64,000 nt of DNA from Agelas oroides (taxonomy: Eukaryota; Porifera; Demospongiae; Agelasida; Agelasidae): contig OX422185.1 in NCBI GenBank assembly GCA_949130485.1, positions 4,467,928 to 4,531,927 of the forward strand, read 5' to 3'. This document shows positions 1-64,000 of this stretch, in pieces; position 1 is the stretch's first letter; the number at the start of each line of letters is the position of its first letter. The notes under the pieces were generated by a model that was given only the letters and a program-made list of their open reading frames with translations, made no database searches and had not been told where the DNA came from. The translations under genes and the position numbers were made by a program.

Positions 1-366
1 GTTGCCAGTTTGACGCAAGGTGAGTCAATGGAGCTCCATTGCCTAGGCCATTTTAACTACCAGACATCTTCAACCTTGTCGAAAACCATGCATGCCCGTT
101 GCGCCCACCGTGACTTCGTCCATAGAGTCGTTTGTTTAGCTTGCCTCCACACTTCTTGTCCTTGGAATGTCAGTCAATTGTCACCATCACGTGATTGTGT
201 CCTACCTCCTCTGTTCAAGCACCTTCATGTTCAACACTTGGTAGGTGTGGTAAGTTACCTTGTACCTTCGCTCTTCACGTTGTTCTGGGCCCCATATGCC
301 CACACACACACAACATTACGTACCAGGCCCTCCCTGTTTTTCCATACTGCAAGTGACAGGAAGTTG
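1..366. other. Non-coding start of window
   Basis: I see no supported gene here. The open frames that cross it contain no recognisable domain and run into the 21-bp tandem repeat that follows. A stretch around 290-360 resembles sequence near 35,640-35,700 (both pass through a run reading roughly 'accaggccctccc / accagactctccc ... tactg(c/t)aa'), so it is probably a remnant of a dispersed element. Confidence 0.5.
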
Positions 367-450
367 GGCAGCCTGGGAATGAGGCTAGGCAGCCTGGGAA
401 TGAGGCTAGGCAGCCTGGGAATGAGGTTAGGCAGCCTGGGAATGAGGCTA
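367..450. repeat. 21-bp tandem repeat, 4 copies
   Basis: Four head-to-tail copies of a 21-bp unit containing gcctgggaatgaggct. One copy has a single change. The unit is the same motif that forms the tips of the palindromic elements elsewhere in the window (for example 2561-2683), so a transposon end seems to have been amplified in tandem. Confidence 0.9.
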
Positions 451-482
451 GGTTTGAGGCTGTTTCAAATTCACAGCTCAAT

Positions 483-665
483 GAATACTTCACTAACTGC
501 AATGAATATTCCATCACAAAAACCCACAAGTGTTAGGAACCAGCCATGGTATATAAGGCTCACAACATGCTTGCTGAGTACTGGCTATATCAAACGCTGT
601 GAACCCATCCTGAAGTGGAGAATTTTTGGAAGACCTGGTTTAACTAGGTCTACACAAAGGTCCAC
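483..665 (-). repeat. Dispersed repeat family R1, copy 1
   Basis: Minus-strand copy of a family that recurs through the window. Diagnostic pieces are caatgaatattcc, cccacaagtgttaggaac, a 'tatataag' block and tttttggaagacctggttta. Other copies lie near 1345, 4815, 7437, 55130, 60617 and 63720. No coding capacity; probably a short non-autonomous element. Confidence 0.75.
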
Positions 666-1049
666 ACAAAGTGACAAAGGCAGCATGCATGTAATGAGCT
701 TCCTAATGGAATATGTCCCCCTTCAAGACCACGGCCTCGCTCCCAGGCTTTCCCACTCTGGAATGGGAACATGGGCAATATCACAAGCATGCCACTGTAG
801 TGTCACAAGTGCGCAGCATGAGTAACAATACAGATGGCAACAAACTCGTGATATCTTTGGTAGCAGGGAAGGTCTGCAAATGAGGCTAGTGTGCTGTGGC
901 AAGCTATGATATCAGCACTGTGATGCTCGCTCTGACTTGCCTCACATTGATGAAGTAAAGATCTGTATAATACATGTGTGTAGTAGTGGTCAGGTGCAGT
1001 GAAAGAGTGATTAGCTTCGGAACCTTCGAGGCTGTCTCAAATTCACAGC

Positions 1050-1470
1050 TCAATGAATACTTTTACAACCATCAATGGTACTGTATGGTTGGTAAAGGGT
1101 TTATTTTCGTGCTTTTCGCAAGTCAAGAATTTTCATTGCCCACGTGCACAGCAAATGAATCGTGTTTCAATCCAGCCTACTTCAAACTATCTAGCCGTCC
1201 TAACTCCAATAGAACCCTGTCAGTGAGTGTGCCTTTGATGGTTATCACTCAAGCCATCCAGGAAATTAAAGTGCTACGTAAGCACAGATGCACGAACCGG
1301 AGTGGAAGCAATCACCACTACGAACACCCTGGGTACGAGGCTGCTTAGTGTTAGGAACAAGCCAGACACACAGTGTGTTGTTGGGTACTGGCTATGTCAA
1401 AGGCTGTGAATCCATCCTTTAGTGGAGAATTTTTGGAAGACCTAGTTTAACACAAAGGTCCACACAAATT
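1050..1470 (-). repeat. Dispersed repeat family R1, copy 2 (interrupted)
   Basis: The caatgaatac part at about 1050 and the agtgttaggaac...tttttggaagacct part at 1348-1450 belong to the same R1 family but are separated by about 280 bp of unrelated sequence, as if something had inserted into the element. The plus-strand open frame over 974-1348 is not a recognisable protein. Confidence 0.55.
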
Positions 1471-2560
1471 GACAAAGGACACGTGTAATGAGCTTCCTAA
1501 TGGAATACATCCCCCTCAAGATCAATTTACCATGGTCTCGTTCCCAGACTTCCCCACTCTGGAACACGAACATGGCCAATTGTGAATGCGGGGAGAGACT
1601 GGTATATTTTCTCATGTGAACATGTCATTGGAAAAGGGCAGCAACAGAAAGGCAACATTTTGCACAGTATTCAACCAACTATACATCCAACACTTGGTGT
1701 GTATGATATTCGCCCCCCCGCCCCATGACAGCATATTATTGTTCAACGAAACACACACGCTCAACACTTTGCGTGTATGACAGGTGCCACCAACTTGCTA
1801 GATATGGTCTCAACTTGTGACCTATACAATCTGAGCAAAAATGGGAGGAGGAGAGAGCCTGGTAACATTCGTGAGAAAAGCTGTCGACTTCTGGCTCGTC
1901 ATCATTCATGTGATCAGTGTAGGACGCTCCGACTTTAGTAATTTAATAAACTGCCATGCAATATCGGAACAGTACCTGGTAGCAGCACAAGCTATTTACA
2001 ATTTCGCTCCTTGTCTTTCAGGCATCTGCAGCTCTGTTGAGTTCTGTGACGTACATTGTACATGTAAACTCGGAGCTGCGAGGTACGGTGAGCGAGCCAG
2101 TCCCGCAAACCAACCACAGTGAACTTTGATCTTAGACTCTCTGGACTTGCGTCCTTTCTGCACATCGTTTTTCACCAACCTTTGAGGCGTAGTCTACGCT
2201 TATAAGTTCATTTCGATTTGACATTTTTTTGCTGAGTGGACAAAATGTCACGTGTACACGTGGTTTCGTTCTGCAATCTGATTGGTACCACCAGAGCAAG
2301 GCGCGGGAAGTCGACAACTTTTCCCATGGATGTTACCAGGCTCTCTCCTCCCCTTGTTTTAGAGGAGAGAGCCTGGGGACAAGGCTACCAGTGGGTGGGC
2401 TCTCTCTCACCGCTCATCTTTCATACTTAAGTGTAGAGTATTGTAGCGCACTGATAACTCATGGAGAGGTGGGCCTCAAAAATTAGGAAAGCAAGTCAGC
2501 CCTCTACCAGATTATGAACAGCGCTAACCACTGCTTTTATACCTCACACTTGTATGAAAT
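1471..2560. other. Non-coding stretch
   Basis: Only short open frames without known motifs. There is a small palindromic piece near 2339-2380 (ctctcctcccct / aggagagagcctgggg) related to the window's MITE tips. No gene supported. Confidence 0.5.
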
Positions 2561-2683
2561 AGCCTCATTCCCAGGCCCCGCCCAGCTTTCCGTCGCTTGC
2601 AGTACGGAAAAGATACCAGGCCCTCTCCCGCTTTACCGTACTAATAAGCGACGGAAAGCTGGGCGGGGCCTGGGAATGAGGCT
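2561..2683. mobile_element. Foldback MITE (AGCCTCATTCCCAGGC tips)
   Basis: A 123-bp near-perfect palindrome: the left arm agcctcattcccaggccccg is matched at the right end by its reverse complement, and the arms continue inward through a gcttccgtcgctt-type stretch. About 38 bp of arm on each side can pair. It encodes nothing; size and structure fit a hairpin-type miniature inverted-repeat element. Confidence 0.85.
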
Positions 2684-2715
2684 ATGTATGAAACACTTAC
2701 ATGAATAATATTAAT

Positions 2716-2823
<108 letters not shown>

Positions 2824-3360
2824 AAAACAAACACTCTGGTTTAACAGTGTGCTGTGAATCCACAGATCAACTACCAGCCTGTGTTCCCAGGCCTTCCCAT
2901 CACCCAGTTTTTGATTGCTTGCTGTATGCAAAAACAGAGGCGGAAGGGAACATTTATCACATGATGTAAATGTCTACCTAAATAGACAGAGGAGGTAGTG
3001 GTCCCTAAATGAAGGAGTGTGTTTCACACACGTTCTTTGTCCTGTACAACAAACAGCAACGCTTTCACTTTGCAAATGTTTGACACTTCAACACACAGAC
3101 TAGTAAGCATAAAATGAAAGCAAGTAAACCCTTTCTACTTGTGCCATTTTAAGAGTCAGCCTATCACTTGGGCTACATACGTAATTGCGTCACGACTTTT
3201 GTAATTATTGCTGTGACATCGTCGTGCTGCGATATCACGTGCGAATCAATAGCCTGGGAGCGAGGCTAGAGGGACATGGTCTGACAGTCGATCAATTGGT
3301 CCACAACACACAAAACAAACCATATCTATCATACGTCTAACTAACACGAATGTATGGGAG

Positions 3361-3700
3361 TCAATGGGAAAGCCTGGGTGGTGGAGGTAGGTGTGGAGGT
3401 GAGGTGTGTGAGGATGGGTGGTGGAGGTAGGTGTGGAGGTGAGGTGTGTGAGGATGGGTGGTGGAGGTAGATGCGTGACTTGCAGTACTGATATGGATTC
3501 TCACGTGACTTGTAATAAAAAACACGGCTTTTATAAACTGTGTGCAGCTGCAATCCTCACACACCTCACCTCCGCACCTACCTCCACCACCCATCCTCAC
3601 ACACCTCACCTCTGCACCTACCTCCACCACCCATCCTCACACACACACACCTTAGCACCTACCTCCACCACCCATCCTCACACACACACCTCAGCACTAA
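3361..3700. repeat. Inverted-arm minisatellite
   Basis: Left arm (about 3366-3470): repeated units built on gatgggtggtggaggtag and gtggaggtgaggtgtgtg. Right arm (about 3554-3700): the same units in reverse complement (cctacctccaccacccatc). The arms are separated by about 80 bp of unique sequence, so the locus could fold into a long imperfect hairpin. Proline/threonine open frames here are repeat artefacts. Confidence 0.85.
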
Positions 3701-3901
3701 CCAGCAAGCCTGAACAGAACTAGCATACATGAAGAACGTTCTGTAGGAAGTGATGATCCTGCAAAAAAAAAAAGAGCCGGGAGAAGGAAAAGGAGGGAAA
3801 ATTGTAAAGATAATAATAGAACAAAAGAATAGATATCTGTCATAAGTGGGGAGGAGAAGGAGACCATGAAATGGTCTGAGTTATTATTATCTCATAAACT
3901 C

Positions 3902-4264
3902 GTTGTTTTAGTTAACTATAACTTTAACTAAATACATTTTAGTATGGCCTTTTCAAAATTTAGTTAACCAAAACTACAACTAACTAAAATGTTTTGCTAA
4001 GCTGGGAACTGTAACTAAAACATACAAGAACATACAAGAAGAAACCATAACTACACTAAAACAGAAAACAGCCTATTTTCACTGATAACTGTAACTAAAT
4101 ACCTTTTAGTAAGGGGTTTTAGTGTTTTAGTAATTGAAACTATAACTAACTAAAAATTTTGTAAAACTGGGAAACTACAACTAAACTAAACCAAAAGTAT
4201 TTTCTAAATACAAAAACTAACTATAACTAAACTAAAAGCACAAACCCTATACTAAAACAACACT
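3902..4264. mobile_element. ACTAAAAC-rich TIR element, copy 1
   Basis: Starts with gttgttttagtt and ends with actaaaacaacac, an inverted terminal pair. The interior consists of degenerate 'aactaaaac' runs. A second, longer copy lies at 61705-62319 with the same ends. Non-coding. Confidence 0.7.
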
Positions 4265-4337
4265 GCGAGTCATAAACTGTCGTTGTTTGCCCTTGAGCAT
4301 AAGTTCAGCCATTTTAGCATGTGTGGCAGTCCCAGGT

Positions 4338-4492
4338 AGAAATCGAACATTATTCCATTGCGTATTTCGACCACATTACCGTGCTCAAAGCATTCCAGCG
4401 CAGAACTTCCGTTGAGGGTGGGGCTCATACGTGCTACATAGACTTATCAGGTATTCATGCACCTACGCTGCACGTATGAGCCCCGCCCTTAA
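4338..4492. mobile_element. Foldback element fragment (family R2)
   Basis: Contains gtagaaatcgaacattattc, a run through gcgcagaactt and the block tgctacatagacttatcag. The same order of blocks occurs at 63041-63283, where the element is complete, and a piece occurs near 52240-52350. Non-coding. Confidence 0.7.
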
Positions 4493-4625
4493 TGTACACT
4501 ACACAGACCCGGTAAACCAAGGCCTTCCAAAAAGTTTGATGCTCACATCTACTGATAGCTGAAAGGACCTAAGCCCTTCCCATGCAATACCACCACAACT
4601 TGGCTACCCTTAAATACGTTGTTCC

Positions 4626-4759
4626 TAGCCTCGGTCCCAGGCCTCCCCCGTTTTACCTTCCGTTTGCGTTCACAATAATACACGGGAGTCTTCCGCTCCG
4701 GTGTATTATTGTGAACGCAAACGGAAGGTAAAAACGGGGGAGGCCTGGGACCGAGGCTA
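4626..4759. mobile_element. Perfect foldback MITE (tagcctcggtcccaggcc tips)
   Basis: A 134-bp element whose two arms (about 60 bp each) are essentially perfect reverse complements, starting tagcctcggtcccaggcc and ending ggcctgggaccgaggcta. The arm includes cttccgtttgcgttcacaat. The near absence of mismatches suggests a young insertion or gene conversion between arms. Confidence 0.9.
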
Positions 4760-4814
4760 CGTTGTTCCTATCACTTGTAGAGCCCCTAAAGATTAATGTT
4801 ACATAATCATATGT

Positions 4815-5000
4815 GTACACATAGACCCAGCAAACTAGGTCTTCCAAAAATTTTTAATCACTGCAAGACTAAAGATGCTATCTCTGGCTTTCAAGATACT
4901 GCACAATAGCTGCCTTCATATACCCTGGCTTGTTCCTAACACTTGTGGGTTTGTGTGACGTCAGAGTAAAATATTCATTGAGCTATGAATACTGTCATTG
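4815..5000 (+). repeat. Dispersed repeat family R1, copy 3
   Basis: Plus-strand copy: 'aggtcttccaaaaattttta', then cttgttcctaacacttgtgg, then attcattgagctatgaatac. A related partial copy precedes it at about 4497-4640. Confidence 0.75.
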
Positions 5001-5320
5001 TCCCGCTTAGCAGAAATGGTTTTAACAAAGTAGAATTTCTTGGGCCTATCCCCAAAATGTCCAATCAAACTGCGAGACTTTTTTGAACTATTATGCTACA
5101 CTTCCAGCAGTACTCAGGTACCCAAATAATTTTTGAGCGGGTGTGGTGCAAATTGTTTTGGATGTTAGGTACGAAACACTTATGGATTTCTGATAATATT
5201 CATGACCACAATGAATAATATTAAATCAAAGAAGCACCATGTTGTCCAAGCAGAGGAGGGAGGACATGACATCATAGCAAGAGTTATTTTGACATTCCAA
5301 GGGCAAGAATCACTCAGGCA

Positions 5321-6084
5321 TATTAAGGCCTGGCTCAATAATTTTGCGTGATACAGAGAGATTACGATAATATCTCATTGGTGCACGGAAGTGACCTCGC
5401 AGGTGCGATGCGAAGTAGCTATGTTTTGCGCTTGCTTTTGTGATTCAACGATGAAACTAGAACGAAGTGAATTGTTGTTTGGAATCTACAGTGGATCGGT
5501 AGTTCATGGCGCAGAGAATTAGTCTTCGTTTCTCTTTAAATCTCGTGCCAACGTCATGAAAATGGCAGAGTTGGTGTCGAGATGGCGATGGTGATACTGA
5601 GACGGAGTTCTTGCAGCTGTTGCAGGAGCCCGTTTGTGTCTTCTGGGGTTTACTCTACAATTTTATTTTGGGAAATCGGCAGCAGGCTACTGTAGTCTTT
5701 GGGCAAGCCAAAAAACGCCTGGACCACACCCCCAAGAAGGCCTCTTTTGTCAGTTCTGAACAAACGCAGCTATGTTGCAAGTTTCCCAAAACAAAATCAA
5801 GTAAGTGACATTGTACTTAGCCTTCATGCAAAATTTCATGCTCCAAAGTGCTCTCCAACATCTCCGGAATTGCTGCTTTAGTACACGCAACAGACATATT
5901 GTCAACGACTGTTCAGCATCACGTGATAAATGGGCGTGGTCAACTGTGAAGCCTTATGAATTCACACTGGTGGACCTTTGCTTGAGTGCAGACCAGAACC
6001 CTATGACACTTTTATGTGCAAAGATATAGCATCACAAAGATGACGAACATTTTTGTCAAAAACAAGTTGAGCCAGGCCTTAATA
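5321..6084. mobile_element. TIR element, about 760 bp
   Basis: Left end tattaaggcctggctcaa and right end ttgagccaggccttaata are exact inverted repeats, with TA at both outer edges as expected for a TA-targeting (Tc1/mariner-like) insertion. The interior has no recognisable transposase; the short open frames at 5611-6029 show no known motif. Likely non-autonomous. Confidence 0.8.
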
Positions 6085-6769
6085 TACCTGAGCATGGATC
6101 AAGCTACAAGGATCACTTTATGGCCTTAGTCACGACAAACGCAATTTTTTTTTTGTAGCTCGGGCAGTGCAAAAACTTTACAGTGGAAACAGCCCATTTT
6201 CACATATTTTGTGTAGTTTTCTTCAGGCTATCCGCCGATATATAGATCGTCCAGAATGGTCCAGGCGAAACAAAATGTTTCAAATTTTAGTGCGGGGGTG
6301 TCGATCGAGTTGCGCGTGACAACGTTGATAGAAGCCGCTCGTACACCGCCTAGCCTCACCCGACACTGAACAAAAGTAGATTTCTGCAAAGTACAGGTGC
6401 CATTCTATAAAAACGTGTGCAAGTTTGGCTTGGATGGAAGTAAGCGGCATGCTGATTACACGTTGGAATGAAGCCTCCCGGGCACTTCCTATTCATGCTT
6501 TAAAATCCAATTATCTGGACCGTTCGTCTATCGACTGTTACATGTCCTCTCTCAGTCGATGTGTCCTCCTAGAGATGATACAATACCACAATTATCGATA
6601 CCATCGATACTGATACCAGTAATTGCAGTAACGACACTCGGCTCTTCACAATCAAATCTCTACTGATCGAATACCTTAGGAAGAGCTGTAGAACAATTGG
6701 TTGGGTGCCTCGCCAAGCAAGCAAAAGTCAGCAGTCAAGGTCAAAGTACAACAGCCATGCGAAGGGTTT
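6085..6769. other. Non-coding stretch
   Basis: No supported gene. Open frames are short and without motifs. Confidence 0.5.
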
Positions 6770-6947
6770 CAGAGGCTTGTCAAACTGCACAAGTGCATAT
6801 GCAAAGTCCACTTGTTTAAACTAACCACCAATCAGATTGAGTTGTTATACAAGCGGGCTTTGGTGAACAGTGTTAAATCTGATTGGTGGTTACTTTACAT
6901 AAGTGGACTTTGCACTTACAGTTTGACAAGCAACCTGAAAACCTCTG
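6770..6947. mobile_element. Foldback element, 178 bp
   Basis: Arms of about 75 bp: cagaggcttgtcaaactgca... on the left and its reverse complement tttgacaagcaacctgaaaa...cctctg on the right, including aaccaccaatcagatt paired with aatctgattggtggtt. The open frame across it is an artefact. Confidence 0.85.
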
Positions 6948-7028
6948 TAAAACATCTTGTGAATATTTGATACGATGACGTAACCAGGGTCAGAGTGAAC
7001 TTAGCCTATCCCACAAGTTGTGTGCTCT

Positions 7029-7408
7029 AACCTCGTTCCCAGGCCTTCTCACCATCCAGTTTTTTTATTGCTTGCAGTATGCAAAAACGGAGGGGAAAGG
7101 CCTGGTCAATTTTATCATGTGAATGGACAGAGGGGGAGGAGTCCCCAATCAAAAGAATGCAATTCATGCACGCATTCTTTGCTTTGAACCAGGATCAGTT
7201 ACGCTTTCGCTTCACGAACATTCAAAACTCCAGCGCTTGGGGCAGAAACTACAAGATAAGGCTTCACACTCACTAATTGAATGGGGGACCCATGTCTTCC
7301 TAGGTAGACAAAACATCATTTACATGATAAAATGGACCAGGCCTTCCCCCTCTGTCTTTGCATGCAACCAATCCAAACTGGACGATGAGAAGGACTGGGA
7401 ACGAGGCC
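7029..7408. mobile_element. TIR element, about 380 bp
   Basis: Begins acctcgttcccaggccttct and ends aaggactgggaacgaggc, inverted copies of the same tip found in the window's other MITEs. Inner arms (ccatccagttt / aaactggacgatg) extend the match, as do two internal aaggcctgg/ccaggcctt pieces. Closely related to 55319-55708. Confidence 0.75.
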
Positions 7409-7436
7409 AATGCGCTGCATGTTATCGTTAAACGTG

Positions 7437-7640
7437 GACCCGGTCAAAAAAGCGCAGACCAGGTCTTCCAAAAATTTTAACTCATGAAAGCATTCGATAA
7501 TGACGCTAATTAACTCTCGCAGTGGAGAGCTGTTCTTATATATCCTGTCTTGGACCTAACACTTGTGGGTTTAGTTCCGGTTGTGGTACAGTATTCATTG
7601 AGCTATGAATACTGTTATTGCATTTATGAATACTGCTAGC
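7437..7640 (+). repeat. Dispersed repeat family R1, copy 4
   Basis: Contains caggtcttccaaaaatttta, cctaacacttgtgggttt and tattcattgagctatgaata in the family order. Confidence 0.75.
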
Positions 7641-8341
7641 TATTAATCAATGGCCCAATCCAGAGTAGCCGGAAGATGCTTCAGTATCATGGGGCCTGAG
7701 CAAGCAGTACATTGCACTGATTTACACAAACCATGAATAGCAACAGGGTTTGCGACTTTCCACTGTCAGTCACACATGCATGGACTAAGCAAATCTGAAC
7801 TGAGCTGAGGTGTGACCGTCCGCAGTGTTCTATTCTAAACCTCTGACGAAATCGGATTTAGCACACAAAAGGAAGACTGAGTCGAGAATACTAAATGCCA
7901 TATGTTCCTGTGCTAGAAAGTACCTACATGTATAATTATGCCAGCAGAATTTGCCAATGCCTACGTGGGAGGAAGGCTTACATATCTGCAGTGCAGAGGT
8001 AGCTAATGGTAGACATAAACATCGTGTCAGAGTTGGAAATAAAAACACATACACTAAAATAACCTCACTCCCAGGTTCTTGCACATGGCACACTGGGACA
8101 AAAAGCCTGGGATTAGCCTGGGAAGTTAGAACAAGCCTATGCAAACACATGTACAGTCACACACACAAACAGGACAATATTCCAGAGGCGGCTTAAGTCC
8201 CCTGTGCTAGATATGTTAAACATATATCCCACCTAGTATATAACACAGCTGGCTATAGTAAGCAAACCTCGTCCTTGGGCTACTCAGTCTGTTTACTGCC
8301 ATAAATCCCTGGCACCTGTGCTATAACTGTAACCAAGAGCG
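7641..8341. other. Non-coding stretch
   Basis: Antiparallel open frames at 7830-8196 overlap each other and carry no recognisable domain. No gene supported. Confidence 0.45.
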
Positions 8342-8586
8342 CATAAGATCGGGCGGCTAGAGTAAGAGCGTGTAACTCCAATAGAAGCCTGTAGTCTGGG
8401 CAAAATTATTGAACTGTACTAAATATAGAACACACGGTCACGTGCGTGCTTAGCAACAATGCATAATGGCTTATGTCAATGCAGCGTGCGCAGTGCGTGT
8501 TACTATTTTAGTACTGGCGGTAAATTCCGCCCGGTTTCGAATTTTACGTAGTTACACACTCTTACTCTAGCCGCCCGTTCTTATGT
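8342..8586. mobile_element. TIR element, about 245 bp
   Basis: Left cataagatcgggcggctaga...gtgtaact and right agttacacactcttactcta...gttcttatg are inverted repeats of roughly 38 bp with few mismatches. Non-coding MITE. Confidence 0.8.
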
Positions 8587-8864
8587 GCTGTAACTAATGC
8601 ACTTACAAACTAACCTGTGGTTACAGAGAAGTAAACTCAATTGAGATGTGCACACGTCAGCAGCACACGCCTTGAGAGGTCTTGAGATAAAATACTTTCT
8701 TGTAGCCAGCTAGATCGCACATGGCTGCTATAGTCTCAGGACAGATGAACCAGAGGGCTGGGTAGAGACAAATAAAATAGTGACTAGCCAGTATTTCTAG
8801 TGGCCAATATTATATCACATCTAAATCTCCCTTCACAAGACCTGTAGAAATACACCACACACCA

Positions 8865-9008
8865 TGTGACAGCCATGTGAGTCATGTGACCTTATGTGAC
8901 AGTCATGTGGCAGTCATGTGAGTCATGTGACCTTATGTGACAGTCATGTGGCAGTCATGTGAGTCATGTGACAGTCATGTGGCAGTCATTTGACGGTCAT
9001 GTGACAGT
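8865..9008. repeat. Tandem repeat built on cagtcatgtg
   Basis: About 140 bp of repeated gtgacagtcatgtg / gtgagtcatgtgacc blocks, arranged as larger units of roughly 60 bp that decay to single 13-14 bp units at the right end. Confidence 0.85.
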
Positions 9009-9253
9009 TACAAGTGTGCAAGAATGATGATTAGAATATGCCAAATTTCAGGACAACATCAGTACGAGGCTAAATACGTACCTACCTGGCTGGGCACAAG
9101 ACTAACTTCATACGGAACAAACCTTGATTTCTCAGACTGTGTTGATCTTCAAGGGGTAGCCACTTGTGTGTCACTGATTAACGTATTTGTGACCAGGATC
9201 AACACTTGATCAGCAGAAGTGATCGCGTCCTACCTCTTCTGATGCAGCATCTG

Positions 9254-9896
9254 GGCACCCTGGCCACGTGGGAGGAGGGAAAAGTGGCCTGGTATCCACT
9301 GTTTGCGCATGCGCGAACGATTCCGGAAATCTTCTGCGAACGAGTCCGATTATGGACAAGTTACACGTGGTTGTCATGCGGAGAAATAACCAGACTAGAT
9401 ATACGGCTTGCAGTGTGGCAGATGTGTTTACACAGCGATGGCTTCCATTATCAGAGACACAAGCGGTGACACAACAAGGACTACGCTACAACCACCGCTG
9501 GTTCCACTATCTGTGCTTGTAGTTGAAAACAAACGGCAGAGTCTTGTAGCAGATGGACTTCCCAAATCCCGTAGGTAGCCACAGGAATACGTCTTTACCA
9601 TCGTAGATACATTTGATTGCATCCAGCTGCTCTGCTTTCAACGTGAAATCTCCCTTTCCAATACAACAAAGAGGGAACTTGAGCACTTTATCAAAGTCCT
9701 CGCTTTTACCTGCCATGTTCGCTGGATAAGCTCGAGACGGACGTGCTTCGGAGCTATACGCCAGTATACAGTAAAGATTAACGGTTCGTAAACGATGGTA
9801 TACGATACCCCATGAAATCATGGGGGGTTTTTGCGTATGCGCAAACAGTGGTTACCAGGCCATTTTTCCTTCCTCCCACGTGGCCTGGGTACGAGG
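9254..9896. mobile_element. TIR element carrying a helicase fragment
   Basis: About 60-bp inverted repeats bound this 640-bp segment. The left arm includes ggccacgtgggagg and ggcctggtatccactgtttg; the right arm is the reverse complement with a handful of mismatches and ends in gtacgaggctag. The interior on the minus strand holds a broken RecQ-like helicase N-terminal fragment (separate entry). Either the element captured a gene piece or two solo MITEs flank an old fragment; the close fit of arms to fragment favours the former. Confidence 0.7.
9428..9716 (-). pseudogene. RecQ-like DNA helicase fragment, broken
   Basis: The minus strand starts at a Met (position 9716) and reads through a Q-motif-like region (LKAEQLDAIKCI), then GKDVFLWLPTGFGKSICYK, which matches helicase motif I (PTGxGKS) of the RecQ family. 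The frame ends in a stop just after NYKHR. One base further along, another frame continues with VVLVVSPLVSLIME, which matches motif Ia (SPLxSLM). So the first helicase lobe is present but split by a frameshift, motif II (DExH) and everything after it are absent, and the coding ends at a stop. It lies inside an inverted-repeat element. Family call is confident; functional gene is very unlikely. Confidence 0.8.
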
Positions 9897-9904
9897 CTAG
9901 TACG

Positions 9905-10202
9905 TATTAGTCTCGTGCCCAGCCCATGCCCGCCTCCCGGCGAGAAAAGATCTGGTGAACAAAGTCAAATTTCTTGGGCTAAGCGGTGAGGACCAGTGAG
10001 ATTGTGAGATGAGTAATTATTCCCTTACAAATTATGGTAAAATTTGTTCATCTCCATTCGTTCATCTCCATCCATACCTTTTTTGAGCAGGCTTACCGCA
10101 AAATGCTTTGTATGTTACACTGTGCAGACTAGCCTAAGAAATTCAACTTGGTTTCCCATACCGTTTCTCCTCACGAGAGGGTTGGGTCTGGGGACGAGAC
10201 TA
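9905..10202. mobile_element. TIR element, about 300 bp
   Basis: Left attagtctcgtgcccagccc and right gggtctggggacgagactag are inverted ends. Inner blocks aatttcttgggcta and tagcctaagaaatt also pair. Related right ends occur at about 58463-58540 and a left end at the very end of the window (63960-64000). Confidence 0.75.
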
Positions 10203-10472
10203 GTATCATAGACAACATACTTCCTCCCTAGGTATATTATCTATGCTAGTATGAAGTTGCAACAAACTACCATGTGACCATAAGGTGATTTTGCTCATAC
10301 ACTGACAGATCAACACACAACTCTATCACAATCACATACAGTGGAAAGACTTGGATGTAACTTAAACCTTACTTCACTGATTCCAGTGATAGGGGTTATT
10401 CGATGATCTGGTGAGGACACTCGGCACGAGTTCTTTGCCATTGTGCATGACCTTTGAACCCAAGGATCCACG

Positions 10473-13400
10473 ATGACCTTCGAACTCAGCTCAAAGATGG
10501 CTGTGGACAGATCGCGTTTACGCCTTTATAGGATCATCAGCAACGAAGATCTTGCCAGGATAGGGAGAAAACTGACTAGCTGGACAACCGTAACTCCTTA
10601 CCTCGGCCTCAGCGAAGCTCAACACGAGGCTATCAAGAACGACTTCAGACTCACAGAAGAGCAGAGGTTAGACTTAGTTAATAGTTACGTAAATTTATTG
10701 TATTGATAGTCCATATTTCTTCCAGGTATGAAACATTGTTACAGTGGCAGAAAAATAATCCAGGGGCTACTTTCAGTGATTTAGTTGAGGCCTTTCACCG
10801 AGCTGAGCGACCTGACATGGTTGATGTAACTTGCCAGGTGGCTGAAGACAGTAGTGATAGCCCACTTCTGGTTCCACGACGTACAGTTCGAGCTTATTGG
10901 AGTAAGTTTCAAAAAATATTTGTACAATAGTTTTGTTTATTAGGCAAAGTAGATTTATTGTTTCACATCAGCACCCACTTCATTTGAAATCTGCTGCCTA
11001 AACTGTCATTATCGTCTTCCAAACCACGACCCGCCCAGCTAGGGCAGCACTAAACTCTAGGTTCTGTGAGTATCTTAGGGTCCAGTTTAATAATAATAAT
11101 AATAATAATAATAACTGCATACCTGCACCAGAAGTAAATTTCAGCTGACCAGAAACATACATTTATATATTAGGATGGCCTAAAAAACCTTGGACACAAT
11201 CTAAGCACTACTAGACACAGTTTGTGCCTTTGTTTTAAGACGTAATAGCTTGAATGAACCCCCTGGAACACGCAGTTTATGCTACTCAGCAGAGGCTGTA
11301 CATTTAGAATAGCCCATTGTGTTGTGTGTGTGCTAGTTACATGACAATTTTTCAGCATGATTTAACCTCTTCTATGTGATAATTTAGGCTTGCTTTCTTT
11401 TCTCCTTCAGAGAAACACGCTGTAGTATTATTGGTACTTGTGTTTCTAGTCGGCTGTGCTTTTATCAACGTGCATTGGATGTCTAGGAGTAGTGATCTCC
11501 AGATCTTTGAAGGGAGCAGTCGAAGCAGGAAGGGGGAGCACAACTTGCCTTCTTTCAATTCTCCGTTTGTTGGGCGAGAGGCAAATGTATCCAAAATCAC
11601 CAATATGCTGTTGACTGACCCTTTTGTCCGGGCAGTTCATATCACCGGTGCTCCTGCGATTGGTAAAACACGTCTAGCTGTGCAAGTTGGTTTTAACCTA
11701 GTAGAACATGGTGTGGATGTACATTACGTACATGTTACTGAGCAGTGGCTCTGGGTGCAGCCCAACAAACCTTCACCAGGTCCAAGTGATAGTTCCAAGA
11801 GTGAGAAAGACACAACAGCACTGATCAAGAGTGGAACATTCGATTTGATCGTAATGGGTTACTTGTGGTTGTTTCCGAAAGAAAGAATAAAGGATGTACT
11901 ACCGTCTGCATCTGACCTAATTGAGTGGGTGGAAGACTTGAAAGTCCCCACTGTTGTAATTCTGGATAACTGTGATGATGTGCTGGAGGGCCACCTTCAG
12001 GATGATCTGTTTGATCTGATTCAAAAGCTTCGCAATGCCTCCAACTTAGTCAAAACCATATCAACAAGCCGTGTCCACTTTACTCCCACTGGGATAAAAC
12101 ACTTTCCGTTAGGTGCTCTGGATGTGGTCAGCTCCACAGATCTCTTGCAGCGTGAGTGTGAAAATATCAAGAATGAAGAGGCAAGACAAATTGCTGGGCT
12201 AGTTGGTTGCAATCCCTTAGGTCTAAGGTTAGCGGCTGGTCTTGCTTGTGTCATGCCAGTACAAGCATTAATAAGTGAACTGGAGGATGACTCAATAAAA
12301 ACTCTGAGTTGTGAATCAATTCCATCTCAAGAGAAAATGGACTCCCTCATTGAAACCTCCATTAACCGTCTTGAACAAGATGTAAAGTTGTGTGCCAAGA
12401 ATATCAGTCTTTTTCCAAGCTCCCTTAGTCAAGAAGCAGGTAAACGCGTTCTTAGTGGATTAGGTATTCAAGATATTACAAGCTGTTTCAACAAACTTGT
12501 TCACCGATCACTGCTGGAGTGGTATTACATTGACAGTGATTCACGGTATATATACCATCAGTTGATAAAGGATTTCCTTAAGCCTATGAGCTACCATGAT
12601 TACTACAAAGGTGACTCGGGGTTTTGTGTACACTATGTCAGTTACTACACATGGCGTGTTATGAATCTAATAGAGGATTGTACAATTGAGTTCACTAAAT
12701 ATTGTAAGCACTGGTTTAGGAGTGAAGATCAGAATGTAAGGCATGTGCTGGATGCAATTTCCTACTGTCCATTGCACAAGAAGGTTGAAACACTACTTCA
12801 GTGGAGAGGGATACTTACAAGTCCAATATTTTGGGAATTTTATGATGAAGAAACAGTGGCTGGACTTATTCACAAAGGATTACAACTCATTTTAAAACTT
12901 TATGACAGTAATGGTGTGGATGCCTTGAAATCTTATGGAAGAGACCTCAACACTACTTTTAGTATCCTTTCAAAGCAGGCAATTGAGTGGAACAGAGCAA
13001 AGTTCACATACTTGCGACAGCAAAGAAATTCCTTTTCATATTTCCAAAGACCGGCAATTGTTAGAGAATTGATCAATCTATGTGTTGTTGAATGTCAAAC
13101 GTACTGCACGGAGTCAGAAGAAAACAGCATCCCTACTATCTTTTTCCATTTATGTCGGCTCAGTTGTGACAGAGACTGTCGATATTACATCACAGAAATG
13201 TGTCTGGTAGCACTCTTCACCTCACTACTTTTACCACATGTTGTACAAATCTTAAAACTACCCAAGACCAGGTATAGGTGGTTGAATTCAATTGTGCTGC
13301 ATGTGTCGGCATATGCTGTATCACTCATGGCATCAAACACACCAGCACACTATCTTGCTAAGCTGGTTCAGTTGTGCACCTCATATGTACTACCACTGAT

Positions 13401-13788
13401 TCAGAATAGAGTTAGTGTCTCCACTGCCTTTGATTCACTGTACTTACTTAATACTCTGATGGAACTCATGATGGTATTAATGTCTGCTTCAGCTAGTCTT
13501 AGGTTTGGTGGCTTGAAATCTTTTCTGTTCTTCCCAGTTTCAATTCTGTTCCTCTACTATCTGAGTGACCATATCTCACTACCATTCACTGTGAGAGTTA
13601 TCACTGTGCTCTACATTTGGTTTGTCAGTGCAAGGTCGGTAACCTTTCTCAAGTTGTCTGTACTGCTTCTTGTACTGGCTGGGCAGGAGCTGGTCTTGAC
13701 AGAGTGTCCATACTTGTCTGACTCGAGCGTTTGGAATATGAAAAGTTGCCAACATCATGCAGTAATAAGTTCATATACTACAGTGTAG
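10473..13788 (+). CDS. Gene A: Death - TM - NB-ARC receptor-like protein
   Basis: Three exons fit in phase: 10473-10666, 10726-10901 and 11411-13788, giving 915 residues. The 59-bp first intron (cagag^gttaga ... ttccag^g) is needed to join the Death-domain halves smoothly. Residues about 15-115 form a Death domain (DLARIGRKL..., LLQWQKNNPGATFSDLVEAF). Residues about 124-145 are a hydrophobic helix straight after it. A NB-ARC NTPase follows: VGRE entry motif, Walker A GAPAIGKT (residues 203-210), Walker B VVILDNCDD (from 305), STSR sensor-like motif, GLPL-like GCNPLGLRLA, and a winged-helix part with YHQLIKDF. No LRR, WD40 or TPR repeats follow; instead the last third has about five hydrophobic segments (for example CLVALFTSLLLPHVVQIL and VITVLYIWFVSARSVTFL). 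By family it should be a signal-sensing STAND ATPase that recruits Death partners, here probably membrane-bound. Start could also be the Met at 10497, which has a strong context. Confidence 0.88.
10902..11410 (+). other. Intron 2 of gene A
   Basis: Phase-1 intron with donor a^gtaagt and acceptor ctccttcag^ag. It holds an (AAT)n run of about 27 bp near 11090-11115 and nothing else recognisable. Confidence 0.8.
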
Positions 13789-14107
13789 AACAAGAAATTA
13801 TTGTTATATATATACTCTAGAAATTGCTGGAACCACTTGTATGTGAAGTGTACTCTTACCAAGTGTTGCCTAGTTTTATGTGTATACAAGGCTGAACTCT
13901 TTTAGGGTGCATGCATCAGTGCATCATATATCATTCATCGGACACAAGCAGCGCTATCGTCTCTGTTATGTACTGAACTGCTGTTGATATATCAGCATCT
14001 TTGCTTCATAATGATAGTCATCATGCTTTTTTTCTTTCTATGAAACATGCATAATGCAAAGCACAAGAATAGTGAAAGTTCACTAATATGGTACTTGTGC
14101 CTATCAA

Positions 14108-14113
14108 AATAAA
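14108..14113 (+). promoter_or_regulatory. Possible poly(A) signal of gene A
   Basis: First AATAAA after the gene A stop, about 320 bp downstream. It lies next to, and may belong instead to, the LINE fragment on the opposite strand, so the assignment is weak. Confidence 0.25.
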
Positions 14114-14431
14114 CTATGAGGAGTGAATATAGTGCTTAAAAACAGAAAGAGTTGGTGCAGAAGTAATAGCACTAGTTAAGGTGTTCCATAAAGCAGTCAC
14201 ATGTGGGAAAAAAGAATGCTGAAAATGATTAGTAAGAGTACTAAATTGCATGAAAGAATGTGATTGCGAAGTACATGCTGAGGTGAATGGGGTATATACA
14301 ATTACAAGAGGTAGGTTAGGATACACATGAACACCATTAACTATGTTATAAAAGTAACACAGGCTCAAGTGTTTGCGGCGAGTACCAAGATCTGGCAAAT
14401 GAGACTGGTTGAGCAGCTGGCAGTATGGCAT
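14114..14431 (-). pseudogene. LINE reverse-transcriptase C-terminal fragment
   Basis: The minus strand reads 105 residues that match the conserved tail after the RT domain of jockey/CR1/L2-type LINEs: RRKHLSLCYFYNIVNGV, a spaced S.HS motif, and HSFFPHVTALWNTL followed by APTLSVFKHYI. The catalytic RT motifs (FADD) are absent, so this is a 5'-truncated dead copy, as usual for LINEs. It sits between gene A and the broken copy of gene A's 3' end. Confidence 0.85.
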
Positions 14432-14527
14432 ATTCCATGCACTGTTTAAGGCAAACTTTTAAGGCAAACTTCTGCAAGTCTTACTTGTAGTGACTTGGAA
14501 TTCTTGTTTTGTTGCTACTCCTTCACT

Positions 14528-14690
14528 ATCTGACGAGTCACTATAGCTATCACTGTGCTCTGTATTTGGTTTGTCAGTATTAACCTTCTCAAATACTATG
14601 TCTGTACTAGCCAGGCAGGATCGTGTCTTGACAGAGCATGTTCATACTTGTCTGACCAAAAGTTGGACATTGAATTCTCTATGAAAAAAG
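14528..14690 (+). pseudogene. Broken partial copy of gene A 3' end
   Basis: The segment aligns with gene A at about 13600-13745: tatcactgtgctct is followed by atttggtttgtcagt, then accttctcaa, tgtctgtact, a ggcaggagc/ggcaggatc block, tcttgacagag and catacttgtctgac in the same order. Internal deletions remove several short pieces (for example the cttcttgtactggct stretch) and break the reading frame. It is a decayed tandem duplicate of the last exon, now separated from the parent by the LINE fragment. Confidence 0.85.
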
Positions 14691-15371
14691 GTTGCACAAG
14701 AGAGCCACTCCCCCAAATACATAGGCTATGTATTAATTTGTAGCTGGAACAAGGTATTATGCTACGCTCCAGACCTCTCTGTGATTTGCAACGACTTTTC
14801 ATAATTTGTACCTTTGCGGCTTTTATTGCGTGTCCGCGCCGTACCTCGTAAACTCGGAGTCGGCTGGCTATCTGATACATTTTATTCTACTCCAGTATCT
14901 AGCATCTATAGCTTAGCTGCGTTTACACGTAGCAATTCCAGCGCGAAGGGCTAAAAATTATGACAAATATCCTTCCACTGGCGCTGGCGATGTAGCTAGT
15001 ATTCAAGTTCTGGGAACGAGACCAGTTTACAATCCCTGTCTGGGAACGAGACTGTACCATTATTTCAGACCTCCGACGCGGCGAACCTGCGCAGCACCCC
15101 CACGCATATCCGCAGTGTAGGTGCCGTTTATCTTGGACTTCAGTGGTAAGATGGCAGATTTAGTCTATAGATTAGCGTAAAGCAACTTATTATACTGTAA
15201 CTTTTACGCTAACTGTATGCCTATACTGAGTTGTTTCTGGAAAATGAGACTTCTATACCCAGTTTCATTTCGTTAGATGCAGCTATGTTATAATGTTAGT
15301 GTGTATTGCCAAAACCTAAGGAACTGAATTACATCAAAGTAAACTTCTACACGACTATACAGGTTTCTGAT
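14691..15371. other. Intergenic space A-B with gene B leader
   Basis: No coding signal. MITE tips gggaacgagac occur twice near 15010-15050. An acceptor-like atacag^g at about 15362 just before the gene B start suggests the first coding exon of B is preceded by a 5' UTR intron. Confidence 0.5.
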
Positions 15372-18300
15372 ATGTCTGACCCATGGCAGAACAGCTCCTA
15401 CCCACTAGATGGGGACTGCCCTTGCAGTAAACTTCACCAACATCTACAGTCAGATAGTAGTAGTGAAACCAGTGGATATTCTTCTACTAGTGTGAGTGGC
15501 TACAGCAGTTTCAGACCAGAAAGTCGCCGTTCTCTGTCTCGCACAAGGGATTCGCTAGCATTGAGTCATGATGAAGGGAGCACCATCAACATCTTTATCA
15601 ATGTATGTTATGGCATATTGAACTTAAAAGTTAAATTTGCAGGTTTGTACATAAAATTTTGAAGGGCCACTTGACTGTCTATTGACACTCTAAAGCTTCT
15701 ATAGTAAACCAAGGGTATGACACAAACTATAACCATTTTCCATATTGAGCCCTGAATCTAGCCAAGGCTTTAGGCAGATAACAGACTATATTGAGCAGAT
15801 ACAAATAAGCAGGTACAAGCCTCTTCACTGTGAAACCGGCAACAGTCATTTGCCACTGTGATACTGACTCTTGCACTTTCTCCATACAGTATCCTCCTCG
15901 ATTAATGCAGAGTGCATTTGAACTAGAGTGCATTAGCAGACACAGTAAGTTCTGGGGACTGTAATGGTTGATGTCAATAGAGTTAACCACTTCTACACAT
16001 GCCTGTAGCTCTGATGCTGATATAGCAGATCAATATTCACAGTGTGCATGTAATTCTAAATTTGGCAACACAGTACACTCAATGTGTAATATGAGTAGTG
16101 TTCAGATTGCATGAAAACTGTTAACATGCAATGGAATGTGGGAATTGCATGGGGGATGCAACTCTGTTACCATATTATAATATGTGGGATGTCACTCTGT
16201 ATTCATAACACAGTAATTAAAAATAACATATATAGTATATTATGGTATGTGGGATGTAACTCTGTATTCACAACACAGTAATTAAAAACAACATAGCATA
16301 TTATGGTATGGGGGGTGTAACTCTGTACAGTGATCATGGTATATTAATAGAATGTGTAGGAGTGAAACCCTGTATCAGGAGTAAAGGATACAATCATCCT
16401 CAAAATTAATATTTGGCTCTATGAATACTGTTACTGGACGTAGGGGTAAAAATAGTTCACAAACACAAGTGCTTCTGTTATGTAACTTGAATGTCTATGT
16501 TATTCAGCATTTTGTGAGTACTGCTCCTCTTGGCATGCAAGAGTGCATGATGATATCATTTTTAATCATCATACACACTTGTCTAAGGATGCATGTGTCC
16601 AGCAACAGTTGTGCATTGTTCTCTGAAGTCAAGAACTAGTTGTTGTCCTCATTGCCCCTTCCCTGAGTATTCAGAAACATGAGTCCAGATTTAGTAATTT
16701 TGCCGGAAGTGGGGTGTACAAAGTAATTCGTATGCATTTTTTTTGTAATCCACACAACACTCCAGGTGATGTCATTTCACCACGAAATGTGAAACTACTC
16801 AATGAGTTTGCACCTGAACTGGTTGACAGTATGGATGCATTAGCACTGCTACCATACCTAATGCGATATGGATTAGCAAACAGACATGATCAAGAGATCA
16901 TCAGCAATTCCAACAAGACAAGTCTACAACGGAACATGTACATCATTCACAGAGCTCCATTTAAGGATTCAAATGCCTTTGAGCGCTTTGTGAAATGTTT
17001 GGAAGAAGTAGGCAATGAGTTTGCAAGTCAACTGCGTCAAAGGATAAGTAAGTTACTGATTGCTTTACTTCTGCTTTTATTAAGGCAAGCCTGAGCGAGC
17101 CCCACTTTAGCAAATGGAAAGGTGGATCTTCTCTCTTGTAGCCCAGCAAGGCGTATAGTCTCACGGGCCAGACTCTCACATGGGGTATGACTCACGAGAC
17201 TAGCAAAGCCAGTTGGGTGTCTTTGCAGACTATCTATGTCTGTTGTGCATATTCCATATGTATTTTTAAGCGTATATGGACAGCTAGTAAAAATTTTCAC
17301 TCTGCAAGCTACAGTATACTTTCTAGCATGAGCAGTGTGCATGTGGGTGAAAATGGCTACAAGAGACGTTTGGGAGGAGTAGTTGAAGTGTGAGTATCTA
17401 CTGTATGAGGGATGGAAGTTGTGTTGACAAACCTGCTATGCTTACACAACGCAGAAGGCAGCAGATTGTCCGAGTTGAACACCTCACAGTTATGATTTTT
17501 GACACCTCTCCTAATTTTTGTGTAAGAACTATGCCATGACAAGCCAGGCAGTGTGTTCAGAGTCAACAGAGGTCAGCAGGAAGCCAGACTTAATCTAACT
17601 TACAGACATTGTATGATGGTAAATGAGTATGCACTGGTGAAGTCTTAGAAAGCCAAATGTGATGCTCACTCAGGCTCAATATTTTACATTTGCACCAGTA
17701 ATTAAGATTATGATTATCCACTTTGAAATGCTATTCAGTAATGAACCTTTGCCTAAATCACACACATGCGCACGCACATATACATGCTCACACACACACA
17801 AAGCATGCAATGATGACATGGTCACAGCCTCTATTTAGTCACAAATATAATAATTGGCTAAAATATCAAACACTGCATTCTGGACATAGCATCTTATATT
17901 TACCCTCAAAACATTTCCACTCGATGATACTGTGGTACCCTATACATAGGGAGGTCACCCCCGGCCCAACACCAGCTGACACAAGCAGAACCTGGAAGCC
18001 AGCATACAAGTTGCCAGGAGCAGCCAAGCAATTTTTACCCTGGAACAACTGATGATGCAGATTTAGTGGATGAAAGGTTGCTGGATTCCCCAAGCAACGA
18101 GTTGGAAACATTTAGAGAGTATCAAACTTCAGATTCAGAAAAAGAAAGTCCACAGAGTAGTAGGTCAGACCTCACTGAAAGTACACTGATACAAACACAA
18201 CCAAGCACCCTGTCCAGTACATCAGAGCATACTGTGTCTAAGAGCACTTCAATGCTACAACCATATCCTGAACATGATGTTGAGCCTTGCAGCCAGTATG

Positions 18301-21300
18301 CTCACCATTCCATACGGCATCAGTCAAAGACTGTGAGAAGACAAAATGACCAAGAGGCACAGGCAGACCTTACAGAGCATGGAAGTTGCCAGGAGCAGCC
18401 AAGCAACCTTTTCCTTGCAACAACTGATGATGCAGATTTAGTGGATGAAAGGCTGCTGGATTCCCCAAGCAATGAGTTGGAAACATTCAGACAGCATCGA
18501 ACTTCAGACTCAGAGAGAGAAAGTCCACCGAGTAGTAGAACTGAAATTAAACTGATACCAAAACCACCAAGCATCCTGTCCAGTACGTCGGAGCATACTG
18601 TGTCTAAGAGCACTTTATCGTATCCTGAACATGATGTTGGGCCTCGCAGCCAGTATGCTCACCCTCCCATACGGCATCGGTCGAAGCTAACCAGGAATGA
18701 GAAAAGACAAAACGACCAGGAGACACAGGCAGGCTTTTCTCACAGTGATTCCTCTTATGATACATGCAAGGTTTGTGTATTTACTGCTAGTTTGTAGTTA
18801 AAAACATAGGCGTTTCCATCTTCCAGGCTTGGAAGTAGATGTTGTCTAAAATGTGTCCCGCATTAAGAGTTTTGTTTCACTAGCTATTCCATGCTTGTGT
18901 TTTAATTCAGAAGCTCATGCAGAAGAGGCTTTCATGGCTTCAAGAAAGCACAGTTTTTAAAAGTCTCCACGAGGTATGATTATAATGACATCCTGGTTCT
19001 CATAAAGAATTTGACAGCTCCAAATGCCAACTAGTCTGTGGTATGATCAAAGGTGTTCTGAGCAATGAAGTAACTTTAGACTGAGTCTTGCTCTTTCAAT
19101 ATAGAGTAATGTAGTGTGCTATTTTAAGTCTGAAATTTACCACGTTCATTATTCAAATAAAATGCATGCAAATTAAATAATTTGAGTAGGCATGCGTTAA
19201 GTTAGATCCACCTATAAATTCCAGGAATTGAATTTCATGCATTAGATTAGATCATGCGTTGCAATGGATTCAAACGTGAAAATTTTTTGGGTCAAAACAG
19301 AAATGCAAAGAGTTCCTGGCCTTCAGTTCTCAGTCTTGTCCAGAAGTGAGGTTCTTGATAGACAGTAGCAGCTGCAACAAAAAGTCTTTCAAATGCTAAA
19401 GTACACCATTTATGGGATAGCTCTTTCTCCTGGAAATTGTGCTTGACCACTCGATGTCTTGTCACAAAATAAATGGGTATATGGAAAAACAGGAAATGGA
19501 AATGAAATGGAAACTGGAAACTGGAAACGGAACTGGAAACAGAAATGGAAATGTAACCTTTTAGCTGTTGTAGTCTTAGCAAGATTCGCGTGTTGTTGGC
19601 TTTCATTCCTAGGCATCCCAGAAATCTCTCTGGGTGAATGTCTCAAGAGACACTATGTAAGGACCAAGTTTTGTCCAAATCCATGAGGGTCAGGTATTTT
19701 TTGTGCTGATTTGACATAGAATGACCCATACAGTATTTAATTGCTCAGAACAGATTCACACATAGTTCCTCTGACATAAGCTTCAGCATAGAATAGGAAA
19801 TTTGGTGTGAAGCAATGGTCTAATTCATTCGGGCAAAATGTCACACATTTATTTATGAACATTCAGACATTCTGTGTCTTCAATGTAGAAAATTGAATTC
19901 ACTTCGTTGACCAACTGTTATGAACAGAGGAAGTTGCTGCATTGGGGTACTCTTTACCAGGTGAGCTATGAACATACGTATACACAATAATTTTGTGCTG
20001 TGTATTTTAGACTCACATCTATGTCTCCACACTCTATCCATGTTATAATTACTATCTATAACTCAATATACGTATATCTACCTTCCAGAGTCCCTTAAAT
20101 GCTCCTTCCAGATTTTCCACAAGTACAATTATTGCGTAGCTTTGTATTGAGCCTGTACCCTAAGAGCCGGAGAATGAGGTTGGTGTTTCAAACTAACTGT
20201 GCATGGTAGTCATCACATGCATGGACTACATTTGCATCACCATAACAGGCTTTATGTACAACTAAACGTCTTTGTAGCTATATCTCATAGCCATCATAGC
20301 CATACAAAATACCATATTGTCACACTACATGCAGCAAGGGAAGGTGCGATTTGTTGTTCTCCTGACTGATTTCCTGCTGGTTCTCAATCTTCTGGAGTCT
20401 TGTGGCCACTCCAGCAGAGCAGCTGAAAAACATCAGTTTGTAGATCAGATGTTCTCAGACAACAAATATACTACCAAAAGGGTATGCTGAGTAATGTTTC
20501 ATATCTAAGAATTGCTGAATGTAAAGAAGTAGCTAATTATAGTATTTCACAATACCAGGTGATTTTACAGAAGCCCACAGGAGCAACCACTTCTATCTCA
20601 TTAGCACACATGTATATCATCCTCAGCATTCTTGAAGAGGTGTACATATGGCTTACTATACAGTCGAGTTGACATTAATTTTTGCACAGTGCAAATGATG
20701 AAACAGGGAAATAGGCAGGGCCAAGGAGCTAATAGATGCAGCCATGCACACTTTAGACTGCTCTACTAACTGTGCCATCCCCACACTGAATCTCTTATTG
20801 TGTGTCTGCACCATTCCTGCGTAGAAACTCTCATTGCATGTTCACGTCATCCTTATACGTAGACATTCTGCCAACTGTCTGATAGTCTGGCAACCATACA
20901 AAGCTACCTCTAATACAATTCATAAAAGCAATATTGCACAATAAGAGAACAGGTGTCCTTTTTGTGTGAATTCCTCCACCTAATAGATATTAACTGTGTA
21001 CACCATGAAACTGAGTGATTGGGTAGCCTGGGATAAAGACTACGATTTTATGTACTTCTGCAGTTGGCAACCTAAGCAGACATCCCTTCTATCCTGTTTT
21101 CTAACATTGCATGCTAAAAGAGGCTAGCTTATCAGCATGCAGCTAAGAATATTAACTGTCAAGTACAGCTTTAAGCCATTATACTTGAAACAAGCCTCTG
21201 TGTAAGAATACAAAGAATGTACTTGCAATGAAAGTGAGCAATGAAAAATTATGATTATAATGTAAGTGTGCAATGAAAGTGAGCAATGAAAAATTATGAT

Positions 21301-24300
21301 TATAATGTAAGTGTGCAATTGAAGAGTTTTGCAATTGAGTGTGCAATTGAGTGTCAGGGTGCTGAGCGGTTGATCTTGTGGGTTTCCATAGTTTAGACAC
21401 CTTAAGGCCTGCATAATCTACTCAATTTTGCCTACATAATTAAATTTAGCCCAACAAAACAATTGTGCTAGATCCACTGTGGTTGCTTGGCAACATGGCA
21501 CATGTACTTTTATAAGAACAATTGGATTAACTCTGCTTCTTGCATTTTATTTAGCCTCTGTTGCTGCATCACTTTGAAGTTCAGAGCCACAACAAGCAAC
21601 ATTGTAAGCCTAATGAAGTTGAACCAAGTGGAAGTATTTAAGCTCATTGGTACGGGCCAAATAAATCTTAGAAGGGAATCCAACACACTATCTTCACCAC
21701 TTTCCCACAGTTATTGATGAATGGTTTTGTTTCTGTGGTAGGAGACCATGACACTAACCAAATATACCGTAGATCGGGAAAATACAGCCAGCTTGGCTTT
21801 CCTGATACCTGGTAGTAGACTAAACGCTAGGAACACTCCAGGTGCTTGTCCATATCGTAACCATCACAGTCATTGTTTTGTGCCACAGTGTTTCACTATT
21901 ACGTTCTTTTTGTAACAGGTTCATTCAGCCTGTATTACAAGCCGAATCGTTTGGACCTGTGCTTTGACGCTCCTTCCAAACAAGCAAGGTGGAACATATT
22001 TTCTGTTATTTTGGCGTACATACTTTTTACCATGAACCTACTAATTCAATTTGTAAGACAAGCATAAACAGAGGTTTGGCTCAACATTATGTCTTATATT
22101 TACAGAGATGTCTGGCTGGAAGCACTTACAGACACAATTAAAAACAGTTGTAGAATGCAAAGAAGACTATGGTTACCCATTGGGAATGAAGGTAAGCTCC
22201 ACTTTATGACAGGCATGCCTTACACATACCCCGGTATATTTCTGACTGTAATTATGCACACTGGATCATTTTTCAGGTGTCGAAAGATTCAGTGGGCGTG
22301 GACAGTGGATCTCACTAACTATTCTGAAGGCCTCCTCCCTGGTTTGGCCAGAAGAACGCATTGACTACTCTAGACGGCTATTTTGCACTGTAATACTGGG
22401 ACGAAATCAGCAATGCAGAACTCAATCTGTGGAAGGAAAGAACAGTGCTTCCTGGAATTTCACAGTGAGTGAATCAGTACAATGTAAAACCTTCCCAAGA
22501 GAAGTCATAGATTATATTGCTATAATGCTAGTGTGGCTACAACCTGGGACCTCTAATTAGCACTTCAGCACAATTTAGCATGACAGAGAAATAATATATT
22601 GGGATGAGTGTGAGTGAGCCCCACACTAGCAAGTTGAGTGGCAGCATTTCTCAGATATGTAAGATATTGTGGGGACGAGTTGTGTCTGTCTCCGCCATAT
22701 GTTGAGCCCTCTCACATTATCGTCTGTGCCGTAGCAATACTTTCAGGGCTCTTCTGGAAGTACTCAGAGTATCCATGTTCACAACGAGTACTAACACAAC
22801 TCTAAACTGAGAATTCTGAATGAAACTTTCAGCTTTTGTAAGACTTCGATGTGTTGGGTGGTTATTGACCATAAATCCTGAGCTACCATGCATTATTACC
22901 TTATAATTACATATCTGAGAAATGCTGCCATTCAACTTGCTAGTGTGGGACTCACTCACATTCATCCCAATTATTTCTCTATCATGCTAAGTTGTGCTGA
23001 AGTGCTAATTAGAAGTCCCAGGTTGTAGCCACACTAGCATTATAGCAATATAGTCAGGGTGCACTCAAAATTAACAAATGAAAAAATTTGCTTTGTTTTC
23101 TTTGGAAGAAACATTAAGTCATTGGCCCCAGCAAATCTACTAGCCTTTGTTAAGAGGTGAAGACCACATACTTGAGCTAGCTGAGGTGGGATAGCTATAT
23201 TGGTATAAATTTAAAATTTAGTGTTTCATATGGCAACACTATGCTTAGAAAAAATATATATATATTGTACATTTACACTAGCTGTTATTGTTTCTTAGGT
23301 TGAGGTACTAAAGAAAAGACAGACCACGAATGTTTGTGTCCTTCAACAAGGCATTATTTCTGTGAAGTCTGTAGACAAACATGTCTTAGCCCAACATGCA
23401 CATTGAATTATGTCCTCCCAAGAGAATAGCGTAGGTGGTCATAGTCTTTCCCCACACAGCTGTACCAGTGTAGGTACACATGCCATCAGAGAATGCAGGA
23501 CATGATATCAAACATAGTGAAAATCAGTATGCTCTGATGACATTCCAGGGGCAAGAACACAACGTACAAGAAGCACTTTATGGGCAAAGTTATGATGAAC
23601 ACATAGGGTATCTAACTGGTCAAAGTTGCTTCTCATGACTCACTTCACATTTTATAGACTTGTAAATTCCAAATGAACACTTAGTCTAGGTGAGTAATGA
23701 AAGTCAATTTTAACTAAGTAGACTGTATCAACTTTGATGTTGAATGCCCTATCATGTCTGTGTCCATTATGTGCTTCTCTTGAAATGTCATTCAGAGCAT
23801 CTAATTACTGTTGCTACTATGCGATTGTTTCCTGGCATGAAGTCATGCAATTATAGCCAAACGTAGTGGAAGGCTTCAAATGTCCAAAATTTAACTCATA
23901 GACAAGCCGACTACTTCACAACCAATGCAGTAATACTACTATGGATTTTAATAATGCAGCACGTACTTTCCAAATTTCTACCACTTGCACAAACATATAG
24001 TTTGAACTCTGGATGTTTGCTACAACTGATACACTGGATATTGTTGTATGGCAAGAAAACATGTACCGGCCAAATGGTGAGATGTTTGTATCCTTTAGAC
24101 ACACTTTGTCGGAAGTTTGTCCTTCTGTTTAGCCCTTACTAGTGAAGTATGGAATGGACTTTTTATGACACTGTATAACTATGCATGTACATTTTGCTAA
24201 AACTCAGAGTTATAGACAGTGGCAACCATTTTTAATGATTGTATTTTATATGTGTAGATTGCTTGGGAGACATCCGTATTCCCATATGGACGATGAATGA

Positions 24301-24406
24301 TCACTGCAATAGCACTGTCCACAGCAATGAAATGGAGAATTTTCTATCTATCAAGCTATCAGGGAATGGAAAACTGGACCTCAAAATCTGCACTGATCTA
24401 ATTTGA
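15372..24406 (+). CDS. Gene B: CARD - Ser-rich linker - PH - C2 protein
   Basis: Thirteen exons join in phase to 779 residues: 15372-15642, 16766-17047, 17986-18770, 18911-18973, 19889-19960, 20335-20481, 20559-20639, 21580-21649, 21919-21988, 22106-22191, 22277-22464, 24001-24076, 24258-24406. Residues 1-90 are Ser-rich. Residues about 91-184 read as a CARD (ALLPYLMRYGLANRHDQEI..., NAFERFVKCLEEVGNEFASQL). Residues 185-446 are a polar linker with a long internal duplication. Residues about 480-640 read as a RhoGEF-style PH domain (RKLLHWGTLYQQGKVRF, LLTDFLLVL, ending LCFDAPS...DVWLEALTDTI), but no DH domain is visible before it. Residues about 647-779 read as a C2 domain (ISLTILKASSL, SWNFTFELW, LDIVVW, LGDIRIPIW), lacking the usual aspartate pairs, so calcium binding is doubtful. 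Likely a CARD adaptor brought to membranes by PH and C2. The first exon end (15642 versus 15602) and exon 8 start are the least certain. Confidence 0.82.
15643..16765 (+). other. Intron 1 of gene B
   Basis: Contains the 85-bp tandem repeat at 16140-16330. No other feature recognised. Confidence 0.6.
16140..16330. repeat. Tandem repeat, about 85-bp unit
   Basis: Two to three imperfect copies of a unit running ggtatgtgggatgtaactct, gtattcayaacacagtaatt, aaaaayaacat. The first copy is truncated. Intronic. Confidence 0.8.
17048..17985 (+). other. Intron 2 of gene B
   Basis: About 940 bp, phase 1, donor gataa^gtaagt. It contains a cctgagcgagccccac motif at about 17090 that recurs at 39128 and, in variants, elsewhere, suggesting a MITE edge. 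A short acaca-rich run lies near 17760-17800. Confidence 0.55.
18009..18735 (+). repeat. Coding tandem duplication in gene B linker
   Basis: Two in-frame copies of about 125 codons, offset by 375 bp (agttgccaggagcagccaag at 18009 and 18384). Shared peptide blocks, in order, are SCQEQPSN, DDADLVDERLLDSPSNELET, a SDSE.ES.SSR stretch, STSEHTVSKS, YPEHDV and SQYAH. Nucleotide identity is high enough to suggest a recent duplication inside this single exon. Confidence 0.92.
21229..21316. repeat. Tandem duplication, about 45 bp
   Basis: Two near-identical copies of aaagtgagcaatgaaaaatt followed by atgattataatgtaagtgtg, within intron 7 of gene B. Confidence 0.85.
22513..23052. mobile_element. Foldback element, 540 bp, inside a gene B intron
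   Basis: Outer arms: tatattgctataatgctagt on the left and its reverse complement actagcattatagcaatata on the right; the match runs inward through gtggctacaacctgggacc/ggtcccaggttgtagccac-type blocks, the aatttagcatgacagagaaa region and tttctcagatatgtaa. Arms cover most of the element. It lies between the two exons that encode the first and second halves of the C2 domain and is non-coding. Confidence 0.88.
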
Positions 24407-27400
24407 TGTCATAGGAGACTTAATTGTTTTAAGTAATATACTGTAATGTGTACCAGTGTAATCATATTTTTAACTACTGTGCATTGTTTCTTTTTGTATG
24501 TGAAAAGCTCTGCCTTGTGATATTATCTGTTCAATAACTGTACAAATTATCTTGTTCCTTCTTGTATCAGAGAGTTGGTATATACACAAAAAAGAATTCA
24601 CGCAATGCAAATCGCTCCCGTGTCAATGGAATATCAAATCTGAGCATGATTTGGTTTGGTTAGTACATTGTGCACGTATGCCCATGTATTTCATGTATTC
24701 CTGTTTACGTTGTAGCTAAACTATCTATATAGCTAGGTGCTACACAGACACATTACTTTTCTTCATGTCTACCGTAACTGTTCTATTTATGGCTCCACTC
24801 CATGCAAGGAAGATGTCCCAAAGACCTGGAAATATTTTCCTTGGCTCCAAAGTAGGCACACTCTGGCAGCATAACAATTCTTAGGGAGTGCTATCCAACT
24901 GGAACAGTTCTTGCACTTCTTTGTACGTGTACAAAAGACAACACAGTGTATTTCTGCTGTGCCAACCTATGCTTCAGTACATTGTACCACAGACAGACTT
25001 CATGTCAAGCATCAGGTAGGCTGCATAGAAATGTGTTAAGAGATTTCAGAAAACGTTCACATCTGTTGGCCTGACTGTAGATGGAGTTTCCAGCAATGTA
25101 CTTCATTAAAAAGTCTCCTATACCATCAATTGATCTTTTTCATGTCTTATTATTTATGCTTATGTAGTCATTATACTATGAGCCTTTTTTATGTAACATG
25201 CCTCCTATGTCCTATGCTATATGGGCTTATGTACTCTGCCCCTAGTGACTTTAGTTTACATAAGACGGTCCTTTTACATTATTTGGATGCAAAGGTCAAA
25301 TGCATGTCCTCATAGCAATTCTATAGCCTCGTTCCCAGGCCCCGTCGCTTGCAATACGGAAAAGCGGTTAGAGGGCTTGGAATAATTTATCACGTGAGTG
25401 ACGTATAGAGGGTAGGTGACGGTAGAGAGGACTTAATTGAGCGTAGGCGGATCGTCGATGTACCCACGCAAGTAAGGGAACACTTCCAAACTATTTTTAA
25501 AAAAAACGTAATTATGACGCGTTAGGGCCATGACGCTAATTTTAGCATGAACTTCGAACCATCCTAATCATAGATTATATAGCTCTTACGAGCTATATAA
25601 TCTATGTCCTAATATAGACTGTCCTACATGCACTGTCTTCAAGTTCTGGTAAGACTATCGGCTACTTTTGCCATGACGCTAAGAGGGGGGAGGGGGGGAG
25701 GGGGTCCAAGACTTAACGTCATAATGACGCTAATTTTTTTTTAGGAAGTGTCCCCTAATTGCGTATCGATCGATATAATCGACAGTACGCGTAGCCGGTG
25801 TCATAAAATTTTGGGGCATGACTACTTATAGCATAGATATGCTTATAGGGCGTCGGTTTCGAAGAGCCACATGATAATCGTTAGGACGAGAAGCTGCGAA
25901 AACGAGCAAAGGTTTTTCTAGCTGTTGTTTGTATTCAGTTATGACATGCACTACAAATTTTATTGTGTTCTTGTAATTCTATTTTCATTTACACATTTGT
26001 ATTTCTACACTCATACCTACCTTACCATGTGCAGTAATAGCCCGTCCACCATGCATGCATCATAGCGGTTTAATTAAACATCAAGTACCTAACTGCGGCG
26101 CCTACTTCGCCCATCTTAGACTACCAGTAGTATACTTAGCTAGCTAGGTGCTTAGTTATCGACATCGTGTGAACAAAAATGGAATACAGGTATTAGTTGG
26201 TCCACTCGATCCTCGGTCTCTTCGGCTCTACACCTCGATCCTCGGTGACTCAGCCTCTATCCTCGGTCTCTCTACTATGGTAAGGGCCCCCATTGCATGG
26301 AGTTTAATCTAGTAGCAACCTATCTCACCAGTAGTATGTAGGCAGTTTGATATCAGAGTGGGATGCCCATATTCAATGTGAAAATTGGCATCCGGATGCG
26401 TATAGTTACGTGAATATAGGCATCGGGGTGCCTATTTTTACGTGAAGATGGGCATCCGGGATGCCCATTTTGGGGATGCCCATATTCACTTGACACCGGG
26501 GGGGGGGGGGGGGGACCATTCTACCGGTAAAATGGGGCCGGGGAGCCCCGATTAAGGGGGGGGGGGGGGGGGGGCCAGTTTACCATGACACCGGTATTAA
26601 GACCACTATATGTTCAACAACGATATCTCGAAAACGGTTTATATAAAAAGCAGCGAAATCTACATTGAAACCTATGTAAAAGGAGCGTTGGGCGCGGCCT
26701 AATTGTACTCCGGTGTCACAGCGGATCCGATCCCCCCGAAAATCCGATCCGGGTCGGATCAGATATGCTAGCGGTTTCGATCCTACCTCAGCGGATTCGA
26801 TCCGGGGTATCAACGGTGCCATAAGGTTCCTACTGTCGACATCTCATGGTGTACTATGGTGTATTCATGCGGACCTGACATAGATATTACTATAGGTTAC
26901 GAGTCTACATCTTTGTCAGATTATTCCTTGACTCAGAGTCTGACGTGACTAACCTTCGACTAGGGTATAAAGAATATCCATGTCAAATCAAAGTACAGCT
27001 TGGTCTGAAACAAATACATAGTTACAATTTTACAACAGTTGTTATGACTGTATAGAGCAATTATGGTGATGTGGGGCTGTCCGGGTCATGCAGTGGGAAT
27101 GGCTGCATTTCCTTCCTCTGAAAGCAATTATCTTTTTGCATCCATTAATATTCCTTGGCTATATGTAGTGTAAAACGCCATCCTTGATGACGATCTTCTT
27201 CGTTTTGTTCCGCGTTGCTCCCTTCTGGTTTACACATCCGTTCCTGCTGGACACTTCCCGCAGTGGAGATAGTCATAGATCGTCTGGTAGTCGATTTCCA
27301 TGAGTCTCAAAATTCTGAATAATGTAAAATGTTCTGAAGTGTTCAGAAATCGTACATCATCCAGACAGCTAGTGATTTTTCTTGACAGAACACTTGCACC

Positions 27401-27661
27401 AAAGACGGATCGTTTTCGCGGCGAAGGATCGAATCCGCTAGTAAAATTGATCCGGGGGCGGATCAGATACGCTAGCGGATCCGATCCGACGGAATGATTC
27501 CGCAAGCGGATCCGATCCGCCCGGATCGGTATAGGCCCGTAACGGACAATCATTGCGTCCCATATATATACTTTTGCTTATGTGAAATGGGCTATTGTTG
27601 CTGAAGTGTGACCAGGCCCCTTTCCTGATTTTTGGGGGTAGGGCCTGGGGACGAGGCTACT
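24407..27661. other. Intergenic, repeat-rich, no gene
   Basis: From 25325 a MITE tip (tagcctcgttcccaggcccc). At 25575-25610 a short perfect hairpin (atagattatatagctcttac / cgagctatataatctat). At 26190-26290 short tandem 'cctcgatcctcggt' units. At 26350-26480 repeated ggatgcccatattca blocks. Two poly(G) runs at about 26503-26514 and 26559-26575. At 26715-26820 and 27415-27535 gatccgatcc-rich stretches that partly pair, perhaps ends of a 1-kb element. No protein motif. Confidence 0.5.
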
Positions 27662-28250
27662 TAGTCGGGTGTAACCCGACCCTTGCGAAAAACGGAGGGT
27701 CGGGTGCCAGCCGTATACCCGGATTTGTTCTGAACTGTTATGTAATAGTTATGGATACTGGTATATGTTATGTATGGTTGTGATGTCATTCACGTGTTGC
27801 GAAGCCAGCAGAACAAACCCGGGTATAGGGCTGGCACCCGGGGATCCACTTTGTTCACCGCGCTTCATGCCCGATGACGTCATACTGACGTGTAACATCG
27901 ACAATGCAGGCCAGGAGAGCACATGATGTCCACCACATTTACAAAGAAGAAAAAAAAAAAAGAAGGAAAGGATTCCATTCCCTGGCCCTAGCCCTAACCC
28001 TAACCCTAACTGTAACACTAAGCCCTAACCATTCGGCTACGAAGCACTACTGACGAATCCCTGCACTGCACCGCCTAATGTGTACCGCGCTAATGCACCT
28101 ACCAATATTATTACTCCTATGCTACAGCGCGCTACAGGACAGACGACAGACGTAAGCATGACGTCATCGGGCATGAAGCGCGGTGAACAAAGTAAATACC
28201 CTGGTACCCGACCCTCCGTTTTTCGCGAAGGGTCGGGTTACACCCGACTA
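27662..28250. mobile_element. Nested inverted-repeat element, 589 bp
   Basis: Terminal inverted repeats of about 44 bp: tagtcgggtgtaacccgacc on the left, reverse complement ggtcgggttacacccgacta on the right, with aaaacggagggtcgggt inside. Further inverted pairs lie inside (cacccggggat/..., cgcgcttcatgcccgatgac and gtcatcgggcatgaagcgcg), so the element folds at several levels. It also contains a short telomere-like run. Non-coding. Confidence 0.85.
27988..28028. repeat. Telomere-like CCCTAA run
   Basis: Roughly four CCCTAA-type units (cctagccctaaccctaaccc), then an imperfect continuation. A similar short run is at about 62447-62463. Far too short to be a chromosome end. Confidence 0.7.
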
Positions 28251-28301
28251 AAGGCTACTGCTTGCTCAGGCTCGCCCCACAATGCAACGCATTCTGCTAG
28301 T

Positions 28302-28350
28302 TAGTCTCGCAGGCCAGACTCTCCCGCGTAAGAGTCTGGCCTGCGAGACT
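28302..28350. mobile_element. Short perfect hairpin element
   Basis: Twenty-base arm agtctcgcaggccagactct pairs exactly with agagtctggcctgcgagact across a 9-base loop. Similar blocks (agtctcacgggccagactct) occur near 17157, so this is a repeated element. Confidence 0.8.
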
Positions 28351-28923
28351 ATCTGCTAGTATTGATAAGCAATGAATCGAGCAATTGATTGATTGATTGA
28401 TATGACACCATACAGGCATTGCACAAAAGCAAAAGAAAAACTACTAGGCCTAGTCCGACAACATATAGAGAGCATGGCAAACACTTGCTAGGACACAAAA
28501 CACCAGTCTCAGTCCAAGATCAACCATACTCATCCATATGACATCAGAGATACTTGACAAAATCCTCTAGATCTGAATCCTCTTGATACTGTCGCCAAGG
28601 TGCACTAAGGGGGCTACGGTCCAGGCCCGTAGGTAGGGGGGGGTTCGAGGGGGTTCGCTCGAACCTCCCTTTTGACCTCCAAAAGATTTTTATACACCGC
28701 TTTTAGTTTAAGTGTCCTACCGTTTGAAATGGTCCACTAGTCTTGATGCTACTCAGAATCATCGCTGTCCAAACGAGTCTGGTTGCAGCTATGCGAGTTT
28801 GTTCATGGAGGACCAGCTCGGAACGCGCGCGTAAGCTGCTGCGATGAAAGGACGCACGTAAGTACGTGCCTAAATAAATCGCTATATAGTTTAGGCGCTC
28901 GAGAGTTGTCCTTTTGGTGATGA

Positions 28924-29430
28924 CAGGGCCGTAGCCACCGGTCCGGTTAGTCCGGTTTCAACCGCACCACTTTTTCCCTCATGCACCCATGGCTTGCTTG
29001 GCGTCGCCAAATAGGGCCAATGCTCCGCAAACGCCCATGGCACGCACACAGCGTGGTGACATGTTGCAACATAATACGAGATGGCTGCGAACAGTGCGGA
29101 AGACCGAGTCTTCCAACAATTTTCCGTTCTTCCAACTGAACGATATGCGAAGGGTGTGACTTGTGAGACAAGCGAACGATCGGAAAGCCGAAACCATGCA
29201 GTGCTATATGGCGCAACGGGCAGAAAGGGTAGATGTTCATGCATGTAAAACTCTGTCGTCTGGCCTCCGAGAAGCATCGTTTTGGCCCATAAATGGTCTC
29301 AGAAGCAATCTCATAGCCTCCAAATTCCAAAAATTTTCTGGGGGGGGCATGCCCCCAGACCCCCCTAGCTGTTGCGGCTTACGCACGCACCACTAACTTG
29401 ACCACTCCAAATTTGATGGCTACGGCCCTG
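28924..29430. mobile_element. hAT-like MITE, 507 bp
   Basis: Ends cagggccgtagcca and tggctacggccctg are exact inverted repeats of the CAGRGNCGTAGCC type common in hAT-derived non-autonomous elements. No clear 8-bp target duplication. The overlapping minus-strand open frames within it have no recognised domain and disagree with each other in frame. Confidence 0.7.
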
Positions 29431-30090
29431 TGATGTCACCCCACCTGCTGTTCTGCCAACCTTAGTACTTTCTCTCGTGGAACTTCGAAGTCAGCTGGCT
29501 TAGCAAATGCATACATGGACAGTCAAAAATACTCGGCGAGCCATGTAACTAGGGGTTCACTAAGTTCACCCAACTCCATGTGGTGACATAATAATTTGTA
29601 ATGTTTATTCCTTGCGCATTGCGCGCGCGGATCGAAGATGGAACTGGATCCAGACATGCTACATGTCGTAGTTTTATACTTATAGTAATTCTGCGAACTA
29701 AATGCTGCATAATTTCTGGACCTGAAGAGGTTCACTACTTTTTTCATGCCTTTTTTCTAGCTTGTGAGCTGAATAGCTAATACATACAGTGCTAGCTGGT
29801 TATAGGAGTAAATGTTCATCAACATGCTGTGTGAGTCTAGTCTTTCATGCTCAGGTCTAGCTTCACCCATCTAGTGAGCCATGTACAGATTTTGTGTGAG
29901 CATCTTGGGGTACGGTTTCACTGCATTATTTAAGATACCAGAAACTTGTCCCTCAGCAAGTCATGCAAAACAGGTGCTGGAAGGCATGCAGCAAAACAAA
30001 ACACCAGAAAAAAATCACATAGTCTGTATTGTGTCCAAAGATGTTGTGCAACATTTTAACAAGAATGCTGAACTCTAGTGTATATTCCCT
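29431..30090. other. Non-coding stretch
   Basis: No supported gene. The stretch gttcactaagttcacccaactc (split here for length: gttcactaagttcac, ccaactccatgtgg) near 29555 is repeated in inverted form near 31500, marking ends of a roughly 1.9-kb inverted pair. Confidence 0.4.
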
Positions 30091-30814
30091 GTTCGCCTAC
30101 TCCCGTTTTGCCCACTCCCATTTTGCCTACTTTAGACCAAAAAAGTGGCGTTTCGCCTACTGTTAAAAAACACATTTTCTAACAGTTCTATGAATATGAA
30201 TACACACTTGAAGAGTGCAGAGAGACCCACTGCAGCTGTGACTTCTCCCACACCTCCAGAAGATACAACCATCTCGTCCTCGCCGATTCAAAACATACTT
30301 ATGACCTTCATAGACAATTGCTCTGGCTCCTTTGGTGGTTACAAACTCCATGATGATGATGGTAAATAAGGAACACATGCAACCACTGTATCATAGGCGT
30401 AGGAAAGACTTTTTGATTGGGGGGGGGAGGGGGCACTCTTGAAACTACACATAGAGTAGTGAGCAACTTATGTAACAATTTATGAAAACTTGGGGGGGCA
30501 CATGCCCCCGGTGCCCCCCCAGTTCCTACGCCTATGTGTATATACCTTCCACATTACAACCTATAATTTCACCATCTTGACTGTACCAAAACATGGTTGA
30601 CCTGTACAGGTTGGTACACTCAACTACGTACAGCTCTTGGTACAGACAAAGCACAGGATGTCACTTTGACATGGCCCAAATAGATTTTTTTCAAAGACAA
30701 GCCTACTTCTGGATGTTGCCTTGACATCACTTAGATGCCCAAATATAATCTTTTTACTAGTAGGCGAAATGCCACTTTTTGGTCTAAAGTAGGCGAAACG
30801 GGAGTAGGCGAACA
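30091..30814. mobile_element. TIR element with another element nested inside
   Basis: Left end gttcgcctactcccgttttg and right end aaacgggagtaggcgaac are inverted; inner blocks tactttagaccaaaaaagtg and cactttttggtctaaagtag also pair. About 725 bp in total. The small antiparallel open frames at 30145-30378 have no known motif. A second element sits inside at 30392-30536. Confidence 0.82.
30392..30536. mobile_element. Nested short TIR element
   Basis: Ends cataggcgtaggaa and ttcctacgcctatg are inverted, bracketing G-rich runs (gggggggggagggggc) and gcacatgcccccggtgcccc. It was inserted into the older element 30091-30814. Confidence 0.75.
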
Positions 30815-32319
30815 GGTAGCAATTCGCCACTAATATATGCCCCGTGTAGAAGTGTTTGCAACCGGATCAAAATTGAATCAAGCAATCAAAGCCCCTTTTG
30901 GGGGCCGATCAAAGGATCAAGAACTGCTAAAATCAATGGAGTACGAACACATGGCTGCAATTTGACCTTTGACCCTTTGAAAATCAACCGCTGAAGAGCG
31001 TGAGAAGGGAACAATCAAGCAATTAAGCACACTTGCCAATCAAAAGCCTTGATCCCCTTGATCCCGGTCACAAACACTTGAATAGGCGGCATGTGGCTAC
31101 CCCTTGGCCTTACACTGTAATCAACTCTTGATCTTACTAGGTAACAGGTTAGCTCACAAGCTGGGGACGAGCCTGAGCACAGTATTATATACTGACTGAA
31201 CCTGTTGGGGGTTTTACACGAGTCCAGTATTAGCTACAAAATTTTCTTGCTATAAAATTAAGTTGCACCATCTCTTTGAACACAATACAGACTACCTGTG
31301 TCTTGTCCAACTGGTGTTTTGTTGCTGGATGCCCTCCAGCAACTCAAACTCGACTTGAGGAGCTAACTGCTAATGCATGCCATGTGCTGCTAGTCTTTTA
31401 CCCTTCGCAGGGAGGTGTGGCTTACGAGACTACATCATGTCTGGATCCAGTTCTGTGGTGCTCTGCGCGCGCAATGCGCGCATTACAGTTTATGACGTCA
31501 CCACATGGAGTTGGGTGAACTTAGTGAACCCCCTTCCGCACTGCAATAGAAACACCGGAAGTTGTACGGATGGGTACACGACTGGTATGGAGGAAGGGCT
31601 GCCCCTTTCTGTGGTCGTGATTTAATATCGTAGGCTAAACTACAGAACAGGAGAGGAAAGGTACGTTCCTAACTTAAATTTAACCGTAGCAGACTTCATC
31701 TCATTCTACTATCTATGATCTGACAGATCTTGCCAACTGAAGAGGTAGCTAACGAATAGGGTGTATATTAGCCTCGTTCAAGGTCTTCTCACCGTCCAGT
31801 TTTGATCATACTAAAAGCGAGGCTATGGATATTGGTCCACAATTTCATTTCTACTTCAGGCAGAACTAATGGGTTGAGGAAACCTATAGACATTTGTCCA
31901 GGTGTGGAGTTTAGTCTCGCATGACCAGTCCTTTCTCTTAAACTGTGTATGGCCACGTGAGCCTAGTATACAGTATATTAAATGTCCCCCTGTGTAGCTG
32001 TAGAATTGTCTAGGAAACATTTACATCACAATTTGGCTGCCAGTCACGTCTGAATCACTTTTTCACCCTGGACCAAATTCGGTTTGTAGTCGGGAGAATT
32101 GCACTACGTCAGATATTAGCATGTGATTGTAACAATAGTTAAAGTTCCACAGGGACACTAGAGGCAAGAATTAAGCCAAGATACATGCACTCCAGCACAA
32201 GAAATTACTGTTTCCTCCTGAATGTGATCTCATATAGCCACATAGCCAGACCCACTTGCATGTGAGTTATTTGTCCTGGCTATTTGGATTACAGTGACCT
32301 CTTTCTTTTTTTACTGCAG
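30815..32319. other. Non-coding stretch
   Basis: Contains gatcaa-rich sequence (30860-31070) with internal symmetry, and a MITE tip at about 31770 (agcctcgttcaaggtcttct ... gcgaggcta). No supported gene. Positions after 32290 lead into a polypyrimidine tract and acceptor for the next entry. Confidence 0.45.
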
Positions 32320-32542
32320 AATGCACAAAATGGAAGTCACTTATCTTGACCCCCCTCCTCCTCCATGGGGCTGCTCCTCTTCACAGGATAAAAAAGCTGG
32401 TTCAATAGCAAAAGTCTCTCATCCTCAATTAAGACATGTTATTGCAACCTGGCAGCTTTCTGATCGACTGCAACGGTTACTTTCCAGCAATGAACTAGAG
32501 GCAGCAGGATATGATGTCTTCTCAGAAGATGGGAGAGAAAGG
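32320..32542 (+). CDS. Orphan coding exon, unknown protein
   Basis: An acceptor after a long pyrimidine tract (ttttttactgcag^a) is followed by an in-frame Met (32321; second Met 32330) and 74 codons ending at a strong donor (agg^gtatgt). The peptide starts MEVTYLDPPPPPWG, then a Ser/Lys linker and a helical part ATWQLSDRLQRLLSSNELEA. No domain recognised. It could be a first coding exon of gene C, which lies downstream on the same strand and still lacks a start, but I found no chain of exons that proves it. Confidence 0.5.
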
Positions 32543-33237
32543 GTATGTACATTGTTTCTTTTAGTACATGTATCATTAGCAATATGCTTGTGAATGGAAA
32601 ATGGACACATAGCTAAAACATGAGCTGGCACTTAGTACTTGGTATACAGTACATGTTACAAATATAGACTACACATAGTGTGGGAATTGTTAGCTTCATT
32701 TATGTATGCAGTCCATATTTGTATATGTGGACTGAATTCCATGCCTATTGGAATTTGTTTAGATTTTGTGGGCATTAAATTTACATGCTAGTGGATTACA
32801 TGAAAGCCTGAAAAAGGCCACGAAATTTTCGTTATGCATTGGTGAATTATGCTGACATCATTTTCTAGCAAAATATTTGTATTCAAAATAGAATCCATCC
32901 AGGGGTGTTTGGAAAAAGTGGGTTGACAGATTACTGACTACAATGCAGAAGTGCGCAGATGACAATTATGGTACTTAATTGACGTGTTGGACAGTCTGGC
33001 CATTGCAACACTGCAGGCATTACTGTTAGATTGTTGTGCCTTGGCACTGTAATCAATGCTCCTATTGGTGATCTGCCACTACATGAAAACCAAAAATGTA
33101 TTCCTAATTGGGTTTGGGATCATTGCTTGTATGTTCTCAAGCTTTACACAGTAGTATACCAAGAGTTGGAATGCTCTAGCTCTCCCTATCTATGTTGTCT
33201 TGATTACATTGATGACTGTACTTCCTGTGTATATAAT
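32543..33237. other. Possible intron or intergenic space
   Basis: No domain recognised. The 33031-33318 open frame is not supported by splice sites or motifs and runs into the next element. Confidence 0.4.
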
Positions 33238-33765
33238 TACCATACTCACTCGACATTACGCCCCCCCTTTTTGCCGATTAGATTTAGCTACAAGTATGGG
33301 GGGCTTATAATTGAATAATGGTAATTAATCTCGTTTATACGCCCCCTTTCCTCGCTGTGAGAATTGTCCGTCACCGTCTTGTGCGGCTTGTGATGAAGCT
33401 CGTAGTGGCTCATTCTGCAGGGCAAAGGATCATGAAATTATCAATGAAGGCGCAGAGTGTGTGCGGTCAGAAAACGCGATGCAGTTTTCGCACCACCACC
33501 AGCTAGCTACGAGCTTGCCGCCGCATAGCCAATTGCTTGGTCGGTGTATCGCTGGCCAGTAGGTAACTAGACTCTATATAGGATGGTACAGTGAGTTATA
33601 ATAACCTTCCTCTCATTCGTCGGAGTCGCAGAGTTCTTCCGTTCTTATTAAATTTTCCATGTATGGCTGAGGGGGGCATAAAATTATACCTCCGCAGCAA
33701 ATTTATGCAAATAGTAAGGGGGGGGCTTATAATCGAAGGGGGCATAATGTCGAGTGAGTACGGTA
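33238..33765. mobile_element. TIR element, about 530 bp
   Basis: Ends taccatactcactcgacatt and aatgtcgagtgagtacggta are inverted with one or two mismatches; inner blocks acgccccccc/gggggcat and gcttataattgaa/cttataatcgaa also recur. Non-coding. Confidence 0.8.
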
Positions 33766-34047
33766 TGTTGTTTGTGACTCATCTGCTTTGCTGGCACATG
33801 TGCATGACCATCACATGTTTGTCACAAAGCTACTGTGGTGGTAATGTATTCTGTTGTTGATATACATGACAATAACCCTAGTAGCCTAATCAAAATACAC
33901 GACAAAAGTACAATATATAGCATGGACAGAAAACAAAAGAAAACAATACACAAAGGAGTGGAGCTGTACCAAGAGGCACGCTCTGTAACTTGGTATTTGT
34001 GTAACCAAGGACTGCAGTAAAAAGTCACCTATCCCAACCCCTCCCCC

Positions 34048-34062
34048 CCCCCCCCCCCCCAT
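34048..34062. repeat. Poly(C) run
   Basis: About 15 consecutive C, with ambiguous length as usual for such runs. Confidence 0.9.
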
Positions 34063-34270
34063 AGTAATTTTGCTGAGCATTACATGAAAATAAATTACTT
34101 TGCATTGTCAGTTTGCTTATCTGGGTTATCTGAACACCCTTTGGTCCCAACCTGTTTGGATAAGTGACTTTCCTACTTTAATTCCATTCCTATTGTCACT
34201 GTAAAGGGTATGGTGATGATGTTTCGACCTCCTCCATTGGAGTATCAAATACGAAGAAGCCAACTAGATA

Positions 34271-35460
34271 CAGTGGAACCTCCCTTAACGAACACCTCCC
34301 AATAGCCGTCCCCTCACTTACGTGGCCACTTGACGCGGTTCCAATTGAAGTCCCATTAATACAATACTTAAGAATACTCCCAAATGCGGACACTATGCTA
34401 TTCCGTAAAGCGGACAGGTTTTTTAGTCCCTCTAGTACCTGGACTGTACAAAATTCACTTGATAATGCGGACACTGGCATGCCTCTCGCACAAGATTGTG
34501 CATCGGTGTAGTAGTGCAGGTTGTCCCCCGTCCTAATGCCCCCCAGGGCATCTGCCCTAGTGCAGGATGTCCTCCGGACAATCTGCCTTAGGGCAGAATG
34601 TCTCTGGGGGATACTCTACCCTAGCGCAGAATGTCTCTGGGGGATACTCTACCCTAGGGCAGAATGTCTCTGGGGGATACTCTACCCTAGGGCAGACTGT
34701 CCCCTCTTAGTGCAGAATGTTCACCCTGGTAGTCTATAGTTTTGAACACAGGAAGAAAGGTAAACAGTTGGAGTCTGGAACATCTTTACCAGCTCCTTCT
34801 CCCACACACCTTCCCACAAAGTATAGGCAAAACCAAGAGCATTTCCAGTTAAAAATTCTATCACTCACTGCCCTTGCACATTCGATCCAAGGTCAATTCA
34901 CACTCTACAATTGCATATTGTATGCTTTGTAGTTGTTGCTGGCCATCCAGTGAAGGGCTCACTTCTGGCTTTTTTTATCAAGGCATGCCGCCATGATGCC
35001 ATACTTCTACATCTGTCACAGATCGTCTTCCATACTGTTCTCCTTTATGCTTGACACTTCAAACTGACCTGTTTTTTCCACTGCTTCCTTGCGCTCTGCG
35101 CAGCACGACGAGTGTGGGTTGACATTTTGCACTAAGGAGGACAGTCTGTACTACCACAGAATATCCGGCGGACATTCTGTACGGCGGGACATCCTGCACT
35201 CCAACACCGGCACCACTTATTGATTCAACAACTGGACATTATAATAGCACTGGTACGCATAATGCTAGCCTCTGGTTAGCCTTTTTCGGCAGCGTGCAGC
35301 AAGGGAGAGCTCTTAAACGCGCCTTCATAGCGCTCAACAGCACCAGTACGCCTTGCCATGCCTACTGGAAATATACCGGAAGCCTCCAAAGTAGGGACAC
35401 CTCTTTACACAGGACACTTGAGATGGCACCAATGGTGTCCACATTATAGAGGTTCCACTG
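34271..35460. mobile_element. Tigger/pogo-like non-autonomous element, 1.19 kb
   Basis: Begins cagtggaacctc and ends gaggttccactg, with TA directly outside both ends, the pattern of pogo/Tigger elements. Subterminal sequence is rich in 'gcggacact' and 'tggtgtccacattat' motifs also typical of that group. No transposase remains. It contains the 33-bp tandem repeats of the next entry. Confidence 0.85.
34593..34700. repeat. 33-bp tandem repeat inside the Tigger-like element
   Basis: Three copies of gcagaatgtctctgggggat plus actctaccctagg at 34593, 34626 and 34659, followed by a diverged fourth. The unit multiple of three gives an open frame (repeated AECLWGILYPR) that is not a gene. Confidence 0.88.
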
Positions 35461-36331
35461 TACACCTTTACTTCACACCTGTATTCAACAAAGGCATTAG
35501 TACTATATATTTAGCAGACACATAATTTTGGGAGGGGGGGGGGGGGGGGTGGAGACTGTTATGTGGCATTGTTTGTATAGTTGGTAGAACAACACATCGC
35601 TGACAAATTTGGTCTATTATGTTGTGCTCACACGAAGTTATGTACCAGACTCTCCCAGCTTTTCTATACTGTAAATGACAAAAACCTGGATGGGGACCTG
35701 GTAACAAGACCAGTTAAAGACCTTCATCAAATTGAAGCTTTTACATACTTTGTGTGCAACAGTATGTATGTGCATTGCAAATCAGCAGCTTCTGTGTCAA
35801 CCATATTTTCTTGAAACTGAACTTGATCATGACTGACAAATTCAACCTATTTCAATGGCCGACTTGCATAATGACGTCACGTACGAGGGCTGGGGTAAAA
35901 CTTCGACGGCGTGCCATAGACAATGTATGGGGATTTTGTACCCCACCTGATAAACACCGTTATAACTTGTGATCAATAGTAGCTGTTGCCGCTCTTTTTG
36001 CATGCATTGACCACAGCAGAATGTTCTAGCCTCTGAATAGTTTCTATGCGCTTCGGACGCGGCTAGCATGCAAAGCTACGCACGGCGCTCAAGAGTCCCA
36101 ATTATAATCGCTACAACTGCCCTCACAGCTACCTCAAGTTAGAGTCAGCGTCAGAGATAACTTACTTCACTTGAATAGAAGGCGCAGAACCCGCTGCCCC
36201 GCCCACATACATGCACACCTCCGTGATTTAGCCATGGTTCAGCCACATTGTGCCATGTCATATTTTGGAGATAGAATAAGACTAAAATGGTAGTACATAC
36301 AGAACAACAGTTTAACACTGATCATTCAAGC

Positions 36332-36448
36332 TCAGTTGTGCTCCTTCTTGGACAGAAGCAGCTCTTCGAGGATTGTCTCTTGGGTCTGCACACTGCACAG
36401 TTCATGGTTGCCTTCATCGGCATCTAAGGAGAGCATCAATTTATGGCC
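36332..36448 (-). CDS. Possible terminal exon, minus strand, unknown protein
   Basis: On the minus strand a pyrimidine-rich acceptor (cctccatacactttcacag^g) opens a 38-codon frame: GHKLMLSLDADEGNHEL, then QTQETILEELLLSKKEHN and a stop (36334-36332). An earlier candidate exon, 36931-36878 (LNLYDLISCSCWDTLVLH), has acceptor gatttacag and donor cat^gtgggt and joins in phase 0. Acidic helical composition looks protein-like, but there is no known domain and both pieces lie in an inverted-repeat element. Confidence 0.35.
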   Translation of the reverse strand, partial: GHKLMLSLDADEGNHELCSVQTQETILEELLLSKKEHN

Positions 36449-36733
36449 CTGTGAAAGTGTATGGAGGGGAAGAGGTAATTGAACATCACTCATAGTGATG
36501 TGTTTTACCCATGTATGCGTTCTTTTGCCCTGAACAACAACAACAACAGACAGACACTAACTACCAGAAAGACCATGAGATCTCTTGACCCTTTTGCCTC
36601 CATCACGAATTCATGTGAAAATTTCCCAGGCCTTCTCCGTACTGTAAATGATCAAAACGTTGACTTTGGAAGGTCTGGGAACAATGCTACATGTGATACC
36701 CTGCTGCAAACCTTCAGCTACACACAGTCTCAG

Positions 36734-36829
36734 TAGCCTCATTCCCATGCACGCCCCACCCAGCTTTCTGTTGCTTACCACCATACAGCAAGCAACAGAA
36801 AGTCAGGTGGCGGCCTGAGAAAGAGGCTA
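36734..36829. mobile_element. Foldback MITE, about 96 bp
   Basis: tagcctcattcccatgcacg on the left and gcggcctgagaaagaggcta on the right; inner arms cccagctttctgttgctt / aagcaacagaaagtcagg pair. A diverged relative of 2561-2683. Confidence 0.78.
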
Positions 36830-37787
36830 CACAGTCTGCTACAGGTTACTCTCTCCAAGAAAAAGTTACATACCCACATGAAGTACAAGAGTATCCCAGC
36901 AGCTGCAACTAATTAAATCATACAAATTCAGCTGTAAATCTGGCTTATTCATGCCTTCGCACCCTCCCCATTGCACAAAACAGAAATATTGTACACAATA
37001 CATACAAAAAGGTGGCTTACAAATAGTTTCAAGACAGAGGTCTTAGCCGTTTTCCAGAAATAGCATTTTGGTAGACATCATCAGCTGAACCATTGGCGGC
37101 TTTCCAGTCAATTAACGCCGCGCACTGTACGCAATACGGCCATCAGACTCACTTACGAATACACCAACTCTTTGGGTAGCAAATATTAGCGCATGGAGAC
37201 GATCGCTCTTTCAGCGAAGCAAAATGAAGGATCTTCTCAACACGCGTTTGGAATTCCCCATACATTCTCTATGGCCAGCTGCTGAAGTTTTACCCCAGCC
37301 CTCGTACGTGACGTCATTATGCAAGTCGGCCATTGGATATGACTTAATTTGTTGCTGTCGGCAACAAGGTTGTTGCTCCTCCTTCTCTGTTGCTGCTCCT
37401 CTCTGCTCTAACTTCTGTGGGCTTCAACTCATTCTGTGGTATCTCATCCCTAAAGTTGCATCTGTATAATATAAGCATCAATATTTTGTTGCTCGACACA
37501 GCAGGGATATTTACAGTCAACACATACCACCGATGGCCGTAGCAACGGGTCGGGCTGGTCGGGTTTTGCCACACCACCTTGAAATAGCTTGCTACGGCCT
37601 TGCCACCGATGTACTGTAGACACAGTTTTGAAACTTTTCTCAATTGAATTTTACCTACTGTGAACTCGATGCGTTCCTGGAGTAATTTTTAAGGGACTCC
37701 CCATGTGCATGACTTGGATTGACCCAGACATGCATAGAATGTAAGAGTGATAAAGGATAACTCAGATGCCAAACTAACTCTGCTCAC

Positions 37788-37933
37788 ACAAGAAGAAGTA
37801 TGTCAACAGGTGCTGCTGAGTTACATGCTGCTTGTTTATTGGCCTCTGCAAGTATGATTTCAAGTTCAAGTACGCAATGTGTGTAAGAATGAGACTGTGG
37901 GTGACTCACTCTAAAAGGTGATTTGTTTGACAA
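37788..37933 (-). CDS. Possible exon, minus strand, unknown protein
   Basis: The minus strand has an acceptor (gttgcctcag^ttg) and a 48-codon open stretch ending near a gtgagc donor: SNKSPFRVSHPQSH..., then VLELEIILAEANKQAACNSA. It may join the neighbouring minus-strand pieces. No domain recognised. Confidence 0.3.
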
Positions 37934-38197
37934 CTGAGGCAACTGAGTGGACATACAGGCAGACACACTTTGTTGCTAAGGTATGAAGAGAGTCCAATGG
38001 GAAACGGTTCAGAATGCTGTACTGTCTTCACTATGGACAGATGCCCAAGGTCAGTGACCAGTCAGCAATGAACTCAGCTATTACCTTCCTATTATTCTTT
38101 TTTGATGTGGCAACATGTTGTAGCCAACTAAGCACTCTCAATGTACAGTTCTGTCTTCTTGTGTAACCAAGACAAGCCATGTCCTGCTTCCACATTA

Positions 38198-38352
38198 AGC
38201 TGAGAAAGCAGATGCAACAACTTCCTTAGCTGGCAATGTGGCTCCACACGTCACTTTCACTTCTGAGAGCCCTGGAACCCAGCCTAGGTTTTCTCTGTCC
38301 AAGAAAATTGTGCTTACAAGTGAGTTGGTCTCTGTGTCTGCAAGAATCTGTG
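38198..38352 (-). pseudogene. Possible decayed protease-like coding piece, minus strand
   Basis: After the acceptor acccaaccccacag the minus strand reads ILADTETNSLVSTIFLD, then a segment WVPGLSEVKVTC and LPAKEVVASAFSA before a stop; one base over, LNVEAGHGLSWLHKKTELY continues. The beginning resembles the DTG/DSG region of retroviral-type aspartic proteases of gypsy elements with the key Gly changed to Glu. The opposite strand is also open (KADATTSLAGNVAPHVTFT), so coding direction is uncertain. Confidence 0.3.
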
Positions 38353-40147
38353 GGGTTGGGTTAGCCTTGTTACTACATGCTATGTGGGAATGACAAAATT
38401 AATTTATAAATAGCTGGAAATGTTCCTTTGGTCTAAAATAATATACTGCGTGTAGTGGAAAACTACTAAAATTATATTCAAGTACCAGCCCCACTGAATT
38501 ATATTTCATAGCAATTGTTTTTCTTTATTAAGCATACCTTAGTGATTTGATGAGCTGTTTGTTGGTAAGTACCGTCATTATTCATATAGAACGGTAGGAA
38601 ATTAAATAATTTCAAATCTGACTTCTGCTAGATTAGATTCACAAAACTACCAGGAACGCAATTTCTTCGGTTGGATTAGATCTACTGCTGCAATGGAAGC
38701 ACATTTCCAAGAAAAGCACTAGTCACGTGCGGAGGCCTCTTCGTCCCAGGGAGTGTTGCTTGCAATACTAAATTACCATAGGCTTTCCCAGTAGTGTATA
38801 GGCTCCAGAAACTTCGATAGTCTGAGCATCTCGGTCTGTCTGCCAGGATTATTCTCCGAACTTGTTTTGATAAGAACATGGTCTGGGTGCACTACAATGC
38901 CTCTGCAGTGACTTCACACAGTGTTGTTTTGATAAGAAGGCTTCCTGGTGCACTAAACAGACTCGTTCTGCAGGTAACTTCATCGTTTTGTTTTGCTAAG
39001 AACGCTTCGTGGTGTCTACTAGTGCAGGCTCTTCCGCTAAATTGGATTAATTAGTGCAGCTACCTTCCGAATAATTTCTTCTGCTAAATTGGATCTACCG
39101 TTCTATTAGAATAATGACAGTGGGACGAGCCTGAGCGAGCCCCACACTAGTGTGACTGCATTGCGCATGTGTGTGTGTATGCTTGCTTACTTGTTTGTTT
39201 GCGGCCATATACCATAAATTTTAAATGAGCACAGATAAATATTTCCTGAAGATTGAACGTCTGCGTGCACTTTAGCTCAGTCGAAAGTGACAGTGAAGGG
39301 CTACTGCCAGAGTGCAGCATCAGCGTGGAATCAGCATATTCTCAAACAAAAAAAAAAAAAAAAAATTTTTTCCTGAATAAAAATAAAAGTGACCTTTGCC
39401 ACAGCCTTCTGCATAGCGAACTGGATTAGTGCTAGCTCCAGCATGGCCGCAGCTCCTTTCAAATAGTAGAACCGCTGCCCTGAGATCTCTGCAGCTGAGC
39501 TATGGCACACAAAGGCAAAACAAGAGGTGGTCTAGCAGGCCAGACTCTGGCTACGGACCACTATGATGACAATTTGCGGGAGACTACTTACAGACGGTAC
39601 GCACTGTGGCTGAAGTCGCTTCAGGCAAGGGCCATGTACAAACTACACTCCAGATTTAGCTCATGAGTCGGGTGTGAAGCTTAATCCATGCATGTGTAGC
39701 CATAGTAACTGCCCTGACTGACAGCAGACAGTCACAAACCCTGCTGCTACTCATGGTTTGTGTGCCATGACACAAATCAGCACAATGTGCTGCTCGCTTA
39801 GGCTCGCCCCACGATGCTGAAGCATCTTCTAGTAGTTATATTTATGTATCCCTACCTTGGGGATGGTTTTGTACATTGGGGCTCAGGTATAGCTATTATA
39901 TAACCTGTTACAATATCACTGTAGAGACTAGTAACATTTTTATGTGTTGTCTAGGTAATGTAAGTGGTTATCAATTATGAAGTGCAGGCAATGCAGGTTT
40001 GCAGGTTGGGTGGGAGGTTAATAGGTGGGGGAACCCTCTGGGGAATCCCCTGAGGAATACTTGGGGCTTCCCCTTATGAACTTTACTTGTTTATTACTTA
40101 CATATTTGCCATTCCTATAAGGGAATTTCCTGGTTTACTAACCACAG
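38353..40147. other. Non-coding stretch
   Basis: Repeated 'gttttgataagaa..cttc.tggtgcact' units at about 38865-39010, an A-run with ttttt at 39348-39370, and MITE-edge motifs cctgagcgagccccac (39128) and gcttaggctcgccccacgat (39798). No gene supported. Confidence 0.45.
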
Positions 40148-40418
40148 CAACAAGCCAAATTGGAGGAGAGGCACCACACCCACACTCCATCCGAGAAGGA
40201 TACCAGCTCTGTTGGACCCTATGGCTACCTCCGGACTGTTGTACAATACAGACAACTACAACTTACACCCACCCACCCATCAGCAGTTGGCCAGCAAATC
40301 AGCATGCACAGCACCCTTAAAGATAGATTAGCAGCAGAATTGTGTACCCCTCCCTCCCCCCTTCTTCTATTCATTACGCATCAATTGGGCATTCAGCAAC
40401 TAATTAGTTTGAGTACAT
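40148..40418 (+). CDS. Possible upstream exon of gene C
   Basis: Acceptor accacag^caa followed by an open frame with QQAKLEERHHTHTPSEKD, then GPYGYLRTVVQYRQLQL. A donor t^gtatgc at 40418 leaves phase 1, matching the exon at 41060. Composition is low-complexity and no domain is visible, so this is a tentative piece only; an overlapping frame is open too. Confidence 0.28.
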
Positions 40419-41059
40419 GTATGCTGGCTCAAATGTCAGCTAAGTATGTACAATATACCTGGACAATAGGAGGAACTACACTACTATATATAAATAGTGA
40501 GAATTAGGAGGTTTGTTGACTTTGTTGCCAAGAGGTGCACTGCTACTGTACTAAAGGTTTGTGAGGGACTCAGGGAGAATCTTGTGGTCAAATGACAAAT
40601 TCTTTCTGCATGATCAATTGATTTTGCAAAAGTTTATGTCCACAGCAACTAGTGCTAGGCAACAATACTCAGGATTCTGATGTGTGTATTTTCAAGCAGT
40701 GTACACATAGAATCACTACTGAGTGCAGCACTTGAGTACAACTCATATGTGCAATGAACCTGCACAACCAAGTACAATGGGGAATTCTTACCTAAATTAC
40801 TATCTATAAATGTCTAGTTTTGGCATAACCTGTGACATGTATGTCTGTGTTAACATTCTTTCTAATTGTGCAATGTTGTAGTTCTGTATATTTTACACTA
40901 CATAATAATGACTGCACTAAGCTGCTTTTATTTTTTTGGTCACGGAAAGCTCCTTTTTTGGCAATCACACCATAATGACACTAATGGATACTGGTACTAT
41001 ATGTGGATTCTTTACTTGCTTACTTCTGATAACTACGTACATAATTGCACTTGTAACAG

Positions 41060-44000
41060 GCTCACAGTTTGCACTCTTAAGTATTTTACCTGTTGTAGCA
41101 CCTGAATCCTTGTGAGTTCCTAAGTAATTGATTGACTCGTAACCATGTTCTTACTGTATAGTATGAAGGATATACATTAGAAATTGTGTTTGTACAGGTG
41201 CTACTTGTCAGTATACCACTCGATGACCTGCCCAGCAAATCCCCCACTCTGCTGTCCCTCGCAACACTGTGGGTCAACATCCTCCTCCGAAAGGCAGTAA
41301 GAATGAAACACTGGTCCTGGGCTTATGTTCTCCACATTCTAAACAATGAAGCTGCCAGCGTCACTTTTGATGAGCTGTTCAGAGAAAGCATTCAATACTC
41401 ACAAGGAGACATGTCTACTCAAGTGTTTTTGAGTGTTCTTCAGAATGAACTATTGCAAGACGAGCTTTTTAACTTCCTGAAAGTATTAGCTCAGAAGTGT
41501 GTTGCTAAAGGAGGTGCCTTGCAATTGCACAAGCTGAAAAATCTTGAACTAACAGTTCCTTCTTGTTTCATGGAAAACTCTGAATTAAAGCTTGAATTTG
41601 AATTGTTCATGAGTGGTGGCTTTGAACAAGCGCTGCAAGAGTGTACAACCCCAGAGAGCTCAGATGAATCTCCACAGCTCACAGCATACCTCACTATTCT
41701 ACTTGATGATGCTGATGTGTCAGAGATACCCAGTGGGTGCTCAGATGGGGAAAGTCAGCTTACCAACTCATCTGCAGATGACCCTCCTCTCTCACCTCGT
41801 GAGGCAGAGAGTATTTCCAGAGTTCAGGATTGGTTCTCTCAACTTAATCATGATAAAACTAGCTCCCAGTCTTTATTGGTGGAAAATGATGCTCAGAGCC
41901 AGAGCAAGAAAGAAAAAACTACCATCAAACAACAGCAAACCAATGCCATTTTCAGGCACATAAGTTCCTCAGAATCAGATTTAGAACAGATAGATTGTCA
42001 TGGATCAACCAACCCTGCACGTCCTTTCCCAGCAGTTGCAGGAATTAGTGAGATTCTGCCCAATATCTTACCTTCAAAAGCAGGTACCATGCAAGAAGAC
42101 AGTGCAAAAAATCTACTAGCTCCTGGAGAATCTCCCAATATACAGTCAGCAGAGACTGGATTGCTGACACCACTGCCATCAACTGAATCATTTTGGAACA
42201 AACCCTGTAAACCACTTTTAGAAGGTGGTATGAATCATGGGAATGTTGCTGCAGCTGAGCATTTAGCTGCACATCTTAAACCAGAGGAGTACATGTATTC
42301 AAAATCCTTACTTGCTTCAGCAAGAAATGAATCTATGGTTGATGGTGGCACGTCCACATATATTCAAAGTGCCAGTTTGAACTCAACCAGGGAGGAGGTT
42401 CAACTATGCCTCCAAGAACCAGCTAGCACAGGCACATCTATCAGGATGATGATCACTGGTCGAATTTGTCAGGGAAAGTCAACGCTAGTGAATAGCTTGA
42501 TGGGCAAGGTGGTGGCAACTGGGCCTCGCTCTGTGACATGTAACACTGAAAGCTTTACAGGACACATCAATGGTTTTCAAGTAACACTGATTGATACACC
42601 TGGGCTCAGTGACCTCAATAAATCAGACCAAGACATCTTAGCTGAAATTAGCCAAGAAATTGATGAAGAACCCATTCATCTGATCTTGTTCTGTGTGAGA
42701 ATGGATGGAAGATTGGAGAAAGATGACTACAGGATCATGCGAAAATTGACACAAGCATTTGGGCAGTCCATCTGGGAGCATACTGTCTTTGTACTCACGT
42801 TTGCCAACAATGTTAAAACTGACACTGCCACATTTGCATGGACACAGGCAGAGTGGGATAAGAACCTTCATGAGTATGCACACACTAAGGGAGGAGTTCA
42901 AGCTGATATGGCTGAACAAATCCCTGTGGTTGTTGCAGGTGATGAAGACGAGAGGCTTCCAGGTTGTGAGAGTTGGTTCAGTCGGTTTTGGGCTGCAGCA
43001 ATCAACCGAAGCAAGGACATTGCCACACCCACCTATTTGTCCTTGACATCAGGTCAGAATAAGTTGACCAACAATGACTTAAATGAAGGCTCTTTCATGA
43101 ATGCTGCTCACTTGAAGAATGGGAAGGACACTACTGAAATAGCAAATTCCATTCCAAGTACTCCAGGGTTGGACACTGGTGTTCCAGCTACCAAATGCTG
43201 CATGTGCACTGGTGCACCACGAAACCCACAACAACCATTACAAGGACATGAACCCAGTGAGAAACTAGCTACTTCAAACAGTAAACCTACCGATGTATCT
43301 GTAAACCATCTTTCCACACCTTGCCATGTACATGAAAATTTAATATGCTCCACAGACCAAGAAGAAGGAAGTGCTATATCTTATGGACTGTCTTCAAGCA
43401 GAGAAACTGATAATAAAAAGTTGCCTGTAAAACCACCTGACATTCATGAAAGTATGGATACTCAGCTTCCAGAAACAGAGAAAGGGAATTCAAATGAAAA
43501 AATAGTCTTGTCACATAGTTCAGGCCTACCCCGACCACAACTGTGGTATACAGAGATTCTTCAAATTGATTCTGATCTTAAGAGCCTAAAAACCTTCATC
43601 CTGTCTTTGCCTGTTGAGGTGCTAGTTTTTACGGATGCAGCACAAGGTAAGACACTGTGTCATGCCCTGGTTAACTTGAATGATCAGGGATTTTCTTCCA
43701 CTGATGTGATCTACCTTCTTGAATTACTTGGAGAAGACGTTCTTCAACACTGCATGGTATGTCAGGACTTCTTGAGGAACACACCTCTGCACAGTGCTAT
43801 TGAAGCAAAGAATGCTAGTACTGATGTTGTGAAGTTCCTTTTGAGATTTGCCACATGTGAGTCTGTAATGATCATGAACAATGACAGCTTGACCCATTAG
43901 AGTTGTCTTATGAAAAGAAGCTCTGGCCAATTACTAAAGTGTTGATTGAATATTGCATTGAAACTGGAGCAAGTTGTGCTGCTGAACTCCTTCAACAGTA

Positions 44001-47000
44001 CATTTTCAAAACTATGACAGAAGAGGGGGGAAATGTTTTTCTACCTCGGCTTTTAGAAATTCGAGAGCATTACTGCCCTGATCTTGACCTGAACTTTAGT
44101 GAATCAAGATCAAACCGCACACCATGGTGGTATTTGGTTAACTCCAATGATGTTAATGTTATGACAAGGGTAGTTCAAGCTCTGAAAGACCATTCCATTG
44201 ACTTCACAATCTTACAAATACATACTGAATGTGGAGGAAATTTAGTTGAAGAGGCAGCAGATAAGAACAAAGACTTGTTTACAGTGATCCAGAATGTTAC
44301 AAAATTGCAACATAGTGAAGGAAATCTTGAAATACCAGAGGAAGCTAATGCAAGACATATAAGTTCCTCAGAATCAGATTTGGAACAGATAGGTTGTCAT
44401 GGATTCACCAACCCTGCACATCCTTTCCTAACAGCTACAGAAACTAGTGAAGCGCTTGTCTTACCTTCAAGAGGTATTGTACAAGAAGACATCAAAGAAT
44501 TACCTCCTCCCATCACTCAGCTAACAGAGACTGGATTATCAACATCAACTGAATCATCTTCAGACAGAGATTTGACTTCACTACAATTCGAAGCTGATGA
44601 CTCATCTGATGGTGGGCCTGGAGGAGTATTGTCTAAAGCCAAGCGTCCTACTAAACATAAGAAAACAACTTCAGTAGTGCAACGATGTTGTCGAGTTCCT
44701 GCAAGAACAAAGAAGAGCTCCATGGTGGTTGTATGTCAACGTTCTGGGTACTCTGGTGATGATAGTGATCATAAAAATAAAAATGAACGTAGCCGAACAA
44801 AATCCTCAAAGTTCACCAGTACACAGAGAACAGCTGGAATAAAGAGAAAGGAACAGTTCAACGAGGAGAGCAGTTCGGAGTACAGTGAAGCAGAAATCGA
44901 AGAATGCTCTTCTCCAATATGGAATGAGGAGCCTACATCTGTGGTTCCTTGTGGTATAAAACTCACATTTCAGGGTACATCCTGTACGTTGCAAATTATC
45001 AATTGTTTATCACTAATTATTGGTAGCAGCACTCCTGACTCAAGATCTACAGAGCTGCATTATGCTGTCAGATGCCAGTGCCTCCAATCAGTCAGGGATG
45101 TCCTTGCATGTGATGGAGGCGAGGATCAAATTCAAATGATGGATGAAAAGGGACACACTCCACTTGACATTGCATCACAGAACAAAGATTTGAAAATATT
45201 TGAATTGTTGTTGGAAAGTTTATTATGTTTACAAGTTAATCTTTCTGTGACTCTACCACCTTGTTCTGGTTGCCAGCAAATGAACCTCCTGGCATCCATT
45301 GTCAAAGTGCTATCGAAGAAAGAGATAGACATTGATGACTCCACTCTCCACTGGATTATAGTGGGCTGCCAGCACTGGAAAATCCCAAGGGTTGTATATG
45401 CAACACCTACAACCATGGCACTGTTACAAATAGATTTGCTTTCATCTTACCAGAACCAACTGTTGGTGGACATACTATTAAATTTCGATCGCACAGGAAG
45501 TAAGAAGAAAAGGTTGATGCAAATTGTTCAGAGAGGGAGAGCCATGGTCGCTTCAGTACCAACAACTCAAGAGGCAGTACAAAAACAAAACAAAGTCACT
45601 GCTAACTCCACTTCAGAGGCAACCACAGATAGAATGGCTGAAGACTCTTGTTTATACTCCCAACCCAAATCTTCACCTATACAATATACCCACAATCAAG
45701 GGGAAACTCAAGAATTTGCTGCAGTACAAGAACAGGGAATTGCATTTCAATCTGAAATGGTGTCTGTTACTCACATGGGTGATCTCATACTCATTAGAGC
45801 CTACACAGACTCTCTGGTAACAGGCCTCACACTGATTCAGAGTAATGGTCTTGAGTTTCGTCAAATAAGAACAGCTTTGGGCATACCCCCCCACCAGCCA
45901 GTTCAACCCCAAGATGCCTCAACCACGGCTAAGATACCAAACTCTGCTGATTCTACTCCTCCACTGAAACCGGCAACCACAGGCAAGAAGACTCTACCTC
46001 ATGTGGCTGCAGACTCTCCTTCACACTCTCAACCCAATTCCTCAGCAGCTAAACTGTTTACCCAGAGACAAGTCTCTCGGTCTTCTGGTGCAGCCCTCAG
46101 GTCATTGGGATTAGACTCTGGTAAGGAAGTCATCATATGGCGGGCTTGGATTAACAAGGCTGTAGATTGCCTCCATGCTGGCTACTACTCCCAGATGTTG
46201 GAAGTGTTAAAGTTTGGAAAGGTCCCTCCCTCGTTCCCTGCTGAAATTGCCATGGCAGCTCAGTTTGGGTGTGCACTTGCTTACCACAAACTTGAGAGGT
46301 ACAGTGAGGCAGGCAAACATCTTGAGAGTCTTAAAACAATTGCTGCATCAGCACAGAGCTGTGGAAATGAGTCTATTGCCAGCGTCTACCTGGGTGACAT
46401 TGAGTATACACAGTCCAAATACACAGAAGCTGCTAAACATTACTCCCATGCCTTAAAACTGCACAAGAATGATAATCTTGGCAAAGAATACCGTCTCATT
46501 GTTCCTACTTTCTCAGCCATATCAACCAAGCTAGGTACAGCCTTCAGGAATACATCAAAGGTAGTTGATGCAGTGCAGGCATACAGACAAGCCATATCCA
46601 CTGCAGACTCCAAGAAAGACGAGCTCTCAGCTCACACAAGTCTGGGGAACCTCTTTCAGAGCGTTGGAGAGAATGCAAGTGCCCTAGCAGAATATGAACA
46701 CTCAATCAAGCTGTCAGAAGAGCTGCGAGATTATGTCTCCCTTGGTTGGGCTAATGGGAACATGGGCAATGCCTACCTCGGTCTCTACCAGCAAGACAAA
46801 GGTCTCTACCACTTGGAAAAGGCATTAGACCTGACAGTAGAGCATGAACCAACCCCACAAGCCATTGGTAGAGCCTACAACAATCTTGGTACCGCACATC
46901 AGGCCCTGAATGAGTTGGACAAAGCAGAGGAAAAATATGACCTAGCTCTCAGCCAGGCCATATATGGCAATGACCTTCCTGGTCAGGCCAGAGTGTATGG

Positions 47001-50000
47001 CAACATTGGAAATGTTCTGATGCTGAGGAAGGACTATGACAGAGCCGTACCACACTACACCAAGGTCCTACGTCTCTCAAGAGACAGGTCCACTGTCTCC
47101 ACTGCCTTCCACAACAGAGGCTGCTCCTACTATGAGTGGGCAGAGAGCAAGAAGGCAACTCTACCTCAGAAAGCTGGATTTTGTCTTCATGGTCCTGATT
47201 TTGAGAACTGTGAAGTTGAACATCAGCCATCATTCAAGTCACTTCCCAACAGCATCCTGAAGTACTACCAACTTGGGAGACAAGACTTGGAGCAAGTCAT
47301 AAAATACCATGAAGAAACATTTGAAAACATGAAAGGGTCTTCCAAGGGCCTGACACTGTCAGTCTCTCTCTTTGAGACCAACTCAAGGACCTTCCATCGC
47401 CTCCAAGACTGTCTTGTCAACCTGGGAGAGTGGGAGAAGGCTCTGGTTGTTGCAGAACAGAGCAGAACCAGGACACTTGGGGAGCTGTTGGTGAAGAGGA
47501 AGAGCTCAAAGATTGACAACCCACTCACTGCTCCCCTCAACCTTCAGAATATCACTGATATTGTGCAGTCCCAATGCTCTGTGGTGGTGTACCTCTCATA
47601 CACTGGAGCCAGACTCATGGGGTGGGTCCTAGCCCCGACACCTGACAAGGTCTCAGTAGACATGTTTGAAGTGCCTCTAGAGGATGACCAGTTTGATGGA
47701 AAGTCATTCGACTATCACCTGAGGTACAGCTTGACAGAGGAACTGGTGGAGAGGAGTTTTGAGATGTACAGAGCAGTTGACTACAAATCAGATCAGAGTG
47801 AACCAGTTAGGAAGCTGTACAAACTGGTCTGCAAGCCACTGATGAAGATTTTGAAGGAACTAAAAGACCCTGAGTCAGCCTGTGGAGTGCAAGAGGTGAT
47901 CATCATCCCAGACAGCTACACCTGCCTTCTACCATTTCCCTGCTTGCTTGATGAAGAAGACAAGTTTTTGGGTGACAGCTACAGTTTCAGAATCATGCCA
48001 TCCCTTCTGACTATGGGTATTGTTGACCAACTTCCTTCAGTTGTCGTCAAAGTACCTGCAGATGGCCGAAGCATGTGTGTGGTGGGGAACCCAACAATCC
48101 CATCATTTATGTACAATGGTGACCAGTGGAGTCTCGGAAAGCTTCCGTTTGCTACACGAGAGGCAGAGTGGGTGGCAAGCATCCTCAAAACTGCTCCAAT
48201 TCTTCATGAGCAGGCAACCAAGGATGCCGTCTTAATGAGGATCATGAATGCGAAGGTGATTCACATAGCAACCCACGGCAGTGCATCAGCCGGCTTCCTA
48301 GCATTTGCAGGCATGTCTTCTGCCAGGAATAGAGAAACTGTTGAAGCAAAGAACGTTCTACTTTACCCTGATGACATTGAACGACTAAGCATCTCCCCAG
48401 CCCTAGTGGTCCTCAGCAGCTGTGATAGTGCGAGAGGGATGGTGAAAGCAGACGGAATTCTTGGTATGGCTCGAGCATTCATTCTTGCTGGTGCCCAGGC
48501 AGTTCTCACCACCCTCTGGCGGGTGCCAGATGAGTCTGCCTCTGTCTTCATGCAGTTCTTCTACCAGTACCTGATGGATGGACTGAAGGCATCGTTAGCC
48601 CTCCAGAAGTCCACTCTCAGTGTGAGATGTTTCAGCAAGTACTCCCAGTACATCCACTGGAGTGGGTATCAGCTCACAGGTGAGTTCAAATCTTCAAGCA
48701 CAGTCATTTTGCAAGTACTTCAATAGTTTTCCTTTTATTGCTTTCAGGGAGAGAGGTCCAATTTGACATTACGATGCCCAGCACTGCAGCAGCACTTGAA
48801 GCCAGACTTGGCAAGAGCAGTGTGTTCCCTCGACTGGAGGTTGTCCAACAGCTGGAGTCAGCCTTCTTGAAAGATCCTCGCACTCCCTCCGATGTGCAGG
48901 TGTTGTGTAAGAAGATTGTTGACTGAGAACATGACATACAATCTTACGTGCTTTTTCAGACCGGTAATCCTACTATTATAATCCCAACCCTCAAGGGATG
49001 TCTGATGTTTTGCACCTACAGATCTTGAGAGGCCCCCCAGGAGTGAAACCCTCAGAGCCTCTGGTAGACTTCATCCACTCCTTCCACTATGCATTCAAGG
49101 GAGGGATCTTCTGGATCAATGGCAGGAGGCAGGAGTTTGTTGACACAAGTGCAGCTTACATCAGGCAGGTACGTCCAACAAACTAAGTAGCTTTTCCCCT
49201 CAAGTACTTGCCATAATTTTATTATTACCCGCTGGTAATCATCGATTCTGCAGGCAACTGGGACTGTGCCCACCGCATCACAAACTCATCCTGTCCTCGT
49301 CATTTTTGACCATATCGATCAAATGCCACGCTTTTCTGACCCCTCAACATCATTCATGGACCTCCTGAAGCACTCAAACACACACATTGTAGTCATCTCT
49401 AAGAACTATACACCTCCTGATGCTCTGCTGAGGGACATTGATCACCAGCTCCTGAGAGGCTGCAACATAATTGACGTGAAGCCACTATCACCAATACACA
49501 CCACTCAGCGAATCGTTCACTCCATACTAAGTCCTCACCACCTTGCACCCACCAATGAGGACCAGAACATCTTTGAGAAACTTGCACAGCTCACATCTGG
49601 GTCCCCCGCCCTCATTGATATGACAGCAACATTGTTCCTCTCACAGATGGAGCATGACTCTCAGAATGCATCACAAGACACTCATGACACACTCGTAAAC
49701 CTCAAGTGTCAACTTTCATTGGATAAAATGGACCCTTCCACAAAGCCAGTCACCATAGTCAGGTGTGAATCTCCAAAGGGAACAGCAAAGACACGAGAGA
49801 TTTCCAAGTATGTCTATGACAACATCATCTCCATCAGAGCTACTGAGCAGGATCCTTGGTGTACCAGTTCCCCATATGATTCGTGGCAAGCAGTCACCAC
49901 ACTCATAGACCAGTGCCATCTCAGTGCAGAAGAGAAGCTGCTGCTGTTTGCAGTGTCCATGTTCAGCTGCAGCCCCATCCCCATGAGCGTGGTCACAGAG

Positions 50001-51801
50001 ATCTCATCAATGATTGCAACAGCTACTCACAAACCACACATCTCAACCAGCCTACACTCTAAGCTCTTCCAGATGCAGCTATTGAAGAGGTACCCACTTC
50101 CAGTCATCCTGCACCCCTCACTGGGTGTTCAACAGCCGTCAACTGAGCCAGAGTTTGTCTACATCCCACAATACATCACACAAGCCATTTGGAAAGATAT
50201 GATGTCAGACAGAGACAAAGTGATGGCACTCACCACCATGTACATGGCACTGCGTACTCTGGCAGATAATCCAAATTGCTTTGACATTGGATTCGTCGCA
50301 GGACTCACCTCCCTCCTCATGGAGAGGTATGAACTGAACTATGAGCTGATGGGCAAGCAATGCTACCAGGAGGTCTGCAAGCTCTACTTGCGGTTTTACA
50401 CCAGAATGGAGCAACAGTCTAAGATGACTGCTATGGCAGATATGGCACCTTCGCATAGTGCCGCCCACTTTGACACCAAAATGGAACAACAAAACTATGA
50501 GCTGATAGGTAAGCAATGTTATCAGGAGGTCTCAAGTATGTTTGGCCTGGAAACTCTCTAAATGGATCTGTGCTTCAAGTATGGTGTAAAGCCTTGATGC
50601 TCACTATGGTAATAACAAATGTGCAGTGATTTTGGACAACTTTATAGCACAGTGTAGTGCATGAAGAAAAAATGCCTCTCCCTGAGGAAGTTGCTATAGC
50701 TACCTGCTTCAGTATACTTCAAATAGATATTAGTCAAGATGGAGGTCCCACTGTTTGCACTTGGTAGGTGAACGCAAATTATGAGGTCTGTTGCTGTGGT
50801 GGCTAACTAGGCTGCAACAATATTTTAACAACAAAATCACACTCTCACAGGTCCTTGACATATGGCCAAGCATTGCTGAATGATCTGTGTTAGGCTTACC
50901 CTAATCACAATCATGGCTATGCAAGGACATCTGTTTGGGCCATCACACCAGGACCATCGGAAGGTCTTTCGAGGTGGAGCGGCTAAGGCGTCTGGCCACG
51001 CAGCAGTCAAGAATATGTATATACATAATTATATATATATATTTTTAAACAATCTGCTGGCATTTCACGTTGCATGAACGCGCTACACGCACAAAGCTTC
51101 TATATGCATGGAAAGAAAATTTCACAACGACACCCTTCAAGTTAGTGAACCCTGTTTGCTCCAAGCAAGTAACGAAATGCTGGTAAGCGGTTATGCAGGT
51201 AAGAGTCAAGTAAACTTCATGATGATCTTTGTCTTCCTCGTGGACCACTTAGGCTGGAAAGAGTGCTTTACCACTGATGTCTTTCCAAGTTCACACTGAG
51301 AAAAGTGGCTTGTCGCTAATCACACATGCAGGCTTAGGCAATAGGCAGCTGATCGGTCATTGCTCTAACTCGACAGAACCAACACGTGTTCAAAGTTCAG
51401 AAAAGTGGGGCAACCCGGGCCGTCTCACCCGCCCCGCTTCCAATAGCCTTGCACACTGATTAGCAGTAATGGTGTAGTTCATTACTTCCATCTCCCTCTG
51501 CCCTCAGATCTTAAAGACATGGCAGACATCAAAGAATACCTACTGGATTTGGAGAGTGTTCACATTTACAACCTTGGGCTGGTGCTGGGACTCAGCGATC
51601 ATAAATTGAAAGCCAAGATGGACTCCAGCACTTTCCTGAGTGATGTCATTCATGCATGGCTACAGAGGGAGGACCAAGTTGAGGAGAGGGGAAGACCAAG
51701 TTGGAAAGCTCGTTAATGCTCTGCAACATCCTAGAGTTAAGCAAACAAAAAATGCTGATCGCATTCTGAAGGACAAGGAACTATACCTAAATATATTATA
51801 A
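41060..51801 (+). CDS. Gene C: GTPase - ankyrin - TPR - CHAT - NB-ARC-like - Death
   Basis: Exons in phase: 41060-41111, 41212-48679, 48748-48899, 49022-49168, 49254-50508, 51508-51801; about 3,100 residues, 5' end not found. Order: helical region of unknown type, Ser-rich linker, AIG1/GIMAP-like GTPase (42440-43020), ankyrins (43640-44000), second linker copy, more ankyrin (45040-45220), TPR array (46120-47470), CHAT protease fold (47540-48679), NB-ARC-like module (48748-50508), Death domain (51519-51801). The TPR-CHAT part resembles TTC28-like proteins, which are expanded in some invertebrates. The frame is broken at about 43894 (one base missing in a C run) and about 51706 (one base too many in an A run); elsewhere the exons are intact and splice sites good. 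Likely a cytosolic signalling or execution protein of a cell-death pathway. Architecture is seen directly; role is inference. Confidence 0.85.
41953..42205 (+). repeat. Linker duplication in gene C, copy 1
   Basis: Encodes HISSSESDLEQIDCHGSTNP, then PSKAGTMQEDSAK and ETGLLTPLPSTES. Copy 2 at 44352-44560 encodes HISSSESDLEQIGCHGFTNP, then PSRGIVQED and ETGLSTSTESS. The copies flank the GTPase-ankyrin block. Confidence 0.88.
42440..43020 (+). other. AIG1/GIMAP-like GTPase domain of gene C
   Basis: G1 GRICQGKS at 42458-42481, a Thr in the CNTESF region as G2 candidate, G3 DTPG at 42593-42604, a G4 position occupied by VLTFANN instead of the Ras-type NKxD, and VVAGDEDE as G5-like. This pattern fits the AIG1/septin-TOC branch of P-loop GTPases, which often dimerise and act at membranes. 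GTP binding looks intact. Confidence 0.85.
43640..44010 (+). other. Ankyrin repeats of gene C, with frame break
   Basis: Repeats read HALVNLNDQGFSSTDVIYLL, RNTPLHSAIEAKNASTDVVK and NNDSLT, after which a stop appears at 43898. In the next frame the expected continuation of an ankyrin repeat (ELSYEKKLWPITKVLIEY) follows at once. The break coincides with accca at 43892-43896, where one more C would restore the usual TPLE motif. Confidence 0.85.
44352..44560 (+). repeat. Linker duplication in gene C, copy 2
   Basis: Second copy of the Ser-rich linker at 41953-42205; see that entry. It is followed by a basic, low-complexity stretch (KRPTKHKKTT, KKSSMVVV, KNKNERSRTKSSK) that looks like a nuclear-localisation-type or disordered segment. 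Confidence 0.88.
46120..47470 (+). other. TPR array of gene C
   Basis: Successive 34-40-residue helical repeats with the W/L-G-Y-A-F-A-P pattern, for example ASVYLGDIEYTQSKYTEAAK, AHTSLGNLFQSVGENASALA, GNMGNAYLGLYQQDKGLYHL, NNLGTAHQALNELDKAEEKY and GNIGNVLMLRKDYDRAVPHY. I count about eight or nine. Such TPR arrays precede CHAT domains in bacterial and animal proteins and bind partner proteins. Confidence 0.92.
47540..48679 (+). other. CHAT protease domain of gene C
   Basis: CHAT is the caspase-HetF-associated fold. The segment has IIIPDSYTCLLPFPCLL, the substrate-pocket region VVGNPTIP and LPFATREAEWVASIL, the catalytic-type histidine in VIHIATHGSAS (His codon 48274-48276) and the cysteine in LVVLSSCDSARG (Cys codon 48421-48423), then ILGMARAFILAGAQAVLTTL. 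Both catalytic residues are present, so protease activity is possible. Confidence 0.92.
48748..50508 (+). other. NB-ARC-like module of gene C, degenerate P-loop
   Basis: Three exons. The P-loop position reads RGPPGVKPSEPLVDF: the GPPGV start is kept but the invariant GK(S/T) is lost. GGIFWING follows, then a Walker-B-like VLVIFDHIDQM, an NB-ARC-like IVVISKNY, the VKPLSP..TTQRIV motif and a GLPL-like SGSPALIDM. The rest is helical. The module keeps the fold but probably not ATP binding. Confidence 0.75.
50332..50540 (+). repeat. 52-codon repeat at an exon end in gene C
   Basis: tatgagctgatgggcaagca at about 50340 and tatgagctgataggtaagca at about 50496 are copies 156 bp apart, both followed by atg(c/t)ta(c/t)caggaggtct. 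In the second copy a gc-to-gt change creates the donor ag^gtaagc that ends the exon. Confidence 0.85.
50509..51507 (+). other. Intron before the Death exon of gene C
   Basis: About 1 kb, phase 1, donor g^gtaagc, acceptor ctgccctcag^at. It includes unused remains of the second repeat copy (about 50509-50540) and no gene. Around 50970 there is a tRNA-like D-arm string without the rest of a tRNA. Confidence 0.7.
51508..51801 (+). other. C-terminal Death domain of gene C
   Basis: Reads DIKEYLLDLESVHIYNLGLV, LGLSDHKLKAKM, LSDVIHAWLQREDQ, RGRPSWK; then an early stop at 51714-51716. In the +1-shifted frame the typical ending LVNALQHPRVKQTKNADRI follows and stops at 51801. The break is at tggaaagctc (51702-51711), where one A fewer would restore WKLVNAL. 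Either a Death domain with a recent frameshift or an indel error. Confidence 0.82.
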
Positions 51802-54289
51802 AACTGTAGTGTTTTATGCTTTATTGCATTAGACTAGCTATATAATAGGCTTGTGCATGTTTTGAACATTAATCTTTTTCCGGACGCCCCATATTTTGTA
51901 GTTATCATTACCCCCACAAATTTTGTAGATCTGTAATCGCCCATCATTTTGGAGCGTTGATCTTTCACCAAAAAAATTTGCTGCTTGAATTCATGTTCAC
52001 TTTACTGCACTGAATTATGGGGCATAATAGTAATGAGACTACAATAATTATACAGCAAAAAAGGAGTACCAATACAGTTGTTCTAATTTTGTTCCAGAAT
52101 TGATATACATGATATATAGACGACTCAATCTCTATAAAGAGAATATCCACATGCAGAATGAGATCCAAATTTATCATCAAATTACAGTTGTTTTAAATCT
52201 ATAAAGAACATCCACATAAAAAGCAAAACAATTGCTATAAAGAGCCCCACCCTTAGCGGAAGTTCAGCACTATAGCGCATCAAACTCGGTGATGCACTCG
52301 AAATATACGACAGAATAAATATTCGATTTCTATCCGGGACTGCCACATATACTGTTTTATCACCATGGAAACATTAAGCCATTAAGTGATGAAATATATA
52401 ATTGAAACAGAGAAACATCACTCATGAACTAGAACTATGGTGTGCAAAATTGAATAAGAAAACAGTCTGACAATCAAAATAATTACAAGATGTAGTAGTA
52501 ACTATGAAATTACTGAGCACACTCACTGACAGTTCGAGCATTCCATGATACAATTCAAATATCACATAACAAACTATAGGTTGTCATAGAGTTATCACAT
52601 GTATAACAACACTAGTATCATTATAATTGCTATAGTGTCACATTCTTCTTTCCCTTGTCACGGTCTCAGTCCCATGGTGATGTTCCTGAGTGAGTGAACA
52701 AACAGAAAAGGAAGGCATTGAAGCCTGATTGTACTGTTATTATTCAGAAGCAACTGTTTGGTGCTTGAGATCTGCAGCAGTTGCACACTTCCACTATTAG
52801 TACAAAGCAATTGTTGTGCTAATAATCAGTAGTGTGCTAACAATTTATTGCATGACTGTATGACAATTGTCACGTGACAATGTTGTTAGTACCGTAGTCT
52901 CGCGAAAGAGTGCCCACCCCCTACTTTTGCTGTATAGGGTCAAAGTTTACTCAAATGAGTGCCCACCCTGGAGCAAGCTTCGTGTGACTGACAGAGCGCA
53001 CTGGTGGAGTTCGAGAAGCAAAGCTTCAGCACTATGCATATCTGAGGTAAGAAACTTTGTGTTATACTTCACTTATACTTATACTTTAGAGTGTTATGTG
53101 CCATCAGGACGTGATCTCGCAGGCGCTGGCAGCTCCATTGTATGCTACTGTTTGTCCAATAGGGCTTTCCAAAACCACGCCCCCTCCATTAGATTTTCTT
53201 CCAGCATCTTGATCTACCTACCATAGTTAGTACTCTATGACTGCAGACTGACTTGCAAATTTTCAGCTTTATACCATGTTTCATTCGTTGGATATGCAGG
53301 CTTCAAGTGAAACTTTCCTGTATATTTAGATGGAGATTGGGGCCAGATTGGGTCCTAGCTATTACAATGTATGGGAAAACTGAAATTTTGAGTGTGCAGA
53401 TCTCAGAAACTAAACATGCTATCCAGCTCACATTTTCAACTTAGTCTCTTCCTAATGAGCACTAAGTCATATCTAAAATTCAGGACAATCAGAGGTACTC
53501 CCCAAAAGTGGGTGTGTTTTGGAAAGCCCCTATTATTTCTCTTCATGGGCAAAACACCTTACAAGTCTGCCAAAGAAGGGAGTGGGCGCTCTTTTGAGTG
53601 TTCCGTATTTAACCATGAAAGAGCACCCATGTCATGTTTACAGCAACTCAATGGGCTAAGACTCAAGAAGTTTGAGAGAGACTTCCCCTAACAAAGATTT
53701 TGAGAATTACTTGAAAACCTAATAATTGGTGGGAAAAAGGAATAACAGACACATGACTATCAGTGCCAGTAAGAAAACTGAGGTCATAATCCAGCAGCAC
53801 TGACCAATCTTCTAAGTGACAAGGTACATAAGTAGACTTTTGACCACAGCACACCTTTTTTTGCTGACACAAATTCCCTTTTAGCCTTGACACTTGAATC
53901 AACCAACCAACCACCGCATAGTTAACAAGCATATGAAATTATGCAGTACGTAAATGAAGGTACACAGGATGATTTACACATGCTGAAAACAAAGAATTGA
54001 TCAAGTTCTCGGTAAAAGAACAACACATCAAGCATCCTTAATTTTCAACCAAGCAGTGGCCTGCTGCTCATGCTATGACCCGGTCAAGTGCTTGTTGACA
54101 GAAGGTCTCCAACTACAATGTGGAATTATGCTGTGAGCATGGCATCGAGGAAAGCCTACAACTCATAGACTAGTTAACACTGCCATGTGGCCAGTTTGCG
54201 AGAAGGCTGTTGTTGATGGGGAATATTGCAAGAGCCAGGGAGTGATCAAGAAAGAAAACAAGTATCCAGTATACCAGTGTGTTAGTAAC
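51802..54289. other. Intergenic, no gene
   Basis: Contains a partial R2 foldback (52240-52350: gagccccacccttagcggaa, tttctatccgg) and a pair of imperfect repeats of agagtgcccaccc near 52910 and 53590 (the latter in 'gtgggcgctctttt' form), probably ends of a further 0.7-kb element. Open frames at 52867-53691 have no motif. Confidence 0.45.
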
Positions 54290-54640
54290 CTTGTTTCCAG
54301 GCCTCCCCCATTTTTTTTTTTTTTCAGTTTTGTGTTCAGTTTAATAAGGAAGAGCAGGGAAGGCCTGGGAACACTTACCATGTGAATGACATCAGATGGA
54401 TGTGAGGTGGATATAGGGTGGGAGGGGTCCACATTCAAATAACTTACTAAACCTCATCATCGAGTGCTCTGTTGCTAGGCAGGACCCCAGACATTCACAA
54501 GATTGAGAGTACTCTGCTTGAACGGTAAGGAACTTGCTCACAGGTTCATATTTGTAGTCAGGCGCCACCCCCCCCTATGTGCACCTTGTGTCCACATCAC
54601 GTGGTAAGTGTTCCCAGGCCTTCCCCGTTTTTCTCCTCTC
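54290..54640. mobile_element. Interrupted foldback element
   Basis: Left tccaggcctcccccattttt, an internal aaggcctgggaacacttacc and right ggtaagtgttcccaggcctt form inverted pairs. The middle contains gtggatatagggtgggaggg / cccccctatgtgcacc-like complementary stretches. Confidence 0.6.
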
Positions 54641-54654
54641 TTCTGTTTCCGTAT

Positions 54655-55012
54655 ATTACCGTATTCCTTTGATCAGAGGCTGTGGCTACTATTTTTTTCA
54701 CTGCTTGTTTATGTGCGGCTACTATTCGAGGGCAGCACTTATTTGTTGAGAAACTGCAGACATCACTGAAGGCTGGATAAGATACATACGAGTGACATAG
54801 TGATGACCGTTAGACGCTGTCAGTAGTAAGCACAGCCTCTCAGTCGTGCCTTCAACCGTGGAAATGAGTCATACAACACTAGAGCTAGCCCAGTTACTGT
54901 CATCAGAAAATATTTGCATATGTGTGCGTGTGCCACGGCTACTATTCAAGGACAGCAACTATTCAAGGACAGCAACTATTTGAGGGCAATGTCTATTCAA
55001 GGAAATACGGTA
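54655..55012. mobile_element. TIR element, about 355 bp
   Basis: Ends taccgtattccttt and aaggaaatacggta are inverted. Near the right end there are three tandem 'actattcaaggacagca'-like units. Non-coding. Confidence 0.7.
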
Positions 55013-55129
55013 TACTGAATGCAACCCACTTTACGCCGCTTGTCTGCTGCCGTGTATTATATGCAAATCAAAGAACAAAAAAGGGGGGGAGGTCTGAGAA
55101 TGAGTGTAGTGTTTTAGTAAATCTGTAGA

Positions 55130-55300
55130 TCCAGTCGAACTAGGTCTTCCAAAAATTTTCTATGGCCTAGGAGTATCTACCTGACAAAACCTACAGCAGC
55201 GGTTCTTATATACTCTGGCCTGTTCCTAACACTTGTGAGTTTGGTGAAATATTCATTGACAGTATGTAATATTCATTGGTGGTAGGTAATATTCATTGCA
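55130..55300 (+). repeat. Dispersed repeat family R1, copy 5
   Basis: aggtcttccaaaaattttct, cttatatactctggcctgtt, cctaacacttgtgagttt and attcattg in the family order. Confidence 0.75.
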
Positions 55301-55318
55301 ACTACTCATCTAGGCTCA

Positions 55319-55708
55319 TCTCGTTCCCAGGCCTTCCCAGCATCCAGTTTTTGATTGCTTGCAGTATGCAAAACTGGCAAAAACGGAGGGGGAAGGCCTG
55401 GGAGCATTTTTAATGTCAATATCTACCTAGGTATGTAGGCAGAGGGGTGAAGGGAGCCCGACTGAAAAAATGAGCTCGAGGCCTTTCCTTGCAGTTTTTG
55501 CTCAAGTGCTGGAATCTTGAACGTTTATGCAAACAGAAGGCATGTGCGAAATGCATTCTTTCAGTTTGAAACCTCTCCTTCCCCCTACCAAGGTAGACAT
55601 GGCGTGATTCACATACTAAAATGGACCAGGCCTTCCCCCATCGTTTTTGTATACTAGTTGTAAGCAATCAAAAACCGGATGGTGGGAAGGTCTTAGTCTC
55701 GTTCCCAG
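55319..55708. mobile_element. TIR element, about 390 bp
   Basis: Same layout as 7029-7408: ctcgttcccaggccttccca...catccagtttttgattgctt at the left and aatcaaaaaccggatggtgg...ctcgttcccag at the right, with internal aaggcctgg/ccaggcctt. The right tip overlaps the left tip of the next element. Confidence 0.75.
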
Positions 55709-56454
55709 TACACTCCCAGATTTTATCTCACAGCCATGGAGAAAATCGGGACAAGGTCTGCTACCATTACTACCGAAATGGTAGACTCGGTTTTATAATG
55801 ATAGCAATGTCAAACAGTGAAGTTTGCCTAGACCTTTTGCCAACAAGTACAGACTTCGTAAGTACTAAGTAGCTAACGAAGGATGTGTAGACATAAGTGG
55901 AAGGCGTTATGCGTGTATGTTGACTGAAAGGGATCGGGAAAGCAGCTGGCTGAGGGCAAGTGCATCGCTCCGTGTCAAAACTAGTGTCTGCACTCAGGCC
56001 ACTATCATCAAGGAGGCTCAGAGCCAGGGCTAGAATGGCTTAGATAACTTGTACATACCTACAAGTAGCCTTGCCATCTGTTTCTCTGTCCTTGATCCGA
56101 GCGCAGACACTAGTTTTGACACGGAGCAACACACTTGCCCTCAGCCAGCTGCTTTCCCAATCCCTTTCAGTCAACGTACATAATGCCTTCCACTTATGTG
56201 TTCGTTAGAGATTTGGTACTTGTGATGTTTGTAGCTGCTGGCAAAACGTCTAGGCAAACTTCACTGTTCGATCGCTTGCTGTACTGGCCGCATATTGCGT
56301 GGGCATGTTGCAATCATTATAAAACTGAGTCCACATTACATACTAACCGAGTCCACCATTTCCAGTCCGTGACATAGTAATGGTACCAAGCCTTCTCCCG
56401 ATTTTTCTCCAAGACTGCGAGATAAAATCTGGTAGTGGCCTGGGAACGAGGCTA
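55694..56454. mobile_element. Large foldback element, 760 bp
   Basis: Arms pair over most of their length: attttatctcacagcc.tgg / cgagataaaatctgg, acagtgaagtttgcctagac / tctaggcaaacttcactgt, and gaaagggatcgggaaagcag with agtgtctgcactcagg in reverse complement at about 56103-56175. Only the central 100 bp or so is unpaired. No open frame of interest. Confidence 0.85.
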
Positions 56455-56726
56455 GGAAGGTCTGGGAAAAATAGATCTCCATGCACTCATGGAACATTTA
56501 ATCATGTGTGACATCAAGGGTATATCATGTGGTGATGGACAACGCAAGATCCCATGTAATGTTCAAGCCATTCAAGCATGAGCTCTGTAAGACTACTAGA
56601 GTCCTCTATTCAGGTAGATATGCGTGCCATCTTAATGTTTGTAGTCAGCAATGTATACCGTACTCATGTGTTATTAGGCGCATATTCACTATTAAGCACT
56701 GCCTGCGTGCAGTTAGTTTATAATTC

Positions 56727-57340
56727 TAAATCACATTCCCATTTATGGGAATTTGAATGGGAACAGGCTGGTTCCCATTCAAATTCCCATAAATGTGGAG
56801 CAATCTCCAGTAATGGGATCTTACATTTTCCCATCTTTAAAATCCCATCCTGTATTCCATGTTTCGGTGATGGGATCTTACATTTTCCCATCTTTAAAAT
56901 CCCATCCTGTGTTCTGAATTCCCATTGATTAGAAAGGATGGGATTAGGCCATTTCCATTTCCATTCCCATTCATGGGAATTTGAATGGGAACAGGCTATT
57001 TCCCATCTAAAATCCCATAAATGGGAAAGTGGAGCAATACCCATTGTGGGTCCTTCTTTTTCTGTGTGTGGGACACCACTGTTTCCCATAAGATGGAATT
57101 GAGAGGTACCCATCTTTCGATGATGGGAAAAGAATACTCCCATTGTGGGAATAGCCTAAATAACAGTACGGGAACTTCTCCAAACCCGTCCGCACTAGAG
57201 TGTGAATTGTGTGATTCCATGGGCTGGAATTGAGAGGTACCCATCTTTCGATGATGGGAAAAGAATACTCCCATTGTGGGAATAGCCTAAATAACAGTAT
57301 GGGAACTTCTCCAAACCCATCCATACTAGAGTGCATCTTG
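56727..57340. repeat. Complex repeat block with 'cccat' motifs
   Basis: Three repeat layers: a palindromic unit with aaattcccataaatg and its complement (56740-56800 and 56965-57010); a 60-bp direct repeat with atgggatcttacattttccc (56816 and 56870); and a 135-bp direct repeat with ggaattgagaggtacccatc (57098 and 57225). Proline- or Trp-rich open frames here are repeat artefacts. Confidence 0.85.
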
Positions 57341-58820
57341 GGGTGTAATGTACTTACTCAACAAGAGCGTACACTAATTTAGCGATTTTTAGTGTAATCG
57401 CTGAATTTGCTCTGTATATCACAATAGTACAGTGGTATTCGGAAAAATACAGACACCATTTGTTCAACCAACTATACAGTCAACGCTTGGTGTGTAGGAT
57501 ATTAGCCACCTACTGTTTCTGCTGTTCTGAGCCTTTAGGTATGCCCACTCACAGATTTTGAATCCCTTTTCTGCCCTTCATGTTGCTCACGTGAGAAAAA
57601 ATACCAGACTTTCCCTTCCTGCACAAATTTAATGTTCATGTTCTGGAGCGGGGAAGCCTAGTAAGAACAAAACTCTGAACTCTAACTCAAAAATGAAACC
57701 TGCAGCACTAACCTCCTATGAGCATCTTGGGGTGCGGTTACTTTGCTCGTTAGTAATGAATAATAAATAGAAATTCACGTCAACAGCCATCACTATTACT
57801 ACTCCTCCCTGGAGTTGGTGAACCAACAGCAGTAAGACTTTGCCTTCTAAACAACTTTTGAGCGGGTGTGGTGCATTATTTTGGACATTGCTAGGTTACA
57901 CCGTCCAAGAGCACATGAGGACATCACTCTTATTGCGGAGGGAAGGGGAAGAGCATGTAACTTTTATTCTGGCCGTGGTGAAAGCAGAATCTCCCATGTG
58001 TACTATAAATAGCACATCTGGTTGAGTTGTAGCTAGTATGCGGGTGAAAGTGTGAGTATAAAGTAGCTGCAAAACAGCTGAATTGGAGGCTTAACAGTTG
58101 GACAAGAACAGTGTGTTACCCAAAGAGAAGCTCAAGAGTTTGACCAAAAGGCTACATGGCCTTCTTCAACTGTCAGGCGTGGATAGTATCATAAAACAAA
58201 CTTTGTCGTGTCTGGAAGGGCCGAGAACCGTTCCTGTGCAATTAGAACTTGTCGTGTAAGCTTGCGCATTCATCACATCTTGTTGATTACGAGGGTAACA
58301 GTGTGTTGTGAAGTCGTAGATCGTGCAACTGCAAGGTGCATGTGTTCTATTTTTAGTACACACAGAGATTCCGCCTGCCTATTTTTGGCAGTTACACGCT
58401 CTTCCTCTTCCTTCTGCAACAAGAATGACATCATGCACTCTTGACTGTCGCAAAAGTATGCACTAGCCCAAGAAATTTGACTTGGTTCACCAGACTGTTC
58501 TTCCTTGTTAGAAGGTGAGGTCTGGGGATGAGACCAAGTTCAGCTCTCTATCTTGGCCGTATGTCAGATAACCTTGTGCATTATTTAACATGACATTTTG
58601 ATCACATCACAATAATACGTAGAAAGGTTGCAAAAATAAACGGTGGAGGACTACATTGTTTGCTCTCATTCATCATATGAATGATGTTAGGTGGACGCAA
58701 GGTGGACATGGGGGGGATGAACCTATCTAATTATGTATGCACTAAACCTCAGAGCATGTTTCCTACAATCAGCACACACACACATATTGTGGACACATTT
58801 ACTCAAGCACTTACACAGTA
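57341..58820. other. Non-coding stretch
   Basis: No gene supported. A right MITE end (cccaagaaatttgacttggt ... ggtctggggatgagacca) at 58467-58535 resembles the right end of 9905-10202. Confidence 0.45.
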
Positions 58821-58870
<50 letters not shown>

Positions 58871-58975
58871 CACACACACACATGCGATATGCACACGCAC
58901 ACACACACGCACACCCACAAGTACACACACACACACACAAGCACAAACACACACAACTACATACACACCACACAA
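58821..58975. repeat. (CA)n microsatellite, partly degenerate
   Basis: About 48 bp of pure CA followed by about 100 bp of interrupted CA. Open frames on both strands here are artefacts. Confidence 0.95.
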
Positions 58976-60616
58976 GAAGATAAGATAAACAGTTGGGCAA
59001 CTACATAATCTTGTAAAAACATAGTTGGGGGTATAACCATTGATGTAGTTGATGTTGTAACTATGGTTGACACCTGAATTCCATACTGGAGGCCCCTGTC
59101 TGAATAAACAAAAGTAACCACCCAATAGAAAAGCAGAGCTATGTTATTAATAATAAAAAAAGACACTAGTAAACTAAAAGAGTCTGCCAAATAAAACCCC
59201 AGTACACTAACCACCAGTCAAAACAGTTACTGAGATAGGTGACAGGTTACACACAAAAGAGAAAAGAGAAGATTGAGAAAGAATCTACACAGAAACCAAC
59301 AGGTACCAAAAATAATAACAATGATACGCTAGTGAGTTAGCTTAATGACTCGTTTATAGTAGGACAGGTTGATGTGTCCACCTACATTCAAACCACTTGC
59401 ATTTAAGTCGCTGTTTTGTTTCCGCTTAGAGTGTGGTCAGGCTTGTAATATACACAGAATCCAAAACAACCTAGAAACTAAGAAAAACAAAAAGAGCTGG
59501 ACTCCTCAAACAAAACCTTAGGCGGGGAGTGGTCCCGCCCTTTCTGTAGTGGACTACGGGTCGGGAGTTTAAAGGGACCGAAACCCGTAGTCTCACGATG
59601 ATCAGATAGGGAACTCCCCTGATGACCAGCAATTCAAACAAACTAATGATAATTACATGTAGACAATTACACCACCAATGTATTATCTACTACAAACACT
59701 GAGGTAAACATGGTATATAGAACAGAAACAGGTGTGCCTACACTATGTAAAATAACAAAACCTCACATTTGTAAGTATACTCTAAAGAATGGACCCAAAT
59801 ACCGACTGATAGCCTCCAGGAACTCATCATTTGGTACAAGCTCATAAGGGTGATGGACAAGTCCCACATACTTACATTTCTAGGTACATATATGTACAAA
59901 AACAACCCCAGAAACAAGAGGGAAAGTAGCTAACTATAGATTAAGTAAACATAGAGAGTCAAAGGCCCTTAAGACTGGTTTTGGGGAAGTAACTGTAATA
60001 CAGAAGAGTTACAATGTTATGTTAAACACACGCGGTTATGTTAAGACAAACAGCGGACAAATCTGCTCGCGAGTTTGAATAAGGTACAAAGGATCCCGAG
60101 ACCGAAAAGCGATGCTGAACCCCTTGCACCCAAGGAATGACCACCATTCAAGAAATCAGAACAACAAAACACCACAACTAGAAACATCACACGGCTTTTA
60201 CCAACGAACATGAACTCCTCGGACAACCAAAAAGACAATAAACACACATACAGCATCACTAGCTGCAAGACCATAAGACACTCATTATTACATACACATA
60301 GCATAGTATTATGACTTTTAGGACACACATTATAGCTAGACCATATTGATGTATACCACTGCACAAATGGAGAACGGATTATATTACAACGTGGGGAGGC
60401 ACTCAGATCGTAACAAGTAAAAAACAGATAATTTTGGCCTGACACACCTGTGAGAGGACGGACAAGTACCCTACCGAACCTTATGTTATTTTCTTTTTAG
60501 TTTCCTCTTATCCCCCCAAACACACACAAACATGGTACACACACACTCACACATACATACACAAACATGGTACACACACACTCACACAAGCACCACTACA
60601 CTCCATTAATGAATAT
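58976..60616. other. Non-coding stretch
   Basis: A short hairpin at about 59550-59607 (gactacgggtcggg / cccgtagtctc). The 60041-60445 minus-strand open frame has no domain. A small repeat of acacaaacatggtacacacacactcacaca-type units (two copies, 60517-60590). Confidence 0.45.
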
Positions 60617-60795
60617 CAAATACTTGTCAATGAATATTTCAAAGTACAATGAATATGACGTCACACAAAACCCACAAGTGTCAGGAACAAGCCTGGGTAG
60701 GCAGCAGTTTAATTGACCTACTCACTTGGTGGTGGAGTATCACCTGAAGTAAACAAATTTTTGGAAGGCCTACTTTAACTAGGTCTACACATATA
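60617..60795 (-). repeat. Dispersed repeat family R1, copy 6
   Basis: caatgaatatgacgtcacac, aaacccacaagtgtcaggaa and tttttggaaggcctacttta on the minus-orientation order. Confidence 0.75.
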
Positions 60796-61704
60796 TACAA
60801 ACAAAACAATGTGAGAGAGTCTGTATAGATGTATACAATAGTAGCCTGCCTGGCCATCTTCTGCCCAGCAAGTTGGCTCTGCCTTTGTACCATTTCACCT
60901 CTATATGACTTCAATTACCCCCAATTAGCACCCTTCATAGGTCTTAGACATACAGTGTTCATGTCAGCTTCATTTCACTCTACATGCAATCATTATGGCT
61001 ATGGTTATTGTTAGAAGCTGGATTGTGCACCTAACTCCGATTCCCTGTTCCACTTTTGCTTAACCCTTCAACACCGATAGTGCACTTTTGGTAACAATTT
61101 AATAGTGATAATTTCTACTGCTTCTTTCTCCCTGGACATGAGGTGAGAGAGATTGATACTACTCTAGGTGGTAGGTAAGTATCTCCACATCCTATAACTA
61201 CGGTGGTAAAGGCGGGCTATGTTGCTAAGCAGCACGGCGGGTAGCTCTTCAGGCAGCAATGAGTCTGCCATTGCTGGACATTCGACTAAAAAGGCTTCTA
61301 CCTTCATTCTAAGCTTAATGCTTCAGTTATGAGTCCCCGTTGGTCCCCTCTCTCTGTCAGCCAAGTAAAAATCAACGAACTCCTGTATCCTGAGAGAATG
61401 AGCGCTTTCGTACAGCTGTTCCAATGGTGCCCTCGCATGCGGCTAGGTCTGTAATTGGCCCCGCCCCGTTCATCCCCACCCTTTCCTGTTTAGGCAACTG
61501 CACGTTCGGGATTGCTGATAACTGTGAGTGAAGTCCCCCAAGTTTTAGTTGACCACGGAAAGCGCTTAGCGCAGTGTATCACCATATACTAGGAAGCTGG
61601 TAAGAAACGTTGAATGAGAATTTTATTTTCGGTATTAAAGGGTTAATCTAGCCAGACTTCCACATTCTGTGTAGCTAGTGGGTTAGTTTAATGGCTTATT
61701 TATT
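60796..61704. other. Non-coding stretch
   Basis: Pairs of complementary blocks (aacccttcaacaccgatag near 61065 and cggtattaaagggttaat near 61630) suggest a further 0.57-kb TIR element. No gene supported. Confidence 0.4.
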
Positions 61705-62319
61705 AGTGTTATTTTTGTTAACCAAAACTAAAACTAAAACTAAGGGCAAAAATGTTTTAGCAATTAAACTAAAACTAAACTAAAACTAAACTAAATTTGT
61801 ACAAGAACTTCATGAACTAACCATTTACTAACTATAATGATCTGGAACTTCTTACAACTAACTAAAACTAGGATAATATACTACGTACGTAATAGTATTA
61901 TCATGCTAGCATTTGGCTCGAGTGAACTGGGAACAAGGCTTCACAGCAGACTCTATAATCTAGTGTGCATGACCATGCATTGCATGCTGTACTAGTGTTG
62001 CACAAGTTGTACTTTCCTGCAGGAAGTGTTACTACAAATATAGTGTGCAAACTATGGTGTTTATCCCTTTGGGTTGTATTTCCTGAATTACCTTGCCTAG
62101 CTGTACTATAACTAAACTAAAATTAATACTAACTAAAAGTAATTTCATTGCCTTTCCATGTACTAATACTAAACTAAAATTCAATATTCTTTCAAAATAC
62201 TAACTAATACTCAACTACGTACCTCCCGAGCACTAACTACTACTAAACTAATGTCGATTTTACGCTTGAAACTAACCGTTACTAAACTAAAAAGCAAGGT
62301 GCTGAACTAAAACAACACT
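61705..62319. mobile_element. ACTAAAAC-rich TIR element, copy 2
   Basis: Starts agtgttatttttgttaacca and ends aactaaaacaacact. Shares ends and the 'aactaaaac' interior with 3902-4264 but has about 250 bp of extra unique sequence in the middle. Confidence 0.7.
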
Positions 62320-62904
62320 ATTATTTATGGCAAGACAAGCTGTTTGTCCACCTGCATTCAAGCCACTTACATTCAAGTTATCATTTTCTTTCCACTTAGG
62401 GTGCAGTTAAGCTCGGGAAAAAACAGTAATGCATTCCTTGACCCCAGCCCTAACCCTAACCCTTCCTTTCCCTTAAGCCACGACCAGCCCACTGTATGGT
62501 CTCATGTATTTAACCAATAGCAGAGTGATGGATCGTAAATATTTAATAAGGTGCGCGATTGATCATAAATGAATATTCAATAAGATTGATGATGTAACTG
62601 CAACATGGACTGCAGTGAACTTAGCCTCTCCCCAAACAATATTAACACACTCCTCACTTTTCAGTAGGCAATTATAACACCAGGCCCCTTCCCGAGTTTT
62701 GGGTGGGGTCTGGGGACGAGGCTATATCACTTGTGCATCGACCTGGTCAAGTACTTGTTGATACAAGGTCGACAAACATACTCTGCAACTACAATGCTGC
62801 TTGGTGGAGGGGTACCACTGGACAGTTGAGTGAGGTTTGTAACATTGTTAGTCGGCTGAAAGGGTGGATATCTCCTCTTGCACTAAATTGCCTTACAAAG
62901 AACT

Positions 62905-63404
62905 AGTGCTGGACGATATTGAAATTTTGCATATCGATTATTGTGGACTCCATAGTAACAATATATCGATATATTGGGTTCCCAGAGTACGGTGACACGA
63001 CCTTAGCGAGACGACAAACAGCTTTCTTCTTGCAGTCCAAGGTAGAAATCGAACATTATTCCGTTGCGGATTTCGACCACGTTACCGCGTTCAAAGCACT
63101 GTAGCGCAGAACTTCTGCTAAGGCGGGCCTCATATGTGCTACATAGACTTATCAGGTATTCATGCATCGTCGCTGTGCGTATGAGCCCCACCCTTAACAG
63201 AAGTTTTGCACTATAGCGCTTTGAACGCAGTAACGCTGTCAAATTGTCCAACGGAATAATGTTCAATTTCTACCCGATCGGAGAAATACGCATGCGCGTC
63301 TCAATAATCGTGATATATTGATGCACAAGCGAGCCGTATTGATATAGATATCGAGTAAGTAGCTAGACCAATATATTGGAATATCGATATATTGTCCCAG
63401 CACT
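62905..63404. mobile_element. TIR element with nested foldback
   Basis: Outer ends agtgctggacgatat and atattgtcccagcact are inverted, with cgatata-rich subterminal sequence. Nested at about 63041-63283 is a complete R2 foldback: gtagaaatcgaacattattc on the left, gaataatgttcaatttctac on the right. Confidence 0.82.
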
Positions 63405-63529
63405 ACAAAGAACCTTTTTTAACCTGAGGAGAATAACAACCAACCAACTTTGTGTCTGGCAAATTAAGAACTATGACCTCAACCAACAGTGTGTCGGTAC
63501 AGGACCCAGCAAGGGGTTCCATCACGTGT

Positions 63530-63905
63530 GTACACTACACAGTCCTGGTAAATCCAGGTCTTTAAAAAATTTGATGTTCACATCCACTGAAATCTGAAAG
63601 GACTTCAGGTCGTCTCATGCAATACCACTACCCGGCTACGCTTACATACCTTGGCTTGTTCCTAATACTTGTACAACTCCTAAAGGTGAATGTTAAATAA
63701 TTATCTCTACGTGCACACATAGATAGACCCAGCAAACCAGGTCTTCCTAAAATTTTCAAACAATGTAAACAGAAGTTCTAGACTGGTGCTTCAAAGATAC
63801 CTTACAGTATATAGCTGTTCTTATATACCCAGTCTTGTTCCTAACAATTGTGGGTTTTGTGTGCCGGAAGTGTACAGTATTCATTGATCTATGAATATAC
63901 TGTTA
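63530..63905 (+). repeat. Dispersed repeat family R1, copies 7 and 8
   Basis: A partial copy (63530-63690) and a fuller one (63720-63905) in the same orientation: caggtcttcctaaaattttc, cttgttcctaacaattgtgg and tattcattgatctatgaata. Confidence 0.72.
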
Positions 63906-64000
63906 TGCATGAATAGGACAATAAGCTTCAAACTACCTCTTGCTATTGTCCCACTCCAGCTTAGTCTTGTGCGCCCAGCCACGCCCACCTCCCAGTGAGA

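Follow-up and report, generated by a model that had tools for sequence, protein, structure and literature searches.

The window is a 64,000-nucleotide stretch of contig C3 in the 259-Mb assembly (141 contigs) of the sponge Agelas oroides. All of the modules that an earlier note had named in this DNA are found at 41.1-51.8 kb on the plus strand, the strand of every feature described below. The region contains three long open frames, at 41162-43900 (ORF1, 912 aa from stop to stop), 43885-48726 (ORF2, 1,613 aa) and 49239-50561 (ORF3, 440 aa), and a short fourth frame at 51447-51716 (89 aa). The translations of ORF1, ORF2 and ORF3 are designated P0001, P0002 and P0003, and that of the window Death frame P0004. 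Pfam places an AIG1 domain and a weak ankyrin match in ORF1, and a weak ankyrin match, a TPR array and a CHAT domain in ORF2; the fourth frame gives two weak matches without meaning.

Elsewhere in the window, an open frame at 11383-13788 has a P-loop-like motif (GAPAIGKT) and sub-threshold matches to AAA_16 (E 1.2e-5) and nSTAND3 (E 2.5e-5). About 3 kb after it, the stretch 16627-17094 encodes a CARD domain (PF00619, E 6.5e-7). Together they are perhaps another STAND-CARD immune gene.

Domain organization

ORF1 comprises an N-terminal region, an AIG1-type GTPase domain and a first block of ankyrin repeats. The GTPase domain (42443-42826, converted from residues 428-555 of P0001) matches PF04548 with E 6.2e-22 and 78.4 bits against a cut-off of 27, and contains the G1 motif GRICQGKS and the G3 motif DTPG. 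By eye, the place of G4 reads VLTFANNV, which does not look like a standard form of the guanine-specific motif. Ankyrin block 1 (43643-43849; Ank E 0.0022, Ank_2 E 0.027) is common to the paralogs C14a-d. ORF2, which we follow to a predicted splice donor (43885-48679), contains ankyrin block 2 (45034-45219; Ank_2 E 2.4e-5, with 25.2 bits where the cut-off is 27.3), then the TPR array, with approximate limits 46384-47094 (TPR_12 E 2.2e-22, TPR_1 E 3.1e-21), and a single CHAT domain C-terminal to it (47800-48679). The CHAT match covers residues 1306-1599 of P0002 with E 2.3e-48 and 165.6 bits (PF12770), exceeding the cut-off of 24 by about 140 bits. Its catalytic pair is present, with His in IHIATHG (codon 48274-48276) and Cys in LSSCDSARG (codon 48421-48423).

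Thus the AIG1-like GTPase with G1 and G3, the TPR array and the CHAT domain with its His/Cys pair were all read correctly in the earlier note. The ankyrins that it listed are weak in this copy: every ankyrin match in ORF1 and ORF2 lies below the Pfam cut-off, but in the relative P0009 an Ank_2 match exceeds it (47.4 against 27.3 bits).

Among 132 fetched relatives, the catalytic His is kept in 126 and the Cys in 123. In the paralog C14b (L031+L032), the His is replaced by Gln (IATQG) and the Cys motif is retained, so that C14b is likely a pseudo-protease. Classical caspases (PF00656) have no match in P0001-P0004 at E <= 1. Since the genome has 32 PF00656 matches, all of them outside the window, the CHAT protein would act beside caspases.

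The next module was recognized by predicted structure. Pfam returned no family for P0003 at E <= 1, this query being devoid of the P-loop exon, and we kept the NB-ARC-like reading because it was decided by a fold search, in which the predicted model resembles Apaf-1, CED-4 and plant NB-ARC proteins. The NB-ARC-like module proposed earlier therefore stands on its Apaf-1/CED-4 fold, but its Walker A departs from the canonical form GxxxxGK[ST]: the window has GPPGVKPSE, the paralogs GSPGVKPSE (C14a, C14c and C14d) or GSSGAKPSE (C14b), and fetched relatives GSPGMNPSE and GAPGINPSE. NACHT and LRR, which would mark a bona fide NLR, were both without a Pfam match in P0001-P0004. A short tandem duplicate, YELMGKQCYQEV and then YELIGKQCYQEV, occupies about 50330-50540, where the last donor of the window gene is predicted.

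The Death reading has a similar basis. An intact near-copy of the Death exon in another record (P0213, 95% identical to the window exon over 65 columns) gives a model resembling the FADD Death domain. In a Pfam search at E <= 1 with the Death exon family A1 (17 members), PF00531 was not among the matched families, and a sequence search of the PDB with the exon gave just two weak, unrelated matches; we retained the reading because the predicted fold matched afterwards. The earlier claim of a Death domain is thus borne by the fold of the near-copy and not by Pfam. Matches to the Death exon occur at 67 places in the genome. By eye, members of this Pfam-unrecognized family, which is scattered through the genome, are terminal phase-1 exons at all 20 places read (L009-L028). 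The family has 678 protein-database matches, with no Pfam label among the 120 matches listed.

Gene structure

Four introns could be modelled behind CHAT from predicted splice signals. The predicted exon 2 (48748-48899) lies between CHAT and the NB-ARC-like part, exon 3 (49022-49168) carries the P-loop-equivalent segment with GPPGVKPSE, and exon 4 (49254-50508) holds the NB-ARC-like module from a Walker-B-like strand onward, ending in the donor TGATAG/GTAAGC. The fourth predicted intron (50508-51508, about 1 kb, phase 1) leads from the NB-ARC-like frame to exon 5 (51508-51716), the Death domain, identified through P0213. The donor after CHAT is at the same place in 3/4 paralogs, and those after exon 2 and exon 3 are each at the same place in 4/4; paralog donors were sought with one pattern per site, and a miss does not equal absence.

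The reading frame is broken at two sites. ORF1 and ORF2 meet in different frames within an ankyrin unit (43885-43900), where P0006 and P0009 are continuous. The Death exon switches frame near its end, at about 51640, where P0213 has no break; the family profile matches both parts, the first in the frame of 51447 (E 2.1e-33), the remainder in another frame from 51640 (E 1.4e-5).

Each pair of adjacent modules is joined in some copy. Paralog C14c has AIG1, ankyrin, TPR and CHAT in a single open frame of 2,776 aa. An annotated protein of Halichondria panicea, P0111, which is 57% identical to the TPR-CHAT part, combines TPR, CHAT and the NB-ARC-like part and has no Death domain. In paralog C14a, the NB-ARC frame continues into a long proline-rich stretch and a GTAAGT donor; the acceptor comes 93 bp later, and the Death exon behind it is intact and likewise in phase 1. 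The full set occurs in the window copy only, which is itself broken, and none of the copies read has all parts intact. From the predicted phase-1 intron and paralog C14a, the Death exon of the window copy probably belongs to this gene too, and we infer one mRNA across it. The single gene proposed earlier is consequently represented here by all of its modules in order, but interrupted by two frame breaks and four modelled introns.

Relatives and selection

CHAT occurs at 18 places in the genome, one of them a weak fragment, with five copies on contig C14 at 8.11-8.33 Mb. By coordinates, 2/18 places are followed on their own strand by a Death match at most 10 kb away (the window, 2.8 kb; C14a, 2.1 kb). 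We read 11 of the 18 regions with wide flanks and compared the other 7 by coordinates (L007 was also scanned, with 1.5-kb flanks). Among the 11, the NB-ARC-like part was found in 7, AIG1 in 3 and Death in 2, and only the window copy had AIG1 and Death together.

The N-terminal end also varies among database relatives of TPR-CHAT, with AIG1 in 8 of the 120 matches listed of 649. Other N-terminal modules on this core are RING-type (P0094, P0112), ten IQ motifs (P0030) and a kinase (P0129). From these sequences, the family looks like a constant TPR-CHAT core with swappable ends. The Death profile matched 1/136 fetched proteins, and that one was P0004 of the window; as most relatives look like intronless gene calls, a Death exon behind an intron would escape this protein search. 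A TPR-CHAT tree gave no settled place for the window gene among its close copies, and in it the long rows P0111 and P0030 group together, possibly falsely.

Purifying selection has acted between the paralogs. Simple pairwise counts of the window gene against them give dN/dS of 0.09-0.25 for CHAT, 0.10-0.25 for TPR, 0.26-0.36 for NB-ARC, 0.34-0.40 for AIG1, and 0.28-0.65 across the ankyrin and N-terminal regions; Death, compared in one pair over 62 codons, gives 0.38. Constraint is thus strongest on the TPR-CHAT core, and the N-terminal half changes faster, as would be expected of a sensor. The exception to uniform constraint is C14b, with Gln in place of the catalytic His.

A candidate protease receptor and its alternatives

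The reading that we favor, with a probability of about one half, is that the gene encodes a large single-chain, apoptosome-like protease receptor built on the animal TPR-CHAT family. In such a receptor, the N-terminal AIG1 GTPase and ankyrins would form a variable sensing or switching end, and the TPR array would keep the CHAT protease inactive and bind its substrate. The Apaf-1/CED-4-like module, with its non-canonical Walker A, would serve as an assembly scaffold rather than as an ATP switch, and the C-terminal Death domain would gather chains or recruit a Death-bearing partner. A trigger would cluster or rearrange the CHAT domains, releasing them via AIG1 and Death, and released CHAT would cleave a target protein, leading to cell death or an immune response. 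We infer the autoinhibition, the activation and the outcome alike. The earlier idea that a protease other than a caspase is coupled to a death-fold module agrees with the domain order and the paralogs, and is qualified by the presence of AIG1 and Death in only some copies.

Two alternatives concern the window copy itself. It may have decayed recently, leaving only its paralogs functional, which would be compatible with the receptor as an explanation for the family; we regard this as possible, though on the unlikely side. The two frame breaks favor it, as does the loss of the catalytic His in C14b, which indicates that decay occurs within the family; however, open stretches of 912, 1,613 and 440 aa persist in the window copy, dN/dS is well under 1 for every module measured, an unbroken near-copy of the Death exon exists in P0213, and either an assembly error or an allele could account for each break. 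Somewhat more doubtful is the possibility that the core TPR-CHAT gene stops after the NB-ARC-like part and that the Death exon in the window is an unjoined neighbor or a relic. ORF3 indeed continues to its own stop at 50561; C14b, C14c and C14d stop shortly after the NB-ARC part and have no Death match, and P0111 ends likewise. In addition, the window intron would measure about 1 kb, compared with the 93 bp of C14a, and between these two copies dS is higher for Death (0.51) than for CHAT (0.20). Against this, only a short intron of equal phase, with good splice signals, separates the NB-ARC frame from the Death exon in C14a. The Death exons of the window and C14a also group together in a clade that holds 4 of the 21 rows of the Death tree (support 97/94), although its internal order is weakly supported (87/36) and its member L024 has no known CHAT neighbor.

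A third alternative concerns function: the protein could be a cytoskeletal or cell-division scaffold in which the protease and Death parts are binding modules with no role in death. Human TTC28, reported as a TPR-CHAT homolog, has been given a role in cytokinesis (PMC12314368), and some family members lack the His-Cys dyad. Yet both residues are retained in most fetched relatives, members bear immune-type modules (AIG1, Apaf-1-like, Death), and the 18 CHAT places here compare with one or two TPR-CHAT genes reported for most non-anthozoan animals in excerpts of the same source (PMC12314368). We therefore rate the scaffold as rather improbable.

A more specific version of the receptor reading is a true single-chain apoptosome with a sensor GTPase, CHAT in place of the caspase, an Apaf-1-like scaffold and a Death adaptor, in which AIG1 would have replaced the lost NB-ARC switch. 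We advance this version tentatively and think it unlikely as a whole; if true, it would mean that, close to the root of the animals, death-fold signaling had a parallel protease pathway independent of caspases. More generally, the gene suggests that the cell-death machinery of some animals came to include a second protease that is not a caspase. TPR-CHAT proteases serve defence in prokaryotes, CHAT proteases take part in the cell death of fungi, and a TPR-CHAT member that also carries Apaf-1-like and Death modules would link the CHAT class to animal death-fold signaling. Such a link would offer a testable hypothesis for the function of animal TPR-CHAT proteins and hint at a pathway beside caspases.

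Comparison with known systems

TPR-CHAT proteins have been described in corals, with expansions in Acropora and Montipora, and in human as TTC28 (PMC12314368, PMC9145168). Two Acropora genomes contain 276 and 304 of them, and their role in animals is called unclear (PMC12314368). Like the window gene, they carry one CHAT domain behind a TPR array, and their copies are clustered; the excerpted descriptions give TPR and CHAT and make no mention of the AIG1, NB-ARC-like or Death parts that the window gene has (PMC12314368, PMC9145168). As this core is already described, the window gene is a variant of it and not a wholly new system. Among open PMC articles, as represented by titles and the beginnings of abstracts, we found no description of a single protein that combines AIG1, CHAT and Death, or of one in which a CHAT protease is fused with both an Apaf-1-like module and Death. 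The suggestion of an undescribed system therefore narrows to these joined parts.

In fungi, a TPR-CHAT protease is stated to activate a gasdermin, a step elsewhere drawn as a model, and a serine protease is also named for another pair (PMC12881547, PMC10197012). Fungal NLR-CHAT receptors likewise have CHAT in one chain together with TPR/ANK repeats or a core of the NLR type, but with the protease N-terminal, and neither Death nor an AIG1 GTPase is mentioned in the excerpts (PMC12881547, PMC10197012). The window gene differs in its order, TPR-CHAT-NB-ARC-Death, and in its non-canonical Walker A. Of the NLR/Caspase-1/GSDM set, only NLR and Caspase-1 are reported for Porifera in the available text (PMC11508797); our search of the genome for gasdermin had no match, and neither had its control.

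Craspase, an allosterically released TPR-CHAT protease, shares with the window gene the TPR-CHAT arrangement and a His-Cys dyad, there inactive until triggered; its trigger is a CRISPR RNA effector, and the excerpt does not mention GTPase, NB-ARC or Death parts (PMC9729208). Sponge NLRD proteins resemble the window gene in joining Death to a STAND-type module, but are described as N-terminal Death, NACHT and LRR (PMC12909245), and the window gene has a C-terminal Death domain and no NACHT or LRR match. Apaf-1 and CED-4 share the NB-ARC-like fold with it, and in them too this module is coupled to a protease. Both recruit a separate caspase via CARD. In the window gene, by comparison, the protease is of the CHAT type and lies in the same chain, next to a module with an altered P-loop.
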